From contig JAJDAT010000049.1 of NCBI GenBank assembly GCA_029261715.1, positions 1 to 64,000 on the forward strand: a DNA stretch of 64,000 bases. The letters run 5' to 3'. The notes below the pieces were generated by a model. That model searched no databases, was not told the origin of the DNA, and was given only the letters and a program-made list of their open reading frames with translations. Below are positions 1 through 64,000 of this stretch, in pieces. Source of the DNA: Nitrospinia bacterium (lineage in GTDB: Bacteria; Nitrospinota; Nitrospinia; Nitrospinales; JAJDAT01). Every line of letters begins with the position of its first letter. The stretch's first letter is position 1. Both the position numbers and the translations under genes were made by a program.

Positions 1-206
1 ATGACGATCAAGAACTTAAAGATCGTTTTACTCCAGTTGCAAAAGAACTAGAATCAAAATTGGATACAATCCTTAAAGAATTGAATGCTGCTAAGGGAAA
101 AGCGATTGATTTGGGCGGTTATTTCCGAACAGACTCAGCAAGGGTAGCGGCGGCGATGCGTCCAAGCGCTACATTCAACGCTATTTTGGATAGTCTGAAT
201 AGTTAA
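1..206 (+). CDS. icd: NADP-dependent isocitrate dehydrogenase, monomeric type (3' end only)
   Basis: The window opens inside this gene. The third frame is open from base 3 to a TAA at 204-206 and gives the last 67 residues. The tail reads IDLGGYF, a short variable stretch, then AMRPSATFNAIL, which matches my knowledge of the extreme C-terminus of the monomeric (about 740-residue) isocitrate dehydrogenases. It is unlike the dimeric Icd family. The enzyme makes 2-oxoglutarate and NADPH in the cytoplasm. It sits just upstream of malate dehydrogenase, so two TCA-cycle genes are adjacent. The catalytic part lies outside the window, so the call rests on the C-terminal motif only. Confidence 0.75.
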   Translation, partial: DDQELKDRFTPVAKELESKLDTILKELNAAKGKAIDLGGYFRTDSARVAAAMRPSATFNAILDSLNS

Positions 207-222
207 GCTTGATTCTAATGGG

Positions 223-256
223 GCGGTCTATAATTTAAAAGGCAGATCGCATTTTT
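223..256 (+). terminator. Probable intrinsic terminator after icd
   Basis: GCGGTCT (223-229) pairs with AGATCGC (244-250) through 7 bp including one G-U pair, and ATTTTT follows at 251-256. It lies 17 bases after the icd stop. A TATAAT at 229-234 overlaps it and could be a -10 element for mdh, but I see no convincing -35. Confidence 0.45.
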
Positions 257-265
257 GAATTTCCA

Positions 266-298
266 CAACCCTTTGTTAGATTAATTAACGAAGGGTTG
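266..298 (+). promoter_or_regulatory. 13-bp hairpin in the mdh leader
   Basis: CAACCCTT (266-273) pairs with AAGGGTTG (291-298). The stem continues inward through a T-G pair and GTTA/TAAC, with loop GATTAAT at 279-285. No T-run follows, so it is not an obvious terminator. It sits 37 bases before the mdh ATG and could be a leader structure or an operator dyad. Confidence 0.4.
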
Positions 299-335
299 AG
301 GGAAATACTAAAATAGGAACATAAGGTAATTGCTA

Positions 336-1295
336 ATGAATTCTGATCAATTGAGGACCCGCCCAAAAATTACAGTTGTTGGCGCGGGGCAAGTGGGTTC
401 AACAGTCGCTCAATTACTGGCTTACAATAATTTAGGTAACATAACGATTATTGACATTGTTGAGGGTCTTCCTCAAGGGAAGGCTCTTGATTTACAAGAG
501 TCGGGTTGTTTGCAAGTTTTCGATAGTTTGATTACTGGCACTAACGATTATAAAGATACGGCGGATTCGGATATCGTTGTTATTACGGCTGGATTGCCAA
601 GAAAACCAGGGCAAAGCCGAGATGATTTAGTTGCCATCAACGCTAAAATAGTGAAGTCGGTAACTGAGCAAATAATGGAGCATTCAAAAAACCCCATCAT
701 TATTGTGGTTTCTAATCCGTTAGACGCTATGGTTTACATGGCAAAAAAAGTTTCAGGGTTACCCAAACACCGAATTCTTGGAATGGCTGGAGTTTTAGAT
801 TCAGCTCGATTGCGAACCTTTGTGTCGCTTGAACTCAATTGTTCTTTGGTGGATGTAGATGCAATGGTTCTTGGCGGTCATGGCGACTCCATGGTTCCAT
901 TGCCTAGATACACGACAGTTTCAGGTATTTCTATAACTGAATTGATGACTGAAGAACAAATCGAGCGAGTGGTTGACCGAACTCGAAAAGGCGGAGCGGA
1001 AATTGTTCAGTTATTGAAAACTGGAAGCGCATTCATGGCTCCAGGAGCTTCCGTTGTTCGAATGATAGATTCCATTTTGCGCAATAAACGACGCATGTTG
1101 CCATGCACCGCTTATTTAGAAGGCGAATATGGTTGGAAGGACATATTTTTTGGCGTTCCAGTCAAATTATGTTCTACCGGTATTGAGTCCATCGTTGAAT
1201 TGAAATTAACCGATTCAGAAATGGCCGCTCTCAATAAATCTGCCGAAGACGTTCAAAACACCTGCAAACAAGTAGACGCGATTTTGGCCTCGTAA
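336..1295 (+). CDS. mdh: Malate dehydrogenase (LDH-like type)
   Basis: A 319-residue NAD-dependent malate dehydrogenase that interconverts malate and oxaloacetate in the TCA cycle. The N-terminus carries the Rossmann loop VVGAGQVGSTVA. The substrate loop reads LPRKPGQSRDDL, with the arginine expected of malate rather than lactate dehydrogenases. VSNPLDAM, the segment VLDSARLRTF and the catalytic-histidine segment GGHGDSMVPL follow. Length is normal for the family. I prefer the ATG at 336 because AAGGT lies 8 bases upstream; an in-frame TTG at 330 would add two residues. The gene follows icd after a probable terminator and a hairpin, so it is likely transcribed separately. Confidence 0.93.
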   Translation: MNSDQLRTRPKITVVGAGQVGSTVAQLLAYNNLGNITIIDIVEGLPQGKALDLQESGCLQVFDSLITGTNDYKDTADSDIVVITAGLPRKPGQSRDDLVAINAKIVKSVTEQIMEHSKNPIIIVVSNPLDAMVYMAKKVSGLPKHRILGMAGVLDSARLRTFVSLELNCSLVDVDAMVLGGHGDSMVPLPRYTTVSGISITELMTEEQIERVVDRTRKGGAEIVQLLKTGSAFMAPGASVVRMIDSILRNKRRMLPCTAYLEGEYGWKDIFFGVPVKLCSTGIESIVELKLTDSEMAALNKSAEDVQNTCKQVDAILAS

Positions 1296-1330
1296 CCGCG
1301 CAGGCCAAAGCGTTTCTTCTCTTCTTTTTA
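1284..1330 (+). terminator. Terminator overlapping the mdh stop codon
   Basis: TTGGCCT (1284-1290) and AGGCCAA (1302-1308) form a perfect 7-bp stem around an 11-base loop that contains the mdh stop codon. A pyrimidine-rich, T-rich stretch follows at 1311-1330. Confidence 0.5.
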
Positions 1331-1460
1331 CTAATAAAATTCTTTTTGTTAGTTATCTAGCCGTCTCCTGGCTTAGATATATTTTAAGTATTCATATAAT
1401 ATCTTAGCTTTTTTTGACTCGATACATTTAGGATGCTAATTTGATATTTGTTAATTTTTT

Positions 1461-1498
1461 ACTTTGGAAAAAAGCGGTTTGAAGCTTTTATCCAAAGT
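1461..1498 (+). promoter_or_regulatory. Long hairpin in the cysS leader
   Basis: ACTTTGGA (1461-1468) pairs with TCCAAAGT (1491-1498). After one A-A mismatch, AAAAGC (1470-1475) pairs with GCTTTT (1484-1489), leaving an 8-base loop. That is 14 bp with a single mismatch, ending 33 bases before the cysS ATG. No T-run follows, so a leader-RNA or operator role is more likely than termination. The rest of the 236-base gap shows nothing else clear. Confidence 0.5.
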
Positions 1499-1531
1499 AA
1501 CTTTCTATTAAAAAGTATTTAGTGTGGGTTC

Positions 1532-2977
1532 ATGAGTTTAAGAATTTATAACACCCTGTCTGGACAGAAAGAGGATTTCGTCCCTGTTCAAGAAGGTAAA
1601 GTAGGAATGTATGTTTGTGGCGTGACGGTTTACGACTATTGTCATGTCGGCCATGGTCGATCAGCGGTAGCGTTTGACGTTGTTTTTCGTTATTTGAAAT
1701 ACAAAGGGTTTGATGTTACATACGTCAGAAACTTTACTGATATCGACGACAAAATAATCAATCGCGCTAATGAGCGTAAAGTGCCGTGGACTGAAATCAC
1801 AGAAACCTATATCCAGGCTTTTTACGAAGATTTAGGCAAGCTCAATATTTTACTCCCAACACAGGAACCAAAGGCTACTGAAAATATTCAACAGATGTTC
1901 GATTTGATCGAAAGCTTGATCGAAAAAGACATGGCTTATGAATTGGATGGCGATGTTTATTACGCTATTGAATCTTTCAAAGATTATGGTCACCTTTCGG
2001 GAAAAAAAATCGAAGATTTGGAAGCGGGCGCTAGGGTGGAAGTTGACGAACGTAAACGGAATCCAATGGATTTTGCACTTTGGAAAAAAAGCAAACCTGG
2101 GGAACCGTTTTGGGAAAGCCCTTGGGGAGAAGGGCGGCCTGGTTGGCACATAGAATGTTCCGCAATGCATCGTCGATATTTAGGCGATACATTCGATATT
2201 CATGGTGGTGGAAAAGATTTGGTATTTCCTCATCACGAAAATGAAATTGCGCAATCGCATGGGGCGACTGGTTGCGCTCCCGTTAAATATTGGATGCACA
2301 ATGGATTTGTGAACGTGAACCAGGAAAAGATGTCAAAATCTTTGGGTAACTTTTTTACGTTAAGAGATATCTACGAACAGTGCGATCCAGAAATATTACG
2401 ATTTTTTCTACTCTCTGCTCATTATCGCAGTCCTATTGATTTTACCGATCAGATTTTAGAAGAGACGGGAAAAACAGTTCATCGATTTTACGATTTTTTG
2501 GAAACAGCGAAAAATTGGGAATCTGAATCTTCCACAAGTGTTCCGGAAAATTGGAAAGAAAGTTCGTTTCTGGAAAAATTTGAAACGGCTATGGACGATG
2601 ATTTTAATACGGCTTTAGCTATTGGGCATTTGAATGATGAATTACGATGGCTAAACAAATCGTTGACGAATTTAGCGATAAACTCTAAAGAAGCCGCTGT
2701 CAATGAATTTGCCGGAAGATTGAAAGCTTTTAGAATGGCTGTAGAAACCTTGGGAATATTTTCCGCTTCGCCCGCCGATTTCAAAAAAAGATCCCAGACG
2801 AAAAAAATTGAGGATTTAGAATTAGATACGGAAAAAATTGAGTCGTTAATTGCCGAACGCAATGCAGCTCGGGCCGCAAAGGATTGGGGAAAAGCCGACG
2901 CTTCGAGAGATGCCCTGGTTGCGATGGGTGTGACAATCGAAGACACTCCTGATGGAACTATTTGGAAAGTCAAATGA
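1532..2977 (+). CDS. cysS: Cysteinyl-tRNA synthetase
   Basis: A 481-residue class I aminoacyl-tRNA synthetase that charges tRNA-Cys. It has the early zinc-ligand segment YVCGVTVYD, the HIGH-type signature HVGHGRS, the zinc ligands in WHIECSAMH and HHENEIAQS, and the KMSKSLGNF loop. The C-terminal anticodon-binding region (AERNAARAAKDWGKAD) is typical. The stop overlaps the next start as ATGA. Its neighbours are sulfate-activation genes, so it opens a cysteine-themed block. A long hairpin in the leader may regulate it. Confidence 0.97.
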   Translation: MSLRIYNTLSGQKEDFVPVQEGKVGMYVCGVTVYDYCHVGHGRSAVAFDVVFRYLKYKGFDVTYVRNFTDIDDKIINRANERKVPWTEITETYIQAFYEDLGKLNILLPTQEPKATENIQQMFDLIESLIEKDMAYELDGDVYYAIESFKDYGHLSGKKIEDLEAGARVEVDERKRNPMDFALWKKSKPGEPFWESPWGEGRPGWHIECSAMHRRYLGDTFDIHGGGKDLVFPHHENEIAQSHGATGCAPVKYWMHNGFVNVNQEKMSKSLGNFFTLRDIYEQCDPEILRFFLLSAHYRSPIDFTDQILEETGKTVHRFYDFLETAKNWESESSTSVPENWKESSFLEKFETAMDDDFNTALAIGHLNDELRWLNKSLTNLAINSKEAAVNEFAGRLKAFRMAVETLGIFSASPADFKKRSQTKKIEDLELDTEKIESLIAERNAARAAKDWGKADASRDALVAMGVTIEDTPDGTIWKVK

Positions 2978-4515
2978 CAAAGGTTGAGGAAGGTCTTTTT
3001 ACAGATTACTACCTTAAGGTTGCCGGTTCGTTTTCAGAACTTGAAGTACGCGAGGAAGAAAATAAGATCCGGGTTCCAGAAAAAGTAATTCGTTGTATTT
3101 GGAACGATCAACTGTTTAAGCCTGTTCCTCTCTTTACCGTAGCTGGAGAAAAGATAGAAATTGAATCGCCGGGATTTTGGAACTTTGGAAGTTCCGGTCC
3201 TGATTTTTCATCCGCTAGAATTCGAATTAACGGTAAATTGTTAAATGGTGATGTGGAGCTCCATGTTCATTCGGTGGACTGGGATAGACATCAGCATGGT
3301 AAAAATTCCGATTACGATAATGTGGTTTTGCATGTTTTCATGTGGAAAAGCAAAGAAGCTAATAAGAAGCTGAATCGTGAGGAGACCAAACCCGTTTATG
3401 AATTGGAGCTAAAAAGCTATTTAGAAAAAGGAATCCTAGAATTAACTGAAAGTTTAGATTTTGATAGTTATCCTATTTTTAATGAATTTAACTTTGGGTT
3501 ATGCCATGAGCCGATAAACAACCTTTCCGAAGAAAAGTTGTCGCATTTGCTCAATTCCGCTGGCGAAGCTCGTATTTTGTCCAAAATGGATCGGTTTCAT
3601 GACCGAGTCATTATTGATGGCTATGAGCAAACATTCTATGAATGCGTTGCCGAAGCTCTAGGTTATCCAAGTAATAAGAAATCTTTCCAAACCTTGGCTT
3701 CTGCTTTGCCTTTAAACAAGCTAAAGAGGTTTTTACCAGAAAACGCCAATCAAGCCGAAAAAGTCATTCACGTTCAGGCCATTCTTTTTGGAATTTCGGG
3801 TTTATTTCCATTTAAATCGCTTAAAAAAGACCTGCTCACTCCAAAGGACCTGAAATATTTTGAAAAGTTGACTGATTTATGGCGAGATTATGAGCAAAAA
3901 ATTGAAATTACTCCTTTATCTGCAGATATTTGGAAGTTTAAAGGAAACCGCCCCGCAAACTATCCATATAGGCGTATAGCGGCCTTAGCAAATTTAGTAG
4001 TTCGCCATATTGAGTATGGAATGTTTGAGGATTTTTTGACCTTATTTAAATCCGCGATTTCCAAGGGAGAAAAAAAAGGTTATAATAGTCGCCTTTTCAA
4101 ACCTTTTTTTGAGTTTTTCTGCGTCGACTCTCCGGAGTATTGGGATTTACATTACACCCCAGGGGGTAAAGAGCTTACTTCTGTTCAAAAACCGATTGGT
4201 GTTTCGCGTTCTCGGGAAATCACCGTTAATATGGCGATTCCATTAGGTTTAATTTATGCTAGAGCTAGTAAGTCAGACGTTTTAGAGTATGCATTAAAAA
4301 TTCTTTATGAGTCTGGAAACAAACCGGTAGATAATAAGTCTATTCGATTTATGAAGCGATTTATTTTAGGCGAAGATAAACGTTTGTTGGGTTTGCTTAA
4401 AACCGATAAACAAACTCAAGGTTTGATGCAGGTGTTTCAAGATTATTGTGCACAAAATAAAAATAACTGCTCACAATGTCGTTTCCCTGATGTGGTGAAA
4501 CGTCATTTTTCTTAA
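2974..4515 (+). CDS. DUF2851 family protein
   Basis: A 513-residue protein of unknown function. The conserved DUF2851 core is visible near the N-terminus: a GFWNFGSSGPDF segment, then NGDVELHVHSVDWDRHQHG and VVLHVFMW, rich in His and Asp and suggestive of a metal or nuclease-like site (inference). The C-terminus has a cysteine pair, CSQCRFPDVVKRHF. I chose the ATG at 2974, which overlaps the cysS stop; a TTG at 2962 would add four residues inside cysS. Translational coupling to cysS is likely. Family membership is fairly sure; biochemical role unknown. Confidence 0.8.
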   Translation: MTKVEEGLFTDYYLKVAGSFSELEVREEENKIRVPEKVIRCIWNDQLFKPVPLFTVAGEKIEIESPGFWNFGSSGPDFSSARIRINGKLLNGDVELHVHSVDWDRHQHGKNSDYDNVVLHVFMWKSKEANKKLNREETKPVYELELKSYLEKGILELTESLDFDSYPIFNEFNFGLCHEPINNLSEEKLSHLLNSAGEARILSKMDRFHDRVIIDGYEQTFYECVAEALGYPSNKKSFQTLASALPLNKLKRFLPENANQAEKVIHVQAILFGISGLFPFKSLKKDLLTPKDLKYFEKLTDLWRDYEQKIEITPLSADIWKFKGNRPANYPYRRIAALANLVVRHIEYGMFEDFLTLFKSAISKGEKKGYNSRLFKPFFEFFCVDSPEYWDLHYTPGGKELTSVQKPIGVSRSREITVNMAIPLGLIYARASKSDVLEYALKILYESGNKPVDNKSIRFMKRFILGEDKRLLGLLKTDKQTQGLMQVFQDYCAQNKNNCSQCRFPDVVKRHFS

Positions 4516-4536
4516 ATTTTTTTTAAAATTAATACT

Positions 4537-5343
4537 ATGGCAGATCATTTAGACGCATTAGAAAACCAAAGTATTTTTATACTTCGGGAAGCTTATAAGA
4601 AATTTAAAAACCTGGCCATGCTTTGGTCTATCGGCAAGGATTCCACGGTGATGTTGTGGTTAGCGCGCAAAGCTTTTTTTGGAAGTGTGCCGCTTCCACT
4701 GGTTCATATTGATACCAGCTATAAAATCCCACAGATGATTGAATATCGAGATCAAAAAGCTAAAGAATGGGGATTGAATCTTGTAGTGGGCCAAAATAAA
4801 AAAGCATTAGATGAAGGAATGAACCATGAAATGGGTCGAATAGTATGTTGTGAGGCTTTAAAAACCAATGGACTAACGGCCGTCATGGAGGACAAAAACT
4901 ATACAGGATTAATTCTAGGTATTCGTCGCGATGAGGAAGGTACCCGGGCTAAGGAACGATACTTTTCTCCACGAGACAAAAACTTCGAATGGAACTTTAA
5001 AGATCAACCGCCTGAGTTGTGGGATCAATTCAAAACGACTTTTGCAGAAGGAACTCACATCCGAATTCATCCGCTTTTGCATTGGACTGAATTGAATGTT
5101 TGGGAATATATCGAACGCGAGAAGATTCCTATCATCGATCTTTATTTTGACAAAGGAGAAGGCAAACGATATCGATCCTTGGGGTGCGCGCCTTGTACTG
5201 GATCTATTGAATCCACTGCGACGACCGTTCCGGAAATTATTGAAGAGTTGAGAAACGTTACAACTTCAGAAAGATCGGGACGGGCTCAAGATCAAGAAGA
5301 TACGTATGCGATGCAAAAATTAAGGGCGAAGGGATATATGTAG
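4537..5343 (+). CDS. cysD: Sulfate adenylyltransferase subunit 2 (ATP sulfurylase small subunit)
   Basis: A 268-residue member of the PP-loop ATPase family that forms APS from sulfate and ATP together with CysN. The PP-loop reads [10 protein letters not shown]. Downstream are [47 protein letters not shown] and the C-terminal [14 protein letters not shown], all typical of CysD. Length is at the short end for the family. It lies 21 bases after the DUF2851 gene and abuts cysN, so all four genes may form one operon. No APS or PAPS reductase gene is in the window, so it cannot be told whether the pathway is assimilatory. Confidence 0.95.
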
Positions 5344-7164
5344 ATGAAACAGAACGGCGGGGGACCATCCCAAGAATTAATGCGACTGGTTATTGTAGGC
5401 CATGTCGATCATGGAAAATCTACCTTGGTGGGGAGGCTTTTATCGGATACTGGTAGTTTGCCTGAAGGAAAGCTCCAATTTACGAAGGATATTTGTGACC
5501 GACAAGGTAAAGTTTTTGAATTTGCTTTTCTTTTGGACGCTTTAGAGGAAGAGCAAGATCAAGGAATTACGATCGATACATCGCAAATATTTTTTCACAC
5601 GGACAAACGACATTACGTAATTATTGACGCTCCGGGCCATAAAGAATTTCTAAAGAATATGGTTACGGGAGCGGCTAGCGCCGAGGGCGCTCTTTTGTTG
5701 ATCGACGCTTATGAAGGCGTTCAAGAGCAGAGCCGGCGACATGGTTATATCTTAAAGCTATTGGGCCTTACTCAAGTAGCGGTGGTGGTCAATAAAATGG
5801 ATCTGGTTGATTATGATCCTGAAGTTTTTTATAAGATTAAAACCGAATATACAGAGTTTTTAACTTCTATGGGTATTGAGCCACGTATGTTCATTCCCGT
5901 TGCGGCAAAAGTAGGAGAAAATATTGCCACTCCAAGTGAAAAAATGAAATGGCATGAGGGGCCGACGGTTTTAGAAATGCTGGATCAGTTTGAAAAGCAA
6001 AAACCAAAAGACCATTTACCATTTCGATTACCAGTCCAAGATGTTTATAAGTTTGATGAGCGGCGAATCATTGCTGGTAGGGTTGAATCTGGGACCTTAA
6101 ACATAGGAGACGAAGTTGTATTTTCTCCATCTCTAAAGAGGGCCCGCGTTAAAACCATTGAAGCATGGAGCGTTCCCGAACAACCAAAAATCGCTACAGC
6201 AACACAATCTGTTGGCATCACTTTGGACGAACAGATTTTTGTCGAGCGTGGAGAAGTGGCCAGCCTTTCTGAAGAAGGTCCCATTGTTTCGACGACCTTT
6301 GACGTGAATGTGTTTTGGATGGGATCGAGACATTTTGAAAAAGGCAGGGAATACACCATAAAATTAACGACCGAGGAAGTGGAATGTGAAATTGTCGAGT
6401 TCAAAAAAGTTATCGACGCTTCTACATTAGAGCCTCTTGAAGGCCAAGATTACCTTGTGAAAAACGATGTGGCAGAGGTAACCCTAAGAACTAAACGACC
6501 TATTGCATTTGATCTTTTTGGCACAATTCCGGAAACAGGTCGGTTTGTAATCGTGGACGAATATGACGTATGTGGCGGCGGTATTGTTACAACTTATTCA
6601 GCCTCGACAGATAAAGATAAGCTAAGAGACGAAGTTAGAAACCGTGACTTTAATTGGGTTAAAAGCAATATCTCTTCCTCAGAAAGAGCCTACAGAAATG
6701 GCCACCAGGCCGCTCTAGTGCTGTTTGTTGGTGAGTCTGGCGTTGGCAAAGCCAAATTAGCAAAGTCTTTAGAAGAAAAGATTTTTAAGGACAATTTCCA
6801 AAGCTATTTGCTAGATGGACGAAATGTTCGTTTGGGAGTTGGAGCTGATTTAGAGGAAGAAAAAAGTCGAGAAGGAGAACCATTACGCCGGTTTGGTGAA
6901 GTAGCGCGATTATTTTTAGATGCAGGGCATATTCTTATTTCCACGACAAACGTTTTTAATCAGGAAGACCACTCGGATATTGAATTAATAATTGATCCTT
7001 GTCCCTTGATTGAAATTCATATTGGAGATAAAGCTCCATCAGGCGATTTTGATGGTATGTCCTTAACCTTAAGTGACGCTAAAAATGAAAAAGAAGCGGT
7101 GAATAAGATTTATTCTTACTTAAAAGAAAAAAAGATTCTTACAGGGCATAATTATTCAATTTAA
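5344..7164 (+). CDS. cysN: Sulfate adenylyltransferase subunit 1 fused to a degenerate APS-kinase-like domain
   Basis: A 606-residue protein. Residues 1 to about 440 form an intact CysN GTPase of the EF-Tu type: [18 protein letters not shown] and NKMDLVDY for nucleotide binding, then beta-barrel domains. From about 455 to the end it resembles APS kinase (CysC), with [37 protein letters not shown] and [20 protein letters not shown]. The kinase-like P-loop has Ala where Ser/Thr normally coordinates magnesium. The region that follows the equivalent of the ISP phosphoacceptor loop is replaced by [13 protein letters not shown] expect ATP-sulfurylase GTPase activity but doubt APS kinase activity. 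The start directly abuts the cysD stop. Confidence 0.9.
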
Positions 7165-7282
7165 GCGTTAAAAAAATATTTCAATTTTTCGGTTAACTAG
7201 GTTGCAAAGAGGCTCCGGTTTGAGTATTCTTTCCCCTTAAAATTCCCAGATTGATTTAATAATATGAGGAGTTGTTTGCACG

Positions 7283-7588
7283 ATGCCAAAAATCACGGTT
7301 GAAAATGCCGAAACCGGCGAGTCAAATACGATAAAAGTAGGCTATGGGGCTAATTTGCGTCAAGCTGTCCAATATAAAGATTTGGAAATCTACAAAGGTC
7401 TCAATTCCATGATGAATTGTAGAGGACTTGGTTTGTGCGGCACTTGTTTGATTGATGTAGAACCTATGGAGAACGTAGACCCCCATTCGTTTTTTGAAAA
7501 ACTTCAAAAAGTAGGTCCTAATCAGAAGTTGAGCTGTAGAACCAAAGTTTATGGCGATGTGGTAATTAAAGTCGCAATCAAAGATTAG
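7283..7588 (+). CDS. [2Fe-2S] ferredoxin
   Basis: A 101-residue soluble ferredoxin. Four cysteines suit one [2Fe-2S] cluster: Cys46, Cys52 and Cys55 in NCRGLGLCGTC (C-x5-C-x2-C), and Cys85 in KLSCRTKVYGDV. The beta-grasp pattern is clear. The C-x5-C spacing is nearer the adrenodoxin type than the plant type, although the surrounding sequence resembles short ferredoxins of photosynthetic and chemolithotrophic bacteria. It stands alone, 118 bases after cysN, with GAGGAG-like bases before the ATG. The partner is unknown; sulfite or nitrite reduction is possible but nothing here shows it. Confidence 0.88.
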   Translation: MPKITVENAETGESNTIKVGYGANLRQAVQYKDLEIYKGLNSMMNCRGLGLCGTCLIDVEPMENVDPHSFFEKLQKVGPNQKLSCRTKVYGDVVIKVAIKD

Positions 7589-7630
7589 TTAGCCAATCTA
7601 AATTTCCCCAAAAAATCTTTTTTGAAGCCT

Positions 7631-7651
7631 CTGTTAAAGAACTTTTAACAG
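7631..7651 (-). terminator. Hairpin between convergent ferredoxin and membrane-protein genes
   Basis: CTGTTAAA (7631-7638) and TTTAACAG (7644-7651) form a perfect 8-bp stem with a 5-base loop. It overlaps the stop codon of the minus-strand gene. No strong T-run follows on either strand, so termination is plausible but unproved. Confidence 0.35.
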
Positions 7652-7990
7652 AATTAGCAGAGGTAGTAGCGTTAATCCCACCGTCGCTACAAAAGCATGG
7701 ATCATAGGCGGTTGTCGTTTACTTACAGGAATTGCAACAGCAAAGTAAATCGCCACTATATAATCCATAAATCCGACTCTTCCTTTAAAGTAATAAGAAA
7801 TAATAAAACCAAAAATACACACAAGTACCGATAGAAATAAACCTTGGTGAACTTTTTTGGCCCATTTTTTCCTACCCATAAGCGCCATATAAATTCCAAG
7901 CGCAGTGTTGCTAATATGCAGCCCAATCGCCCAAACAATCCACATAATTGGCGAAGAAGTATCAATCTTGGAAATAATTTCTGAAAGCAT
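7634..7990 (-). CDS. Small integral membrane protein, unrecognised
   Basis: A 118-residue protein that is almost all membrane segments. I see about four: roughly 14-33 (IMWIVWAIGLHISNTALGIY), 46-68, 70-87 and 98-116. His25 and Asn28 lie inside the first helix (GLHISNTALG), and His48 and His94 sit near helix ends, so a haem- or quinone-associated role is conceivable, but that is only inference. The ATG lies at 7988-7990. It converges on the ferredoxin gene and diverges from the repeat-rich protein at 8208. I do not recognise the family. Confidence 0.65.
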   Translation of the reverse strand: MLSEIISKIDTSSPIMWIVWAIGLHISNTALGIYMALMGRKKWAKKVHQGLFLSVLVCIFGFIISYYFKGRVGFMDYIVAIYFAVAIPVSKRQPPMIHAFVATVGLTLLPLLILLKVL

Positions 7991-8114
7991 GAAGCGTTAA
8001 AGATTCCCGAATAATTTTGGTTTTTGAACTAAGATCCTATTTTTGGTCTTTTAGTGAATTAATAATAACAAAAGCAGTTTTAAATAGTTTTTTAAGCTCT
8101 AAGATAACCAAAAT

Positions 8115-8142
8115 AATCTTAAAAAATTAAACTTTTAAGATT
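8115..8142. promoter_or_regulatory. 10-bp dyad upstream of the repeat-rich orphan gene
   Basis: AATCTTAAAA (8115-8124) and TTTTAAGATT (8133-8142) are perfect inverted repeats around 8 bases. They lie in the 217-base divergent gap at 7991-8207, just upstream of a possible promoter (TGGAAA at 8146-8151, TATAAT at 8169-8174, 17-base spacing). An operator or leader hairpin is plausible. Confidence 0.4.
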
Positions 8143-8207
8143 TTATGGAAAAAAAACGATAAATAACATATAATTTAGTTATAACTTATATTTATAAAGG
8201 GAATCTC

Positions 8208-9758
8208 ATGGCTCTGTCCTCTCAGGAACAGTTGGCGCTAATGGCTGCGCTTAACGAAATCAAATTAGAACGGAAAAACGCTCTTAAAAGAATGTTCCAA
8301 GGAACGAAACTCGTCCGTAAAAGCCTCGTTCAAGACGCTAAGGATATGTACAAGTCCGCTAAGGACGCCAAGAAAAAGATGGGCGGCGTTCCTGGGTTGA
8401 ATGCGCCAGACATTACAATTGGAATCCCTCCGCTTAATGTAGGTATCTTCAAGGGAATAAATTTAAAAAAGTTAATAAACATAAACCTAAGTCTTTGCTT
8501 AAGTGTCCCTAATATTAACTTAATTCCCGATATCAACTTAGGAGAAATTCCTGGGTTTAATTTGCCCAAGGTTCGTTTAAACCTTAAAGGTATTTTAAAG
8601 TATAAGGATTTATTTCCTAATATTTCCCTTAGAGCTCTGGTTTGGGCTATATGTATAAAGTATCCTCATATAGAACTTCCAGCTATAGCTGTTGATATTG
8701 GAAAAATTTTTGAAATTGATTTTCCCAATCTTCCAAAAATAAAGGTTCAGTTTCCTGAGTTTTTTGAAATCGATCTAGAAGTAAGCTTACCAAACCTTAA
8801 GTTGCCTGACGTGAATCTTCCGAACGTCGTTCCTCAAATTAGCTTGGAAGTCCCTAAAATTAATCTTGGTGAATTGAATATTCCTGGCGTCAATATGCCA
8901 AAGCTTTTGAAGATTCCCGGTTTTCCAAAGGTTATGAGGCTTTTGCTGGAATTGTTTGATGTTGGCGATTTACCAGATATCATTGCAGATTTAGGTTTGG
9001 ACTTTTTACAGGATTTTGTCGCTAGCGCTTTACCTATTGTTCAACAGGTAAAAAGTGGAGCTAAAGCCGCTTCAAGTTGGGGGAGCGCAGCTCAGGACTT
9101 GCATAAATCCTTTAAGACTAAAAAACACATGCCATTTGTTTTACCCGGGAATGCGCGAGACGCTGTTATTGCGGTAAGAACCTTGCTTCGACAGAGTTCT
9201 GCTGAGCATGCCGCCCGAGCGACAATCGAAACAACTCAATTTGCGGTTTCCACCGCAGGCTTATTTGCAGATTTAGGAGGGGCCACAGGGCCGGCAACAT
9301 CAGCGGCGGCTTCTTTAGCAAAGCTGTGCCAGAAGATCACTATTTTTGCCATCGAATACAAGCAGATGAAAAAGGTGAATCACATTTTAAAAACTTCGCC
9401 AGATGACGCCTTGAGTTCTGAACTGTTTAACGTATCTCCATTATTGGGATGTTATTACTTAGCCAATAACACCACCAGCAACGTTCTCAATGTACTGTCC
9501 AATAACATCATAGAGGATGATTGGATGGCCAATGCCGCGAACAATAAACGTAAGCATTTAGATCCTTTGATTAAAGATTCGCAGAAGTTTATTTCGAAGT
9601 CTCGGTATGTTTTAAGCCCAATTAAGCAAGACAAAGGCATGTACGTTGAGTTGTCTGGTTTTGAAAAATTAAAAGCTAGATTTGCTTTGTCTGTTAAGAA
9701 AAAGCTTCATTTAGCTCCATCCACTGCAAAAGTGAAAACTCACAGATACATTGGCTAG
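8208..9758 (+). CDS. Orphan protein with degenerate hydrophobic-x-(L/I/V)-P repeats
   Basis: A 516-residue protein I cannot assign. Residues 1-60 form a highly charged, Lys-rich helix. Residues about 62-250 are a run of short degenerate repeats ending in LP, IP or VP with Asn/Asp at set positions, for example LPNLKLPDVNLPNVV, VPKINLGELNIPGVNMP and IPDINLGEIPGFNLP. The pattern recalls the beta-repeats of AHNAK-like proteins. Residues 280-516 are Ala-rich and helical with a basic end. There is no signal peptide and no catalytic motif. AAAGGGA sits 5 bases before the ATG, so it is probably well translated. It stands alone between a dyad-containing promoter and a double hairpin. Confidence 0.75.
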   Translation: MALSSQEQLALMAALNEIKLERKNALKRMFQGTKLVRKSLVQDAKDMYKSAKDAKKKMGGVPGLNAPDITIGIPPLNVGIFKGINLKKLININLSLCLSVPNINLIPDINLGEIPGFNLPKVRLNLKGILKYKDLFPNISLRALVWAICIKYPHIELPAIAVDIGKIFEIDFPNLPKIKVQFPEFFEIDLEVSLPNLKLPDVNLPNVVPQISLEVPKINLGELNIPGVNMPKLLKIPGFPKVMRLLLELFDVGDLPDIIADLGLDFLQDFVASALPIVQQVKSGAKAASSWGSAAQDLHKSFKTKKHMPFVLPGNARDAVIAVRTLLRQSSAEHAARATIETTQFAVSTAGLFADLGGATGPATSAAASLAKLCQKITIFAIEYKQMKKVNHILKTSPDDALSSELFNVSPLLGCYYLANNTTSNVLNVLSNNIIEDDWMANAANNKRKHLDPLIKDSQKFISKSRYVLSPIKQDKGMYVELSGFEKLKARFALSVKKKLHLAPSTAKVKTHRYIG

Positions 9759-9778
9759 TGGCTAGAAAACTGTCCTTA

Positions 9779-9824
9779 ACTCCCGCTAGGGAGTAAGCGC
9801 TAAAATAGCGATTTTTTAGCGCTT
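9779..9824. terminator. Tandem double hairpin, bidirectional terminator
   Basis: Two hairpins abut between convergent genes. ACTCCC/GGGAGT (9779-9784 and 9789-9794, 4-base loop) is followed directly by AAGCGCTAAAA/TTTTAGCGCTT (9795-9805 and 9814-9824, 8-base loop). The second is a perfect 11-bp stem with A/T-rich inner bases, which suits termination in both directions. Confidence 0.6.
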
Positions 9825-9871
9825 CATATCGTTTTCACGAATACCATCCCAAGCTTGGAGTTAAAGCCTGT

Positions 9872-11518
9872 TTATCTTTTTCCCTTTTGAGCAATGACTA
9901 AATAGCGTGTTGAGGGACAAGTATCAGCATGGTTTTCTATAGGCGTTAAGGATACGGCGTCGTATACTTCGACCTTCCCATTAAAAGCTTTTTCAAAAGC
10001 TTGCCGTAATCTCCACAAAGCGGGTAAATACCTCATATGTTTTCCTTCATATGTGATAATCATTTTGTCTGTGTTTCGATTGATATTGATTATTTCGCTT
10101 TCCTGGAAGGTTCGATGATCTTGTTCGACTAAAACAGGTTTTCTAAGCGATAATACCTTTCCGCTTTTTGATTTTACGACATGGGGATAATAGCGAACAT
10201 GGTCTGGAGTGATAAAGTCTCCTACAAAATATCCTCCATCTTTAATCAATTCGACTGTCTTATAAATAGCAGGTTCAAGGTGCTCTGCAGGCAAATATTG
10301 AAATACATTAAGCCCTGAAAAAGCTATATCCCAAGGTTTGTCGGAAACTTCAAGGGATAGGATATCAGCGGCTTTAGCTTGTATATTGCGCTGCGCAACG
10401 CGCACCATAGCTTCGGATAAATCAATACCCAATAAATTCTCGTGTTTTACTCCAAGTTCTTGGATCATGTGAGATTCGACGACGCCAGTTCCACAACCAA
10501 GAGATATTAATCGGATGGCTTTTGGGTCAATAGATCGCGTTTCAAAAAAGAAATCAAGATACTTAGCGATAAACTCTTCTAGACAAGGACGGCCTATAAC
10601 GTCATCGTATAACTCTGCGTAGGTATAAAATGGATCTTCCTCTTCTTCGAAGTGAAGTAATTTTTTTTCCAAAAACGCGGTAGCGATTAATTCTTGCCGT
10701 ATAAGTTTCCAATAGCCCAGGTCATCCATGTGTCGAGTGATTGAATCTAATCGTTCGGTCAGATCTTTTTCAAGCCAGTCCCAGTTATCCCGTGAAAATA
10801 AGCTATTTGCTAAGTTCTTTTTTCGTGCAGCTAAATCTGATCTTTCAGATTCGGATTCCATTTTTTCCAACCTGTGCAATTGCTCCACGGTATTGCGTAA
10901 CCAGGTCAAAAAATCGGGATCTGGTCCTTTTTCTCTCTTTTTGATAGCTTCTTCTGGAAGCTCAAAAAAGACGCCGCCATTTGTGAATTGAATTCTATTT
11001 TCGTTTAGATCAAAAACTCGGGCATCGGCTGTGATATCCGATTTGCGGTCATATGAGCCGTACATATGCAAAGACATAAATCGTTGATCAGAGGAATTTC
11101 CCATTTGATGAACCAACTGATGGCCAACTCCCAAAACAACGCCTGGTTGGATTACTGAGCGATTGAGAGTATGAATTTCCCCGTCTTGGGCTAAAAAGGC
11201 AGCATGTTCTGCGGGACCGAAGATTTGAACGGCTCCCCACTGAGTGTAACCATGATCGTGAATGGCTGAGTAATCGCCAGGGATCCAGGACATTGCCATA
11301 ATTTCGAAATAGCCCCCGTCGTAAACCAACTTTCTTCCATAACTATCAGATACTGGATGGTCAAAATCAGCCCATATTTCAATATCTTTTTCAATAATAT
11401 TAGCTTCTTGCAATATTCCCCGCGCTCGTCTTGGGCTCATTTCTTTTTCAGATTGAACTTCAGAAATTAATCCTTGTATCGATTTTGGAAGTTCGTTTTT
11501 AGGAAGAGAAGAAGACAT
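9872..11518 (-). CDS. Cysteine-dioxygenase-like cupin fused to a SAM methyltransferase
   Basis: A 548-residue two-domain protein. Residues about 40-165 are a cupin of the cysteine dioxygenase type: the HxH pair His87/His89 in IPGDYSAIHDHG, a third ligand likely His137 in GHQLVHQMGN, and the SLHMYG strand (His151). The position of the Cys that crosslinks to Tyr in mammalian CDO is Trp94. A helical linker (about 190-300) leads to a class I methyltransferase with ISLGCGTGVVES (about 317) and LLGIDLSEAMV. No TPR or carrier domain is visible. Oxidation of a thiol substrate followed by methylation is an inference; the substrate is unknown. It is a single-gene unit converging on the repeat-rich orphan. 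Confidence 0.82.
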   Translation of the reverse strand: MSSSLPKNELPKSIQGLISEVQSEKEMSPRRARGILQEANIIEKDIEIWADFDHPVSDSYGRKLVYDGGYFEIMAMSWIPGDYSAIHDHGYTQWGAVQIFGPAEHAAFLAQDGEIHTLNRSVIQPGVVLGVGHQLVHQMGNSSDQRFMSLHMYGSYDRKSDITADARVFDLNENRIQFTNGGVFFELPEEAIKKREKGPDPDFLTWLRNTVEQLHRLEKMESESERSDLAARKKNLANSLFSRDNWDWLEKDLTERLDSITRHMDDLGYWKLIRQELIATAFLEKKLLHFEEEEDPFYTYAELYDDVIGRPCLEEFIAKYLDFFFETRSIDPKAIRLISLGCGTGVVESHMIQELGVKHENLLGIDLSEAMVRVAQRNIQAKAADILSLEVSDKPWDIAFSGLNVFQYLPAEHLEPAIYKTVELIKDGGYFVGDFITPDHVRYYPHVVKSKSGKVLSLRKPVLVEQDHRTFQESEIININRNTDKMIITYEGKHMRYLPALWRLRQAFEKAFNGKVEVYDAVSLTPIENHADTCPSTRYLVIAQKGKR

Positions 11519-11886
11519 AGAAATTTTCCTATTTTAAATTTAGTTCTATAGATTTATTCTTAGGCGTTAGGGACTTTAAAGGTAACTTTTTTGAAAATCG
11601 TTTATATAAAAGCCCGAAGTTAGTCGTCCGGGAAAATAAATAATTACAAAGTTTTAGAAGTCCTCAGATTAACGTAAATGGCGGAAAATAGAAGAACAGT
11701 TAATAAATAAGGTCCTTTAATACTAGGTTTAAAGGAGTTAAGCCTTTATTCTTAGTAGCTCTAGTTAATTATAGAGAGTATTAATTCGACCTGCTTATCC
11801 TGTCCTAATAATAACTTAGGTCGTCTTACTGAAACTGTCAACAGATGAACCATAAGCTTTTTGCTTGATAAATAATTGAGGTTACA
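11519..11886. other. Divergent intergenic region, 368 bases
   Basis: AT-rich spacer between the cupin-methyltransferase gene and the FGE-like gene, which should hold promoters for both. I see only a weak 6-bp hairpin, TAAAGG/CCTTTA (11730-11735 and 11743-11748), and no clear -35/-10 pair or RNA gene. Confidence 0.4.
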
Positions 11887-12732
11887 TTGGAAAAAGGTAA
11901 AAGTTACTTAGAGTTTGTTATTTTTTTGATTTTTGCAGCAACTTTTTCGGCTTGTCAATCGTTCCCGCAAGGAACTCAGAATACTAGCGATAGTATGATT
12001 TTAATTCCAGCCGGAAAGTTTACTATGGGTTACGAACCTATAGACGATGATGATTGGGGCGATAGAGATGAAGAGCCCGTGCATGAAATTTTTTTAAACT
12101 CTTATTTGATTGATAAATATGAAACCACAGCTTTAGATTTTTCTAGGTTTTTGAATGAAAACTTGGATAAAGCCAATCAATTCATCCGTCTAGGCAATGC
12201 CACTACCATCGAGATTGTTAACGAAAAATTTAGTCCTCGTGCAGGAATGGAAAAGCTTCCAGCGAATGGTATTTCTTGGTATGGAGCGGACGCATATTGT
12301 CGCTCTGTGAAGAAACGATTGCTAACCGAAGCTGAGTGGGAGAAGGCTGCTAGAGGAACCGATCAGAGGGTATTCCCATGGGGTAACAGTTTTCCAAACC
12401 CCGAATGGATAACCTTTAGGCGAAAGTTTTCGAAATTAGGTTTTAAAGTATTTTCCCCTGTTGATGAGATGGAAAAGAGTCAATCCCCTTATGGCGTTTA
12501 CCATATGGCGGGAAATGTTTGGGAATGGGTGGCTGATTGGTATGAAGATGTTTACTACGAGTACTCTCCGGAAAACGATCCTCAAGGACCAGATAGCGGC
12601 GAGTCCAAGGTATTGCGTGGCGGTAATTGGTACTACAAGGCTTATTATTTGAGAACTGTTTATCGTTTTAATGACAAACCGGAGTCTCTAAAGGTTTGGC
12701 AAGGAGTTCGCTGCGCCAAATCAGAAAAATAG
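11887..12732 (+). CDS. Formylglycine-generating-enzyme-family (SUMF1/EgtB-like) lipoprotein
   Basis: A 281-residue protein with a lipoprotein signal ending FAATFSAC (Cys23). The FGE-sulfatase domain follows: MILIPAGKFTMGYE, SWYGADAYCRSVKKRLLTEAEWEKAARG, FPWGNSFP, MAGNVWEWVADWY, VLRGGNWY and GVRCAKSEK. The family includes sulfatase activators, EgtB-type sulfoxide synthases and many non-enzymatic surface proteins. The cysteine pair expected of true formylglycine-generating enzymes is not evident, so sulfatase activation is unlikely. The start is TTG, supported by GAGG 5 bases upstream. Located in the cell envelope by its lipobox; role unknown. Confidence 0.82.
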   Translation: MEKGKSYLEFVIFLIFAATFSACQSFPQGTQNTSDSMILIPAGKFTMGYEPIDDDDWGDRDEEPVHEIFLNSYLIDKYETTALDFSRFLNENLDKANQFIRLGNATTIEIVNEKFSPRAGMEKLPANGISWYGADAYCRSVKKRLLTEAEWEKAARGTDQRVFPWGNSFPNPEWITFRRKFSKLGFKVFSPVDEMEKSQSPYGVYHMAGNVWEWVADWYEDVYYEYSPENDPQGPDSGESKVLRGGNWYYKAYYLRTVYRFNDKPESLKVWQGVRCAKSEK

Positions 12733-12758
12733 ACTGCCTGGTGTTAAGATTTTGAAGG

Positions 12759-14486
12759 CTATTTTCCTTCGACGAAACCATTTGTGATAGGTAGCCTGCG
12801 GTCCTTCCCAAACGATTTAGACGTGATTTTGATTCCAGGAGGTCCCTGACGGCGTTTATATTCGTTAAGGTTGACAAGTTTTATTATTCGTTGCGCTTCT
12901 TTTTTAGGAAATCCTAAGGCAATTAAATCTTTTAAGCCGCAATCTTTTTCGACGTAGTTTAATAGCATTGCGTCTAGCAAATCGTAATCAGGAAGAGAGT
13001 CTGTGTCTTTTTGATTAGGTCGCAATTCTGCTGAAGGAGCTTTATTAATGGTTGCTTTAGGAATAATGTCACGATTTTTTAGCTTATTGTAGTAGTTAGA
13101 TAATTCATAAACTCGTGTTTTAGAAACGTCTTTAATGAGTGCAAAACCTCCGGCCATATCTCCATAAAGAGTGCAATAGCCTACGCTAGTTTCGCTCTTA
13201 TTACCGGTTGTTAGCGCTAGCCAGCCAAATTTATTGGAAAAGGCCATTACAATATTTCCACGGATTCGGGCTTGTAAATTTTCTTCAGCGACTCCAGGGG
13301 AAGTTTTTTTGAAAAATGGCTTTAACATATCTTGGAAAGCCTTCATTGCTGGCGCAATTTCAATTGTATGGGTTGTAATCCCCAAGTTTTTGGCCAAGGC
13401 TAGGGAATCCTTTACGCTTCCTTTTGACGAATATGGCGAAGGCATCAAGATTCCAATTACATTTTCCGAGCCTAAAGCATCTGCAGCTATCGCGGCAGTA
13501 AGAGCCGAGTCTATTCCGCCACTTAACCCTAAGACAGCTTTTTTAAATCCGTTTTTTCTGAAATAGTCTTGAGCTCCTAAAGTAAGAGCTTTAAAAATTT
13601 CTTCTGTTTCTTCCAGCACAGCAAGCTCTTTAGCGGGTGGTAGCAAATTTTTTTCAGGTCTTTTGGGAAGAGATAGTTTGATGTTTTTGATATTATTTTT
13701 TGATGATAGCAACCTTTGAGGTCGTTTTGAGAGGTTGACTTCAAAGTCAAAAAAGATTAAATCTTCCTCGAAAGATTTGCCACGAACTATTGTTTTGCCC
13801 CTTTCATCTACTATTAGGCTGGCTCCGTCAAAGATTAGTTCATCCTGTCCTCCTACCAAATTGACGTAGGCAATAGTAGTTTTATATTGTCTGGCTCTTT
13901 TTTGAATGAGTTCTTCCCGGATTTTTCGTTTATCTGAATAAAAAGGAGAAGACGATAAGTTTAGTAGGATATCTACTCCGCCCTGTGAAGCTAAGTATTT
14001 CCCAGGTCCATTAGAGTCCCAGATATCTTCGCAAATAGTTACGCCACAAATAACTCCATTGAACTCAAATCGTAAAGGCAGTTGGCCTTCCTGGAAGTAT
14101 CGCTTTTCGTCAAATACGCCATAATTTGGGAGGCAGGTTTTTCTATATGAAGAGCGAAGCTTGCCGTTAGCAAAAATTGCGGCTGAATTAAATAGTTTTC
14201 CTTTATGGTATTCAGGGTAACCGATTGCCGATATTACGTTCTTTGTGCTAGGAGCTATTTTTTTGAGTGTTTTTAAGTTTTCGGAGATAAAGTCTTCTTT
14301 TAATAGCAAATCTTCTGGAGGATACCCAGTTAAAGCCAATTCAGGGAATAGAACGATATCAGATTGATGTTTTCGTGATGCTTTTAAAGATTCGCGAATT
14401 TTTTCTAAGTTGCCTTTAAAGTCTCCTACTTTCGCGTTGATTTGAGCAAGGCAAATTCGAATAGATTTTCTATGATCCGATTTCAC
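12759..14486 (-). CDS. nadE: Glutamine-dependent NAD(+) synthetase
   Basis: A 575-residue two-domain enzyme. The N-terminal nitrilase-like amidase releases ammonia from glutamine; its Glu-Lys-Cys triad lies in FPELALTGYPPEDLL, YRKTCLPNYGVFDEKRYF and GVTICEDIWD. The C-terminal synthetase has the ATP-binding loop GLSGGIDSALTAAIA, LTTGNKSETSVGYCTLYGDM and GGFALIKDV. It amidates deamido-NAD to NAD. Length fits the family. It converges on the FGE-like gene with only 26 bases between stops and diverges from the gene at 14670, so it is its own transcription unit. Confidence 0.96.
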   Translation of the reverse strand: MKSDHRKSIRICLAQINAKVGDFKGNLEKIRESLKASRKHQSDIVLFPELALTGYPPEDLLLKEDFISENLKTLKKIAPSTKNVISAIGYPEYHKGKLFNSAAIFANGKLRSSYRKTCLPNYGVFDEKRYFQEGQLPLRFEFNGVICGVTICEDIWDSNGPGKYLASQGGVDILLNLSSSPFYSDKRKIREELIQKRARQYKTTIAYVNLVGGQDELIFDGASLIVDERGKTIVRGKSFEEDLIFFDFEVNLSKRPQRLLSSKNNIKNIKLSLPKRPEKNLLPPAKELAVLEETEEIFKALTLGAQDYFRKNGFKKAVLGLSGGIDSALTAAIAADALGSENVIGILMPSPYSSKGSVKDSLALAKNLGITTHTIEIAPAMKAFQDMLKPFFKKTSPGVAEENLQARIRGNIVMAFSNKFGWLALTTGNKSETSVGYCTLYGDMAGGFALIKDVSKTRVYELSNYYNKLKNRDIIPKATINKAPSAELRPNQKDTDSLPDYDLLDAMLLNYVEKDCGLKDLIALGFPKKEAQRIIKLVNLNEYKRRQGPPGIKITSKSFGKDRRLPITNGFVEGK

Positions 14487-14583
14487 TGAAGTTTGTATTT
14501 GTTTTTCCCGGTTAGGATGAAGTTTTTATTTGCATAGCTTTTGCCGCTAGAAATATGCATGATTTTTCGTGACAAACGGCTGA

Positions 14584-14591
14584 ATTATAAT
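14584..14591. promoter_or_regulatory. Palindromic -10 element in a divergent promoter region
   Basis: ATTATAAT is its own reverse complement, so both strands carry TATAAT between nadE and the gene at 14670. Neither direction shows a good -35 at standard spacing, so this is only suggestive. Confidence 0.25.
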
Positions 14592-14669
14592 ACAATTATG
14601 TTAAACCTTAAAACTTATTAAGAATCCAATAATAAGCGTTCAATTTGTTTTGTAAAAGATAAAAATAAG

Positions 14670-15104
14670 ATGGAATCCAGCTCTGTTGAAATCAGCGTTA
14701 AACAAATAATTAAAAAAAATGGGTTTCCTGAAAAAATCGTGAGGTTACCATTTAAGCCAGTTTACGATAGTTGTAAAAAGTCAGGTGTCGGTTTACGGGA
14801 AATTTTAAACCGTTTGGAAGAAGAAGATATAATTGGCGAAATTCAAGGCGATTATATACTTTTCCGCGCTCCCAATAAACGAATTGATTCTGAAGTTTCA
14901 GAAAACAAGCCTCCCGCTAATGAGTTTAAGAACCCTCAAGGCTTTCCGGATCTCACAAAACTAAGCGCTCTGGGGCAAGATTATTTGTCAAAGTTGAATC
15001 CTGAACAAATTAATCAATTTCGACAAATGATGGAAAATATGAGCGAAGAGGAAAAAGCAAAGATAATGGAATTGGCTAAAAATTTCGAAAACATGAATAA
15101 ATAG
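14670..15104 (+). CDS. Hypothetical protein with winged-helix-like N-terminus
   Basis: A 144-residue soluble protein that I do not recognise. Residues 10-65 look like a small winged helix: helices around KQIIKKNGF and GLREILNRLEEED, then a strand-turn-strand GEIQGDYILFRA. A Pro/Asn-rich linker leads to a C-terminal acidic helical pair, LNPEQINQFRQMMENMSEEEKAKIMELAKNFE written here in two overlapping parts: LNPEQINQFRQMMENMSEEE and EEKAKIMELAKNFE. The Shine-Dalgarno is weak. It precedes a CBS-domain gene by 29 bases and probably shares its transcript. DNA or RNA binding is possible but unproved. Confidence 0.65.
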   Translation: MESSSVEISVKQIIKKNGFPEKIVRLPFKPVYDSCKKSGVGLREILNRLEEEDIIGEIQGDYILFRAPNKRIDSEVSENKPPANEFKNPQGFPDLTKLSALGQDYLSKLNPEQINQFRQMMENMSEEEKAKIMELAKNFENMNK

Positions 15105-15133
15105 CTTAACTTTTTGATCTCCCAAGGAATAAC

Positions 15134-15565
15134 ATGAAGGTCAAACAATTAATGACAAAGGTTATTCACTCGGTTACTCCTGAGGATCAAGTAGATAAAG
15201 TTTTTATGCTGTTCCATTTTGAGAGTATTCGCCATTTGCCAGTGTTGGAAAATGATAAATTAGTGGGTATTATTTCTGATAGAGATTTAAAAAAAGTTTT
15301 AGGCCCCAGAAAAAATTTTTTGGAAAAACCTGACGGTACAACCTATACCATTTCCAATCGTAGGGCTAAAACGATTATGAAACGCGGAGTTATAACCATT
15401 GGTCCCGAGCAAAGAGCGGCTGATGCCGCAGCGATTATGGCTAAAAAAAAAATTGGAGCTTTGCCTGTTTTACAAAAGGGAAAGTTAGTTGGAATTATTA
15501 CTGCAACGGATATTTTAAAAGCATTTGTTAAATTGAGTAACGATATTGCTCAAGCTGGAAAATAA
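15134..15565 (+). CDS. Tandem CBS-domain protein
   Basis: A 143-residue stand-alone CBS pair. The first CBS runs from about residue 5 to 60 (VKQLMTKVIHSVTPEDQVD, HLPVLENDKLVGIISDRDL). The second runs from about 78 to 135 (IMKRGVITIGPEQRAADAAA, IGALPVLQKGKLVGIITATDIL). Such pairs bind adenine nucleotides (AMP, ATP, SAM) and act as sensors, usually by regulating a partner. No catalytic domain is attached. AAGGA lies a few bases before the ATG. It sits in a run of three small unassigned genes that may be co-transcribed. Confidence 0.9.
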   Translation: MKVKQLMTKVIHSVTPEDQVDKVFMLFHFESIRHLPVLENDKLVGIISDRDLKKVLGPRKNFLEKPDGTTYTISNRRAKTIMKRGVITIGPEQRAADAAAIMAKKKIGALPVLQKGKLVGIITATDILKAFVKLSNDIAQAGK

Positions 15566-15600
15566 CTGGAATTTTAATTTTTTAAATTAAGTGTTACTCA

Positions 15601-16461
15601 ATGCTGGTTTTTGCTAAAGATATTAATCTAAAGAATCACAATCATGCTTTAGAAGATTCTGATTCTGAATTAAAAAATTATATGGATTATCAACGTAAGT
15701 TATTTCCATATACTATTTTTCGCGCAGGCTTAGATTTAGCGTATAAGGAGTTAGACGATATATTAAATTATGTGGATAATGGTTATAAACCGCCTACAGA
15801 CTCACCAAGAAAAGAGTTTCCCGATAATGTAGATGATTGGTTTAAACAACAATATCCTTGGTCTAACGCTTTTCTTAACAAAGATACGGTTCATTCCGTG
15901 TTAGTTGTTTTGATAAAGGGAATGGAATCTTTTAGAAGTTATGAATTTTTAAATGCATATCATTGGATGGTTTTGTACGATGTTGTCCACAACGCAGTCA
16001 ATTTTTATAATGATTTATTAACTTTTTCTCCAGACAGAGCAACTGACATTAAATTGAGTCAAAAAATCCCTATAAAGTTTGATGACTTCGTCAACAATTA
16101 CTGGATAAAACTGGATTTTATGATTATGTCAAAGCCAGACTATTCTCACGAACGATTATTGACGAAAAATAGGTCGATTGAAGCCACAATTAGAGAATTG
16201 ATGAGTGATGGGAATAATCCAGCCGATGCCTTAGAAAAAGTGGCTCAAAAGTTTTCATTAGAGCCAGCTACTTTGTCTTGCTTGCGTCACGAAACAGTCA
16301 CTGAAAAGATATTGGAGGTAAGTTCCGCTCCAATGGCTGAAGATCCATATAAAATATTAAACGAACCTTGTAATGAGGATGGTGAGTTAAAAGGTCTTTC
16401 GAACTTAGATGCAGATTATTTTTATAACTGCCAATTGTTAAAAACTCAAAAGAATCTTTAA
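15601..16461 (+). CDS. Hypothetical protein, 286 residues
   Basis: A soluble protein rich in aromatic and acidic residues, predicted mostly helical, with no signal peptide or membrane segment. Recognisable pieces are FRAGLDLAYKELDDILNYVD, a central YEFLNAYHWMVLYDVVHNAV helix and a C-terminal ALEKVAQKFSLEPATLSCL segment that looks like a small helical bundle. I know no family that matches. It starts 36 bases after the CBS gene and ends 22 bases before the DUF945 gene, so it fits in one operon with them. Confidence 0.65.
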   Translation: MLVFAKDINLKNHNHALEDSDSELKNYMDYQRKLFPYTIFRAGLDLAYKELDDILNYVDNGYKPPTDSPRKEFPDNVDDWFKQQYPWSNAFLNKDTVHSVLVVLIKGMESFRSYEFLNAYHWMVLYDVVHNAVNFYNDLLTFSPDRATDIKLSQKIPIKFDDFVNNYWIKLDFMIMSKPDYSHERLLTKNRSIEATIRELMSDGNNPADALEKVAQKFSLEPATLSCLRHETVTEKILEVSSAPMAEDPYKILNEPCNEDGELKGLSNLDADYFYNCQLLKTQKNL

Positions 16462-16483
16462 GATTCTTTCCTAAATTTATTTT

Positions 16484-18661
16484 ATGAGTCATTTCATTGT
16501 TTTAGAGAGTTGGTCTGGAGACGATATTCATTCTATAACTCCAAAGATGGCCAAAGTCTTTCGAATGTCGCCAAACCGCGCTGCGAACATTATGGAAGAC
16601 GTTGCCAAAGGAGTCTCTTGGAAATTTGAAAAATCGGTTTCTGATAATCAAGCGACTCAGGCTCAAACCTATTTGAATCGTTTAGGCTTTGAAGTGAAAA
16701 TTCTTCCAGCTGAGAGTGCGGAAGTTATTGAGACTCCAAAAGAGGTTTTACCTCCACAAACTTCTTCCATCCAGCCCCCTCCAGCTAAACAAGAGATTAA
16801 AGAATCGCTATTTTCAAAACTAAAATCAATGAGTGGGTCTAAAGAAGGTGGTCCCAGCGCTAATATTATTCCGCCTCAAGCCGAGACCTTCGAAGAAAAG
16901 AAACCAAAAAAATCTTTTTTTTCTAAACCTGCCTGGTTAGGTGGGCAGGAAAAACCTGAAACTCAACCTAATCTGCTTCAATCAGAAAGCGTTCCGAAGG
17001 TTTCTCAAAACTTGGTTACTCCTGAACAAGAGATAGCTGATAAAAAAGAAAGCTTTTTTTCTAAATTACCTTTAGGAGGGACAAAGAAAGCTGGATTGGG
17101 TGTAGGAGGTTTTTTAAAGCCAGGTAAAGACTCTGACCAAGCTCCTCCAAAAGAAATCGTAAAAGAAACAGAGGCCAAACCTTCTTTATTTTCGAAGTTA
17201 GGTGGTTCCAAAAAGGTAAAAGAAGAAGCTGTTTCCAGCCCAACTCAAGTTGGAGAACCTCCTCCATATAAACGTGGGTACCAAGCTGAAGAAGATAAGA
17301 AACCTAAAGAAGTTGTAAGAACTTCACCTGTCGCCCAGCTATTTATGGTTCTGTTGATAATTTTGTTTTTGGCCCTAGGCGCGATGCCTTATTGGTTAGG
17401 TATGCAAATTGAGATTAAATTTAATCAATTGCCTATGCAGGTTGCCAAAAGTGAGGATATGGTTTGGATTAATGCTCGTTTTGATCGTAAGTGGTTTGAA
17501 TCAGAAGCGGAGAATATTTTAAAGTTCCCTAAACATAATTTAACTTTCAAAATGACCCATAAAATATCTCACGGGTTTTTGCTATTTAGCGAGATATTGA
17601 GAGGAGACTATAAACGGAATATTTTCAAAATTCTTGACGGTAAGGTTGAACCTTATTTAGGGCAAGGAATTCTGGACACTAAAGTTGTATTTGTTAATCA
17701 ATCACAAAATTTACCAAACTTTTCCCCTCTGAATATTAGAAATCGCGTTAGATTAGACGGTTCAATCGTTGGGGAATTTGATATGCCTATTTATAAAAAC
17801 CCTCCAGGACAACCTTTTTTCATTAGTTGGCAAGGATTAAGTGGAACGGCTCTTGTTTCGGCTGATTTTAAAAATGTTTTAATAAAAGCCAGTTCTCTTC
17901 CTCTTTTAATCAGAGATGGAGAAAATGTTTTTTTAATCAATCAAGTACGAGCAGAACTTAATTCACAAGAAAAAGTTGGGGTTCAAAAAATCTTAGCGTA
18001 TTCGATTGGCATTGATAGAGTTTCTTATAGAGAAAAGAAACAAGTTGCATCGTTTCGTAATATAGATTTTATTGGTAATTCCATAGAAAGTGGTTTTGAT
18101 CAAAGTGTTACTTTGACTAGTATTATGGAAGAGTATGAAGATGGAAAAGAAAAATATGGACCAGCTACGATGGCTATGCAACTTAGGAATTTAAATCCTG
18201 TAATTATGAAAAGCCTTCGTGAGCAAGTTTTTATATTTGCTAAAACTGAAGGAAAAGATAGTCAAACTGTTTCTAAGATTAGAGGTCTATTAAACGGTTT
18301 AAAAAATAAACCGCCTCAGTTTGAAGTTTCCAAAATGGAACTTAACACTCCAAAAGGTAAAATAGACGGAGAGCTACTTGTAGATTATAAGGGAGTTGAT
18401 ATTCCTTCTACTGGTTTTACTCCATTGATGTTGCTTAATGGAATTGGCGTTAAAGGAAGGATAGGGCTGCCTGCAGTTTATTTAGATCAGGAATTTAAGA
18501 CTTCAGAAAATGGCAATCAAGTAACGATGCAAATACCCGTTAAGGATTTCGAAGAAAAGGGGTTTATTGTTAAAGAAGGTAGTCGTTACGTAACCCAATT
18601 GGGATGGGAAAAAGGAGTTTTGAAACTAAATGGCAAGCCCTTTGATCTAACGTCAAATTAA
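16484..18661 (+). CDS. DUF945 (YdgA-like) membrane-anchored protein with FSK linker repeats
   Basis: A 725-residue protein in three parts. Residues 1-80 form a compact alpha/beta domain (SHFIVLESWSGDD, FRMSPNRAANIMEDVAKG, YLNRLGFEVKIL). Residues 85-280 are a Pro/Lys-rich linker with four copies of a short motif: ESLFSKLKSMSGSK, KSFFSKPAWLGGQEK, ESFFSKLPLGGTKK and PSLFSKLGGSKK. A single membrane helix follows at about 285-305 (FMVLLIILFLALGAMPYWLG), then a large periplasmic part resembling DUF945, including the RKWFESEAEN segment and the SGTALVSADFKN strand. The family's role is unknown. The linker should lie in the cytoplasm. Confidence 0.75.
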   Translation: MSHFIVLESWSGDDIHSITPKMAKVFRMSPNRAANIMEDVAKGVSWKFEKSVSDNQATQAQTYLNRLGFEVKILPAESAEVIETPKEVLPPQTSSIQPPPAKQEIKESLFSKLKSMSGSKEGGPSANIIPPQAETFEEKKPKKSFFSKPAWLGGQEKPETQPNLLQSESVPKVSQNLVTPEQEIADKKESFFSKLPLGGTKKAGLGVGGFLKPGKDSDQAPPKEIVKETEAKPSLFSKLGGSKKVKEEAVSSPTQVGEPPPYKRGYQAEEDKKPKEVVRTSPVAQLFMVLLIILFLALGAMPYWLGMQIEIKFNQLPMQVAKSEDMVWINARFDRKWFESEAENILKFPKHNLTFKMTHKISHGFLLFSEILRGDYKRNIFKILDGKVEPYLGQGILDTKVVFVNQSQNLPNFSPLNIRNRVRLDGSIVGEFDMPIYKNPPGQPFFISWQGLSGTALVSADFKNVLIKASSLPLLIRDGENVFLINQVRAELNSQEKVGVQKILAYSIGIDRVSYREKKQVASFRNIDFIGNSIESGFDQSVTLTSIMEEYEDGKEKYGPATMAMQLRNLNPVIMKSLREQVFIFAKTEGKDSQTVSKIRGLLNGLKNKPPQFEVSKMELNTPKGKIDGELLVDYKGVDIPSTGFTPLMLLNGIGVKGRIGLPAVYLDQEFKTSENGNQVTMQIPVKDFEEKGFIVKEGSRYVTQLGWEKGVLKLNGKPFDLTSN

Positions 18662-18670
18662 AAAAGTATA

Positions 18671-18706
18671 ATAATCTGAGTTTTGATTAGAGCTCTATCA
18701 GGTTAT
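18671..18706. terminator. Possible bidirectional terminator between convergent genes
   Basis: ATAATCTGA (18671-18679) pairs with TCAGGTTAT (18698-18706) through 9 bp with one T-G pair and an 18-base loop. It fills the 46-base gap between the DUF945 gene and the radical SAM gene. Confidence 0.35.
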
Positions 18707-18707
18707 T

Positions 18708-20138
18708 TTATGCCCGCATACGTGTCGTCAGTATCTTCGTTCCCATCCTGGCTTTAGCCGTAAAATCCGCCCATGATTTAACTTTAAAAACTTGCTTCAT
18801 CAAATAAGTAGGACTGCGGTAAAAGCGCGCGTGGCATTCGTCTTGGAGCTCTCTCAGTTCTAAGTCGGTAAAATCCTGATTAAAAAATTGAATTTTAAAA
18901 TCAGCTCTAGGGTTTTCAGCAAAATCCTGCCAGTGATCACTGGGTAGAATTCCGTCTTTAAGCATTCTGAAATAAAGCTCTGTTTTTGGGTATGGAGTGC
19001 AGATTGAGAATTGAGCGTAGTCGGGCTTTAGCTTTTTCGCAAAATCTACCGTTTTAAACATTTCTTCTTTAGTTTCAGTCGGTATGCCAATCATCATATA
19101 AGCAAAATAACCGATTCCCGCTTCTCGGGTCCATTTGGCGGCACGCAACACTTTATCCGAAGTTTGACCTTTTTCTAGGTATAGCAAGTGACGTTGTGTA
19201 GCCGATTCGATTCCATAATGAATGCGATAACAACCAGAACGTTTGAGAGCGGCTAATAGCTCAGGGCTAACAGTATCTACTCGAGCCGAAATTTTATAAT
19301 TTATTTTCAGCCCTCGCTTTACCATCAAATTACAGGTCTCAATCAAGTTTTTCTTATTTATGGTGATGGTGTCGTCAACAAAGAATAAATCATCCACTCC
19401 CATGGCAACAAGTTCTTCAATTTCTCTAACTACATTTTCAGGGGAACGTTCTCTAAACTTGGTTTTTCTAATATCGCAGAAGGTGCAAGCCGCTGGGCAC
19501 CCTCTAGTCGCCTGCATTGTAAAGAATTGCTGCCCTTCACCAATTATGTGTTCATAGCGAGAGACGTCTACCAGGTGTCGAGCGGGAAAGGGTAATTCAT
19601 TTAAATCCAATAACTCTGTCGAAGCTGGATTGATATTAATTTGATCGTCTTGTTTCCACCCTAATCCATTTATTTTGGATAGTTTTTCCGTTTTGGCGCC
19701 TTCATATTCAAGAGTAATAGCTAATTTTGTGAAAATGGGTTCGCCTTCTCCAAATACGACGTAGTCTATTTCTGGTAATCCAAGCGTTTCTTTTGGATAT
19801 AAATTGACGTGTGGACCACCAAGGCAAATTTTTATGTTTGGGTGTTCGCGCTTTATTTCCTTTGCCGCTTCCATCGCATCCAGTAAATTGAAAGTCATGA
19901 TGCTCATTCCGATTAAATCAGGTTTAACCTCTCGGATTTTTTGCAACATTTCTTCCATTGAATATTTTTCTGGAGGGCAGTCGATAAAGACTGGTGTATT
20001 GCCTGTCGCTTTTTCATAGTAGGATGCGACATACATTAAACCAAGCTTAGGATAGAATCCTTTTCCTCCTTCAAGCATCTTTGGGACAGAGGATTCTATC
20101 GTAACGGTTTCGGGTGGAACTAAGAATAAAATTTTCAT
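18708..20138 (-). CDS. B12-binding-domain radical SAM protein
   Basis: A 476-residue enzyme of the class B (BchE/HpnP-like) radical SAM family. The N-terminal cobalamin-binding region has PKLGLMYVASYYE, DLIGMSIMTFNLLDA and ICLGGPHVNLYP. The radical SAM cluster motif is GCPAACTFCDIR (C-x3-C-x2-C), followed by DDLFFVDDTIT and the glycine-rich YAYMMIGIPTETKEEM. Such enzymes methylate or rearrange unreactive carbons, for example in hopanoids, chlorophyll or phosphonates; the substrate here cannot be told. It is transcribed alone and diverges from the dehydrogenase at 20299. Confidence 0.88.
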   Translation of the reverse strand: MKILFLVPPETVTIESSVPKMLEGGKGFYPKLGLMYVASYYEKATGNTPVFIDCPPEKYSMEEMLQKIREVKPDLIGMSIMTFNLLDAMEAAKEIKREHPNIKICLGGPHVNLYPKETLGLPEIDYVVFGEGEPIFTKLAITLEYEGAKTEKLSKINGLGWKQDDQININPASTELLDLNELPFPARHLVDVSRYEHIIGEGQQFFTMQATRGCPAACTFCDIRKTKFRERSPENVVREIEELVAMGVDDLFFVDDTITINKKNLIETCNLMVKRGLKINYKISARVDTVSPELLAALKRSGCYRIHYGIESATQRHLLYLEKGQTSDKVLRAAKWTREAGIGYFAYMMIGIPTETKEEMFKTVDFAKKLKPDYAQFSICTPYPKTELYFRMLKDGILPSDHWQDFAENPRADFKIQFFNQDFTDLELRELQDECHARFYRSPTYLMKQVFKVKSWADFTAKARMGTKILTTRMRA

Positions 20139-20298
20139 ATGATACTGTTAGTTTTTAGAATTTATTTTAACTAATAGTTTAACATTAAAGGAAATTTCTA
20201 AAAATGAGTATTTTTGAAGTTCCTCTAAGCTGGTGTTGAAACGGATTATTTTTTTTAGTCAAAAGATAGTTATCAATCGTCAAATTATTCAATAAATT

Positions 20299-21264
20299 AT
20301 GAAACCAATTATTTCGATAACAAATAAATTTCCGGATGCGGGTTTAGAGGTATTACGTCCTCATTGTGAACTGCGCTTGAATGAATCGGGGCTTCCGCCG
20401 AATCAAGAAAAGCTTAAATTAATGGCGGAGTTAAGCAACGCCATGATAACCTACCTTTCGGACAAAATCGACGCAAACGTTATAGATGTTGGAAAAAACT
20501 TAAAGATTATTAGCAATTATGCCGCCGGATTTAATAATGTGGATTATAACTATGCGGCAAAAAAAGAAATATGGGTGACGAATACTCCAGGAGTATTGCA
20601 TGAAACCACTGCAGATTTGACTTGGGCTATGATGTTGGCCGCTGCTAGACGCATTGTCCCCGCTGATCGGTTCACCCGGGAAGAAAAATTTCGTGGGTGG
20701 GAAGCTGACCTATTTTTAGGCCATGATATTTATGGCAAAACCTTAGGCGTTATTGGCTGTGGAGAAATTGGTCGGGCCGTGGCAAGAAGAGCGTTGGGTT
20801 TTGGGATGAGAGTTTTATATTACCAAAGAAGCCAGTTAGAAAAATATAAAGAAGACTCTTTAAATTTGGAGTACGCTCCATTTAAGGAGTTAATTGAGAA
20901 ATCCGACTTTATAACATTACATTTGCCTCTTAACGACGATAGTCGGTATCTATTTGGACCAGATGAATTTCGACTGATGAAATCGACCGCTGTTTTCATA
21001 AATGCGGCTCGTGGAAAAGTAGTCGATGATAAAGCGTTATTAGAAGCGGTGAGAAAGAACGAGATTGCCGCTGCGGCTTTGGATGTATATGAAAATGAGC
21101 CAGAAATTGTAGAAGGTTTGTTGGGCGAAGAAAATATCCTGGTTTTACCCCATATTGGAAGCGCTAGTTACGAAACTCGTGATCGTATGGCCGTTTTGGT
21201 CGCTAATAATGTGCTCGATGCGTTGGACGGTAAAAGGCCCAGGAGCGCTGTGAATAATTTTTAA
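20299..21264 (+). CDS. D-2-hydroxyacid dehydrogenase (glyoxylate/hydroxypyruvate reductase type)
   Basis: A 321-residue NAD(P)-dependent dehydrogenase. The cofactor loop is TLGVIGCGEIGRAVARRA. The catalytic Arg is in INAARGKVVDD, the Glu in VYENEPEI and the His in LPHIGSASYETRDRM. The N-terminus (ITNKFPDAGLEVLRPHCEL) is closest to glycerate dehydrogenase and glyoxylate reductase of the GyaR/GRHPR group, which reduce glyoxylate or hydroxypyruvate. It stands alone. Phosphoglycerate dehydrogenase is less likely because no ACT domain is present. Confidence 0.88.
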   Translation: MKPIISITNKFPDAGLEVLRPHCELRLNESGLPPNQEKLKLMAELSNAMITYLSDKIDANVIDVGKNLKIISNYAAGFNNVDYNYAAKKEIWVTNTPGVLHETTADLTWAMMLAAARRIVPADRFTREEKFRGWEADLFLGHDIYGKTLGVIGCGEIGRAVARRALGFGMRVLYYQRSQLEKYKEDSLNLEYAPFKELIEKSDFITLHLPLNDDSRYLFGPDEFRLMKSTAVFINAARGKVVDDKALLEAVRKNEIAAAALDVYENEPEIVEGLLGEENILVLPHIGSASYETRDRMAVLVANNVLDALDGKRPRSAVNNF

Positions 21265-21377
21265 ATCTAACATTAAACGTTCCCAATTTTTTCTTGTACG
21301 ATAATTAAGACTCTAATAAAATTTAAAACTACCCTGAACAATTCTCCAAATTCTAACCGCTAACCAAACAATGGATT

Positions 21378-22895
21378 ATGATGAAAATAAACTTTAAATC
21401 GGAAAATTCCAACTCTCATATAACTCCCTGCTTGATAGTTCCATGCGCTGAATCTACTAAGCCGGCAAATTGCGCTAAGGAGTTGGACGATAAATTAAAA
21501 GGAGCTATTTCTGCCGCATATAAAGAAAAACGTTTTGAGGGGAAAGCAAACCAAACTTTGTTATTAAATTCACTAGGTTTGGTCAAAGCTCAAAATGTTT
21601 TATTGGTTGGAGTTGGGAAAGAGGCAGAAATTACGGGAGAAAAATTACGGCAAGCCGCTGGAACGGCAATAAAAATTGCTGAAAAAAATAATTTCAAAAA
21701 AGTGTCATTAGTTTCTCCTAATGGAGCTGGTAGTTTGGATCTAAAAGGTTCCTCTAATAATCAAGACCCTGGAACATTTTATTACGCAGAAGGCGCTTTT
21801 TTGTCTCTTTACAGATTCGATTCGTATAAATCGGAAAATAGCGAAGATACCAAAATTGGCGAAATTATCTTTCTTGCCGACAAAAAAGACAATCTACAGT
21901 CTTTAAAGAAAGCTACGGATAAAGCGCGCAAAATTGCCGACGCAACTTTTTTAGCTAGAGACTTGAGTAATCACCCAAGCAATACCGCGACTCCAACTTA
22001 CCTTGCCGATACAGCTCGAAAAATGTCCCGAAAACTTGGAATTGTATGTAAAGTTTTGGGAGAGAAAGAAATGAAAAAGTTGGGGATGGGATCATTACTT
22101 GGGGTTGCTAAAGGTAGCGATGAACCGCCTAAACTAATTGTAATGGAATACTTTAAAGGTAGAAATAAAAGGAATCCCATTGCCATTGTTGGAAAAGGCG
22201 TTACCTTCGATACGGGTGGAATTTCATTAAAGCCGCCTGCAAATATGGACGAGATGAAGATGGATATGTCGGGAGCTGCCGCTACTATTGGCGCCATGCA
22301 AGCGATCGCTTCTCTAAAGTTAAAAGTTGATGTTGTGGGAATCGTTCCAGCTACAGAAAATATGCCAGGAGGTTCTGCTATTAAGCCTGGGGATGTACTT
22401 AAGAGTATGAGTGGTAAAACTATTGAAGTTTTAAACACAGATGCCGAAGGACGTCTCATTTTAGCCGACGCTCTTTCTTATGCAGTTCGTTATAAACCAA
22501 AAGCGATTATAGATTTAGCGACTTTAACTGGCGCTGTTATTCATGCTCTAGGTCACCACATATCCGCTGTAATATCAAATAACGACGAACTTGTATCTCA
22601 ATTGAAGCAGAGTGGGGACGCCACTGGTGAAAAAATTTGGCAATTGCCACTTTTAGAAGAATATGAAAAAGCGATAAAAAGTGGTATTGCCGATCTAAAA
22701 AATATAGCGGGACCAGGCGTTGGGGCGGGAACCATCACCGGAGGAGCTTTCCTAAAGCCGTTTATCGGTGATTATCCCTGGGCTCATTTAGATATCGCAG
22801 GAACCGCTTGGGGAGAAGGAAAAGCATACATCCCAAAAGGCGCTTCGGGAGTTGGAGTTCGTTTGTTGTTTGATTTGATTGAAAAAGGAATCTAG
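21378..22895 (+). CDS. pepA: Leucyl aminopeptidase (cytosol aminopeptidase, M17)
   Basis: A 505-residue di-metal aminopeptidase. The C-terminal catalytic domain has VGKGVTFDTGGISLKPPANM and EMKMDMSGAA, then the signature NTDAEGRLILADAL, and the end segment AGTAWGEGKAYIPKGASGVG. The N-terminal macro-like domain is typical of PepA. It removes N-terminal residues from peptides in the cytoplasm; in some bacteria PepA also binds DNA. Tandem ATGs at 21378 and 21381 leave the start uncertain by one residue, and no clear Shine-Dalgarno is seen. A good terminator follows. Confidence 0.95.
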   Translation: MMKINFKSENSNSHITPCLIVPCAESTKPANCAKELDDKLKGAISAAYKEKRFEGKANQTLLLNSLGLVKAQNVLLVGVGKEAEITGEKLRQAAGTAIKIAEKNNFKKVSLVSPNGAGSLDLKGSSNNQDPGTFYYAEGAFLSLYRFDSYKSENSEDTKIGEIIFLADKKDNLQSLKKATDKARKIADATFLARDLSNHPSNTATPTYLADTARKMSRKLGIVCKVLGEKEMKKLGMGSLLGVAKGSDEPPKLIVMEYFKGRNKRNPIAIVGKGVTFDTGGISLKPPANMDEMKMDMSGAAATIGAMQAIASLKLKVDVVGIVPATENMPGGSAIKPGDVLKSMSGKTIEVLNTDAEGRLILADALSYAVRYKPKAIIDLATLTGAVIHALGHHISAVISNNDELVSQLKQSGDATGEKIWQLPLLEEYEKAIKSGIADLKNIAGPGVGAGTITGGAFLKPFIGDYPWAHLDIAGTAWGEGKAYIPKGASGVGVRLLFDLIEKGI

Positions 22896-22907
22896 TATTT
22901 TTTCATG

Positions 22908-22941
22908 AAATAGATTTAGACCAATCTATTTATTTTATTTT
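22908..22941 (+). terminator. Intrinsic terminator after pepA
   Basis: AAATAGATT (22908-22916) and AATCTATTT (22923-22931) form a perfect 9-bp stem with a 6-base loop, followed by a T-rich run (ATTTTATTTTC), 13 bases after the stop. Confidence 0.65.
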
Positions 22942-23023
22942 CATTCATAGTTTTGAATTTTATTAAAATTTTTGGAATTGAAGATACCGCTATAAAATTT
23001 TTTTCAGTTGGTTTTTAAATATT

Positions 23024-23503
23024 ATGCAAAATATTATTTTAATGTTTTTTCACTTAAGCGCGGCTGCAGTCGCTTTAGGCGCACTTGTTTTTGGCGCGCT
23101 TATAATTCGACCTGTTATCAAAAAAAGCGAAGAGAAAGCGTCTCTTGAAGAATCTTTGGAACACAAGTTAATGGATCGTTTAGCTCCAACAGTCTTAGCT
23201 TGTGTTTTTGTTCTTATTGTTACCGGTGTTTATTATTTGTTAGTGAACTATACGGATCAAGTGAATTTGAAAGAAGGGTACTACAATATTTTTGGAATGA
23301 AAATGTTGTTTGTTGTCGCAACACTGGGTTTATCTGTTTACCAGACGTTTGGATTGCGCGCCAGAATTTCAGATTTAGATTTAAGACCTGAAAATAAAAA
23401 ACAGGTTCCCGAAACGTTAAATAGCATGGCTTATACGGGGCATATGATTTTGTGGACATTGATCCTAGCTATTTTTTTTGGAGTATTTTTAGCGCGATTT
23501 TGA
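23024..23503 (+). CDS. Four-helix integral membrane protein, CopD-like
   Basis: A 159-residue membrane protein with helices at about 4-26 (MFFHLSAAAVALGALVFGAL), 57-77 (LACVFVLIVTGVYYLLV), 91-109 (MLFVVATLGLSVYQTFGL) and 137-157 (MILWTLILAIFFGVFL). A histidine near the first helix start and another in YTGHMILW recall the CopD/DUF4149-type haem- or copper-associated proteins, but similarity is by pattern only. It lies between the pepA terminator and the gene at 23528, with 24 bases to that gene, so the pair is probably co-transcribed. Confidence 0.65.
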   Translation: MQNIILMFFHLSAAAVALGALVFGALIIRPVIKKSEEKASLEESLEHKLMDRLAPTVLACVFVLIVTGVYYLLVNYTDQVNLKEGYYNIFGMKMLFVVATLGLSVYQTFGLRARISDLDLRPENKKQVPETLNSMAYTGHMILWTLILAIFFGVFLARF

Positions 23504-23527
23504 AATGAGGTTCGCTAATTTTATAAT

Positions 23528-24139
23528 ATGATAGAAGACAATCAAAAACTGTTTCAAGAATTGATAAAGGAAGGCCAAGAATTAAAAAAAGGGGCCTGGA
23601 ATTGCGACTACCCCGATTTTGTAGATTGGCATGAAAAAGCGAAACAAGCTGTTGTGCAGTTTGCGCCAGTAAAACTACCTACATTTAATGAAATACTTTT
23701 TGCATCCGATTTTTACCTTTCCAAACCCCTTGAGGAACGCATTGATATAAACGATCGAATTGCTTTAGTAGATGATTTCTATTTGGTTGAAAACCTTTTC
23801 AACGGAATCATTGAAGCGCTTGAAAAAGAAAACGCCCGCAAACGTGCTCTTTCCTTTCACGAAAATAGGAAGAACAAATCAAGTAATAGTTCGTCAGAAG
23901 ATTCTTCTGAGCGGAGGTTCTTAGAACCGCTTAGAAAAGCCAAAGAGATGCAATTTTCTACAAGAGAATTGGAAGAAATAGAAAACGAGTTGATGCGCCT
24001 CGAATTAGAATTTGTTCAATCAAACCCTAATTGGGATTTAATTAAACGCACGATAAAATTTTTTTTAGACTACGATTCTGATTTAGCTCTTTTAATCCTG
24101 CCCATAATACTTAAAGAATATAAAAAAACTAAAAATTAG
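23528..24139 (+). CDS. Hypothetical protein, 203 residues
   Basis: A soluble, charged, mostly helical protein that I cannot assign. Residues 1-45 include a Trp-containing segment (WNCDYPDFVDWHEKAKQ). Residues 115-135 are a Ser/Asn/Lys-rich low-complexity linker (NKSSNSSSEDSSE). The C-terminal 70 residues form helices (LEEIENELMRLELEFVQSN). Its stop codon lies inside an AT-rich hairpin. It follows the four-helix membrane protein by 24 bases. Confidence 0.6.
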   Translation: MIEDNQKLFQELIKEGQELKKGAWNCDYPDFVDWHEKAKQAVVQFAPVKLPTFNEILFASDFYLSKPLEERIDINDRIALVDDFYLVENLFNGIIEALEKENARKRALSFHENRKNKSSNSSSEDSSERRFLEPLRKAKEMQFSTRELEEIENELMRLELEFVQSNPNWDLIKRTIKFFLDYDSDLALLILPIILKEYKKTKN

Positions 24140-24148
24140 TTTTTTTAT
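24122..24148 (+). terminator. Terminator overlapping a stop codon
   Basis: AAAAAAACTAA (24122-24132) and TTAGTTTTTTT (24136-24146) are perfect 11-base inverted repeats with a 3-base loop. The 3' arm is itself a T-run, and the TAG stop at 24137-24139 lies inside it. Confidence 0.5.
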
Positions 24149-24205
24149 ATTCAAACGATTAATACGAAATAATTTTTTTCGACAGTAGAGAAAGTTAATA
24201 TTATT

Positions 24206-25933
24206 TTGACTGCAAAATACTTTCTGAAAAATATTCTGGTTTTAACCTGCGCAATTATTTTATGCTTTTTTTTTGCAGAGCTTTTTGTCCGACTCATTGA
24301 GTCGGATGTAAAGGTCATCGATAAAAAATGGTTTAAAGAGAATGTTCAATTTAATTCTTCAGGATTTAGAGACAGGGAGTTCTCGTTAAATAAACCTAAA
24401 GATACCTTCAGGATTTTGGTTTTGGGAGATTCTCAAACGCTTGGACATGGTATTGATCGATTAGAAGATACTTATCCGAAGAAATTAGAGGAAAAGCTTA
24501 ATAGGAAATCGTCAAATATTAATTTTGAAGTTATTAATGTCTCCGGCTCAGGTTGGAATACCGATACTCAATTGTATAAATTTTTACAATATGGAATTAA
24601 ATTAGATCCTGATTTAGTTATCTTGGCGTATTACCAAAACGATATTCCTTGGCCTCATGAAATTAAATGCTCGGGGAAAGATATTTTTCGCACTCCGGGA
24701 ATATCGATCTGGGGCGATATTATTTTTCGATCACAAGCGATAAAGTTTTTTAAATTTAGAAAGGATAGGTTGCTTGAAAGGTTCACCGATAAAACTTCTG
24801 TACCAGAGTGTTTTAATCTAGTTTATGATTCTCGCGCTTGGGAGATGGAAAAGGTTTATTTGGATTTTATTTTAATGGCCACTCAGGTCAAACGAATTCA
24901 TTTCATGATTTCGCTAATACCAGTAATGTTTAGTTTGAACGATGATTTTCCTTTTAAAAAAATACATGCCAGGTTAAATCGTTATTGTTCCGAAAAAAAT
25001 ATTGAGTGTACTGACTTATTTGATACAACCTTTAAAGGAACTGAAGCTTCTTCATTAATTGTTTCAAGATATGATCGTCATTTAAATGTTAAGGCGGCTG
25101 CGATGGTTTCTGATGGCTTGTTAACTAAATTAGAAAAGCTTACTAAATATCAAAATTTACCCAAATACCATCGAGGGTTTTCCTTAAAAGAATTAATCAA
25201 TCCTGAAAGTACAATTGTTTGGGAAATAGATAATCATTTTGATCAACTCGGTAGTGAACCTCTATATAGGAAAATCAAAAATCGGAATTGGAAAATAGAA
25301 AGAGAGGCTGATAAAAATATTTCGATAAGAGAAAGAATGATCAATCCAAACTCTAAAAATATAGAGTACGAGTCAATTGCCGTTATAAATGAAGATGGGG
25401 GATTAATTCAATTCGACGAAAAAAAGCTTGATGAAGAAGGCAGTCTACTTCAAGAAAGATTGAATATACTAAATGATAGATCGTTTTTTTCTGTCTTCTC
25501 AAGCGGGAAGAAAGTTGGAGTCGATAATTTTTTATTGAGTTATCAAAATGATAAAAATCATCTTAGTCTAAAAATTACGGACAAACTTATTTTTAAAGAC
25601 CCAAAAGTAATCGAAAAAAGCTTATTTGAGATAGCAAAGAATAAATCGGGACCAAAGGCGGAAGAAACAATTTACGAGTCGTTAGAATTTTTTTATAAAG
25701 GATTTGGTTTAGGAAAGTGGGGTTGGGAAAAATACGCTTTGGCTTTGAGTTCCGAAATCGAAAAGGAAAAGCCTTCAATAGCCGCTTTAAAAGCAGTTGC
25801 CCGGTTTTATTTCAAAAATGGGCTATTAAAACGATTCCATGATTTAAAAGAAACTAATCCTAAGCTAAGCATTTTATTAGGCACGGACTCAAACTTTTCA
25901 ACAAAACTTAGTAGCCAAAATAACTTAAAATGA
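24206..25933 (+). CDS. Membrane-anchored SGNH-hydrolase-like protein
   Basis: A 575-residue protein with an N-terminal membrane helix (FLKNILVLTCAIILCFFFAE). The SGNH/GDSL fold follows: block I FRILVLGDSQTLGHG (Ser near 76), VINVSGSGWNTDTQL (Gly block), AYYQNDI (Asn block) and a D-x-H segment SRYDRHLNVK (near 291). The C-terminal 270 residues are not recognisable. Such proteins often act as periplasmic polysaccharide O-acetyltransferases or esterases. The start is TTG with a weak ribosome site. A close paralogue, broken by a stop codon, lies inverted at 34357-36162. The 3' end overlaps the PRC-barrel gene by 26 bases on the other strand. Confidence 0.8.
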   Translation: MTAKYFLKNILVLTCAIILCFFFAELFVRLIESDVKVIDKKWFKENVQFNSSGFRDREFSLNKPKDTFRILVLGDSQTLGHGIDRLEDTYPKKLEEKLNRKSSNINFEVINVSGSGWNTDTQLYKFLQYGIKLDPDLVILAYYQNDIPWPHEIKCSGKDIFRTPGISIWGDIIFRSQAIKFFKFRKDRLLERFTDKTSVPECFNLVYDSRAWEMEKVYLDFILMATQVKRIHFMISLIPVMFSLNDDFPFKKIHARLNRYCSEKNIECTDLFDTTFKGTEASSLIVSRYDRHLNVKAAAMVSDGLLTKLEKLTKYQNLPKYHRGFSLKELINPESTIVWEIDNHFDQLGSEPLYRKIKNRNWKIEREADKNISIRERMINPNSKNIEYESIAVINEDGGLIQFDEKKLDEEGSLLQERLNILNDRSFFSVFSSGKKVGVDNFLLSYQNDKNHLSLKITDKLIFKDPKVIEKSLFEIAKNKSGPKAEETIYESLEFFYKGFGLGKWGWEKYALALSSEIEKEKPSIAALKAVARFYFKNGLLKRFHDLKETNPKLSILLGTDSNFSTKLSSQNNLK

Positions 25934-26264
25934 GACTCTCTTCGGATTTTTTAAGATTGAATAAATCATGTGGGCTGGGAGCATCCTGTATGGTTTGTTT
26001 AGAGAATGAAACTATAACTTTTCCAATATCTTTTATTTCACAAGCTTCACGTGGGACCAAAATTTTTTTCCCTTGAATATTAAGAAAACCTCCTTGAGTA
26101 ATAGATAGAAATTTGATGGTGTGCTTTGGTAGTTCAACCACCAATCCTTCGATTTTCCCAATTAGTTCTTTGTTTTTATCGTACAAATAATCTCCAATAA
26201 TATGTTCCTCTTTATCGATTAAAAAAAGGTTTTGAGTCGCATACTTTAATCTATTTTTTGACAT
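25908..26264 (-). CDS. PRC-barrel domain protein
   Basis: A 118-residue protein. Residues 20-80 fit a PRC-barrel: IIGDYLYDKNKELIGKIEGL, then VELPKHTIKFLSITQGG and KKILVPREACEI. PRC-barrels occur in photosynthetic reaction centre H subunits, RimM and many small sensor-like proteins. The role here is unknown. It overlaps the end of the SGNH gene tail to tail by 26 bases, which fixes neither as spurious since both have strong family patterns. Confidence 0.75.
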   Translation of the reverse strand: MSKNRLKYATQNLFLIDKEEHIIGDYLYDKNKELIGKIEGLVVELPKHTIKFLSITQGGFLNIQGKKILVPREACEIKDIGKVIVSFSKQTIQDAPSPHDLFNLKKSEESLILSYFGY

Positions 26265-26417
26265 AAACCTTTCCTCAAACAGATTTTGAAAAATGATCAG
26301 GAATTTATGTGAAAAACTTTGCGTTAAGTTTTTATAGTATTAAGTTAGTTTAAACTAAAAATATTAACAATGCTTTTGGAAATAAAAGAATATTCTTAGT
26401 AGGGTCTTTGATTTATA

Positions 26418-28436
26418 TCAGTTACTTTGTAACGCAAGGAAAGATTTTTGGACAGACTTGTCGTTTGGGTTTAACTTTAAATATTTCGATAGAAAGTTCT
26501 TTGCCTCTTTTTTGTTTCCTAAGGTTGAATGAGACATTCCTACAATCAACAAGGCTTTGAGGTTTTTGTCGTTTGATTTAAGAGTTTGTAAACTAAAATT
26601 TATAGCTTCCTTATATTTTTTTTGTTTATACTTTATTGATGCCATTTTTAGTTTCAACTTTGGATTGTTTGGCCAAAGATTTAAAGCTTGTTTAATATAT
26701 AATTCGGCGTTCTCAAAATGGCCTAATTTTTCGTAGATTAAGTAATTTAAGAAGATACCTTGATCCCATAATTCTCCTTTCATTTTCTCTAGTTTTTTTG
26801 CAAAAAATAGAGCTTTTTCTAATTTTCCATTTTCGTAGTGTTCCCATCCGTTTTTATAAATTTGCGTAAAAACATAAGCGTATCTATATCTAGCTCTTTC
26901 TAGTGTATGCCCTCGAAATGATTTTTTGAAAGAATCAAGGGCAGAAGAAAAATCCTTTAAATAGACTAAAACTTTTCCCAAAAGGAAATGGGCCTCATAG
27001 TCTTTTGGTTCGATTTTTAAGTATTTGACTAAATTCTCTTTTGCCAAAATTAAATCGTCAGAGGCATAATAAAATAGTCCTCGAAACTTAAAGAACCGTG
27101 CATCAGTTTTAATGTATTCTTCGATTCTAGTATTTGCTTTTTTTATCCATTGTGTTGTTTGAGGATCAAATGGATCGACTGTTTCCCACGAATCTTGAAA
27201 ATTAACTAAATTATTTTTGACTAAAAAATTATACGCAATAATCGCGATTAGGCGATGTCCGGCAGGCGAAAGATGATTGTTGTTGAAAAAATAGAGAGGT
27301 GTTTCAATATTATTGGCTTGAAATTTTTTGAATATTTTAGTTGGATTGAGATAGTAATAATTTTTTAAATTAGAATTTATTTTTCTTATTCTAAGCGGTT
27401 CAATAATACTTGAAACCACTTGCCAGGCTGGCATATCCACAACTGTAAAATTACTATTTAAGTCACTTAAGAATTGAGAAATTTTAACCTGCGCGGCTGA
27501 GTGTAGCGCTATATTGGCTTTAGCTTCGTACGGATTATGATTGTATGATTTTGAAAAAAAAGTAACGCTATGTCCTTCGGGATTAACAGAAAACTCTTCC
27601 GAGTTAAGCGATAAAATAGAGTCTTTTGTTATATCAATATTATTAATTTCTAAAAAATTTCCAAGTTGTTTTGATTTGATTGACTTTGAAGAATTTTTGC
27701 CCCACAACTTATTTACTTGGGATCTAAGCCAATGGAGAATCTGAGAATGTGTAGATATTTCTAAATAATATGGAAATCTTCGTAAACCTTCCCAAAGTAT
27801 GGAAATGGGATTGTCGCGCTTTGAGTTAATTTCAAGTTCGCTTAAATTAATTTTAAATTGGCCATTTGAAAGTTTTTCTTTTTCAATACTATTTACTTGT
27901 ATTAGATTATTGTATTGAACCCTGAAGTCATTTTCTCCTTGGCTAATTATTACTAAATCAGGTTCGTATTTATATCCCTCAGTTTTTAAAAAAGTAAAAA
28001 ACTGGATTGTCGACCAAGCGACTCCTGAAAAATTTATTACTTCAATGCGTTTCCCATTAGAGTTTTTGTTCAAAAGATCTTCGAGATTTTTTGAAAAGAG
28101 TTCTTTATTTTCAACTCCCAATCCCATAAAAATAGAATCCCCTAGCATGAGAATACGGAAAACGTTTTGAGGTTTTTCGTATTCAAATTCACGGTTGTTT
28201 AAGAAATGCTTTGAATTACTTTGAAGGCGGAAGGGCGGATAGAGATAACCATGGTACCAATCTAACTTAACGTCTAAGTTAGATCTTAAAACAACAGGGA
28301 GATTATATTGAGATTGGTGAAAATCGGGAACGATTTTTTGGGAGAAGAAGCTTTGAAGAATGATTTCAAAAGCGATAATAACTACCGCAAACGATACAAG
28401 TAGGGTCAATGCATGTCTTATTATTATACGCTTCAT
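26418..28436 (-). CDS. SGNH-hydrolase-like protein with C-terminal TPR repeats
   Basis: A 672-residue protein with an N-terminal membrane helix (LTLLVSFAVVIIAFEIIL). The SGNH domain has block I FRILMLGDSIFMGLG (Ser near 99), VINFSGVAWSTIQ, the Asn block ISQGENDFRVQ and the terminal block FNNNHLSPAGHRLI. Residues about 455-672 are TPR-like repeats (YEAHFLLGKVLVYLKDFSSA, LKALLIVGMSHSTLGNKKEA). It lies 12 bases after the MBOAT gene on the same strand, a pairing typical of AlgI/AlgJ or PatA/PatB-type O-acetylation systems, where the MBOAT passes acetyl groups across the membrane. Polysaccharide O-acetyl transfer is therefore the best inference. Confidence 0.82.
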   Translation of the reverse strand: MKRIIIRHALTLLVSFAVVIIAFEIILQSFFSQKIVPDFHQSQYNLPVVLRSNLDVKLDWYHGYLYPPFRLQSNSKHFLNNREFEYEKPQNVFRILMLGDSIFMGLGVENKELFSKNLEDLLNKNSNGKRIEVINFSGVAWSTIQFFTFLKTEGYKYEPDLVIISQGENDFRVQYNNLIQVNSIEKEKLSNGQFKINLSELEINSKRDNPISILWEGLRRFPYYLEISTHSQILHWLRSQVNKLWGKNSSKSIKSKQLGNFLEINNIDITKDSILSLNSEEFSVNPEGHSVTFFSKSYNHNPYEAKANIALHSAAQVKISQFLSDLNSNFTVVDMPAWQVVSSIIEPLRIRKINSNLKNYYYLNPTKIFKKFQANNIETPLYFFNNNHLSPAGHRLIAIIAYNFLVKNNLVNFQDSWETVDPFDPQTTQWIKKANTRIEEYIKTDARFFKFRGLFYYASDDLILAKENLVKYLKIEPKDYEAHFLLGKVLVYLKDFSSALDSFKKSFRGHTLERARYRYAYVFTQIYKNGWEHYENGKLEKALFFAKKLEKMKGELWDQGIFLNYLIYEKLGHFENAELYIKQALNLWPNNPKLKLKMASIKYKQKKYKEAINFSLQTLKSNDKNLKALLIVGMSHSTLGNKKEAKNFLSKYLKLNPNDKSVQKSFLALQSN

Positions 28437-28448
28437 TTAAATGGGCGT

Positions 28449-29885
28449 TTAAAACTGGAAATAGATGAAGGGTTGACCGCCAAAGTTACCAAACATAGCC
28501 GTGAGTAAAAGTAGGCTACTTAAAAGGGCATATCTGAAGAATAAAGGTAGTCTAAGAACGACAAATGTATCGTTTTTAATTTCCTGAAATACTTGTACAA
28601 GAAACAAAATTAAGGAGAAAGCTAGAACTTTGATTAGAGAATCTAAGTTTGTGGCGTCAAACAAAGAACCAAAGTTATTTATCAAGCTTAGGAACATATT
28701 GAAAGCTTGTTCTAATGAATTAGAGCGAAAAATTAACCAGCCTAAAGCGGCAATTTGAAATGTGAGAAAGATTTGGAGAAACTTGTTTAACTTGTCCCAG
28801 TAGCGACTGATCCAATAATACACTCCTATCATAAACCCATGATAAATTCCGAAGAAACCAAAATTCCATCCCGCTCCATGCCACATTCCAAGCAGGTATT
28901 CTGTGGCTAGTAATGCTGTAAAAAAAACTATTCCGTGTCTTGCTTTTAAACTCAATTTCTTAAAAATTTTTAGCCCGCTCAAATAAATATAAAAAGGCGA
29001 AAACATATAATCTCTAAACCAGCTTGAAAGAGAAATATGCCACCTTCTCCAGAAGTCGGAAATATTTTTTGAAAAATAAGGTCTTTTAAAGTTTTCCATT
29101 AATTGAATGCCCATCGTCAAACCCAATCCAATTGCCATAAACGAATATCCCGCAAAATCACAATAGATTTGAACGCTAAAAGCGTAAACGGCTATTAGTA
29201 TGTTAATACCGTTATAGGCTGTGTAGTTTTCAAAAATAGGGTCGGCTATTTTTGCCAAATTGTCCGCGATGAAGACTTTCAAGAAAAATCCCCATAAAAA
29301 AAGGTAAACTCCTTTATAAATTGTTTCGGAGTTCAACTTTCTCTCGTTTAAAATTTGAGGTAGTAAACGAATTCCGCGTTCTATTGGACCGGCAATTAAT
29401 TGCGGGAAAAAAGAAACGTATAATGCAAAATCCAAGTAGTTTTCCGCCGCCTTCAACTTACCTCGATAAACGTCAATGGAATAGCTCATAGTCTGAAACG
29501 TGTAAAAAGAGATCCCCAAAGGAAGAGCCACGTCAAGAAAGTAAGGATGAACCATAATGCCAAATGGTTTCATTAACGCTTGGAAGTTATCGGCAAAAAA
29601 ATTGAAATATTTGAAAATCCCTAAGATCGATAGGTTGACGAAAATACTGATCCCTACGAATTTTTTCTTGTCTTTTTTTAGTTCGGTATTTTGGATTTTT
29701 AGTCCACAGAAATAATCGACTGTTGTCGAAACAATAAGCAAAGATAAATAACGCCAATCCCAACTACTGTAGAAAAAATAGCTGGCAATTAGAAGCATTC
29801 TATTCTGTAGCTTATGAGATACGTTTAGATAAAGAAAATAGACTACGATATAAAAGCCAATGAATTCCCAGGTGTGAAAGAGCAT
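28449..29885 (-). CDS. MBOAT family O-acyltransferase (AlgI-like)
   Basis: A 478-residue polytopic membrane protein. The membrane-bound O-acyltransferase signature is present: LLPQILNERKLN, DFWRRWHISLSSWFRDYMF and the catalytic-histidine segment GMWHGAGWNFGFFGIYHG (His near 333). AlgI-type enzymes move acetyl groups from a cytoplasmic donor to the periplasm, where a partner SGNH protein transfers them to a polysaccharide. The SGNH-TPR gene directly downstream is the probable partner. The polysaccharide is not identified in the window. The leader region of 365 bases carries a dispersed repeat and a 16-bp hairpin. Confidence 0.94.
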   Translation of the reverse strand: MLFHTWEFIGFYIVVYFLYLNVSHKLQNRMLLIASYFFYSSWDWRYLSLLIVSTTVDYFCGLKIQNTELKKDKKKFVGISIFVNLSILGIFKYFNFFADNFQALMKPFGIMVHPYFLDVALPLGISFYTFQTMSYSIDVYRGKLKAAENYLDFALYVSFFPQLIAGPIERGIRLLPQILNERKLNSETIYKGVYLFLWGFFLKVFIADNLAKIADPIFENYTAYNGINILIAVYAFSVQIYCDFAGYSFMAIGLGLTMGIQLMENFKRPYFSKNISDFWRRWHISLSSWFRDYMFSPFYIYLSGLKIFKKLSLKARHGIVFFTALLATEYLLGMWHGAGWNFGFFGIYHGFMIGVYYWISRYWDKLNKFLQIFLTFQIAALGWLIFRSNSLEQAFNMFLSLINNFGSLFDATNLDSLIKVLAFSLILFLVQVFQEIKNDTFVVLRLPLFFRYALLSSLLLLTAMFGNFGGQPFIYFQF

Positions 29886-30066
29886 AGCGAGTTAGGATGA
29901 TAAAGTGGACTACTAAATAAGAGACATCAAGCAATCAAAATACTTTTATCTCAAGGCTTGTTTACTAAGATGAGCCTGGATTGCTGTTATCTAATAAAGT
30001 GTTGGATTATTATGGAAATTGATTCTGAAAAGCAATGAATCAAAAAATGGTTGGTATCAAAAGGTA

Positions 30067-30154
30067 ACCTCTAAAAACTGTTTTTGGCTACGAGTGGGCC
30101 TTATGAAATAAGAGCTTGCGAGTTGCCGCAAGTAAAAATGTTGAATTATTAGAG
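30067..30154 (+). repeat. Dispersed intergenic element, copy A
   Basis: One of three related elements of 87-91 bp. The left end is ACCTCTAAAAACTG, the right end AAAAATGTTGAATTATTAGAG, so CTCTAA and TTAGAG are inverted termini. The middle has a CTTAT/ATAAG hairpin and GCGAGTTGCC (shared exactly with copy B), here inside a 6-bp stem CTTGCG/CGCAAG (30115-30132). It lies between the ACP-like and MBOAT genes. Confidence 0.65.
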
Positions 30155-30159
30155 ATACA

Positions 30160-30197
30160 CTAAATAGATTTGATTGTTAAAAATCAAATCTATTTAG
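30160..30197. terminator. Perfect 16-bp hairpin downstream of the ACP-like gene
   Basis: CTAAATAGATTTGATT (30160-30175) and AATCAAATCTATTTAG (30182-30197) are perfect inverted repeats with a 6-base loop. It lies 54 bases past the minus-strand ACP stop and 6 bases from repeat copy A. No T-run follows, so it may be a terminator of unusual type or an RNA-stability element. Confidence 0.5.
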
Positions 30198-30250
30198 AAA
30201 ACATCAGGTAAATGAAAAATCTATTAAGGAAGCAGAGCTACCTAGATTTT

Positions 30251-30490
30251 TTATGCGTTGGCCGTTGTTAAAATTAAATCCGCTATAGAATCTAATGATA
30301 GAAACGCGTCGAAGTCCAACTTTTCCATATCCAGCTGTATATCCAACTCGTCTTTAACAAACATGATGATGAGCATCATTGTGAAAGAATCGATATCAAG
30401 CTGTTGATCGGAGCTTTCTATAGTGATTTCTTTTTCATCTTCGATGACTTTTTTAATTTTTTGAGCTATTTCTTGCTTATCTAAGGTCAT
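30251..30490 (-). CDS. Acyl-carrier-like protein
   Basis: A 79-residue acidic protein with the carrier-protein pattern. The phosphopantetheine serine is probably in LDIDSFTMMLIIM (DSF in place of the usual DSL). Helices before and after (EIAQKIKKVIEDEKEI, DKLAD-type end LDSIADLILT) match acyl or peptidyl carriers. It overlaps the preceding methyltransferase stop by 4 bases (ATGA), so the two are translationally coupled. It is not the fatty-acid ACP neighbourhood; it may carry an acyl group for the nearby MBOAT/SGNH system, which is inference. Confidence 0.8.
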   Translation of the reverse strand: MTLDKQEIAQKIKKVIEDEKEITIESSDQQLDIDSFTMMLIIMFVKDELDIQLDMEKLDFDAFLSLDSIADLILTTANA

Positions 30491-31323
30491 TTTGGTTTCA
30501 CCGTTATTTCAAGGTACGCATTGTCAAAAGGAATGCCTTTATCCGTTGTCATCTTCTTAAATTCATCGCGTAAATCTTCAAGAAACTGATCTTTATCTTT
30601 CACTTGAGCGATGATTTGGGTGGAACGAGCCTTCCACCATTTCATATGTTCTTCAAAAGTACCATAAATGATATCAGTGTGCTTTTCCACAATAATTTCA
30701 TGCGATTTAAAGTGGGCTGAAAAGGCTTCTTTTGCTTGGGCAGGAGAAACTCTTTGAGCTAAAACAGCCGATTCCATTATTTGAGTAAAGGTCATGTGTT
30801 TGCGCATGGCTTCCACAATCCCTTTTCGAAATTTATCGCCATCGTCCTTGGCGATCATTAAAATATCAATCCTGCCTGATTCCTTCAATGCTCTTTTCAT
30901 CTCTTGAACGGCGGTGTCTAATTTTTTTACCCAATGCAAAGCCAAAGTCGAAACAATACGATCCACCGAATTGTCTGGGCGCGGTATGTTTTCAAAAGAA
31001 CCTTCTTCAAAAGCAATGATCGGTTTGTCTTTATATTTATTTTTGGCAATATCTAACATTCCTATCGCAGGCTCTATCCCTAAAGCAGACATATTCGCGT
31101 TTTCTAAGCTCGGGTATAGCTCGTCAAAAGCAAATGCAGTGCCACATCCTATATCGAGTAAAAACTTGTCTTCTTCGCGAAATTTGATTTTTTGTAAAAA
31201 CTTTGTAGTAATTATTCCGTATAAAAAGTTCTTGTTCATGGGATCTTCGTACTCTTTTGAATTGCTTTTTGAATAAGAAGAAACCGTTGTTTCATTTGAT
31301 GCTTTTTGAGAATCGCTTGTCAT
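30487..31323 (-). CDS. Class I SAM-dependent methyltransferase
   Basis: A 278-residue protein. Motif I is LLDIGCGTAFAFDEL, followed by ALGIEPAIGMLDIAKNKY, VDRIVSTLALHWVKKLDTAV and the post-motif segment ALKESGRIDILMI. This is the Methyltransf_11/BioC-like group. BioC methylates malonyl-ACP in biotin synthesis; being coupled to an ACP-like gene, this enzyme may act on a carrier-bound acyl group too, but that is inference. The start at 31323 follows an AT-rich 460-base gap shared with the tail-fibre-like gene. Confidence 0.82.
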   Translation of the reverse strand: MTSDSQKASNETTVSSYSKSNSKEYEDPMNKNFLYGIITTKFLQKIKFREEDKFLLDIGCGTAFAFDELYPSLENANMSALGIEPAIGMLDIAKNKYKDKPIIAFEEGSFENIPRPDNSVDRIVSTLALHWVKKLDTAVQEMKRALKESGRIDILMIAKDDGDKFRKGIVEAMRKHMTFTQIMESAVLAQRVSPAQAKEAFSAHFKSHEIIVEKHTDIIYGTFEEHMKWWKARSTQIIAQVKDKDQFLEDLRDEFKKMTTDKGIPFDNAYLEITVKPK

Positions 31324-31783
31324 GAGTCAATAAATGGAAAAGTGTTTTTATTAATTAAATTTTGGAAAATAATTGAATTATTTTTTGGACTATTAAAACA
31401 ACCTAATTATATATATCAAATAATTTGTTGAATTGTGAGTAGATTGTTTTTTTTAACGTCGATTAACAATTTAAAAGTATGTAAATTTTCACCGCCTCAA
31501 TTTTCTCCCTACCCTACCTTTTTTCTGATGTAAATCATTGATTTTATTTAGGAAATCTAAATCGGTACCTAAATTAATTACTAATAGTAAGGGGATAAAA
31601 CTTTATCACTTCTATTTTCATCAAAATAAAATTATTGAAAAACCACTTATTTTCATTTTTCCGAAAAATTGAACCGATAGTTTAAAAATTAATTTTTTTG
31701 AGAATTTTCCATAAATTTCTTATGTTCCTGAAAAACTCTATTCTTCCGCCAATTATTAATCCTTTCTAAAGGAAAGCAAAATC
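31324..31783. other. AT-rich divergent intergenic region
   Basis: This 460-base gap separates the methyltransferase from the tail-fibre-like gene. It is very AT-rich with many T- and A-runs. I see no RNA gene or strong promoter pair. AAAGGA (31768-31773) supports the downstream ATG and lies in a short CCTT/AAGG dyad. Confidence 0.4.
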
Positions 31784-34027
31784 ATGTTCGATGATAGAAC
31801 GATTTATCGAAACTATTCTTTACCGAACTCCAAAAATAAGCTAAAGGAGGACGCTCTAAGGATCAAAGACTCGTTTGAAAAAGCCGATATAGATATCAAC
31901 GATTTATACGGAATTTCTACAGGGCTTTCAACTCAAATAGATAACTTAACCACTGGTAGTGTTTGGCAGGGTCTTTCTACTGGCACTGGAGCAAACTACG
32001 ACGTTGACTTAAATCCTCCAGCCACAAGTTTAAGCTTTGGTTTGTTTATTCATATGAAAGCTCATGTTCAAAATACCGGACCTGCCACTTTAAACGTGAA
32101 TTCGTTGGGAGCGCAATCGATAAAAAAGATTGACGGAAGCGATTTGAAACAGGGAGATATTCCCGAAGACGCTGTCGTAACGCTGATTTATGACGGAACA
32201 AATTTCCAATTAGCTACTTCTGCTCTTGACTCAGAACAGGCCCGATTAAACGCTAGCAATATATTCCGTGCGTTTGAAGAAATTCAAGAAAACCACGGAG
32301 GAGCTTTGCTGATGGAAGCCGGTTGGTCCGATTCGTTTTCCAACGCCAACGAGCAAGGAGCAGACGAAGCTAATTCAACGGGATTTCAACATGATCCAAC
32401 CAACAAGCTTTATAAAGGAACCGATCCTGGAACTGGGCTTAATGCTGATCAAGATTTTACGACCGAAAGCGATTACGAGTTTCACAAGGAATCACTTTCA
32501 GACGTTACAGTTTCTGGAGATATAATTACTCTTAATTCAGGAACCTTAGGCTCTAATATAGCCCATGGCAGAGCGGTCATTGGAATCAATGAAGCGGTTA
32601 TTATCAGCAGAGACTCCGATACTCAATTCACCGTGGAATCGGGCCATAGTCTTTTGGGAACCAACATCGCTTGTGAAATATGTTTCCACAAATTCGATTC
32701 CGGAGTCGTTAAACTAAGCGGAGTTGAGCCAGATTTGGCGATTACTGGAGCGAGTGGAAGTATAGGTGAAAGAGATATTGGAAGGGTAGTAAACGGACAA
32801 ATTTCTGCAGGTCAATCTTTTGAACCAATTTCTACAGGGAGTATCGACTCGTGGGAATTTGATGTTAAAAAGGAAGGAAGTCCTAGTGATAATTTATTTG
32901 TTGAAATATGGTCTACTTCAGGAGGTTTACCAAATACGTTATTAGCTACATCAGATACTATCAGCGGTTTAGCTTTAACCGCAGCCTATGTAGTAACTAA
33001 GTTTAATTTTTCGGGTGCAAATCGAGTGGTTCTGACAGCCTCTACAAGATATGCTGCTATTCTATCAAGATCCGGAGGTTTAGACTCTTCTAATTATTAT
33101 TTTATAGATGGAATCAATAGTAGTACATATGCAAACGGCGCAGATATATTTGAGAGAGGTTCAGAAGGAGCTTGGTTTGAAAACCCTGCTTATGAGCATA
33201 AAAGTAAACTTTATTTAGATAGTTCTGGTAACGTCAAAGATGAAATCGTTCCCATTTATCCAAAGTACGTAACCTTGGCCGATCCTTCAGCTTGGTCGGA
33301 CGAAAACTCCATGGCTCAAACGGAAACGCTGAATTCGGCTAATGTCTGGTATTTTGAAATATTTGCCACCGATAATTATGGAGCGGACACTGTTTTAAAA
33401 ATTACCGACGGGGCTGGTGGTAATGTTCGGTCAATAGTTCAAAACAACGCCGATACCTGGGAATATAATTCTGACGCAACCTTTGGTTCGACGACCTGGG
33501 CAAGCGCAACGGCTAACTCCATGACACAAGCCATAATCGACGCTATGGGAATATCCGCTAATCAAATGACTGGAACAACAAGAGCGGCGACTCCCGATAC
33601 GGCGACGCTTCTTGACACCTCAAAAAAACGCGGCACGGGCATCGTTTTATATTCAACAATCAGCGCTAATAACCCTGAAGTTGATCAAACCAGAATTAAT
33701 TACGATACCCAACGTGGAGCGATGGACCTAAAAAGCAAAACGTACGACCCAGGACTTGTTCCGAACGAAGCCTATATATGGTCGCGCTCAGAGCATTCTG
33801 AAGCCGATGGCCCTGGAACTTTTTCCATCAGCAGAAACGGTGGAACCGAATGGGAAACCGTTTCTATGGTCCAACAGGGAGTTCCATTAAGCGGCGACAT
33901 TCGTATACTTCGTGGAACAGTCGATATAAGCGGGCAAATTTCTGGGCAAGATTTACGCTGCCGTTACCAAACAACACAGGGGAAAGATCAATTCTTACAC
34001 TCGTGGGGGTTGCAGGCGAAACAATAG
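31784..34027 (+). CDS. Orphan phage-tail-fibre-like protein
   Basis: A 747-residue protein. Residues about 65-150 match a common tail-fibre module: LSTGTGANYDVDLNPPATSL, FIHMKAHVQNTGPATLNVNS, IKKIDGSDLKQGDI and VTLIYDGTNFQLATS. The middle (about 340-480) has a beta-rich choice-of-anchor-like part (LFVEIWSTSGGLPNTLLATS). The C-terminal 250 residues are beta-rich too. No signal peptide is visible, and no other phage genes are near. A decayed copy of its last 90 codons lies at 36443-36730. It could be a prophage relic or a domesticated adhesin. Confidence 0.75.
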   Translation: MFDDRTIYRNYSLPNSKNKLKEDALRIKDSFEKADIDINDLYGISTGLSTQIDNLTTGSVWQGLSTGTGANYDVDLNPPATSLSFGLFIHMKAHVQNTGPATLNVNSLGAQSIKKIDGSDLKQGDIPEDAVVTLIYDGTNFQLATSALDSEQARLNASNIFRAFEEIQENHGGALLMEAGWSDSFSNANEQGADEANSTGFQHDPTNKLYKGTDPGTGLNADQDFTTESDYEFHKESLSDVTVSGDIITLNSGTLGSNIAHGRAVIGINEAVIISRDSDTQFTVESGHSLLGTNIACEICFHKFDSGVVKLSGVEPDLAITGASGSIGERDIGRVVNGQISAGQSFEPISTGSIDSWEFDVKKEGSPSDNLFVEIWSTSGGLPNTLLATSDTISGLALTAAYVVTKFNFSGANRVVLTASTRYAAILSRSGGLDSSNYYFIDGINSSTYANGADIFERGSEGAWFENPAYEHKSKLYLDSSGNVKDEIVPIYPKYVTLADPSAWSDENSMAQTETLNSANVWYFEIFATDNYGADTVLKITDGAGGNVRSIVQNNADTWEYNSDATFGSTTWASATANSMTQAIIDAMGISANQMTGTTRAATPDTATLLDTSKKRGTGIVLYSTISANNPEVDQTRINYDTQRGAMDLKSKTYDPGLVPNEAYIWSRSEHSEADGPGTFSISRNGGTEWETVSMVQQGVPLSGDIRILRGTVDISGQISGQDLRCRYQTTQGKDQFLHSWGLQAKQ

Positions 34028-34356
34028 AAATGTTGTTAAGGTTTTTTAAAAAAATCCACTTTAAAAACGAAGCCTAAGCGTTTAAAAGTTTTGGGGAATC
34101 CCTAAAATGTGTTTCGAAAAATTTAGAGGATTCTCCAAAAATACCTTTTATTTTCATCTTAAAGAATCTGAGTTTAGATTCAATTATCAGTCAGATGACT
34201 TATATAATCTGATACTAAAAATTTTCAAAAAATACCCTCTTAACTAGTCATGAACCATTTTTAATTTAAACGAACCTCTAGTGTTTAACATTTTTGCAGA
34301 TTTGCTATCGCCTAGCCCTTGATTTTAAGGGCTAGGCTCCTGGAAAATTTGAATTT
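34028..34356. other. Structured intergenic region
   Basis: This 329-base gap between convergent genes holds two notable structures and no gene. One is a 14-bp hairpin at 34093-34136: GGGGAATCC pairs with GGATTCTCC and CTAAA with TTTAG, with one bulged A and one G-T pair. The other is repeat copy C (34275-34365). Confidence 0.5.
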
Positions 34357-34365
34357 TTAGAGGTT
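34275..34365 (-). repeat. Dispersed intergenic element, copy C
   Basis: Read on the minus strand it begins AACCTCTAAAAATTC and ends AAAAATGTTAAACACTAGAGG, matching copies A and B. Its termini extend to a 10-bp inverted repeat (CGAACCTCTA 34271-34280, TAGAGGTTCG 34358-34367). The centre is a perfect 11-bp GC-rich hairpin, GCCTAGCCCTT/AAGGGCTAGGC (34310-34320 and 34327-34337). It overlaps the last codons of the broken SGNH gene. Confidence 0.6.
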
Positions 34366-36162
34366 CGCTTTAGAATTGGCAAAAATATTGGGGTTTTCTT
34401 TTCTAAGTTTATCCAGTTTTTCAAAATCTTTAATATGAGAATAGTATTTTGCGGCAGCTTTAAGAGCTATTGAGGAAGGCTTTTTTTCTGATATTAGTTT
34501 TGTCAGTTGATCAACATAATTTTTTGCGCCATATCTTAACCACGTCATAAAAGAATCAAATAAAATATTTTCATCAAGTAAATCGGTTACTTCCTTGGAG
34601 TCTAGATATGCCTCAGTTAATGAAATATTAAGAAGTTTACGTTTTAACTTTTTGTTGGAATTTGCGATTTTGTATAAAATAAATATTTGAGTTTCTCTAT
34701 CTAATAGCCTAGAAGGATAGTATGAATTAGAGAAAACTTTTTCCTCAGCCACTTTTGGGTCCGCAAACAAAATATTTTCTTCCAGTTTAATTATATTGAT
34801 ATTTTCCTGAGGAGCCTGCAGAACAAAATTTCTTTGAGATTTAACATTTATGGAATTACCTTCATATTTTACTAAATGATAAAAACCATTTTTAAACTCT
34901 AAAACCTCTCTATCTTGTGTTTTTGAAGAGCTCATTTGCCAAGATAAAAACTCTCCATTTCTATCTAAATAAATTTTAAAATTTGTTGTTTCACTATCTG
35001 AATCTTCATTCCGCTGAAACATGACCTTATCTTTAAATCTTTTTACAGTTAAATCAATCCTCCCTCTCATAACCTTTATTATGCTTAATTCGTCGGTTAA
35101 TTCGCTCCACTTTTTGTCAACTTCTTCGATAAAATTAGGATCGTTAAGCAATTCATAAAGATCAAACGCTCGATTAAATAAAGCAAGATTCTGATATTTT
35201 TTTAACGGTTTAAGCTTTTCATATAATCCCTGCGCGACAATCTCAGCTCCTTTAACGTTTAAATGGCGATCCGATTTTGAAATCACTAGCTTTGTTGCAT
35301 CCAAATCTTTAAAACTAGTTTCATAAAGGTCAATATAATCAATACCCATAGATTAGGAATAATCTTTTAATACCTTATGAGAACTTTTTAAAGAGTATTT
35401 ATCGCCTAATTCATGAAGCAAAGGGATGTGAGCGATCATAAAATGATATTTTTTTACACGAGACGTTGTTAAAAATGTATTGAGATAAATTTTTTCCATT
35501 TCCCAACTACGGGATTGAAACTTTTCATTGATACAATCTGAAAACTTATTTTTCCAATTTAGAGTTTCCAAAAGTCTATTAATTCTAAACTTTAAGAAAC
35601 GATAAAACTCTGAATTTTCATTGATTATTTTTAATATTTTATAAGCCGGTATAACATCGATATCGGAAGCTTGACAGTCAAAAAACTGGCTCCGAGGAAT
35701 ATCGTTATGATAAAAAGCCAATAGAACTAAATCGGGATTAAATTTAAACCCATTTAAAAACAACTCGTATAACTGAGTATCGGTATTCCAACCTTCACCG
35801 GCAAGACTAATAATTTCAAATCGAGGATGATCTAAGTTTTTATTGAGTGAATTCTCAAGTTTTTTGTGCCATGTATCTTCAAGTTTATTTATTCCGTGAC
35901 CGAAAGTTTGAGAATCTCCAAGAACTAAGATTCGGAAAACTCCCTCAGGTTTCTCGTAGGAGTATTCTTTATCTCTATATCCTTTGGAATTTCGAACAAC
36001 ATATTTTTTGTGCCATTCCTGAGTTTTAGCAAAATTATCTATTTTCGCTGTGGATACGATCTGAAAGCCTAACTCGAGGAATCCTACCGAAAATAATAAC
36101 GCAATATTTAATATTAATATTTTAAGAAAAAAAGCTTTTTTACCAGTGATAGACGATCGCAT
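34357..36162 (-). pseudogene. SGNH-hydrolase-like gene interrupted by one in-frame TAA
   Basis: Two adjoining open stretches, 36162-35353 (269 residues) and 35349-34357 (330 residues), are one gene in one frame, separated only by TAA (35355-35353) and TCT. The upstream half has a membrane helix and FRILVLGDSQTFGHG, LAGEGWNTDTQL and AFYHNDIPRSQ; the downstream half has the D-x-H segment SKSDRHLNVKGAE. It aligns without gaps across the stop with the intact paralogue at 24206-25933: KVLKDYS-stop-SMGIDYIDL corresponds to ARLNRYCSEKNIECTDL. The stop separates the Ser from the Asp/His of the active site, so it is probably inactive unless read through. The coding frame is otherwise undamaged, so the mutation looks recent. 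Confidence 0.85.
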
Positions 36163-36442
36163 TTTTTAAAATTCAAGTGACATGTAGTTATTAAGCATAC
36201 TAAAACTCACTATATAATAAAGGAGATTTAGGCAATGTAAAAATTATCCTAATTTATAAAATTCAGATTCGAACTTTAAAAAAAATCTTACGATCATCGA
36301 TATGTTGTAATTCCATAACGAATTAATTCAATCTTCACCTCTTGCAATCAATTTATTGAAATAGTTAGCTAAAAAAAAATCGAATACATTCCTCTCTATA
36401 AAACGTTCAATAGAGAAAAAAGCTAATAAAATTGAGGAACAA
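36163..36442. other. AT-rich gap with short hairpin
   Basis: 280 bases between the broken SGNH gene and the tail-fibre relic. A 7-bp hairpin TCTCTAT/ATAGAGA is seen near 36394-36417. No gene or clear promoter is visible. Confidence 0.35.
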
Positions 36443-36730
36443 TACTTACGATTCTAGTTTTGTTCCTAGTGAAGCTTATGTTTGATCATGCTCTGAACAT
36501 TCAGATCTCGGCGGCGCTGGTATATCTTATGTCTAGAGAAACAGCGAAGCGGAATGGGGAAACTGTCTCTATCGTTCAATAATGATTACCTCTAAACGGA
36601 GACGTTTGTGTACTCCGAGACGGTTGATATTAGCGGACATACTTCCGTGCAGGATTTATGTTGTCTCTACTAAACAGCCCAAGGAAAAGATCAATTCTTA
36701 CACTCGTGGGTATTGTAGGCAAAACCTTAG
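36443..36730 (+). pseudogene. Decayed relic of a second tail-fibre-like gene (C-terminal end)
   Basis: The stretch is colinear with the last part of the gene at 31784-34027, about 33735-34027. Reading in the first frame gives VPSEAYV-stop-SCSEHSDLGGAGISYV-stop-RNSEAEWGN against VPNEAYIWSRSEHSEADGPG and following residues of the intact gene. Frameshifts then follow, and the DNA near the end (GATCAATTCTTACACTCGTG and flanks) is nearly identical to the intact copy, including the position of the final stop. There are at least two nonsense codons, so it cannot make the protein. Only the C-terminal end survives; the upstream part is not recognisable. Confidence 0.85.
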
Positions 36731-36847
36731 ATTTTTGGGATATTCGTGTTTTGCAATAATATTTGATACTTATTTCGAAATGGTTTTCAATTATGGCGAG
36801 GGGGTTAAGCTCTTGCTATAATTGATTTTTACTACTTTGAGGGTGAA

Positions 36848-37552
36848 ATGAAATTTCCCTGTATTGTGAATATAATTCTAAGGAAAAAACTCTTCTTTCT
36901 GTTTATTTTTTTTGGAATGGTTTGGAGCTTTAGTTTTTGTGATTATGCGTCGGCTCAAATCTTTAAGTGGGAAGATGAAAAGGGAATTTTCCATTATACA
37001 GATAGCTTGGAATTAGTCCCTCCGAGCAAACGTTCAAAACCTGATTTGAAAATTCGCACTGTCTATGGAAACCCAAAGAAAGAAATTAAACAAGATGAAA
37101 AATCCTCAGATGCCAAAGAAAATTCCGAAGAAAAAGAAGCAGATTCGTTAAATATAGATCCAAAAATTCTAGAACGTTCCATCAGTCTTTTTTCGTCTGA
37201 AATTGAAAGAGATAAAAAGCTTTCGACCTATTATCCCAATAGCGTTAATGGTAAAAAAATTAATTCTCAATTAGCTGCGGGTATTGGTCCTAAAAAGGAG
37301 TTGTATCAAGCATTACTGGAAGAAGATACACCAGCGATTCAGGAAGCTAAATCTTTTTTGAAGACTAATATCAAAGAAGACCAAAGTGTAAGTAACTTAG
37401 GGCCTCGGTTTAAAACTAACATGAGACAAACTATAGGAAGACTCAAGAGCCAATTGCCAATAAAGGAAGGTATTTTAGGTAAACTAAAAGAAGAACTCGC
37501 TCTCGTAAATAAGAAGGAACCTGCCGCTAACAAGAAAGAACCCGCTAAATAA
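36848..37552 (+). CDS. DUF4124 domain secreted protein
   Basis: A 234-residue protein with a signal peptide (FFLFIFFGMVWSFSFCDYASAQ). Immediately after it comes a DUF4124 motif, IFKWEDEKGIFHYTDSLELVP, a short domain common in exported proteins of Gram-negative bacteria. The rest is Lys/Glu-rich and ends in a repeated KKEPA motif (NKKEPAANKKEPAK). GAGGG lies 4 bases before the ATG. It follows the tail-fibre relic and converges on the helicase gene, with repeat copy B between the two. Function unknown. Confidence 0.8.
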   Translation: MKFPCIVNIILRKKLFFLFIFFGMVWSFSFCDYASAQIFKWEDEKGIFHYTDSLELVPPSKRSKPDLKIRTVYGNPKKEIKQDEKSSDAKENSEEKEADSLNIDPKILERSISLFSSEIERDKKLSTYYPNSVNGKKINSQLAAGIGPKKELYQALLEEDTPAIQEAKSFLKTNIKEDQSVSNLGPRFKTNMRQTIGRLKSQLPIKEGILGKLKEELALVNKKEPAANKKEPAK

Positions 37553-37572
37553 AAAAATATTTACTTAGGGGG

Positions 37573-37659
37573 ACTTCTAAAATTGATATTGGCCACGAAC
37601 CGCCTTTGCAAAGAAAGGGCGAGCGAGTTGCCTGAAGCTAAAATTTCGAATTATTAGAG
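37573..37659 (+). repeat. Dispersed intergenic element, copy B
   Basis: Begins ACTTCTAAAATTG, ends AAATTTCGAATTATTAGAG, and shares GCGAGTTGCC with copy A. The central hairpin pairs CGCCTTT with AAAGGGCG with a one-base bulge. Longer imperfect inverted ends run TATTTACTTAGGGGGACT to AGACTCCCTTAAATA (37558-37672), suggesting a mobile or formerly mobile origin. It lies between two convergent genes. Confidence 0.65.
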
Positions 37660-37676
37660 ACTCCCTTAAATACTTG

Positions 37677-39857
37677 TTAAACGACAATTAGGTTGGCGTG
37701 TTTAACAGAGAGAGTTTTTTTCCCAGATCCTTTGCTGAAAAAAATAACGACATTCAGGTTATCTTCGTTACCTTCTCTTTTAATAATTACTCCTGGACCA
37801 AATTTAGGATGGATAACTTTTGCGCCAATAGGATAAGGTTTGTCAGGTTTTTTGCTGGCAGGAGGATTGAATTGTGTGGATTGAGTTTGATTAGAGCTTT
37901 CATATGAATTCCAGGATGAATTTGCGCTAGCTAACCCTGGAATTTTCTTTATAAGGTCAAAAGGGATAGAATCGATAAACTCTGAGGGTTGATTGCTTGA
38001 TACTCCTCCAAATAGCCGTCGCTTCTTTGCGTTGCTAATCCAAAGCTTTTTACGCGCTCTAGTAAACCCTACATAACAAAGGCGTCTTTCCTCTTCGTAC
38101 TCTTCTGAACTTCCCATAGAGTTGACGTGAGGTAAAATCCGATTTTCCATACCTACAATAAAAACAAATTCAAACTCCAAGCCTTTACAGGTATGTAAGG
38201 TCATAAGGTGAACGCAACCGCGCTCTTCGTCGTAATTATCTATATCTGCCGCTAGCGAAGTTTGGTCTAAGAAATCTTTAAGCGTTCCGTTTCTCTCTTT
38301 TTCAATAAAGAGATCTACTGCGGAGCAAAGTTCTTTTAAATTTTCTAACCGGCTTCTATTTTCAGGCGTGGCCTCTTTTTCTAGCATTGCCACGTAACCA
38401 GATTCTTCTATGACCGCCCGTAAAAAATCTCCTCCAGAAGATTCTTTATAAATAGTGTCAAAACGGTCAACCATAGCGATAAACTGATTAATTTTTTTAG
38501 CGACTCCAGTAGAAACAATTTTTTCCCTTTCAACGGTTCTTAATCCTTCAAGAAAAGGAATTCCCTTTTGAACACTCCAATCGTCAATTTTTTCTAAGGA
38601 AGTTTTTCCAATACCTCTAGCGGGTACATTGATGATGCGTTTTAGAGAAACGGAATCATCCGGATTTATCACAAGCCTTAAATAAGCTAAAACATCCTTT
38701 ATCTCTTTTCTTTCGTAAAACTTTAGTCCACCAACAACTTGATAAGGTAACCGGAGTTTTCGGAGAACATCCTCAACGGCTCGAGATTGAGCGTTTGTGC
38801 GGTACAAAACTGCTACGTTGGTTAAAGAAATGCCTTCTTCTTCGTTAATCCGTTTTATAATATCGCAAACTGTTTGAGCCTCGTCTGTTTCATCTTCAGA
38901 TCGGATATATTGAATTGGCTCCCCTGTCTCGTTTTGAGTCCAAAGAGTCTTAGGTTTTCTATGAAGGTTTTCTTTAACGAGTTCCCCTGCCGCTTTTAAA
39001 ATAGTTTTAGTAGAACGATAATTCTCTTCAAGTTTGATAAGTTTTGTTCCGGGAAAGTCTTTTTCAAAATTAAAAATATTTTCAATATTAGCGCCGCGCC
39101 ATCTATAGATACTTTGATCGTCGTCGCCTACCACACATACGTTTTGATGTTTTTTTGTTAATGCTTTTACGAGTCTATATTGTGCGGCGTTAGTATCCTG
39201 GAACTCATCTACCAATAAATGGGTGAACCGATTATTGTAATATTCCCTGATAGAAGCGTCTTTTTCGAATAATTGCACCGAAAGTATTAGCAAATCGTCA
39301 AAATCAAGTGCGTTATTTTTTTGCAATGCTTTTTGATAGTGAGGGTACAATTCTCCAGCTTTTAATCTGGTGTCGTAGGAAAACCCATTTAGATCGATAT
39401 CTTCCGGCAAAATAAATTTGTTTTTAAAATCTCCAATGTGGCCAATCATTGTTTTGGGCGGAAAGACTTCTTCGCTAAACTTTAGATTTTTCATGCAATG
39501 TTTAACGACAGAGAGTTGATCTTGACGGTCATAAATTACAAAGTCGTTTTTGTACCCTAAAGTCGCTATATGTAATCTCAATATTTTTAAACAAAATGAA
39601 TGAAATGTGCTTATCCAAAATGAATAAGAAGGGTCCAACATAGTGCGGACTCTTTCCAACATTTCTGCAGCGGCTTTATTAGTAAAGGTTATTGCTAGGA
39701 TATTTTCGGGAGAAATCTCTTTTTCTTGTATTAGATAAGCAATTCTATTAGCGATTACGCGGGTTTTACCAGAACCGGCTCCGGCAACTACCATGAGAGG
39801 TCCTTCTGAGTATTGGACTGCTTCAAGCTGTTGTGGGTTTAATTTTTGGGAAAGCAT
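37677..39857 (-). CDS. pcrA: ATP-dependent DNA helicase, UvrD/PcrA type
   Basis: A 726-residue superfamily 1A helicase. From the chosen ATG (LSQKLNPQQLEAVQYSEGP) it has the Q motif, Walker A VAGAGSGKTRV, Walker B LLVDEFQDTN, GDDDQSIYRWRGA, the YRST motif, LHTCKGLEFEFVFIVG and FTRARKKLW. The C-terminal tail PIGAKVIHPKFGPGVIIKREG is the Tudor-like domain of PcrA that contacts RNA polymerase. It unwinds DNA in repair and replication-transcription conflicts. The frame stays open to a TTG at 40037, which would add 60 residues without family match; I prefer 39857 because PcrA proteins begin this way, but no Shine-Dalgarno supports either start. Confidence 0.93.
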   Translation of the reverse strand: MLSQKLNPQQLEAVQYSEGPLMVVAGAGSGKTRVIANRIAYLIQEKEISPENILAITFTNKAAAEMLERVRTMLDPSYSFWISTFHSFCLKILRLHIATLGYKNDFVIYDRQDQLSVVKHCMKNLKFSEEVFPPKTMIGHIGDFKNKFILPEDIDLNGFSYDTRLKAGELYPHYQKALQKNNALDFDDLLILSVQLFEKDASIREYYNNRFTHLLVDEFQDTNAAQYRLVKALTKKHQNVCVVGDDDQSIYRWRGANIENIFNFEKDFPGTKLIKLEENYRSTKTILKAAGELVKENLHRKPKTLWTQNETGEPIQYIRSEDETDEAQTVCDIIKRINEEEGISLTNVAVLYRTNAQSRAVEDVLRKLRLPYQVVGGLKFYERKEIKDVLAYLRLVINPDDSVSLKRIINVPARGIGKTSLEKIDDWSVQKGIPFLEGLRTVEREKIVSTGVAKKINQFIAMVDRFDTIYKESSGGDFLRAVIEESGYVAMLEKEATPENRSRLENLKELCSAVDLFIEKERNGTLKDFLDQTSLAADIDNYDEERGCVHLMTLHTCKGLEFEFVFIVGMENRILPHVNSMGSSEEYEEERRLCYVGFTRARKKLWISNAKKRRLFGGVSSNQPSEFIDSIPFDLIKKIPGLASANSSWNSYESSNQTQSTQFNPPASKKPDKPYPIGAKVIHPKFGPGVIIKREGNEDNLNVVIFFSKGSGKKTLSVKHANLIVV

Positions 39858-40037
39858 ATATGATAAAAACAGAGGTAAGAGTTCTTGAAAGGAAAATTCC
39901 GTAGAGGGTTCAACATAATAGTTTCTTATAGGAATTACAAGCGAGTTTTGGATTTTTTTATTTTCCCTGGGCATAGTAAGGATATGTCTGGTATGAGCTT
40001 CAACATCTACACCTGGAGCGTTTAGCAAATACTGCAA

Positions 40038-40411
40038 ACAGGTTAAAAAGGTCTATCAAGTAGTTTTTATTAGCTTTCCCAGCTTAAAGAATTAGCAATA
40101 GAGATTATTTATGATCACTGAATGATAGTCGATATCTTCCTAAGATAAATTCCAAAAACTTTCAAATTTTTTGAAATAAGAACGCTCATAGCAAAACTCC
40201 TAATGCATGATGTGAGTTATAAAATGGTTTTACTATTAGTTATTTTCTCCTAGGTAAGAATTAGTCACTTTTTACTTGTTTTGCTAGAGTTTTTGAGTTT
40301 ATTTTTGGGGAACATAAAATTTACTTAAAGGGCGTCGTTATTTCTGTCATAATAATGTCTTTTCCGAATAATAAACATTTGGATTATAACTCTTTAAAAT
40401 TTTTATAAAAA
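40038..40411. other. Divergent promoter region without gene
   Basis: 374 AT-rich bases between the helicase and the REC-kinase. Promoters for both should lie here, but I see no convincing -35/-10 pair, repeat or RNA gene. If the helicase starts at 39857, its leader adds 180 bases. Confidence 0.4.
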
Positions 40412-41737
40412 ATGTATCCCTTAGATCCCGATGTCGATTCTATCAGAGTCCTGATAGTAGAAGATGATGAAGATGATGTCTTCTTAATTAAGGAACTACT
40501 GAAGGAAAGGTTTTTGAATATAAACATAACTATAGAGCATGTTTATAGTCCTGAGCCTTTATCTAATTTGTTCGAAGCTGCTAAGAATAATGATATTTGT
40601 ATTTTTGATTATCGATTAGGTTCTCTTCATGGATTAGATTTGTTGAAAAAAATGAGAGAGCAGGATGTAATCACTCCAGTAATTTTTTTAACGGGTCGTG
40701 GCGACCAGGAAATTGCCGTACAAGCTTTTAGGTTAGGCGCTACAGACTATCTTGCAAAATCCAGTCTTTCGGCAGAGCAATTATTTCATTCTGTTTGTTA
40801 TTCCCTAAACTTAAGTAAAGAAGAGGGACAACGGCGGCATGCTGAAAAAAAATTAAAGAGTTCGCATGAAGAATTGATCTTAGCGCATGAAGAATTAAAA
40901 AAATCTATGTCAAAGCTACAAACAGTTCAGAATCGAATTGTTGTGTCAGAAAAAATGGCTAGTATTGGACGATTAGCCGCCGCGATTTGCCATGAAATTT
41001 TAAATCCGTTGAATATTATTTCCGGCCATGTGCAAGTGCTAAAAATGGAAAGAGCGGAGGAAAAAGATTTGTTACAAGATTTATCCTCAATTAACGAAGA
41101 AATCCTACGTATTGAGAAAATTGTAAATGGCTTGCTCAAGTTTTCTCGAAAAGGTCAAATGGATTTGGCGGTGGCTTGTGTTCACCAAGAGTTAGAATCT
41201 GTTTTGACCATAGTTGAAAAAGAGATGAATTTACAAAATATCTCAGTGATTCGAGAATTTGACGATAAATTGCCAAAATTAAATATCGATTGTGATCGAA
41301 TACGGCAGGTTTTTTTAAATATCTTTAATAATGCGACACATGCAATGCCAGATGGTGGAGTTTTGATTGTCCGTACAAGCTTTGTGCAATATCCTGAGAA
41401 TCAGTTAAAAGAAAACAGCGAAAGACGACATAGCCGAGCGGACTATATAAATGATAAGCTGGTCGAGTTTCCCCACGTAAAGATAGAATTTGCGGATACG
41501 GGAGTGGGAATCTCCAAAGACGCCATGGATAAGATATTTGAACCTCTATTTACTACCAAACCGGAAGGTAAAGGAACTGGTTTAGGGTTATCTGTTTGTC
41601 ACGCAATTGTAGAAAAACATGGCGGAAGTATTCAAGTTCAAAGCGAGCCAAGCAAAGGAGCCGTGTTTATAGTTAATTTACCTGTCAACCCTCCGAAAGA
41701 AACCGCCAAAAATATCGAAGAAGAAGATGGCATTTAA
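40412..41737 (+). CDS. Response-regulator receiver/histidine kinase hybrid
   Basis: A 441-residue cytoplasmic signalling protein. The N-terminal receiver has the acidic pocket VEDDEDD (18-22), phosphoacceptor Asp66 in CIFDYRLGS and a conserved Lys in DYLAKSS (about 115). A coiled coil (about 135-170) leads to a HisKA domain with ASIGRLAAAICHEILNPLN (His near 193) and a HATPase with the N box VFLNIFNNATHAMPDGG, EFADTGVGIS and GKGTGLGLSVCHAIVEKHGG. It has no sensor or membrane segment, so it probably receives phosphate from another kinase and phosphorylates a separate output protein. No partner is adjacent. Confidence 0.93.
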   Translation: MYPLDPDVDSIRVLIVEDDEDDVFLIKELLKERFLNINITIEHVYSPEPLSNLFEAAKNNDICIFDYRLGSLHGLDLLKKMREQDVITPVIFLTGRGDQEIAVQAFRLGATDYLAKSSLSAEQLFHSVCYSLNLSKEEGQRRHAEKKLKSSHEELILAHEELKKSMSKLQTVQNRIVVSEKMASIGRLAAAICHEILNPLNIISGHVQVLKMERAEEKDLLQDLSSINEEILRIEKIVNGLLKFSRKGQMDLAVACVHQELESVLTIVEKEMNLQNISVIREFDDKLPKLNIDCDRIRQVFLNIFNNATHAMPDGGVLIVRTSFVQYPENQLKENSERRHSRADYINDKLVEFPHVKIEFADTGVGISKDAMDKIFEPLFTTKPEGKGTGLGLSVCHAIVEKHGGSIQVQSEPSKGAVFIVNLPVNPPKETAKNIEEEDGI

Positions 41738-41952
41738 TAAGTAGTAGTCAAAAAATTGGCTTGAAATTCGGAAATTTTTGCCGATTCTAAATTTTCCTAC
41801 CTTTATTCCCGAACTAATTTAAGTGATTAAATAGCGGTTTTCTTCAAGGTTGAAATCCTTTTTGGATAAAAAACTCTGGTTAGAAAACCTGAGGCATCGA
41901 ATTTGCAATCTCTTGGATAAAGACTAATTTTAACTTTATCGAGTTTCTATCC

Positions 41953-42507
41953 ATGAAAAAACAGCTTTCGATCTTCCTAATTATCGTTATATTTATGGCA
42001 GGATGTGAATTACACATAGCGCCTTCGGATTTTCTATCAAAGGCTCTTAAAACTCAGAGTGATTCTGGGTACTATCGAGATAAAGCTCACAAATTGATCA
42101 AAAATCTGACTAAAAATGTGAGCGAGTACGAAATTAATAAAGTAGCGGTCATCGATTTGGTCGACGAGGATGGTAGGGTTCCAATTTTAGGTGAATACTT
42201 GTCTTCACGAATTGTTGAAGATATCACTCAGCGAAAAGTATTTCGAGTGGCCCAAAAAGGAGAGATAGAAGAAGCTCTAAGTCAATTAGAAGTCGCTCCA
42301 TCATTATATTATACCCGTGACGTGACACAAAAAATGGGCGAAATATTAAATGCTGAAGCCATAATTAATGGAAAAATAACCGACCTTGGAACTAATTTGG
42401 ATATTCAACTGGTTTTGATTGATATTGTAACGGGTGAAGTGATAGCATCCGCTTCAGAACCTCTTAATAGAACCAAATTTGCGGTCGAAATGTTAAGGCA
42501 TTTTTAA
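41953..42507 (+). CDS. FlgO-like lipoprotein
   Basis: A 184-residue lipoprotein with lipobox FMAGC (Cys17). The body resembles the FlgO/CsgG-N type fold: NKVAVIDLVDEDGRVPILGE, LSSRIVEDITQRKVFRVAQK, then GEILNAEAIINGKITDLGTN and VTGEVIASASEP. FlgO-family proteins are outer-membrane lipoproteins linked to flagella or to bacterial surface assembly. No flagellar genes are near, so the specific role is open. It has its own ATG after a 215-base gap in which I see no structure. Confidence 0.8.
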   Translation: MKKQLSIFLIIVIFMAGCELHIAPSDFLSKALKTQSDSGYYRDKAHKLIKNLTKNVSEYEINKVAVIDLVDEDGRVPILGEYLSSRIVEDITQRKVFRVAQKGEIEEALSQLEVAPSLYYTRDVTQKMGEILNAEAIINGKITDLGTNLDIQLVLIDIVTGEVIASASEPLNRTKFAVEMLRHF

Positions 42508-42631
42508 ATCCTGAAATAATTTCGGCCCGTTATTTAAAAGTGAGTCTGCCGGTCGTTAAAAGTTTTTGACGAGAAATTTTCTGGTTCTCTATGCGGATAG
42601 ATCGCTTTTTGGATTAAAGTTGGAATTTTCT

Positions 42632-43429
42632 GTGGATTTAAAGCTTGTAGGGAAAAAAGTTGTTATTACTGGAGCGGGAGATGGTATAGGTAGAGAATTA
42701 GCCCTAAAATTTGCCGCTGAAGGGGCGTTTGTTTCGGTTTGTGCACGCAGTAAGGATAAACTTAATAACTTAGAAAATGAAATGACTGGGACCGGTCATG
42801 TTTTTGTTCCCTGTGATTTAACTGACAAAGGCGATTTAAATTTTTTTTACGAGAAGACTTTAGAAGTTTTTGGCGGTTTGGATGTATTAGTAAATAATGT
42901 TGGAGGAATATGTAAGTTAGCGGGCTTTCACGACCTTGAAGATGAAGATTGGATTCAGTCGTTCGATCTAAACCTAATGCCCTCCATTAGGTTAACGCGT
43001 CTTTTTTTCCCCAACCTTAGAGTTTCAAAATCTCCTAGTATTATCAATATTTCTTCGATAGCGGCCATCAAGCCGACAGAAATATTTCCCCATTATTCAG
43101 CCATGAAGGCGGCTTTTTCTAATTTGACTTGTTCTTTGGCTCAAACTTTTGCTCCAGATGGAGTTCGAGTAAATGCCGTTTCGCCAGGGCCTGTTTGGAG
43201 TGGGTCGTGGGAAAAAGAGGCCCAAGCTGCAGCCGAAAATAGCGGGAAAGACCTTTCGGTCATGAAAGAGCAAATTCGCAACGAGACAGCGCAAACAGTT
43301 TTGCTAAAACGAATGGGAGAGCCACAAGATATAGCGGGGTTGGTTCTATTTTTAGCTTCAGATTTGGCAAGCTGGATAACTGCCACTAATTTTACAGTGG
43401 ACGGTGGTCTTTTGCTGGATACAATCTAA
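42632..43429 (+). CDS. Short-chain dehydrogenase/reductase
   Basis: A 265-residue SDR. It has the TGxxxGxG cofactor loop GAGDGIGREL, NNVGG, the Ser of INISSIAAIKP, and YxxxK in HYSAMKAAF. The C-terminal GLVLFLASDLASWITATNFTVDGG is typical. It resembles 3-oxoacyl-ACP reductases and related dehydrogenases; the substrate is unknown. I propose a GTG at 42632 (MDLKLVGKKVVITG); a TTG at 42566 would add 22 residues without family match. Confidence 0.88.
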   Translation: MDLKLVGKKVVITGAGDGIGRELALKFAAEGAFVSVCARSKDKLNNLENEMTGTGHVFVPCDLTDKGDLNFFYEKTLEVFGGLDVLVNNVGGICKLAGFHDLEDEDWIQSFDLNLMPSIRLTRLFFPNLRVSKSPSIINISSIAAIKPTEIFPHYSAMKAAFSNLTCSLAQTFAPDGVRVNAVSPGPVWSGSWEKEAQAAAENSGKDLSVMKEQIRNETAQTVLLKRMGEPQDIAGLVLFLASDLASWITATNFTVDGGLLLDTI

Positions 43430-43560
43430 AAGAACCGTTACAATAATTTTTCTCACCAATTTCTTATAAGTCGTGTTTTTTAGAAGTTACTTTTTTATCT
43501 AAAGAAGATCTTTAATAAATTATATTTATGTTTTTAAAATTGAAAATCCTGTGCCTGAAC

Positions 43561-44805
43561 ATGAAATCGATTGTTATCCGATATTTTGTTTTTATAACTT
43601 TTATTTTTTTATTTTCTTCTTGTTCCATTTCTAGAAGTCCAGAGGGTTTTCCGAAGCAAATTGTAGCTAGGGATAACCCGATTTTTGATAAAAGTTTTAG
43701 CGATTTAGATCCTGCACAACTTCAATTAAAAAACTTTTGGAAAGAACCCGAGCTTTCTATAAAAAAAGAACCAATAATTCTTACCAATTCAACTTTTGCC
43801 GACACCGCAGAATTAATAAGAAATGGAGTGGTCAACCTTTATGCAAAAAAAGTTGAAGAGCGGGAAGCGCGTTTTGGAATTTCTCCCAATGACCTACTTC
43901 CTTTTCAAATTCCTTTAGTTTCTGCAATCCTAGATTTTATTCCATTTCAAGTTCCAGTTCCCTTTAGAACGGAAGGATTAAGTCTTGGTTCCGGGTTTAT
44001 AATCAATAGTCAGGGTTATGTTCTTACTAACGCCCACGTTGTCTCAAACGCGATTGATATTCGAGTTGTGCTCTCGGGTGAGCAAAAAGAATTTCCAGGA
44101 AAAATTATTGGCATCGATAGGTTGACAGATGTTGCTTTGATAAAGATCGAATCCTCTCAAACGTTCGAGCCCATTTTACTTGGAGATTCAGACGAATTAA
44201 GAGTGGGAGAGGTCGTGTTAGCGGTTGGGAACCCTCTAGGGCTTCGTCATTCGGTTACATCGGGTTTGGTGAGCGCTAAGGAAAGAGTTTTTCCACGCGA
44301 AGATAATAAATTGTTAGATTTTATTCAAACTGATTCCGCAATAAACCCAGGAAACAGCGGTGGTCCTTTGATAAATTTATATGGAGAAACAGTTGGTATT
44401 AATACGGCTATTATTTCAAAAGCTCAAAATATTGGTTTTTCTGTGCCCATTAACACGGTGAAAGAGATAATGCCCCTTTTAGTTTTGGGAAAAACAGAAA
44501 GAGGCTGGTTTGGCGCAGCTGTAGAACCATTAAGCCTGGAAAAAGCGGTTAAACTGGGATATTCAGAATTGGGAGGAGTTTTAATTAATGAAGTGACCGA
44601 AGAAAGCCCGGCTCAACGCGCAGGAATCCTTAAAGGAGACGCAATCATAAGTTTGAATGGAGAAAGATTGAAGGGTTTTTTCCATTTTAGAAGAAAACTG
44701 TTGGGACTTGGCCCAGGAAGAGAAATTAACGTTACGATATTTCGGGATGGTAAAATGCTCGAAATTTCAGGTAAATTGGAGAGCGCTCCAAAGACTAGTA
44801 ATTGA
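43561..44805 (+). CDS. HtrA/DegP-type serine protease, probable lipoprotein
   Basis: A 414-residue protein with a lipoprotein signal ending FLFSSC. The trypsin-like domain has the triad His in TNAHVVSNAID, Asp in LTDVALIKI and Ser in NPGNSGGPL. One PDZ domain follows (LGGVLINEVTEESPAQRAGI, GDAIISLNG). HtrA proteins degrade or refold damaged envelope proteins. The single PDZ is as in DegS-like members, but this one is lipid-anchored, which is uncommon. I use the ATG at 43561, where the signal begins; an ATG at 43528 would add 11 residues. Confidence 0.9.
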   Translation: MKSIVIRYFVFITFIFLFSSCSISRSPEGFPKQIVARDNPIFDKSFSDLDPAQLQLKNFWKEPELSIKKEPIILTNSTFADTAELIRNGVVNLYAKKVEEREARFGISPNDLLPFQIPLVSAILDFIPFQVPVPFRTEGLSLGSGFIINSQGYVLTNAHVVSNAIDIRVVLSGEQKEFPGKIIGIDRLTDVALIKIESSQTFEPILLGDSDELRVGEVVLAVGNPLGLRHSVTSGLVSAKERVFPREDNKLLDFIQTDSAINPGNSGGPLINLYGETVGINTAIISKAQNIGFSVPINTVKEIMPLLVLGKTERGWFGAAVEPLSLEKAVKLGYSELGGVLINEVTEESPAQRAGILKGDAIISLNGERLKGFFHFRRKLLGLGPGREINVTIFRDGKMLEISGKLESAPKTSN

Positions 44806-44872
44806 ACGTTTATCTTTTTGATTTTTTCAGGGTTTTAATAAGTGTGTTGGTTTAAATTAATAAATAAATTTT

Positions 44873-45511
44873 ATGCTCCAAATAACTGAAATATTTAAAA
44901 GTGTGCAGGGTGAATCCTCATTCGCCGGTTTGCCTTGCGTATTCGTAAGGTTGACGGGTTGTAATTTGCGTTGTCAATATTGCGATACTGAGTATGCTTT
45001 TTATGGCGGAAAGGAAATGGCGATTAGCGAAACGATCGATGTTGTCGAAGGATTTGGTCTGCGACTAGTTGAGATAACGGGTGGAGAACCTCTTTTACAA
45101 ACCGAATCATTAGATTTGATGAAGCGACTTTTAAATTTAGGCTACAAAGTGATGTTAGAGACGGGAGGTTCTATCTCTATCCAAGATGTGCCGAAAGAAG
45201 TTATTAAGATAGTAGATATGAAATGTCCGAGTAGCGGTGAAATGGACAAAAATGATTTAAAAAACTTGTTTCGATTAGCCCAACATGATGAAGTGAAGTT
45301 TGTAATTGGAAACCGAGAAGATTACGAATGGAGTCGGGAAATTTTGCAAGAGTATAAATTACAGGATAAGGCCAATATTTTATTTTCCCCGATTTTTGAA
45401 GTTTTAAGTTTGCGTTCGCTTGCTGAATGGATATTAGAAGATAATTTATCTGTTCGCCTACAAACTCAGTTGCACAAACATATTTGGGATAAACACGCCA
45501 CTGGCGTTTAG
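44873..45511 (+). CDS. queE: 7-carboxy-7-deazaguanine synthase
   Basis: A 212-residue radical SAM enzyme of queuosine/7-deazapurine biosynthesis that makes CDG from carboxy-tetrahydropterin. It begins ITEIFKSVQGESSFAGLPCVFVR, with the cluster motif GCNLRCQYCDTEYAF (Cys30, Cys34, Cys37) and the SAM-binding VEITGGEPLLQ. Length fits the family. No other queuosine genes are visible. It is followed 10 bases later by mutY, so the pair is probably co-transcribed. Confidence 0.93.
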   Translation: MLQITEIFKSVQGESSFAGLPCVFVRLTGCNLRCQYCDTEYAFYGGKEMAISETIDVVEGFGLRLVEITGGEPLLQTESLDLMKRLLNLGYKVMLETGGSISIQDVPKEVIKIVDMKCPSSGEMDKNDLKNLFRLAQHDEVKFVIGNREDYEWSREILQEYKLQDKANILFSPIFEVLSLRSLAEWILEDNLSVRLQTQLHKHIWDKHATGV

Positions 45512-45521
45512 TTTACCTTGT

Positions 45522-46592
45522 ATGATTCCCGCCAAAAAAAATAAAAATCTGCAAATCTCATTATTGGAATGGTATGACCGGGCAAAAAGAGAGATGCCTT
45601 GGAGAAAGACAAGGGATCCATATTTAATTTGGATTTCAGAAATAATGTTGCAGCAGACCCAAGTTAAAACGGTGATTCCATATTTTGAGCGTTGGGTTAG
45701 CGCGTTTCCTACTGTTCGATCTTTGGCAGAAGCTGACGAATCCAGAGTTCTAAAACTATGGGAAGGTTTGGGTTATTATTCTCGGGCGAGAAATTTACGT
45801 AAGGCCGCTCAATTGGTTGTCGATCAGTTTGATTGTAAGATCCCAAATACATTAAAAGAAATAATGACCCTTCCTGGAGTTGGTCGTTATACAGCAGGCG
45901 CCATACTGAGCATTGCATATAAAAAAAAGGTTCCCGTTTTAGACGGGAATGTGAAACGTATTCTTTCTCGTTTGTTTCGGTTAGCTGAAAATGGAGCGTC
46001 AACGTCTTCTCAAAAAATCCTTTGGAAAACGGCCGAAGAAATTCTTCCTGAAGAAAGAACTGGAGATTTCAATCAAGCTTTAATGGAGCTTGGGGCTACG
46101 GTTTGCTTGCCTTCTAAACCAGGTTGCTTGTTTTGCCCCCTTCAAACTTATTGCGAGGCAAAACTTAACGGCGATCAGCATCTTTACCCTCCATCTAAAC
46201 CTAAAGCATTATCTAAAAAGATTGAAGTTAGCGCAGGAGTGATTTGGCGTGGTGGTAAAATATATATTCAGCAAAGATTGAAAGATGGATTAATGGCAGA
46301 CTTATGGGAATTTCCTGGGGGAAAGATTGAGCCTGGAGAATCTCCTGAAGAATGTTTAGCTAGAGAAATTCGTGAAGAATTAGGAGTTGAAATTCAAATC
46401 CAGAATAAACTTATGACAATCAAACACTCATACACCCAGTTTCGAGTGACTCTACATGTATATAAATGTAGGTTGTTAAAAGGAAAGATTAAAGCTGTGA
46501 GTTGTCAACAATGGAAATGGGTAGACTCAAATTTATTGTCGCAATTTCCTTTTCCAGCTGCCAATAAACGCATTGTCGACTCGCTTTCTTAA
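45522..46592 (+). CDS. mutY: A/G-specific adenine glycosylase
   Basis: A 356-residue base-excision repair enzyme that removes adenine opposite 8-oxoguanine. Features: catalytic Glu40 in WISEIMLQQTQV, HhH segment LPGVGRYTAGAI and the Asp of PVLDGNVKRILSR, then [4Fe-4S] ligands in CLPSKPGCLFCPLQTYC (C-x6-C-x2-C-x5-C). A NUDIX-type C-terminal domain follows (WEFPGGKIEPGESPEECLAREIREEL, written in two overlapping parts: WEFPGGKIEPGESPEE and SPEECLAREIREEL), which reads 8-oxoguanine. Length normal. Confidence 0.95.
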   Translation: MIPAKKNKNLQISLLEWYDRAKREMPWRKTRDPYLIWISEIMLQQTQVKTVIPYFERWVSAFPTVRSLAEADESRVLKLWEGLGYYSRARNLRKAAQLVVDQFDCKIPNTLKEIMTLPGVGRYTAGAILSIAYKKKVPVLDGNVKRILSRLFRLAENGASTSSQKILWKTAEEILPEERTGDFNQALMELGATVCLPSKPGCLFCPLQTYCEAKLNGDQHLYPPSKPKALSKKIEVSAGVIWRGGKIYIQQRLKDGLMADLWEFPGGKIEPGESPEECLAREIREELGVEIQIQNKLMTIKHSYTQFRVTLHVYKCRLLKGKIKAVSCQQWKWVDSNLLSQFPFPAANKRIVDSLS

Positions 46593-46879
46593 ATAATTCA
46601 AAATTAGAGCCAATATTTCGGTATAATGAATGTTTTTGGCGAAATTAAGGAAAATGCATGTTTAAGCGATTATATTCTTTGTAACTATTTATTTTTATTA
46701 GTTTTATTTAGTATTAGTTCTTATAAAAAAAATAACGTTTTAGTAAGAAAACAGAGTTTTTAAATAAAGCGTTGCAAATTTTTATTAAGAGTTTTAAGAA
46801 AAAAACCGAAAAACAAGATATAAATCATATTAAACTTATATCAAATTTAAATACATTTAGTATTTTTAGAGAGATTTTG
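46593..46879. other. AT-rich intergenic region upstream of the XRE gene
   Basis: 287 bases after mutY up to the sigma-70 promoter described separately. TATAAT occurs at 46622-46627 without a good -35. A 45-codon open frame is discussed among rejected items. No RNA gene is seen. Confidence 0.4.
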
Positions 46880-46908
46880 TTGACAAAGATTGATATTTCC
46901 GATACTAT
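46880..46908 (+). promoter_or_regulatory. Sigma-70-type promoter for the XRE gene
   Basis: TTGACA (46880-46885) and TACTAT (46903-46908) are separated by exactly 17 bases. This is the best housekeeping promoter in the window, about 75 bases before the XRE start. Confidence 0.7.
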
Positions 46909-46981
46909 CGCTTTATTCCAAAAAATTTAAGAATCGGAAATACATCCCATTTGCATCCATTTTTAGGGGAGGGCCGAAATA

Positions 46982-47197
46982 GTGGCTATAAATAGTGTAA
47001 AAAAAATTAGGGAATCCAAAATGATGAGCAAGGCAGAATTAGCTCGTAAGGCTAATGTTACTGTCCAAACCATCGACCGGATTGAAAAAGGTAATGATTG
47101 TCGGTTAGATACTAAACGGAAAATTATTACCGCTTTAGGTTATAAATTAACCGAACGTACGAAAATTTTCGTTGAAGACGACGAAGACGAATCATAA
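46982..47197 (+). CDS. Small XRE-family helix-turn-helix regulator
   Basis: A 71-residue DNA-binding protein. The whole length is one HTH: KKIRESKMMSKAELARKANV then TVQTIDRIEKGNDCRLDTKR and KIITALGYKL, ending in an acidic tail (VEDDEDES). The start is GTG with a strong GGGGAGG Shine-Dalgarno at 46966-46972. It has a consensus promoter and lies 350 bases upstream of the pil operon in the same direction, so it may regulate pili, itself, or neither; the placement is suggestive only. Confidence 0.9.
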   Translation: MAINSVKKIRESKMMSKAELARKANVTVQTIDRIEKGNDCRLDTKRKIITALGYKLTERTKIFVEDDEDES

Positions 47198-47411
47198 GGA
47201 AAAAGCTTTAAAAAGTAGTTAGTAGAGACTTTTCATTTATTGATAGGGGATACCCTAAAATAGTCTTGAGATTTGTTCTTTGTTTTTTATTATTTTTTAC
47301 GATATGAGTTTTTGGACTTGCTTTAGCGCTTTAGTTTTGTTTTTTTGAGGGAAAAAAGGAAAATTATAGAAAACCCTAACCATAATAAAAGGTAAATTTT
47401 TCAGTGATTGG

Positions 47412-47441
47412 TAACGGTAAAGTGTATAATTATAACCGTTA
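47412..47441. promoter_or_regulatory. Operator-like dyad over a -10 element upstream of pilM
   Basis: TAACGGT (47412-47418) and ACCGTTA (47435-47441) flank a TATAAT (47425-47430) preceded by GTG. A matching -35 is weak (TCAGTG region). The dyad placement over the -10 fits a repressor site; the rest of the 350-base gap (47198-47549) has no gene I accept. Confidence 0.4.
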
Positions 47442-47549
47442 AAAGCCATTTGGGTTATATCCCGACTTGGAACATTTAGAATTTTTCCTGCCCGCCTCAA
47501 TCTTCGGGAAAAGTTTGGTTCGAGTTTGCCAAGGAACGAAAATTTTTCA

Positions 47550-48632
47550 ATGTTTCTTACTTCCAAATTACCTTTAGTAGCTGTAGATATTGGTTCTCAT
47601 TCAATAAAACTTGCCCAGTTACGTTTTTCCCGCGACCGGTATGAACTAGTTAGCTTTGGAATAATGCCTTTAGAACCAGAAGCAATTGTGGATGGTTCGA
47701 TTAAGGATATTGATAGAGTTACAGATACCCTATCCAGCTTAGTGAAAGCGGAAGGCGTTAAATCCCGCCATGCCATTGCGTCAGTCTCAGGAGAGGCTGT
47801 GATTATCAAGAAAATTAAAATGCCCACCATGTCTCAAGAAGAGCTTTCTGAAAAAATCCAAGAGGAAGCGGAAGAATATATTCCTTTTGATATAGACGAT
47901 GTAACCATGGATTTCCAAATACTTCGTCAGCCTGGCCAAATATCAGATTCCATGGACGACCCCGAATCAAAAGATAAAATGGAAGTTCTTTTAGTCGCTG
48001 TGCAGAGAGAAATAATCGAAGCGCGAATGGAAATATTAGAGGGAGCTGGTTTAAAGCCTGTGATCATGGACTTAGATGTTTTTGCGATGATGAATGCGGT
48101 CAATATGGCTGAAAACCTTGAGCACAGAGGCTGTGTGGTTTTAATAGACCTTGGGTCTTCGTTTACAAATATAAATATTGTCAATAACGGGTTCACCCAT
48201 TTCACTCGAGATTTTCGTTTTGGCGGTCTTCAATGTACAGGGAAGCTTCAAGCAGAATTTAAGATTTCACCACAAGAAGCAGATGAGTTTAAGCGGGGAA
48301 ATATTCCAGATTCTGTCGACAAAGAGATAGTTAAAAAAATTGTCTTAGAGTCTTTTGATCCAATCATTGAAGAAGTTAAAAACTCGATTGGAGGATTTGA
48401 GAACTTAGAAAATTGTTCTGTCGATCAAGCTTTTTTAACGGGAGGAGGGGCTTTATTGAATGGGGTGGATCGTCTTTTCGCAGACCGATTGGGTATTGCG
48501 GCAGAAATATTTAATCCATTCCAAAATATAAAGGTAGATCTTAAAAAGTTTGACGCAGAGAGCGTCGCTGAGCTTGCTCCTTTAACGACAGTTGCTTTAG
48601 GATTAGCCGCCAGAAGGTTTGATTACACATGA
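47550..48632 (+). CDS. pilM: Type IV pilus assembly protein PilM
   Basis: A 360-residue actin-like (FtsA-related) ATPase of the type IV pilus inner-membrane platform. The N-terminus LVAVDIGSHSIKLAQLRF is the phosphate-1 motif; IKKIKMPTMSQEELSEKIQE, VVLIDLGSSFTNINIVNNG and AFLTGGGALLNGVDRLFADR are further family motifs. PilM binds the PilN cytoplasmic tail. The ATG at 47550 fits the family; a TTG at 47526 would add eight residues and an AAGGA lies between them, so the start is uncertain. The 3' end overlaps pilN as ATGA. Confidence 0.95.
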   Translation: MFLTSKLPLVAVDIGSHSIKLAQLRFSRDRYELVSFGIMPLEPEAIVDGSIKDIDRVTDTLSSLVKAEGVKSRHAIASVSGEAVIIKKIKMPTMSQEELSEKIQEEAEEYIPFDIDDVTMDFQILRQPGQISDSMDDPESKDKMEVLLVAVQREIIEARMEILEGAGLKPVIMDLDVFAMMNAVNMAENLEHRGCVVLIDLGSSFTNINIVNNGFTHFTRDFRFGGLQCTGKLQAEFKISPQEADEFKRGNIPDSVDKEIVKKIVLESFDPIIEEVKNSIGGFENLENCSVDQAFLTGGGALLNGVDRLFADRLGIAAEIFNPFQNIKVDLKKFDAESVAELAPLTTVALGLAARRFDYT

Positions 48633-49258
48633 TTCGCATCAATCTCCTTGACTATAGAGAGGAGTTGGAAAGGATCGCCGTCCAAAAAAAGACGGTAACA
48701 AGTTTGGTCGTGATTAGCGGATTTATTTTGTTAATCGTGGTTATGTGGATTCTGAAGCAAAGTGAAATTATAACTGTGCAGGAAGAAGCGGTGGCAGTAC
48801 AAGAACAGGTTAATGCGCTAGAACCCCAAGTAAGAGTTATTCGCAAAATGAAAGTTCGGAAAAGACGAGCGGATCAAATTGTCGAAGGTATCGAAAAGCT
48901 AAGAAAGGAACAAGCTAGTCCTTCAGAATTGCTTGAAGATCTTAGCGAAAAAATTCCAAAAGATCTTTGGTTAGATGCCATCCGCCAAGTGGATAAAGTG
49001 TTTTTGAAGAAAAAGAATATCCAGATAGTTTTTGAAGATGGTTCTAAAGAAATTATTATGGTTGAAGGCACGGCATTAAAAGAATCGGTTATCCTAGAAT
49101 ATTCTCAAAATCTACAACGTATTGAATATTTTAAATCTGTAATTATGTATAAAATTGAGAAAACATTTTTGCTGGGAAACTCAGTTTGGAAGTTTACTAT
49201 TTTATGCCATAAAAAAGCCGGTCCAAACGATAAACCAGAAAAGAAAAAAAAGAAATAA
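48629..49258 (+). CDS. pilN: Type IV pilus assembly protein PilN
   Basis: A 209-residue bitopic protein. The N-terminus MIRINLLDYREELER is the PilM-binding INLL motif, followed by a membrane helix at about 25-43 (VVISGFILLIVVMWIL), a coiled coil and a periplasmic ferredoxin-like domain. It assembles with PilO into the alignment subcomplex. It overlaps pilM by 4 bases and abuts pilO, consistent with coupled translation. The C-terminus is unusually Lys-rich (KPEKKKKK). Confidence 0.93.
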   Translation: MIRINLLDYREELERIAVQKKTVTSLVVISGFILLIVVMWILKQSEIITVQEEAVAVQEQVNALEPQVRVIRKMKVRKRRADQIVEGIEKLRKEQASPSELLEDLSEKIPKDLWLDAIRQVDKVFLKKKNIQIVFEDGSKEIIMVEGTALKESVILEYSQNLQRIEYFKSVIMYKIEKTFLLGNSVWKFTILCHKKAGPNDKPEKKKKK

Positions 49259-49891
49259 ATGGACGTTCTTTTTGACAAATTACCTTACGACCAATTACGT
49301 AAGTATAATTTAGTCCAAATGATTTCGGTTGCTGCGGCTTTAGGAGCGTTTCTTTTCGTGGGGTACTATTTTTCTTTGTATAGTTTTCAAGAAGAAGAAA
49401 TGGCCGCTATTCAAACAAAAAAAAAGCAATCTGAGACTAAGTTAAGACGCTATAAAAACCTTATTAAACAAAAAAATATAATTGAATCTGGTCTGTCTCG
49501 GGCTACGGGTAAATTGGCTTTAATTAAAAGCCAAATGCCTAAAAGAAAGGAAATATTAGATTTTATTAAGCAAATTTCCGAAATTGGCGAAATTATGGGT
49601 TTGGAAATATTGTTGATCGAATCAAAACCAGAAAAGGCGATAGACTTTTATAAAGAAATTCAAATTGAAATTCGAGTATCTGGGGGATTTTATCAAACGA
49701 TAGGTTTTTTTGAATCCATTCAAAATTTGTTGCGAATTGTGAGTATCAACGATCTAAAATTAGAGCCAAAGAAAATTTCGATTAAAGTCGGAAATAGAAG
49801 GGTAAAATCTAGAAAACTCGAAACGAGTTCTATGGCGGTTACTTTTAGCTATATAGATGGAGCGGAAGAAAAACCGCCAAAAAACACCTAA
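49259..49891 (+). CDS. pilO: Type IV pilus assembly protein PilO
   Basis: A 210-residue bitopic inner-membrane protein. It has a helix at about 21-41 (MISVAAALGAFLFVGYYFSL), a coiled coil and the PilO periplasmic domain, with QMPKRKEILDFIKQISEIGE and IEIRVSGGFYQTIGFFESI. It pairs with PilN. Its ATG directly follows the pilN stop. Length is normal for PilO. Confidence 0.92.
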   Translation: MDVLFDKLPYDQLRKYNLVQMISVAAALGAFLFVGYYFSLYSFQEEEMAAIQTKKKQSETKLRRYKNLIKQKNIIESGLSRATGKLALIKSQMPKRKEILDFIKQISEIGEIMGLEILLIESKPEKAIDFYKEIQIEIRVSGGFYQTIGFFESIQNLLRIVSINDLKLEPKKISIKVGNRRVKSRKLETSSMAVTFSYIDGAEEKPPKNT

Positions 49892-49899
49892 GTTAACCA

Positions 49900-50736
49900 A
49901 TGTTTAAAAATAAACATTTTATTAAAAAAATTAGCATTGCTTTCCTTGCAATATTGCTTACTGGCGAAATATCTTGGGGACAATCAGATCAAGGCTCATC
50001 AGCAAACCTAACTTCTAAATTAGATTTAGAACTTGGTAAAGAAGAAGCGGACGATAAGCCGAAAAAAAATAAAAAAAAGGAGTTTCCTCTTTCTGTTAAA
50101 ACGAAAGCTAAACGTTATTTTCTAAATCCTGACTATTTGTTTCCGGATAAGAGAGATCCCTTTGTGCCTTTGTTGTCAAAGGTTCGAAGCGCCTCTGGAG
50201 GAGATGGAGGCTTTATTGTAGAAAGAACTGATAAGAAGCCCAAAAAAAGTGGATTTAAAAGATTTGGAAAAGAGCTAAAAAAATTGAAACCGATTCCCTA
50301 TGAGTTTTTTAAGAAAATCAAAAGTTCTGATCCAAGCTTATATTCGAACTTAGAGAGATATGGAAAGTTATTTCGAGAAAAAAGTTATTTAAGAAAAGTT
50401 GGAAAAAGTAAATATTTTGGGATTGTAAATCGCTACCGTGATTTAATTAAATTAGCGAACAAGAAGGCGAAAAAAAGTCCAAAGACGCCGCTTCAAACTC
50501 CTATAAAAAAACTTAAGTTGGTAGGTATTATTTGGGGTGAAGAAAATAAAAGAGCTTTAGTGGAGACTTCAAATTCAAAAGGACATTCTGTAAAAGCCGG
50601 CAGCCTAATAGGAGAAAATTTTGGCATAATACAATCCATTGAATCTAGCAAAATTGTTATTTTAGAAAAGAAAAGAAACTTTGATGGGAAGATTTCTTCA
50701 AAAATTGACGAGATTAGATTGAAGCAAAACTCTTAA
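49900..50736 (+). CDS. pilP: Type IV pilus assembly protein PilP
   Basis: A 278-residue exported protein. A signal peptide ends near SWGQSDQG (no lipobox Cys is seen, whereas classic PilP is often a lipoprotein). The segment FPDKRDPFVPLL is typical of PilP. The C-terminal domain has PKTPLQTPIKKLKLVGIIWG, RALVETSNSKGHSVKAGSLI and GENFGIIQSIESSKIVIL, the HR domain that links the inner platform to the PilQ secretin. A long Lys-rich insert (about 110-190) resembles the same region of the next gene, showing the two are paralogues. Confidence 0.88.
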   Translation: MFKNKHFIKKISIAFLAILLTGEISWGQSDQGSSANLTSKLDLELGKEEADDKPKKNKKKEFPLSVKTKAKRYFLNPDYLFPDKRDPFVPLLSKVRSASGGDGGFIVERTDKKPKKSGFKRFGKELKKLKPIPYEFFKKIKSSDPSLYSNLERYGKLFREKSYLRKVGKSKYFGIVNRYRDLIKLANKKAKKSPKTPLQTPIKKLKLVGIIWGEENKRALVETSNSKGHSVKAGSLIGENFGIIQSIESSKIVILEKKRNFDGKISSKIDEIRLKQNS

Positions 50737-50837
50737 ACAATAAATCGAATACCTTCTTCAAGCCCATGAGATAAGATGATATTTTATCTAAACCTGAGTT
50801 TTTGATGTGTCTTTATTTAATTGAAAAGGGAAAAACA

Positions 50838-52328
50838 TTGAAGCCGACTTTTATTTTGAAATTTCTTGGAATTTTTCTGGTTATTTCTTTAGGAATAACA
50901 AGTCTTGCTTTTGGGCAGTCTAATCAGCCTGAAGAAAAAGAGTTGAAGGAGATGGTAGAAGGTGAAATACAAGAATCTAACGTTTCTCCTGAATTCAAAA
51001 AAGCAGATTCAATGATGTTGATGAAGAAAGACGCCTCAAAGGGAGCCGATGTCGCCGAAATAACTCTTCCTGATGATTTTTATGCAGAGGAAACTTGCCA
51101 GGATATTTTATCTAAAGAGGTCAAAGAAAAAGTTTCCTTTAATTTTGAAAACGCCTCTATCCGAAGCATCTTAAAATCTTTATCCGAAGTTTCAAAAACA
51201 AATTTGATTGTTTCCGCAGATGTTGGAGGCATGGCGACTTTAAGAGTGACCGAAGCCCCGTGGAATGAAGCGTTAAAGATTCTAATAAGAGGGTATGGCT
51301 TAGGAGCTCAATGTTTCAATGACATTATTCGAATAGCTACTCTTAAGCAATTAGTTAAAGAGGCAAGGTTTCCTAACGGTCGAATTTTTAGAGAAAAAAG
51401 GCTCAAGGAAAATTCCTGTAACGAGATTATTTTAGGAGAAAAAAAGCGTATATCTTTCGATTTTGAAAACGGAGATATAAGAAATGTGTTGAGATTTGTT
51501 GCAGAAATTGGAAATTTGAATATGGTTATTTCTCCTGATGTTAAAGGAAAAGTAATTATGAAATTAAATGAAGTGCCCTGGAATATTGCCTTAAACGCTT
51601 TGTTAACTAATTATTTTTTAGGCCAAGAGTGCGTAGGTAATATCATTAGGATATTTACAATAGATAAATTCGAATTTGATAACACCCTTATATCTCTGAG
51701 AAACGCAAAAATTAGAAACAGTAAATTGTTGGCCGCCCAGGCTAAAAAATTCACCGATGTTGACGAAAAATTTGGCGCAGAAGAATTGGATACTTTAAAG
51801 CCAATTCCTTTAGAGCTTCTCAAGAAAATTAAAGAGGATGACTTTTCCTTATATCAGGACTTAGAGCATTATGCTGGTTTATTTCGGGAAAAGACTGAAT
51901 TGGAACGTATGGAAATGGGCGCCTATATTAGCGTTGTTCGCTTTTATAAACAGCTAATTGATAAAGGACTTGAATATGAAGGTTCGACTCCTAAAACGCC
52001 TCTTCAAGTAGATTATGGGCAAGTTCGTTTTGTCGGAACAATAATGGCTGGAGAAGCTGTTATAGCTTTAGTAGAGACTTCCGACAATAAAGGTCATACC
52101 GTTAAAGCAGGGGAACTAGTCGGTCCTAATTTTGGGATCGTAAAAGAAATATTGCCAGATAAGATAATTGTTGCTGAAAGAATTCGATTATACGATGGCA
52201 ATATAGACTCGACATTTAAAGATTTAACGTTTATCGACTTGTCAGTTTTGGATAATCAACCGGCTCAAAATAAAGTTCTGTTGGATGATCAACCAGCTGA
52301 AAATAACGCTCTATTGGAGAAACGTTGA
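50838..52328 (+). CDS. Exported protein with two STN secretin-type domains and a PilP-like domain
   Basis: A 496-residue protein with a signal peptide ending near AFGQ. It has two STN domains, about residues 75-170 (EKVSFNFENASIRSILKSLS, then NLIVSADVGG) and 190-285 (KRISFDFENGDIRNVLRFVA, then NMVISPDVKG). Both match the STN domain of the PilQ next door, including a Cys at each end. Residues about 315-480 are a PilP-like unit: LKPIPLELLKKIKEDD, PKTPLQVDYGQVRFVG, ALVETSDNKGHTVKAGELVG, GPNFGIVKEI. So it is a PilP duplicate fused to PilQ N-domains. I use the TTG at 50838 with AAAGGGA 7 bases upstream; an ATG at 50805 would add 11 residues. Confidence 0.85.
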   Translation: MKPTFILKFLGIFLVISLGITSLAFGQSNQPEEKELKEMVEGEIQESNVSPEFKKADSMMLMKKDASKGADVAEITLPDDFYAEETCQDILSKEVKEKVSFNFENASIRSILKSLSEVSKTNLIVSADVGGMATLRVTEAPWNEALKILIRGYGLGAQCFNDIIRIATLKQLVKEARFPNGRIFREKRLKENSCNEIILGEKKRISFDFENGDIRNVLRFVAEIGNLNMVISPDVKGKVIMKLNEVPWNIALNALLTNYFLGQECVGNIIRIFTIDKFEFDNTLISLRNAKIRNSKLLAAQAKKFTDVDEKFGAEELDTLKPIPLELLKKIKEDDFSLYQDLEHYAGLFREKTELERMEMGAYISVVRFYKQLIDKGLEYEGSTPKTPLQVDYGQVRFVGTIMAGEAVIALVETSDNKGHTVKAGELVGPNFGIVKEILPDKIIVAERIRLYDGNIDSTFKDLTFIDLSVLDNQPAQNKVLLDDQPAENNALLEKR

Positions 52329-54349
52329 TACTATTGCGTTTAAAAAAAATACTATCGGGAATTGTTTTTACTTTTGCAGTTCTATTTTTCATTCCAGTAT
52401 TAGGGTTTTCAGCTCAAGAAAAAACTACTGATTGGACTGATTCTGGCAGGTCTGAAGATTATTCAGATGAAAGAATTGTTATTGCTCAAAGGGATGACTC
52501 TAAAGAACCTTTGCCAGAAATTACCGGCGTTTCAGTGTCAGAGAATACATCGGGAGTAGTTGTCCAAATACAATCTACAATTCCAATTCAATACACTATT
52601 TTTAAACTAGCAAACCCTGATCGTTTGATCATGGATATTCCTCGTGTTGACAAAGCAAAACTTGAGACAGTCATTGAAGTAAACAAAGGACCTATTTCTC
52701 AAATCCGCCCGTTATATTTTGATGAGTCTAGAGTGCTGAGATTAGAAATGACTCTGCAAAATTCAAATATTGATTATAGCGTAACAAGACTAAATGAAAA
52801 CGGAGCTCTACAAGTAAAAGTCGCTGCGAACGAAATTAAAGAAGATGTGAAACCCGTTGAGGTTGTTGAATCCGTTCAGAAAGAAAAAATACCAACACCA
52901 CCTAAAGAAACAAAAGTTGCTCAGTTAAAACCTCAAAAAATCGAAGAAAAAAAATCAGAACCCAAGCCGAGTAAGTTTAGTAAAGATCTAAAATCGCTTG
53001 CCAATACAAGTCAAGGTTTATTGGAGTCTGCGGCGGATAAAATTGCTAAAAATGAAAATAATCCAGCTTCTAAAGGCGATTCCTGTGAGCCGCTATTAGC
53101 AGGAAACAAGAAAAACATATCCTTTGATTTTCAGAGAGCGGAATTGAGGAATATATTAAGGATTATTGCGGAAACTGGTAAATTTAATATCGTAGTTTCT
53201 CCAGAAGTTTCGGGGACAGTAACGACAAGGCTTGTGGGTATTCCTTGGAATACAGCATTAAATATTATTCTAAAAAATAATGGATTGGGGCGAGAGTGTT
53301 TTGACGATATTATGAGAATTGCTACCCAGGCCCAGTTAGGACAAGAAGCGCAAGAACGTTTTCAAGTTAAACAAAATGAAATTTTTGCAATTGAAGCAAA
53401 AAAAAGAGCCGCAGACTTATTCACCGAGGTTATTAGAATCAGCTATGCAGATATCAGTACCCTAACTGATAATTTGGAAGGTTTGCGAACCGATAGAGGT
53501 CGAATCACTACCGACACAAGAACAAATACATTAGTGTTAACAGATATTAGAACTAGTCTCAATGATATGATTAATTTGGTTAAGACATTGGATATCATGC
53601 CTCCGCAGGTAATGATTGAGGCGCGAATTGTGGAATTAAATAAAAATGCCACCAAAGATCTTGGCATTCAATGGGGTGGGACTATTTCGAGAATAACAGA
53701 TAAAGAGTTTCCCAATGAAATTACAGTTGGTCCAAGCTCATTAACCACTTCAGGGTTTATTGTTGATTTGCCAACTACTAGCGCCCCAGCTGGAGGACTT
53801 GGTCTTACGCTTGGTAGTCTAGCGGGAGACACTAGGTTGGATATCCAACTGGCAGCCCTTGAATCAAAAGGACGTGGCAAAGTTATCTCAAATCCAAAAG
53901 TAACCACTTTGGATAATAGGGAAGCAAAGATCGAAAGCGGACGCAGCATTCCATATCAAACTGTTTCTCAGGATGGAACAGCGGTTGAGTTTGTAGACGC
54001 TTCTTTGAGCCTAACGGTGACACCCCATATTACTGCCGATGGCAATATTTATATGAAAATTCTGGCACAAAAAAATGCGGCTGACTTTGGTAATAGCGTT
54101 AATGGCGTCCCCTCCATTACAAAAAAAGAAGCTTCAACTGAAGTCTTGGTTAAAAATGGAGCTACAACAGTTTTAGGAGGACTTTACGAGAGCACAATAA
54201 ATGAAAATCGTAATCAGGTTCCCGTGTTAGGCAGCATTCCTATCTTAGGAAATTTGTTCCAGAAAAGGTTAGATACAGATTTGATAGAAGAGCTTTTGAT
54301 TTTTATCACTCCTGTTGTTGTTCAAGATTTTACGGAGAAATCAGAATGA
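52325..54349 (+). CDS. pilQ: Type IV pilus secretin PilQ
   Basis: A 674-residue outer-membrane channel for the pilus. In order: a signal peptide (VFTFAVLFFIPVLGFSAQ), one AMIN domain (about 55-140, peptidoglycan binding), a Lys/Pro-rich linker, one STN domain (about 260-335), a secretin_N domain (about 365-420) and the secretin barrel (about 440-670) with GKVISNPKVTTLDNREAKIE and VPVLGSIPILGNLFQ. The start is TTG, overlapping the preceding TGA; the stop overlaps aroB as ATGA. PilP and the STN-PilP protein probably contact its N domains. Confidence 0.95.
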   Translation: MILLRLKKILSGIVFTFAVLFFIPVLGFSAQEKTTDWTDSGRSEDYSDERIVIAQRDDSKEPLPEITGVSVSENTSGVVVQIQSTIPIQYTIFKLANPDRLIMDIPRVDKAKLETVIEVNKGPISQIRPLYFDESRVLRLEMTLQNSNIDYSVTRLNENGALQVKVAANEIKEDVKPVEVVESVQKEKIPTPPKETKVAQLKPQKIEEKKSEPKPSKFSKDLKSLANTSQGLLESAADKIAKNENNPASKGDSCEPLLAGNKKNISFDFQRAELRNILRIIAETGKFNIVVSPEVSGTVTTRLVGIPWNTALNIILKNNGLGRECFDDIMRIATQAQLGQEAQERFQVKQNEIFAIEAKKRAADLFTEVIRISYADISTLTDNLEGLRTDRGRITTDTRTNTLVLTDIRTSLNDMINLVKTLDIMPPQVMIEARIVELNKNATKDLGIQWGGTISRITDKEFPNEITVGPSSLTTSGFIVDLPTTSAPAGGLGLTLGSLAGDTRLDIQLAALESKGRGKVISNPKVTTLDNREAKIESGRSIPYQTVSQDGTAVEFVDASLSLTVTPHITADGNIYMKILAQKNAADFGNSVNGVPSITKKEASTEVLVKNGATTVLGGLYESTINENRNQVPVLGSIPILGNLFQKRLDTDLIEELLIFITPVVVQDFTEKSE

Positions 54350-55431
54350 AGCGTTTGACCGTAAACTTGGGATCAAGAAGCTACGATATTCTTATTGGCT
54401 CTGCAACTTTAGATCAAATAGGACCAATTCTTGGCAAAATTGGTAATAGCGGTATGCGGGCCGTAATTGTAACCAATCCTGTAATAGATAAACTGTATGG
54501 CGATAGAACAAGGTTAAGTATAGAGAAAGCTGGATTTCAGGTAGATACAATTCAATTTTCCGAAGGCGAGGAACATAAATCTTTAGCTTCAGCAGAAAAG
54601 GCTTACGATTACTTAATGGAATTTAATTGCGATCGAAATACTATCTTAGTCGCTCTCGGAGGAGGAGTTATCGGGGATTTGACAGGGTTTATCGCGGCAA
54701 CTTTTATGCGAGGCATTCCATTTGTTCAGATTCCTACAACTCTTTTGTCGCAAGTAGATAGTAGCGTTGGTGGCAAAACGGCGGTAAACCATCCTCGTGG
54801 AAAAAATATAATTGGAGCTTTTTATCAGCCTAAAGTTGTCTTAATAGATTTAGAAACGTTGTCAACACTGCCATCAGATGAATTTAGAGCCGGTCTTGCA
54901 GAAGTGGTGAAGTATGGCGTTATTGCAGACCCTGAGTTATTCGACTATCTAAATGAAAACTCAGAAAGAATTTTGAATTTAGATTCTGAATGTTTGAGCA
55001 GGATAATAGAAACTTCGTGCGCAATTAAAGCGCAAGTTGTTGAAAGCGATGAAAGAGAAAGTAGACGGCGGATGATTTTAAATTTTGGACATACTTTTGG
55101 TCATGCAGTAGAGGCTTTGACGCAATATGTTCAATATAAACACGGTGAGGCTGTTGCTATTGGAATGGCGTTTGCGTCGCTCTTATCGAACGAAATGAAT
55201 AAGTGCTCACCTTCAGTTGGAGAGCGTGTCGAAGAACTATTGATGAAATTAAATTTGCCAATCAAATCGCCGAATTTAAATTCAAATGAAGTCATTGAAT
55301 CTATGTACCATGATAAAAAAACGACTGCAAAAAAGATTAAATTCATTCTTGCAAAGAAAATTGGTGAAGTTGAAATAATTGATGAGATTCCAGAGATTAC
55401 TTTAAAAAAGACTCTTGATAATTTTTTGTAA
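54346..55431 (+). CDS. aroB: 3-dehydroquinate synthase
   Basis: A 361-residue shikimate-pathway enzyme. Features: FSEGEEHKSL, the NAD-binding LVALGGGVIGDLTGFIAA, QIPTTLLSQVDSSVGGKTAV with catalytic Lys, and the zinc-binding segments EFRAGLAEVVKYG and LNFGHTFGHAVE. The 4-base overlap with pilQ places it in the pil operon. pilQ followed by aroK/aroB is a recurrent arrangement in proteobacteria; here aroK is absent between them. Confidence 0.96.
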   Translation: MKRLTVNLGSRSYDILIGSATLDQIGPILGKIGNSGMRAVIVTNPVIDKLYGDRTRLSIEKAGFQVDTIQFSEGEEHKSLASAEKAYDYLMEFNCDRNTILVALGGGVIGDLTGFIAATFMRGIPFVQIPTTLLSQVDSSVGGKTAVNHPRGKNIIGAFYQPKVVLIDLETLSTLPSDEFRAGLAEVVKYGVIADPELFDYLNENSERILNLDSECLSRIIETSCAIKAQVVESDERESRRRMILNFGHTFGHAVEALTQYVQYKHGEAVAIGMAFASLLSNEMNKCSPSVGERVEELLMKLNLPIKSPNLNSNEVIESMYHDKKTTAKKIKFILAKKIGEVEIIDEIPEITLKKTLDNFL

Positions 55432-55490
55432 ATAGTTGAAAATAATAATTCAATCGACTTAATTTTTTGAAGAAAGGTTAACTGGTTTCC

Positions 55491-56099
55491 ATGAAACGGA
55501 AAGCCGAAATCTTTAGATGGTTTTTTATAATATTGTTGGCTGCTTCAGCGGGTCTTTATTATGGTTGTGGTTCTGTGAGTAATGAATCCAGCGGCGGTGA
55601 TGGTAGCGTTTCTACGACTGTTGGCGGTTCTACATCAGTGGGGAATGATGTTACGCTTAATATTACGTCAAACCGTAATTCAATGAAGGTTGGGGATCTG
55701 GCATTAATAAACATTGAAGTTTCTTGCACTCCTCGAGTGGGTAATGCTACATGTCCTACAGATGGCACAAACTTTGTGTTCGCAGCTAATCCCATCAATG
55801 CAGCTGATACCTCGCAGGCAGATTTTGATATTGTTGCGAACTACACTAATTCGGGAGAAGGTACTCTTTCGCAAGTAACAAATACCTTAACTTTAGCGGC
55901 AGGAACTCGGCAAAACCTTACTGCTTCTCCCCCTGTTTCGGTTGTGCCAGGTGGTACTACCAGCGCAGCCATTTTTACTGTCACGGTTACAGGAGTTAGC
56001 CCTGGGTCTTCTGTATTTACGGCACAATCTTTTGATGCTGTGGCTTCCTTAGTAATTGACATTTTTGCGAATACTACTTCTCCAATTACCGGAAATTAA
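55491..56099 (+). CDS. Lipoprotein, Gly/Ser/Thr-rich
   Basis: A 202-residue lipoprotein with a signal peptide and lipobox YYGC (Cys26), then a Gly/Ser-rich tether (NESSGGDGSVSTTVGG). The rest is Thr/Ser/Asn-rich and all-beta in pattern (DVTLNITSNRNSMKVGDLAL, VSPGSSVFTAQSFDAVASLV), like a surface Ig-like domain. Two cysteines (SCTPRVGNATC) may form a disulfide. I do not recognise a family. It sits between aroB and the ligase-like gene, in the same direction, so it belongs to the pilus region by position. Confidence 0.7.
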   Translation: MKRKAEIFRWFFIILLAASAGLYYGCGSVSNESSGGDGSVSTTVGGSTSVGNDVTLNITSNRNSMKVGDLALINIEVSCTPRVGNATCPTDGTNFVFAANPINAADTSQADFDIVANYTNSGEGTLSQVTNTLTLAAGTRQNLTASPPVSVVPGGTTSAAIFTVTVTGVSPGSSVFTAQSFDAVASLVIDIFANTTSPITGN

Positions 56100-56149
56100 A
56101 ACTTTCACAAGTCTTAGCTTTTTTAATCCCTTCCAATAAGGCGCGTTTC

Positions 56150-57334
56150 ATGCGCTATAAACACATACTCTGCGCCGCCATTTTGGTAATCCCTTGGGTT
56201 TTTTCTTTTCCACCTGAAGATGATTGGGCGCGTGGTATTAAAGAAAGAGCGTTGCTTTCTTTTTTTGCTTTATTACCAGCCTATTTTATTTGGTTTCATA
56301 ATAAATGGTTAGCGAGCCTTCTGGTTTATTTAAACCTGTTTACTATGTTTCGAGATAATGACGTCTCTTTTTCTGCTTTCATTATTGTATTAGCTTATTC
56401 CGGTTTTTATTTAATGATTCAGCGTATCCATGATGATTTTTTATGGTTAAAAAAGGTGATTGCTTTTTCTTTTGGGTTAGTATTTTTTTATGGAGTTCTG
56501 CAACTATTTAACTTCCATCCGATACTATCAATGGTGAATTCTGTCATTCAATGGGAAGGAGAACTATTTGCTAAGAAATTTACAGAACGACTATCTGAAA
56601 AAGGGGAACTCAAAGAAAGTAGATTTGAAATAAAGGGGAAAACTTATTTGAAAGCTATCGTTTATAAAAGGGCGGGAAACTTGATGATAACCAATCTAGA
56701 ATGGGTTTTACCTACTAAGGGTAAACAATTACTACGGGTTAATGGAATGTTTGGTAACCCTAATGATTGGCTAGGATATGTATTGGTAACATTTCCTTTT
56801 GTTTTCTATTTTATAAAATCAAAACAGATCCCCTGGCTTTTAACCATAGTCATCTTCATGGTATCTGCTGTTTTAGCTTTAAAATATAACCCTCCCAAAG
56901 AATATCGAAATTTAGCCGCTGGCATTGGCCCATCGGTAAGCATTCGCCTGCAAATATATAATGAAATTTTTGACCAGTATAAAGAGCGTTGGGTTATAGG
57001 CCATGGTCTAGGCACCTTTAAAATAAAGTTTCCGCTAAAACAAAAGTTTAAAACTTTTGGAGTTTTTACTTATGCTCACAATGATGGACTACAATTTCTT
57101 TATGAAACAGGACTGGTAGGTTTTATCTTGTTAATTGGCGCAATTATTAGTCCTTTAAAAAATATAAGGCTATTGGAAAAAGATACTTTAATTCTATGTA
57201 GTTCTTTAGGAGTATTTGTTGCGTTTTCATGTATTAACTTCCCAGCTCATATTGCTCCAACCATGTTAACCGCAATGGTTGCATTTAGCCTTCTAAGCCG
57301 TAGCGCAGCAATTAATCGCCCCACTAAAGTATAG
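56150..57334 (+). CDS. O-antigen-ligase-like (Wzy_C) membrane protein
   Basis: A 394-residue polytopic protein with about ten hydrophobic segments. A long periplasmic loop and the sequence GNPNDWLGYVLVTFPFVFYF, then VIGHGLGTFK and YAHNDGLQFLYETGLVGFIL, match the Wzy_C/O-antigen ligase family. The family covers lipopolysaccharide O-antigen ligases, polymerases and pilin O-oligosaccharyltransferases (PglL/PilO-type). Being between pilQ-aroB and the minor-pilin operon, a pilin-glycosylating role is attractive but is inference. Confidence 0.8.
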   Translation: MRYKHILCAAILVIPWVFSFPPEDDWARGIKERALLSFFALLPAYFIWFHNKWLASLLVYLNLFTMFRDNDVSFSAFIIVLAYSGFYLMIQRIHDDFLWLKKVIAFSFGLVFFYGVLQLFNFHPILSMVNSVIQWEGELFAKKFTERLSEKGELKESRFEIKGKTYLKAIVYKRAGNLMITNLEWVLPTKGKQLLRVNGMFGNPNDWLGYVLVTFPFVFYFIKSKQIPWLLTIVIFMVSAVLALKYNPPKEYRNLAAGIGPSVSIRLQIYNEIFDQYKERWVIGHGLGTFKIKFPLKQKFKTFGVFTYAHNDGLQFLYETGLVGFILLIGAIISPLKNIRLLEKDTLILCSSLGVFVAFSCINFPAHIAPTMLTAMVAFSLLSRSAAINRPTKV

Positions 57335-57455
57335 CTTTATTCAAAAATTCTTTTTTAGCCTATTTTGATGATGTTCATTTTTTAGCGTGGAGGTGTATAA
57401 AATTTTGAACAATGGCTAATAAAAAATACATATTTTTATTGAATTTCCTTGCTGG

Positions 57456-57527
57456 AATCTCAAATCGAGATATAATTAAAAATAAATTCCCCGATAAATT
57501 AGGCTTTGCAAGGTTTCGTTTGAGATT
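57456..57527. promoter_or_regulatory. Inverted repeat upstream of the pilin operon
   Basis: AATCTCAAA (57456-57464) and TTTGAGATT (57519-57527) are perfect 9-bp inverted repeats, 54 bases apart. The right arm touches the -24 element. It may be a regulator site, for example for an enhancer-binding protein. Confidence 0.4.
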
Positions 57528-57542
57528 GGCATTCAAATTGCT
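57527..57542 (+). promoter_or_regulatory. Sigma-54-type promoter for the minor-pilin operon
   Basis: TGGCAT, five bases, TTGCT matches the -24/-12 consensus (TGGCAC-N5-TTGCW) at all but one position with correct spacing. Transcription would begin near 57554, 27 bases before the FimT ATG. Pilin genes are classic sigma-54 targets through PilSR. Confidence 0.55.
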
Positions 57543-57580
57543 TTGTTAACGTTAAAGAAAATTTTTCCAATCCAAAAACT

Positions 57581-58189
57581 ATGAAATTAAAAAAACTCAA
57601 AATACAAGAACTGGAACACAACCCTATTAATTGGCAAGAAGGTTTCACAATGATTGAAATGTTGGGGACCTTGGCAATAATGGGAATTGTTATGATATTT
57701 GCTATCCCTAATATGAATCAGTGGATAGAGAGAAGCCGTGCTGAAGCGGTTGCTCGTCAAATCTATTTTGATTTGCAGTTGGCTCGATCAAAAGCGGTTA
57801 GGAATCACAACAATGTGATTGTTTCTTTTCAAAATACTGGGACTCATCAATACACTGTTCACGTCGATACGAATGAAGATGGGACCCAAGACGGTGGAGA
57901 AGAAATTACTACCGTAACTTTGAAAGATAATATTGTTTTTGGAATTAATACAGGGATTAGCGATATTGATGGAAACGCCTTAACTTCTGGCATTTCAATG
58001 GGTGGCGATAAAAAAATTACGTTTAATGCAAGAGGTAGCGCGGGAGAAAGCGGTTCTGTTTACGTTCTTCCTTCAGCGGATGTATCGGTAAAAAACGATC
58101 TTTCGAGAGCGGTTAGCGTTATTCAAGCAACTGGCGCTGTCGAATACTGGAAATATTCTTCTGGAGCTTCGCCAGGACCATGGGCATGA
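57581..58189 (+). CDS. GspH/FimT-type minor pilin
   Basis: A 202-residue prepilin. A 25-residue leader ends in G, cleaved before FTMIEMLGTLAIMGIVMIFA, the class III prepilin motif with Glu5. The body has the GspH pattern (ERSRAEAVARQIYFDLQLAR, SKAVRNHNNVIVSF). Minor pilins of this type prime pilus assembly. The leader is longer than usual. It is first in an operon of four pilin-like genes with 4-base or short overlaps. Confidence 0.9.
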   Translation: MKLKKLKIQELEHNPINWQEGFTMIEMLGTLAIMGIVMIFAIPNMNQWIERSRAEAVARQIYFDLQLARSKAVRNHNNVIVSFQNTGTHQYTVHVDTNEDGTQDGGEEITTVTLKDNIVFGINTGISDIDGNALTSGISMGGDKKITFNARGSAGESGSVYVLPSADVSVKNDLSRAVSVIQATGAVEYWKYSSGASPGPWA

Positions 58190-58740
58190 TAACTTTTAAA
58201 CAAAAAATGGTAAAAAAACTTTTTCCCAACCATTTTGGAAAACTAATAAAAAACCAAAATGGATTAACCATGTTGGAAGTAGCCATTGGTCTCGTAATTT
58301 TAGCGGTGGCGCTTGTGGCATTCCTTTCGTCAGCTGGAAATGTTTCTTATTTCAATAAAAGAGCGGAACAAGAAAATAAAGCTACTCAGCTAGCCAGCAA
58401 TAAAATGGAAGAAATAAAGCGGATTTCCACAAATGAAGCTACGGGAAGCGATTATGGGTTTTCTTACGTGACTTCTCAGACGGGCCTCCTTGCTTCAATG
58501 ACGCGTAACAGTGCTTATAAGTATTCAAGTAGCGAAACAGAAGATGATTATACGACAACGACAACTTTAGAAGTTTACGATACCTCGACGGGGGCAGTTG
58601 CGAACGGAGATGTTTCCTTTGATACTCCCGATCAAATACGCGTTATACAATCGACAGTAGAGGTAACCTGGACCGATATGAAGGGACAATCCAAAAGCGT
58701 TCAACTTGCGACGCTTTTACACCGTAGACAATTTATCTAA
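58186..58740 (+). CDS. PilV-type minor pilin
   Basis: A 184-residue prepilin. The cleavage site is NG before LTMLEVAIGLVILAVALVAF, with Glu5. The rest carries QLASNKMEEIKRIST and a long Thr-rich beta region. The ATG at 58186 overlaps the fimT stop (ATGA), with AGGA 8 bases upstream; the ATG at 58180 lies too near this site. Its neighbours place it in the minor-pilin cluster. Confidence 0.88.
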   Translation: MITFKQKMVKKLFPNHFGKLIKNQNGLTMLEVAIGLVILAVALVAFLSSAGNVSYFNKRAEQENKATQLASNKMEEIKRISTNEATGSDYGFSYVTSQTGLLASMTRNSAYKYSSSETEDDYTTTTTLEVYDTSTGAVANGDVSFDTPDQIRVIQSTVEVTWTDMKGQSKSVQLATLLHRRQFI

Positions 58741-58759
58741 AATTAAAATAGGTGTTGAG

Positions 58760-60589
58760 GTGAATATCAAATCAAAACAAGAAAAATTGTGGCGGTCAGT
58801 TTTAGCCAATGAGAATGGAATTTCTCTCATCATGTTTTTGGCGATTGTTTCCCTATTAGCTGTTTTAGCCTTAGGAGCTTTGCAATCGGCCAATCTAAAT
58901 ATTTTAAGTTCTGATTCGCATAAGAAGATAAAAAGAGCATTCTACTCTGCTGAGGTAGGATTAGATTTAGCGGTAGACGCTATTATTACAGAATTTGAAA
59001 ACCTGAGTAGCTATACACAGTCTGCAGATTATGACGGAGCCGACGGTGACGGGTTTATTTCTCGAACGTTTAATAATTATACCGTTTCTTATAAGGTAAC
59101 TAATCCTTCAGGAAAGTTTGTTTATCAAACTGTTAGCGGAAATAATCTAATTAATCATTACGCTCATACTTATAAAATCGAGGCCAAGTCGGTTTCTACC
59201 AAAGATGGTTCTAAAAATGATCTCAAAGAGACGGTTAGAATATTAGAAACGCCATTGGTTCAATTTTTTATCTTTTACGGTGGAAGCGGTAACGCGGCTG
59301 ATTTGGAAATACTCCCTGGTCCAACTTTGAATAGTTGGGGCAGAATTCATTCTAATGGCGATATTTATGTCGGAACGAATAATTATTTTAATTTACGAAA
59401 CTATGACGAGTCGGGAATTATTTCACCGCATGCTATGACGGCAACGGGCAGTATTTATTTGAAAAGAAAAAATAACGGATCGACTTACTCGGGAGACCAT
59501 GTTGTCGTAAAAACCGCAAGCACAGGGACTAGTTTTACTCCTACGACTATCTTTACGGGGGATATTACAAAAGATAATGAAGAAAGCGAAGAGGCGCGTT
59601 TCGGTAATTATGTTTTAGTTAATGAAGATATTTTGACGGCCACAAATAAAACGGCTTTCAATCGCGGTGGTTTTTATGAAACTCGGGCCGGTGATCCAGA
59701 CGCTTCAAATATTGACGGCATTAAAATTGTGGGGACAGGGGGAGTTGGCGACGGTATTACCATAACCGTTTCCCAGCCGAGCGCAAATACAGATGTAACA
59801 AGTCTATTGGCGACCAATCCCCCTAGCATATCGGAAGGAGTTGCAAGCACGACGGTCGATTCTCCGCCAATTTACGAATCTACCAGCGCTTTTACCGATA
59901 ACCGAGAAGATAGAGCTGTCAGTTTTACCGATATCGATTTAAATTTACTCGAGCAATGGTATGTTGAGTATTTGAGTAACCAAAGTTTGAGTTTGAAATC
60001 AGCTTCTGATAGCGATGGAGGCGGGGGAATATTAGTATACGCTTCGCGGTCTGCTAATGCCAGTTCTGCAAACGATTCCGATCCTATGCAAGCGATTCGT
60101 TTAGTTAAAAGCGTTACGCCGCAATTGTTGGATGAGACAACTGTAGCTTCGGATAATGCCATTTACGTACAGGGTGATTTTAATACGGTATCTACTCGTG
60201 GAGTGGCGTTAATAGGCGATGCTGTTAATATTTTATCGAACAATTGGTCGGATCCTGGCGGTTGTAATTCAGCTTCCAATACCACTTATAACGCCGCCTT
60301 TTTTGGAGGTAATGTTCCAACACCTGAAGGAGGCGGGACTTATAGCGGTGGCTTGGAAAATTATCCAAGAATGCACGAAAAATGGTCCGGAAAAACGGCG
60401 TACATCAATGGATCGTTTATTAATTTGTGGTCGAGCTCTCAAGCGACAGGAAGCTGGAGTTATGGGTGTCCAGTTTATACAGCTCCAACTCGGACTTGGG
60501 GATGGGATGTGAATTTTCAAAACCCCTCTTATTGGCCCCCTTTTATTCCTTCCATTTTTAGCGTCGAAAGGGTGGGACAAATAGAATGA
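58760..60589 (+). CDS. Large PilX-type pilus assembly protein
   Basis: A 609-residue protein, about three times the length of a usual PilX. The N-terminus NGISLIMFLAIVSLLAVLALGALQ lacks the Glu5 of true prepilins, as in PilX. The middle has SWGRIHSNGDIYVGTNNYFN and a DUF7305-like region, later AIYVQGDFNTVSTRGVALIG and SNNWSDPGG. These domains occur on large tip-like pilins. I use the GTG at 58760 with ATAGG 7 bases upstream; an upstream in-frame codon at 58706 would overlap pilV. The stop overlaps the next start. Confidence 0.82.
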   Translation: MNIKSKQEKLWRSVLANENGISLIMFLAIVSLLAVLALGALQSANLNILSSDSHKKIKRAFYSAEVGLDLAVDAIITEFENLSSYTQSADYDGADGDGFISRTFNNYTVSYKVTNPSGKFVYQTVSGNNLINHYAHTYKIEAKSVSTKDGSKNDLKETVRILETPLVQFFIFYGGSGNAADLEILPGPTLNSWGRIHSNGDIYVGTNNYFNLRNYDESGIISPHAMTATGSIYLKRKNNGSTYSGDHVVVKTASTGTSFTPTTIFTGDITKDNEESEEARFGNYVLVNEDILTATNKTAFNRGGFYETRAGDPDASNIDGIKIVGTGGVGDGITITVSQPSANTDVTSLLATNPPSISEGVASTTVDSPPIYESTSAFTDNREDRAVSFTDIDLNLLEQWYVEYLSNQSLSLKSASDSDGGGGILVYASRSANASSANDSDPMQAIRLVKSVTPQLLDETTVASDNAIYVQGDFNTVSTRGVALIGDAVNILSNNWSDPGGCNSASNTTYNAAFFGGNVPTPEGGGTYSGGLENYPRMHEKWSGKTAYINGSFINLWSSSQATGSWSYGCPVYTAPTRTWGWDVNFQNPSYWPPFIPSIFSVERVGQIE

Positions 60590-62391
60590 TGCGATCTATA
60601 AAATCTTATAATAAAACTGGGTTTAATTGGAAAGATCAAAGCGGTTTTACAATGATAGAACTTATCGTTGCCGGAGCTTTGACGCTTCTAATAATCGGAA
60701 TCATGGTTGGAATTCTTCAAAATGAGAGAATTATTTTTGATCGACAAACCCAAAAATCCGAATTAGAGACTGCTGGGATTGCGACAAAAGAATTTCTTTC
60801 AAAGTCAGTTATGAATTCTGGTTATAACGTATTCCGTGGTAAACGTTTTTTAGCCGCTTCTGACCATTATCTTAGCGTGGTCTACGATGAAGATGATGAT
60901 GGCGCCATTCAGAACGATGAAGTATTTGTTTACGCCGTTTCTGAAGCGTCAGGCTCAGTTACGGAGTCTTTTTCTGTGGACGCTTATTTTGACCAAAATG
61001 ACGACGGGAATGTTGCTAGTGATGAGCATCGTGTTTATAGCATTGAATTGATCTTGAATAGCCCTCCTTACAATTTATATAAATACACTCTTAATAATGG
61101 AGATAGCGGTTATAGTAAAGCTGTTGTCGCTAGGAACGTCGATAATTTTATTATGTCCTATTACAATAAAAATTTAAAATTATTGCCTCGCGATGTAAAT
61201 AATTCTGAGGTAGATCCAACTATGCCATTTAATTTTTCCGCTTCGGAATCTCAATTAAATGATATCCGACGTGTAGATATGGAACTTTTGGTGCGCAGTA
61301 AAAATCTAGATTCTAAACCGGAGCATCTATCTAGTGGAACTTATACAGCCAACAGTGTCGCCACTTATGGGGGGGATACCACCTATAGCGACGGTTATCA
61401 TAGAAAAACTTTTACCGCCAAGATTTCTCCGCGGAACTTGTCATTATCTCCATGGGGATCTATTTCTTTAGCCGCTAGTCCATCGAGCGTAACCTGTCCT
61501 ACCGCGTCAACGACGGTTACGGCTAACCTGGTGGATAATCAAGGACAAGCCATGTCTGGGGAAACTTTAACCTTCACGACAAATGGAGGTACGCTTTCAC
61601 CTTCTTCTGTTACTACAGGCACAAGTGGATCTGGTGAAACTTCATTAACTTATGATTTTAGCGATTCCACAAAAACTATTACGCTTTCTTCAAATACTAC
61701 GGTAACAGTGGATGGAGAGAGTCGACCTATTTATAATTCAATTCCTATTTCGTTTACCATAGGTGTTGCGTCTGGCGATAACATTGCCACAGAAGACTTT
61801 GAAAACGCGCAAGGAAATACAATTCCAAATTGGACTGAGTATGGTCAAACCAATTGGAATATAAGTACTTCAGGCACAAAGGTTTATCACAGCGCTGCAA
61901 ATGGGTCTGGTATTGCTGTGTATGATGGAGGGTGTTTGTCTGCTGATTATGATGCCCAAGTAGATCTAGTTGGAAAAAATGGATCTGGAATGTCAGATGG
62001 AGATTATTCTGGTTTAGTAATACGCCATCAGGGTGAAGATGACCAAAATCATTATAGAGTCCAAATTTATTCAAGCGTTACCGGAAATGGAAATAACGCA
62101 GTTGAAGAGCTTAAATTGCAAGTAGTTAAAGTTGAAGACGGAACCGAAACTACTTTGACTCCAGAAACTACTCTTAATGTTATGCTTGATTCTTTAAAAA
62201 ATACGACCCATTACCTTAAAGTCAGGGCGCAAGGCGAAAGTATTCAGGCAAAATTTTGGGTGACTGGATCTTCAGAACCAAATGATTGGAATTTGACGGT
62301 ATCAGATTCGACTTTTTCTTCAGGTAAAGTGGGTGTTGCGACTCAAACCTCAGTCAATCGATTCGATAATGTTACTATTACCGCTTTGTAA
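60586..62391 (+). CDS. PilW-type pilin with Ig-like and lectin-like domains
   Basis: A 601-residue prepilin-like protein. The cleavage motif is QSG before FTMIELIVAGALTLLIIGI. After a PilW-like body (to about 280), residues about 287-395 form a Big_1-type Ig-like domain (SLAASPSSVTCPTASTTVTA, NLVDNQGQAMSGETLTFTTN). Residues about 400-600 form a LamG/DUF1080-like jelly-roll: EDFENAQGNTIPNWTEYGQT, YSGLVIRHQGEDDQNHYRVQ, KAKFWV-type strand and GVATQTSVNRFDNVTITAL. Such domains usually bind carbohydrate. A pilin ending in a lectin-like domain suggests an adhesive tip (inference). It is the last gene in the cluster; no pilY1 is seen. Confidence 0.8.
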   Translation: MMRSIKSYNKTGFNWKDQSGFTMIELIVAGALTLLIIGIMVGILQNERIIFDRQTQKSELETAGIATKEFLSKSVMNSGYNVFRGKRFLAASDHYLSVVYDEDDDGAIQNDEVFVYAVSEASGSVTESFSVDAYFDQNDDGNVASDEHRVYSIELILNSPPYNLYKYTLNNGDSGYSKAVVARNVDNFIMSYYNKNLKLLPRDVNNSEVDPTMPFNFSASESQLNDIRRVDMELLVRSKNLDSKPEHLSSGTYTANSVATYGGDTTYSDGYHRKTFTAKISPRNLSLSPWGSISLAASPSSVTCPTASTTVTANLVDNQGQAMSGETLTFTTNGGTLSPSSVTTGTSGSGETSLTYDFSDSTKTITLSSNTTVTVDGESRPIYNSIPISFTIGVASGDNIATEDFENAQGNTIPNWTEYGQTNWNISTSGTKVYHSAANGSGIAVYDGGCLSADYDAQVDLVGKNGSGMSDGDYSGLVIRHQGEDDQNHYRVQIYSSVTGNGNNAVEELKLQVVKVEDGTETTLTPETTLNVMLDSLKNTTHYLKVRAQGESIQAKFWVTGSSEPNDWNLTVSDSTFSSGKVGVATQTSVNRFDNVTITAL

Positions 62392-62450
62392 TAAATTTAA
62401 AAGTTTAGCAAGCTAGTTTTCCGCTTACATTCTTCAGTATTAAAAACCGG

Positions 62451-62479
62451 TTGACTTCCCTAAGGTCTCTTCTCATAAT
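62451..62479 (+). promoter_or_regulatory. Sigma-70-type promoter for the epimerase gene
   Basis: TTGACT (62451-62456) and CATAAT (62474-62479) have 17-base spacing. Transcription from near 62486 would give a 160-base leader before the ATG at 62646. No terminator for the pilin operon is seen in the 254-base gap. Confidence 0.55.
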
Positions 62480-62645
62480 GACCTATTTACAAATTGGGGT
62501 AGGGTGTTTTACTTAAACCGGATGGCAATTCCTTCAAAGCTTTTTGTTTGGTATTGAGCTTTCTCTCCGCATAACCAATGTTTTGGCCCGGATTTCCCGA
62601 TACTTTTTAAATTAAAATGCAATCTGAAGTTTACCGGAGGTTGTG

Positions 62646-63581
62646 ATGAATATTGCTTTAACTGGAATTACTGGGATGGTTGGGTCCCACCTTGTTCGAC
62701 GATTGGATAAGGAAAACCCAGAAGGATCAAAATATAATATACGCGCGTTGATTCGCGAGTCGAGTGTCGTTGAACACTTGAAGCCTTTTGAAGATATAGA
62801 TTATGTGATTGGCGACTTAAATGATAAGGATTCGCTGGCTAAACTAGTTGCTGACGCTCACACAGTGATTCACTTGGCGCATTTTCCTGGCCCTGTTCAA
62901 ACAGCCGATGAATTAGTGAAAGCAAACGTTAACGGTAGCTATGAATTACTAGAAGCGGCAAAAAAGGCGAAAGTTAAACAGTTTATTTTTATGAGCGCGT
63001 GCGCTGTTTTTGGAGATGTGTTGCCATCAGTTTCTGCCGATAGTCCGCTAGATGAAAATCATCCAGTTCGCCCAGCAGGTTTGTTCGGAGCAATTAAATC
63101 GGCGATCGAAGCTTTTTGTTTTTCTTACCAAAAAGCGAGCGCGTTTGATTTAACGATTTTTCGACCGGTGACTATTTATGGAGTGAAACCAGATATAGAT
63201 AAATCGGAATGGTTCCAAACAGTCGATTATTTGGCGACCAATTACAATGTTGATTTGAAGGGAAGCACAAAGTATGTTTCGGTTGACTCAGTGTGCCAGG
63301 CAATTGAAAAGGTCATAGGAAAAACCGATGCAAAATCAGCTTATCATCTAGTAGATGGTCATATACATAATTTGGATCTGGGTGAATTGATTGCCGAAAT
63401 TGTCGATTCGTTTGGGGAAGCTCAAGGGGTTAAAGGTCAGGAAGGCGTTCCAATGAGTTCTGAAGCGGCTAAAGAACTAGGTGTTGAATTCAAGGGGTTA
63501 GATGGAATCAAAGAATACATTAAGTTGATTCATCAACTTCAAGTTCAATATGGTGGAGAACGTTCTATGGATAACTGGTGA
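62646..63581 (+). CDS. NAD-dependent epimerase/dehydratase (extended SDR)
   Basis: A 311-residue extended SDR. The N-terminus has TGITGMVGSHLVRRL, DVIHLAH-type HTVIHLAHFPG and FIFMSACAVFGD. The usual YxxxK active-site motif reads LFGAIKSAIEAF, with Phe in place of Tyr (about residue 147), which would remove the usual catalytic base. Such proteins bind NAD(P) and often act on nucleotide sugars. GGAGG lies 5 bases before the ATG at 62646; an in-frame GTG at 62643 is less well spaced. It precedes the decarboxylase-like gene by 36 bases. Confidence 0.85.
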   Translation: MNIALTGITGMVGSHLVRRLDKENPEGSKYNIRALIRESSVVEHLKPFEDIDYVIGDLNDKDSLAKLVADAHTVIHLAHFPGPVQTADELVKANVNGSYELLEAAKKAKVKQFIFMSACAVFGDVLPSVSADSPLDENHPVRPAGLFGAIKSAIEAFCFSYQKASAFDLTIFRPVTIYGVKPDIDKSEWFQTVDYLATNYNVDLKGSTKYVSVDSVCQAIEKVIGKTDAKSAYHLVDGHIHNLDLGELIAEIVDSFGEAQGVKGQEGVPMSSEAAKELGVEFKGLDGIKEYIKLIHQLQVQYGGERSMDNW

Positions 63582-63617
63582 TTTTTTTAACTTTAACTTC
63601 AACTTCAATATTTAAAC

Positions 63618-64000
63618 GTGTTAAATTCTCAGAATTTTTTTAGTCGACTAAAGCAAGAAGGTTTTAATTTTTATACTGGGGTTCCTTGCTCGCTTTTAGC
63701 GGGATTGTTTTCCATTTTGGAAAAACAAGATGAGTTCCCTTATTTAGCTTCCGTCCGGGAAGATGCAGCTGTGGGACTGTGCTCTGGAGCATACATGGGA
63801 GGAAAACTTCCTGTTTTGTTAATGCAGAATTCCGGTTTTGGATATAGTTTAAATGCCTTCACTTCTCTAAACTTGATATATAAAATTCCAATGTTAGTTG
63901 TCATGAGCTGGAGAGGTTGTGGAGGAAAGGACGCGCCCGAACATATTATTATGGGCGATATAAACGAAAAGCTCTTGGAAACTTCTGGAATGGAATATTC
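63618..64000 (+). CDS. Sulfopyruvate/phosphonopyruvate decarboxylase-like protein (5' part)
   Basis: Open from a GTG at 63618 to the end of the window, giving 127 residues. The segments GFNFYTGVPCSLLAGLF, REDAAVGLCSGAYMGGKLPV, MQNSGFGYSLNAFTSLNLIY and VMSWRGCGGKDAPEHIIMG match the N-terminal thiamine-diphosphate pyrimidine-binding domain of phosphonopyruvate decarboxylase and sulfopyruvate decarboxylase. These enzymes act in phosphonate biosynthesis or in coenzyme M/taurine-related pathways. The rest of the gene and its partner lie outside the window. Confidence 0.8.
   Translation, partial: MLNSQNFFSRLKQEGFNFYTGVPCSLLAGLFSILEKQDEFPYLASVREDAAVGLCSGAYMGGKLPVLLMQNSGFGYSLNAFTSLNLIYKIPMLVVMSWRGCGGKDAPEHIIMGDINEKLLETSGMEY

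Follow-up and report, generated by a model that had tools for sequence, protein, structure and literature searches.

MITEs are common in bacteria, and many of them contain conserved hairpins. The Correia/NEMIS repeats of Neisseria are small intergenic MITEs with terminal inverted repeats and a target duplication, which are present in high copy number and give rise to long-hairpin transcripts (PMC10969869, PMC2229807). The ERIC elements of enterobacteria (also IRU or RU-1) are about 127 bp in length, lie between genes in many related genera and form stem-loop RNA (PMC2229807). The CIR repeats of Caulobacter are ~110 bp, structured and conserved between species (PMC2229807). The family described here resembles each of these in such features, and it shares the ends GGGnnYCTCTAAAAAT and a 4-bp duplication (TTAT in one genome of the order, G006) with the NF033581 (IS5_4) group of the IS5 family. 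The 64-kb stretch of DNA analysed here, which we call the window, comes from a Nitrospinia bacterium and contains three such elements, A, B and C. Our data indicate that these are very probably copies of a non-autonomous IS5-type MITE that would be mobilised by a transposase of the NF033581 group encoded elsewhere.

Copies in the window and in its genome

The three elements lie where the original prediction had placed them, although their real limits are a little wider and 4-bp flanks have to be added. Copy A (30063..30160, + strand) is an A-type element, which runs end to end from GGT to CAC. Its flanks, AAAA/TAAA, represent a duplication that is no longer exact, and its central hairpin (30086..30127, + strand, GGCTACGAG...GCGAGTTGCC) contains a tandem GA/GA mismatch. 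Copy C (34270..34368, - strand) is of the C-type, with an apical stem-loop at 34310..34337 on the - strand (GCCTAGCCCTT / AAGGGCTAGGC); the left end of this copy supplies the stop codon TAA and the final codons of the ORF at 34357-35349(-). Copy B (37569..37665, + strand, flanks TTAG/TTAA) is a diverged A-type element with a central hairpin at 37591..37632 on the + strand (GGCCACGAACC...GCGAGTTGCC), and among the three copies it is nearest to the order-wide consensus in the outer arms of the hairpin. No further MITE copies were found within the window. A 19-bp inverted repeat, 95% complementary and without a spacer, adjoins the right end of copy A (30160-30197); it is terminator-like or the remnant of another palindrome, and was seen once among the loci examined. 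The genes at 26418-29885 and 35353-36162 encode an MBOAT acyltransferase beside a GDSL/TPR protein, with another GDSL-like protein in addition; together they look like a polysaccharide O-acetylation set.

The elements had been taken for a family of three copies, which is far too low a number: the window genome holds ~90 copies that fall into two subfamilies, one with A and B (A/B-type) and the other with C (C-type). With copy A as query, 43 places were found in its own genome, mostly full length and at 74-97% identity, and the best match after itself had an E value of about 2e-41. Copy C as query detected a different set of places. Covariance models, which had been proposed as a check, recovered many additional copies; at E<=1, R1 (A-type) gave 73 matches in this genome and R2 (C-type) 101, partly overlapping. 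Removal of duplicates left 96 distinct copies, and the quality of 91 among these was good. The end motif TTAAGGGNNYCTCTAAWAA occurs 117 times in this genome with <=2 mismatches, compared with 14 occurrences of a reversed control. The original prediction had held that the likeness would be chance if the genome contained no further copies and the hairpins no covariation. Both were found, and chance is excluded as the source of the likeness between copies.

The element is ~98 bp long, multi-copy and without a transposase gene, as is expected of a bacterial MITE. Both ends carry terminal inverted repeats, GGGnnYCTCTAAWAA (also written GGGnnYCTCTAAAAA), and the A-type consensus is [TTAA]GGGAACCTCTAAAAACTGTTTTT-GGCTACGAGTGGGCCTTATGAAATAAGGGCTTGCGAGTTGCC-GCAAGTAAAAATATTGAATTATTAGAGATACCC[TTAA]. 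The two subfamilies have the same ends and different cores; the C-type core (GCCTAGCCCTT...AAGGGCTAGGC, with GA and GA on its flanks) is related to that of the A-type yet distinct from it. One A-type and one C-type copy lie ~190 bp apart in this genome (G000:C16:180458-180861), so the subfamilies have insertion regions in common. The position of the window copies at gene ends, pointed out in the original prediction, is a general property, since 89 of the 91 good copies in the genome are intergenic according to a simple ORF call. The curated covariance models of Rfam gave no match at the gathering score, and an 8-kb segment gave one weak unrelated match. No MITE copy was detected in the plasmid and phage collections, and an exact-pattern scan for both ends in genome_contigs, from which records of the own genome were perhaps left out, gave no match. 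A pattern match in viral_contigs (L242) was rejected as a G+C-rich, coding-like sequence that fits the pattern by accident. The IS5-type MITE family is thus a known kind of element without a match in the Rfam, plasmid and phage collections.

Target-site duplication and the partner IS

In A-type copies, the 4 bases to the left and right of GGG...CCC are identical in 23 of 42 cases compared with 8.8 expected, and 0 of 2000 shuffles of the right flanks reached this value. Lengths of 2, 3, 5, 6 and 8 gave nothing beyond chance, and 4 alone exceeded it. The matching pairs include TAAA, ATAA, GATA, ATTA and TTTA, so that the signal is more than a common TTAA consensus. In relatives the 4-bp flanks match in 14 of 34 copies versus 5.5 expected (0 of 5000 shuffles). 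The target-site duplication that had been suggested as a test of mobility therefore exists in the A-type and in relatives, as a 4-bp, TTAA-like sequence. In the C-type, 12 of 49 copies have matching flanks compared with 10 expected, which is within chance because the subfamily is too old and its copies are more diverged. In a syntenic block of genome G005, the intergenic region with a copy lacks the MITE in both congeners, G002 and G021, although the intergenic flanks have diverged too far for the empty site to be located at single-base resolution (identity between G005 and G002 is 77-80% in the best blocks of synteny). Two further observations concern these genomes: a repeated segment of G005 contains two MITE copies with near-identical flanks (L208, G005:C11, 14927-15804), and in G002 a related segment is repeated in tandem about every 562 bp (G002:C1:634548-636088).

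A PF01609 scan over 64 genomes of the order pointed to one locus (L174) in G006, where the MITE is present in 37 copies. The IS5-family element at this locus is complete, with a length of 1296 bp, the ends GGTGACCTCTAAAAATA and GGGCGTCTCTAAAAATA and the flanks TTAT/TTAT. Between the matching ends is a 373-aa open frame for an IS5-type DDE transposase with the domains PF05598 and PF01609, which scores 288 bits with the NF033581 'IS5 family transposase' model (cut-off 140). The IS is complete only in G006 and near-complete in one other genome. The same end motif accompanies homologous transposases, or pieces of them, in G032, G049, G058 (two loci), G045 and G015; its distance is consistent, either about 98 bp on the upstream side or 150-175 bp on the downstream side. 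Outside the order, a Pseudosulfitobacter plasmid carries an IS5-family IS of 56% identity, which starts with GGGCATCTCTAAAAATT directly after CTTA; its right end, read inward, is GGGCACCTCGATTTTTG, again with CTTA outside. The likeness between IS and MITE is confined to ~16 bp at the ends, which indicates that the MITE is no simple internal deletion of the partner IS.

The transposase with matching ends that had been called for was thus found in relatives of the window genome, and not in the window genome itself, where no NF033581-type transposase was found. The single PF01609 gene of the window genome was rejected as a partner because it is of the IS5_1 type and was found without these ends. 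This gene (L111, G000:C1, 2056-3432) belongs to another branch of IS5 than the partner of the MITE. The copies in the window genome therefore probably either form an orphaned population or owe their movement to an enzyme that has since been lost or is unassembled.

Together, the terminal repeats, the 4-bp duplication, the copy number and the IS with matching ends bear out the first of the options proposed for these elements, that they are miniature mobile elements. Judging from sequence, an autonomous IS elsewhere would supply an NF033581-group (IS5_4) DDE transposase, which would recognise the ends GGGnnYCTCTAAAAA and actually move the MITE. The ~98-bp element would then be inserted into A+T-rich intergenic sites, with a TTAA-like duplication of 4 bp made in the process. 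It would carry with it a core hairpin of fixed polarity, whose origin lies outside the IS.

Spread across the order and the structured core

A search with R1 detected the MITE in 33 of the 64 genomes of the order, with 1 to 60 copies in each. The distribution is patchy: the eight genomes of one genus (g7) gave no copies in this search, and neither did 13 genomes of the same class outside the order. With consensus A as query, the genomes of three further families yielded full-length matches (74-82% identity), and a wider set of genomes beyond the order yielded marginal matches at most. For 56 of 63 copies the closest relative lies in the same genome, which indicates that amplification is lineage-specific. 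The best identity between families (82%) equals or exceeds that of the best syntenic blocks of two congeners (77-80%), and this indicates constraint, horizontal transfer, or both.

Among 37 distinct copies from relatives, 13 of the 16 pairs in the centre show two-sided changes. The structure as a whole has 45 cells with two-sided changes, compared with 15.9 in shuffled alignments and 16-24 for slid structures. The 37-copy alignment was fitted to the model, and independent MAFFT alignments agree on the covariation. The earlier observation that the hairpin is kept while its sequence changes is therefore borne out. Of the 37 copies from relatives, 34 have the tandem GA/GA mismatch, which varies little or not at all within either subfamily. 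A kink-turn reading of this motif was dropped since there is no one-sided 3-nt bulge.

The structure could also have been kept for the host, as a beneficial cis-acting RNA (a 3'-end stabiliser, a processing site or a regulator) that was spread by the IS and then retained. Strong covariation and a near-invariant mismatch that is specific to one strand agree with such a role, and transcripts of ERIC and Correia elements affect mRNA (PMC10969869). Across lineages, the non-Watson-Crick cells comprise 57 G-U and 14 A-C, which suggests that folding of the + strand is favoured, although a few pairs dominate these counts and the lineages are not independent. Among copies with co-directional neighbours there is a weak bias to the same strand (43 versus 28, p=0.10). 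However, copies occur in every gene arrangement without a clear strand preference, and the element is missing from whole genera. In the recent A copies of the window genome, pairs decay to A-C no less than to G-U (24 versus 15), and paired positions do not change more slowly than others (0.100 versus 0.075). G-U versus A-C decay in A-type copies of this genome thus gave no sign of host-level selection on structure. The older C-type copies of the same genome are ambiguous (58 versus 42 G-U/A-C, p=0.07). We therefore regard a host-beneficial RNA as improbable.

Selection on structure, as originally suggested, is thus supported for the propagating lineages by the covariation and not for single recent insertions in the window genome. 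The fold seems to be retained as long as a lineage of copies continues to multiply, and not in place after insertion, which fits selection on the element. A partner IS, ~90 copies in one genome and occurrence in 33 genomes make it possible to separate decay after insertion from constraint on the multiplying source, and the family points to selection on the structure of the element itself. The core is unusually well conserved and was acquired separately. On balance, we favour the interpretation that it serves the element rather than a host gene, either during mobilisation or by making transcripts of the element tolerable. A more specific proposal is put forward tentatively and may well be incorrect: the core could function as a strand-specific structure, of RNA or single-stranded DNA, in which the tandem GA/GA is a recognition motif. 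It would be needed for multiplication or tolerance of the MITE, and would have been acquired separately from the IS ends and kept across the order by selection on the element.

Copies A and B were also said to bracket a 7.5-kb segment, and as two A-type copies in the same orientation they might delimit a composite transposon able to move the intervening DNA. This is very unlikely, since each has both ends and its own flanks, with no duplication common to the two, and a C-type copy lies in between. In addition, copies are found all over the genome, several of them less than 10 kb apart (contigs C16, C40 and C14), and those genes in and around the segment that were scanned with Pfam revealed no transposase. 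Recombination or recognition sites like integron attC or phage att share with these elements an imperfect palindrome whose ends are conserved and whose apical part varies, but this reading was dropped as hardly credible because of the 4-bp duplications at insertion and the mixed orientations of copies that are scattered singly rather than in cassette arrays, and because an IS5-type IS bears the same ends.

Comparison with known systems

The MITE is of use as a repeat marker in this poorly known order, where it should be masked when intergenic RNAs are annotated. The IS5 elements of the NF033581 (IS5_4) group differ from it in that they are 1.3 kb long, have a transposase and lack the hairpin core, so that only the ~16-bp ends are common to both. 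The Caulobacter CIR repeats have a two-armed structure and a GANTC motif, a fold other than that of the present MITE. ERIC is of another sequence, and for the present MITE a partner IS with matching ends has been identified. Correia/NEMIS also has another sequence, carries TA at its termini in the published table and is known from Neisseria. Compared with it, the Nitrospinales MITE makes a TTAA-like duplication of 4 bp, has a covarying hairpin as a separate core and is spread throughout the order.
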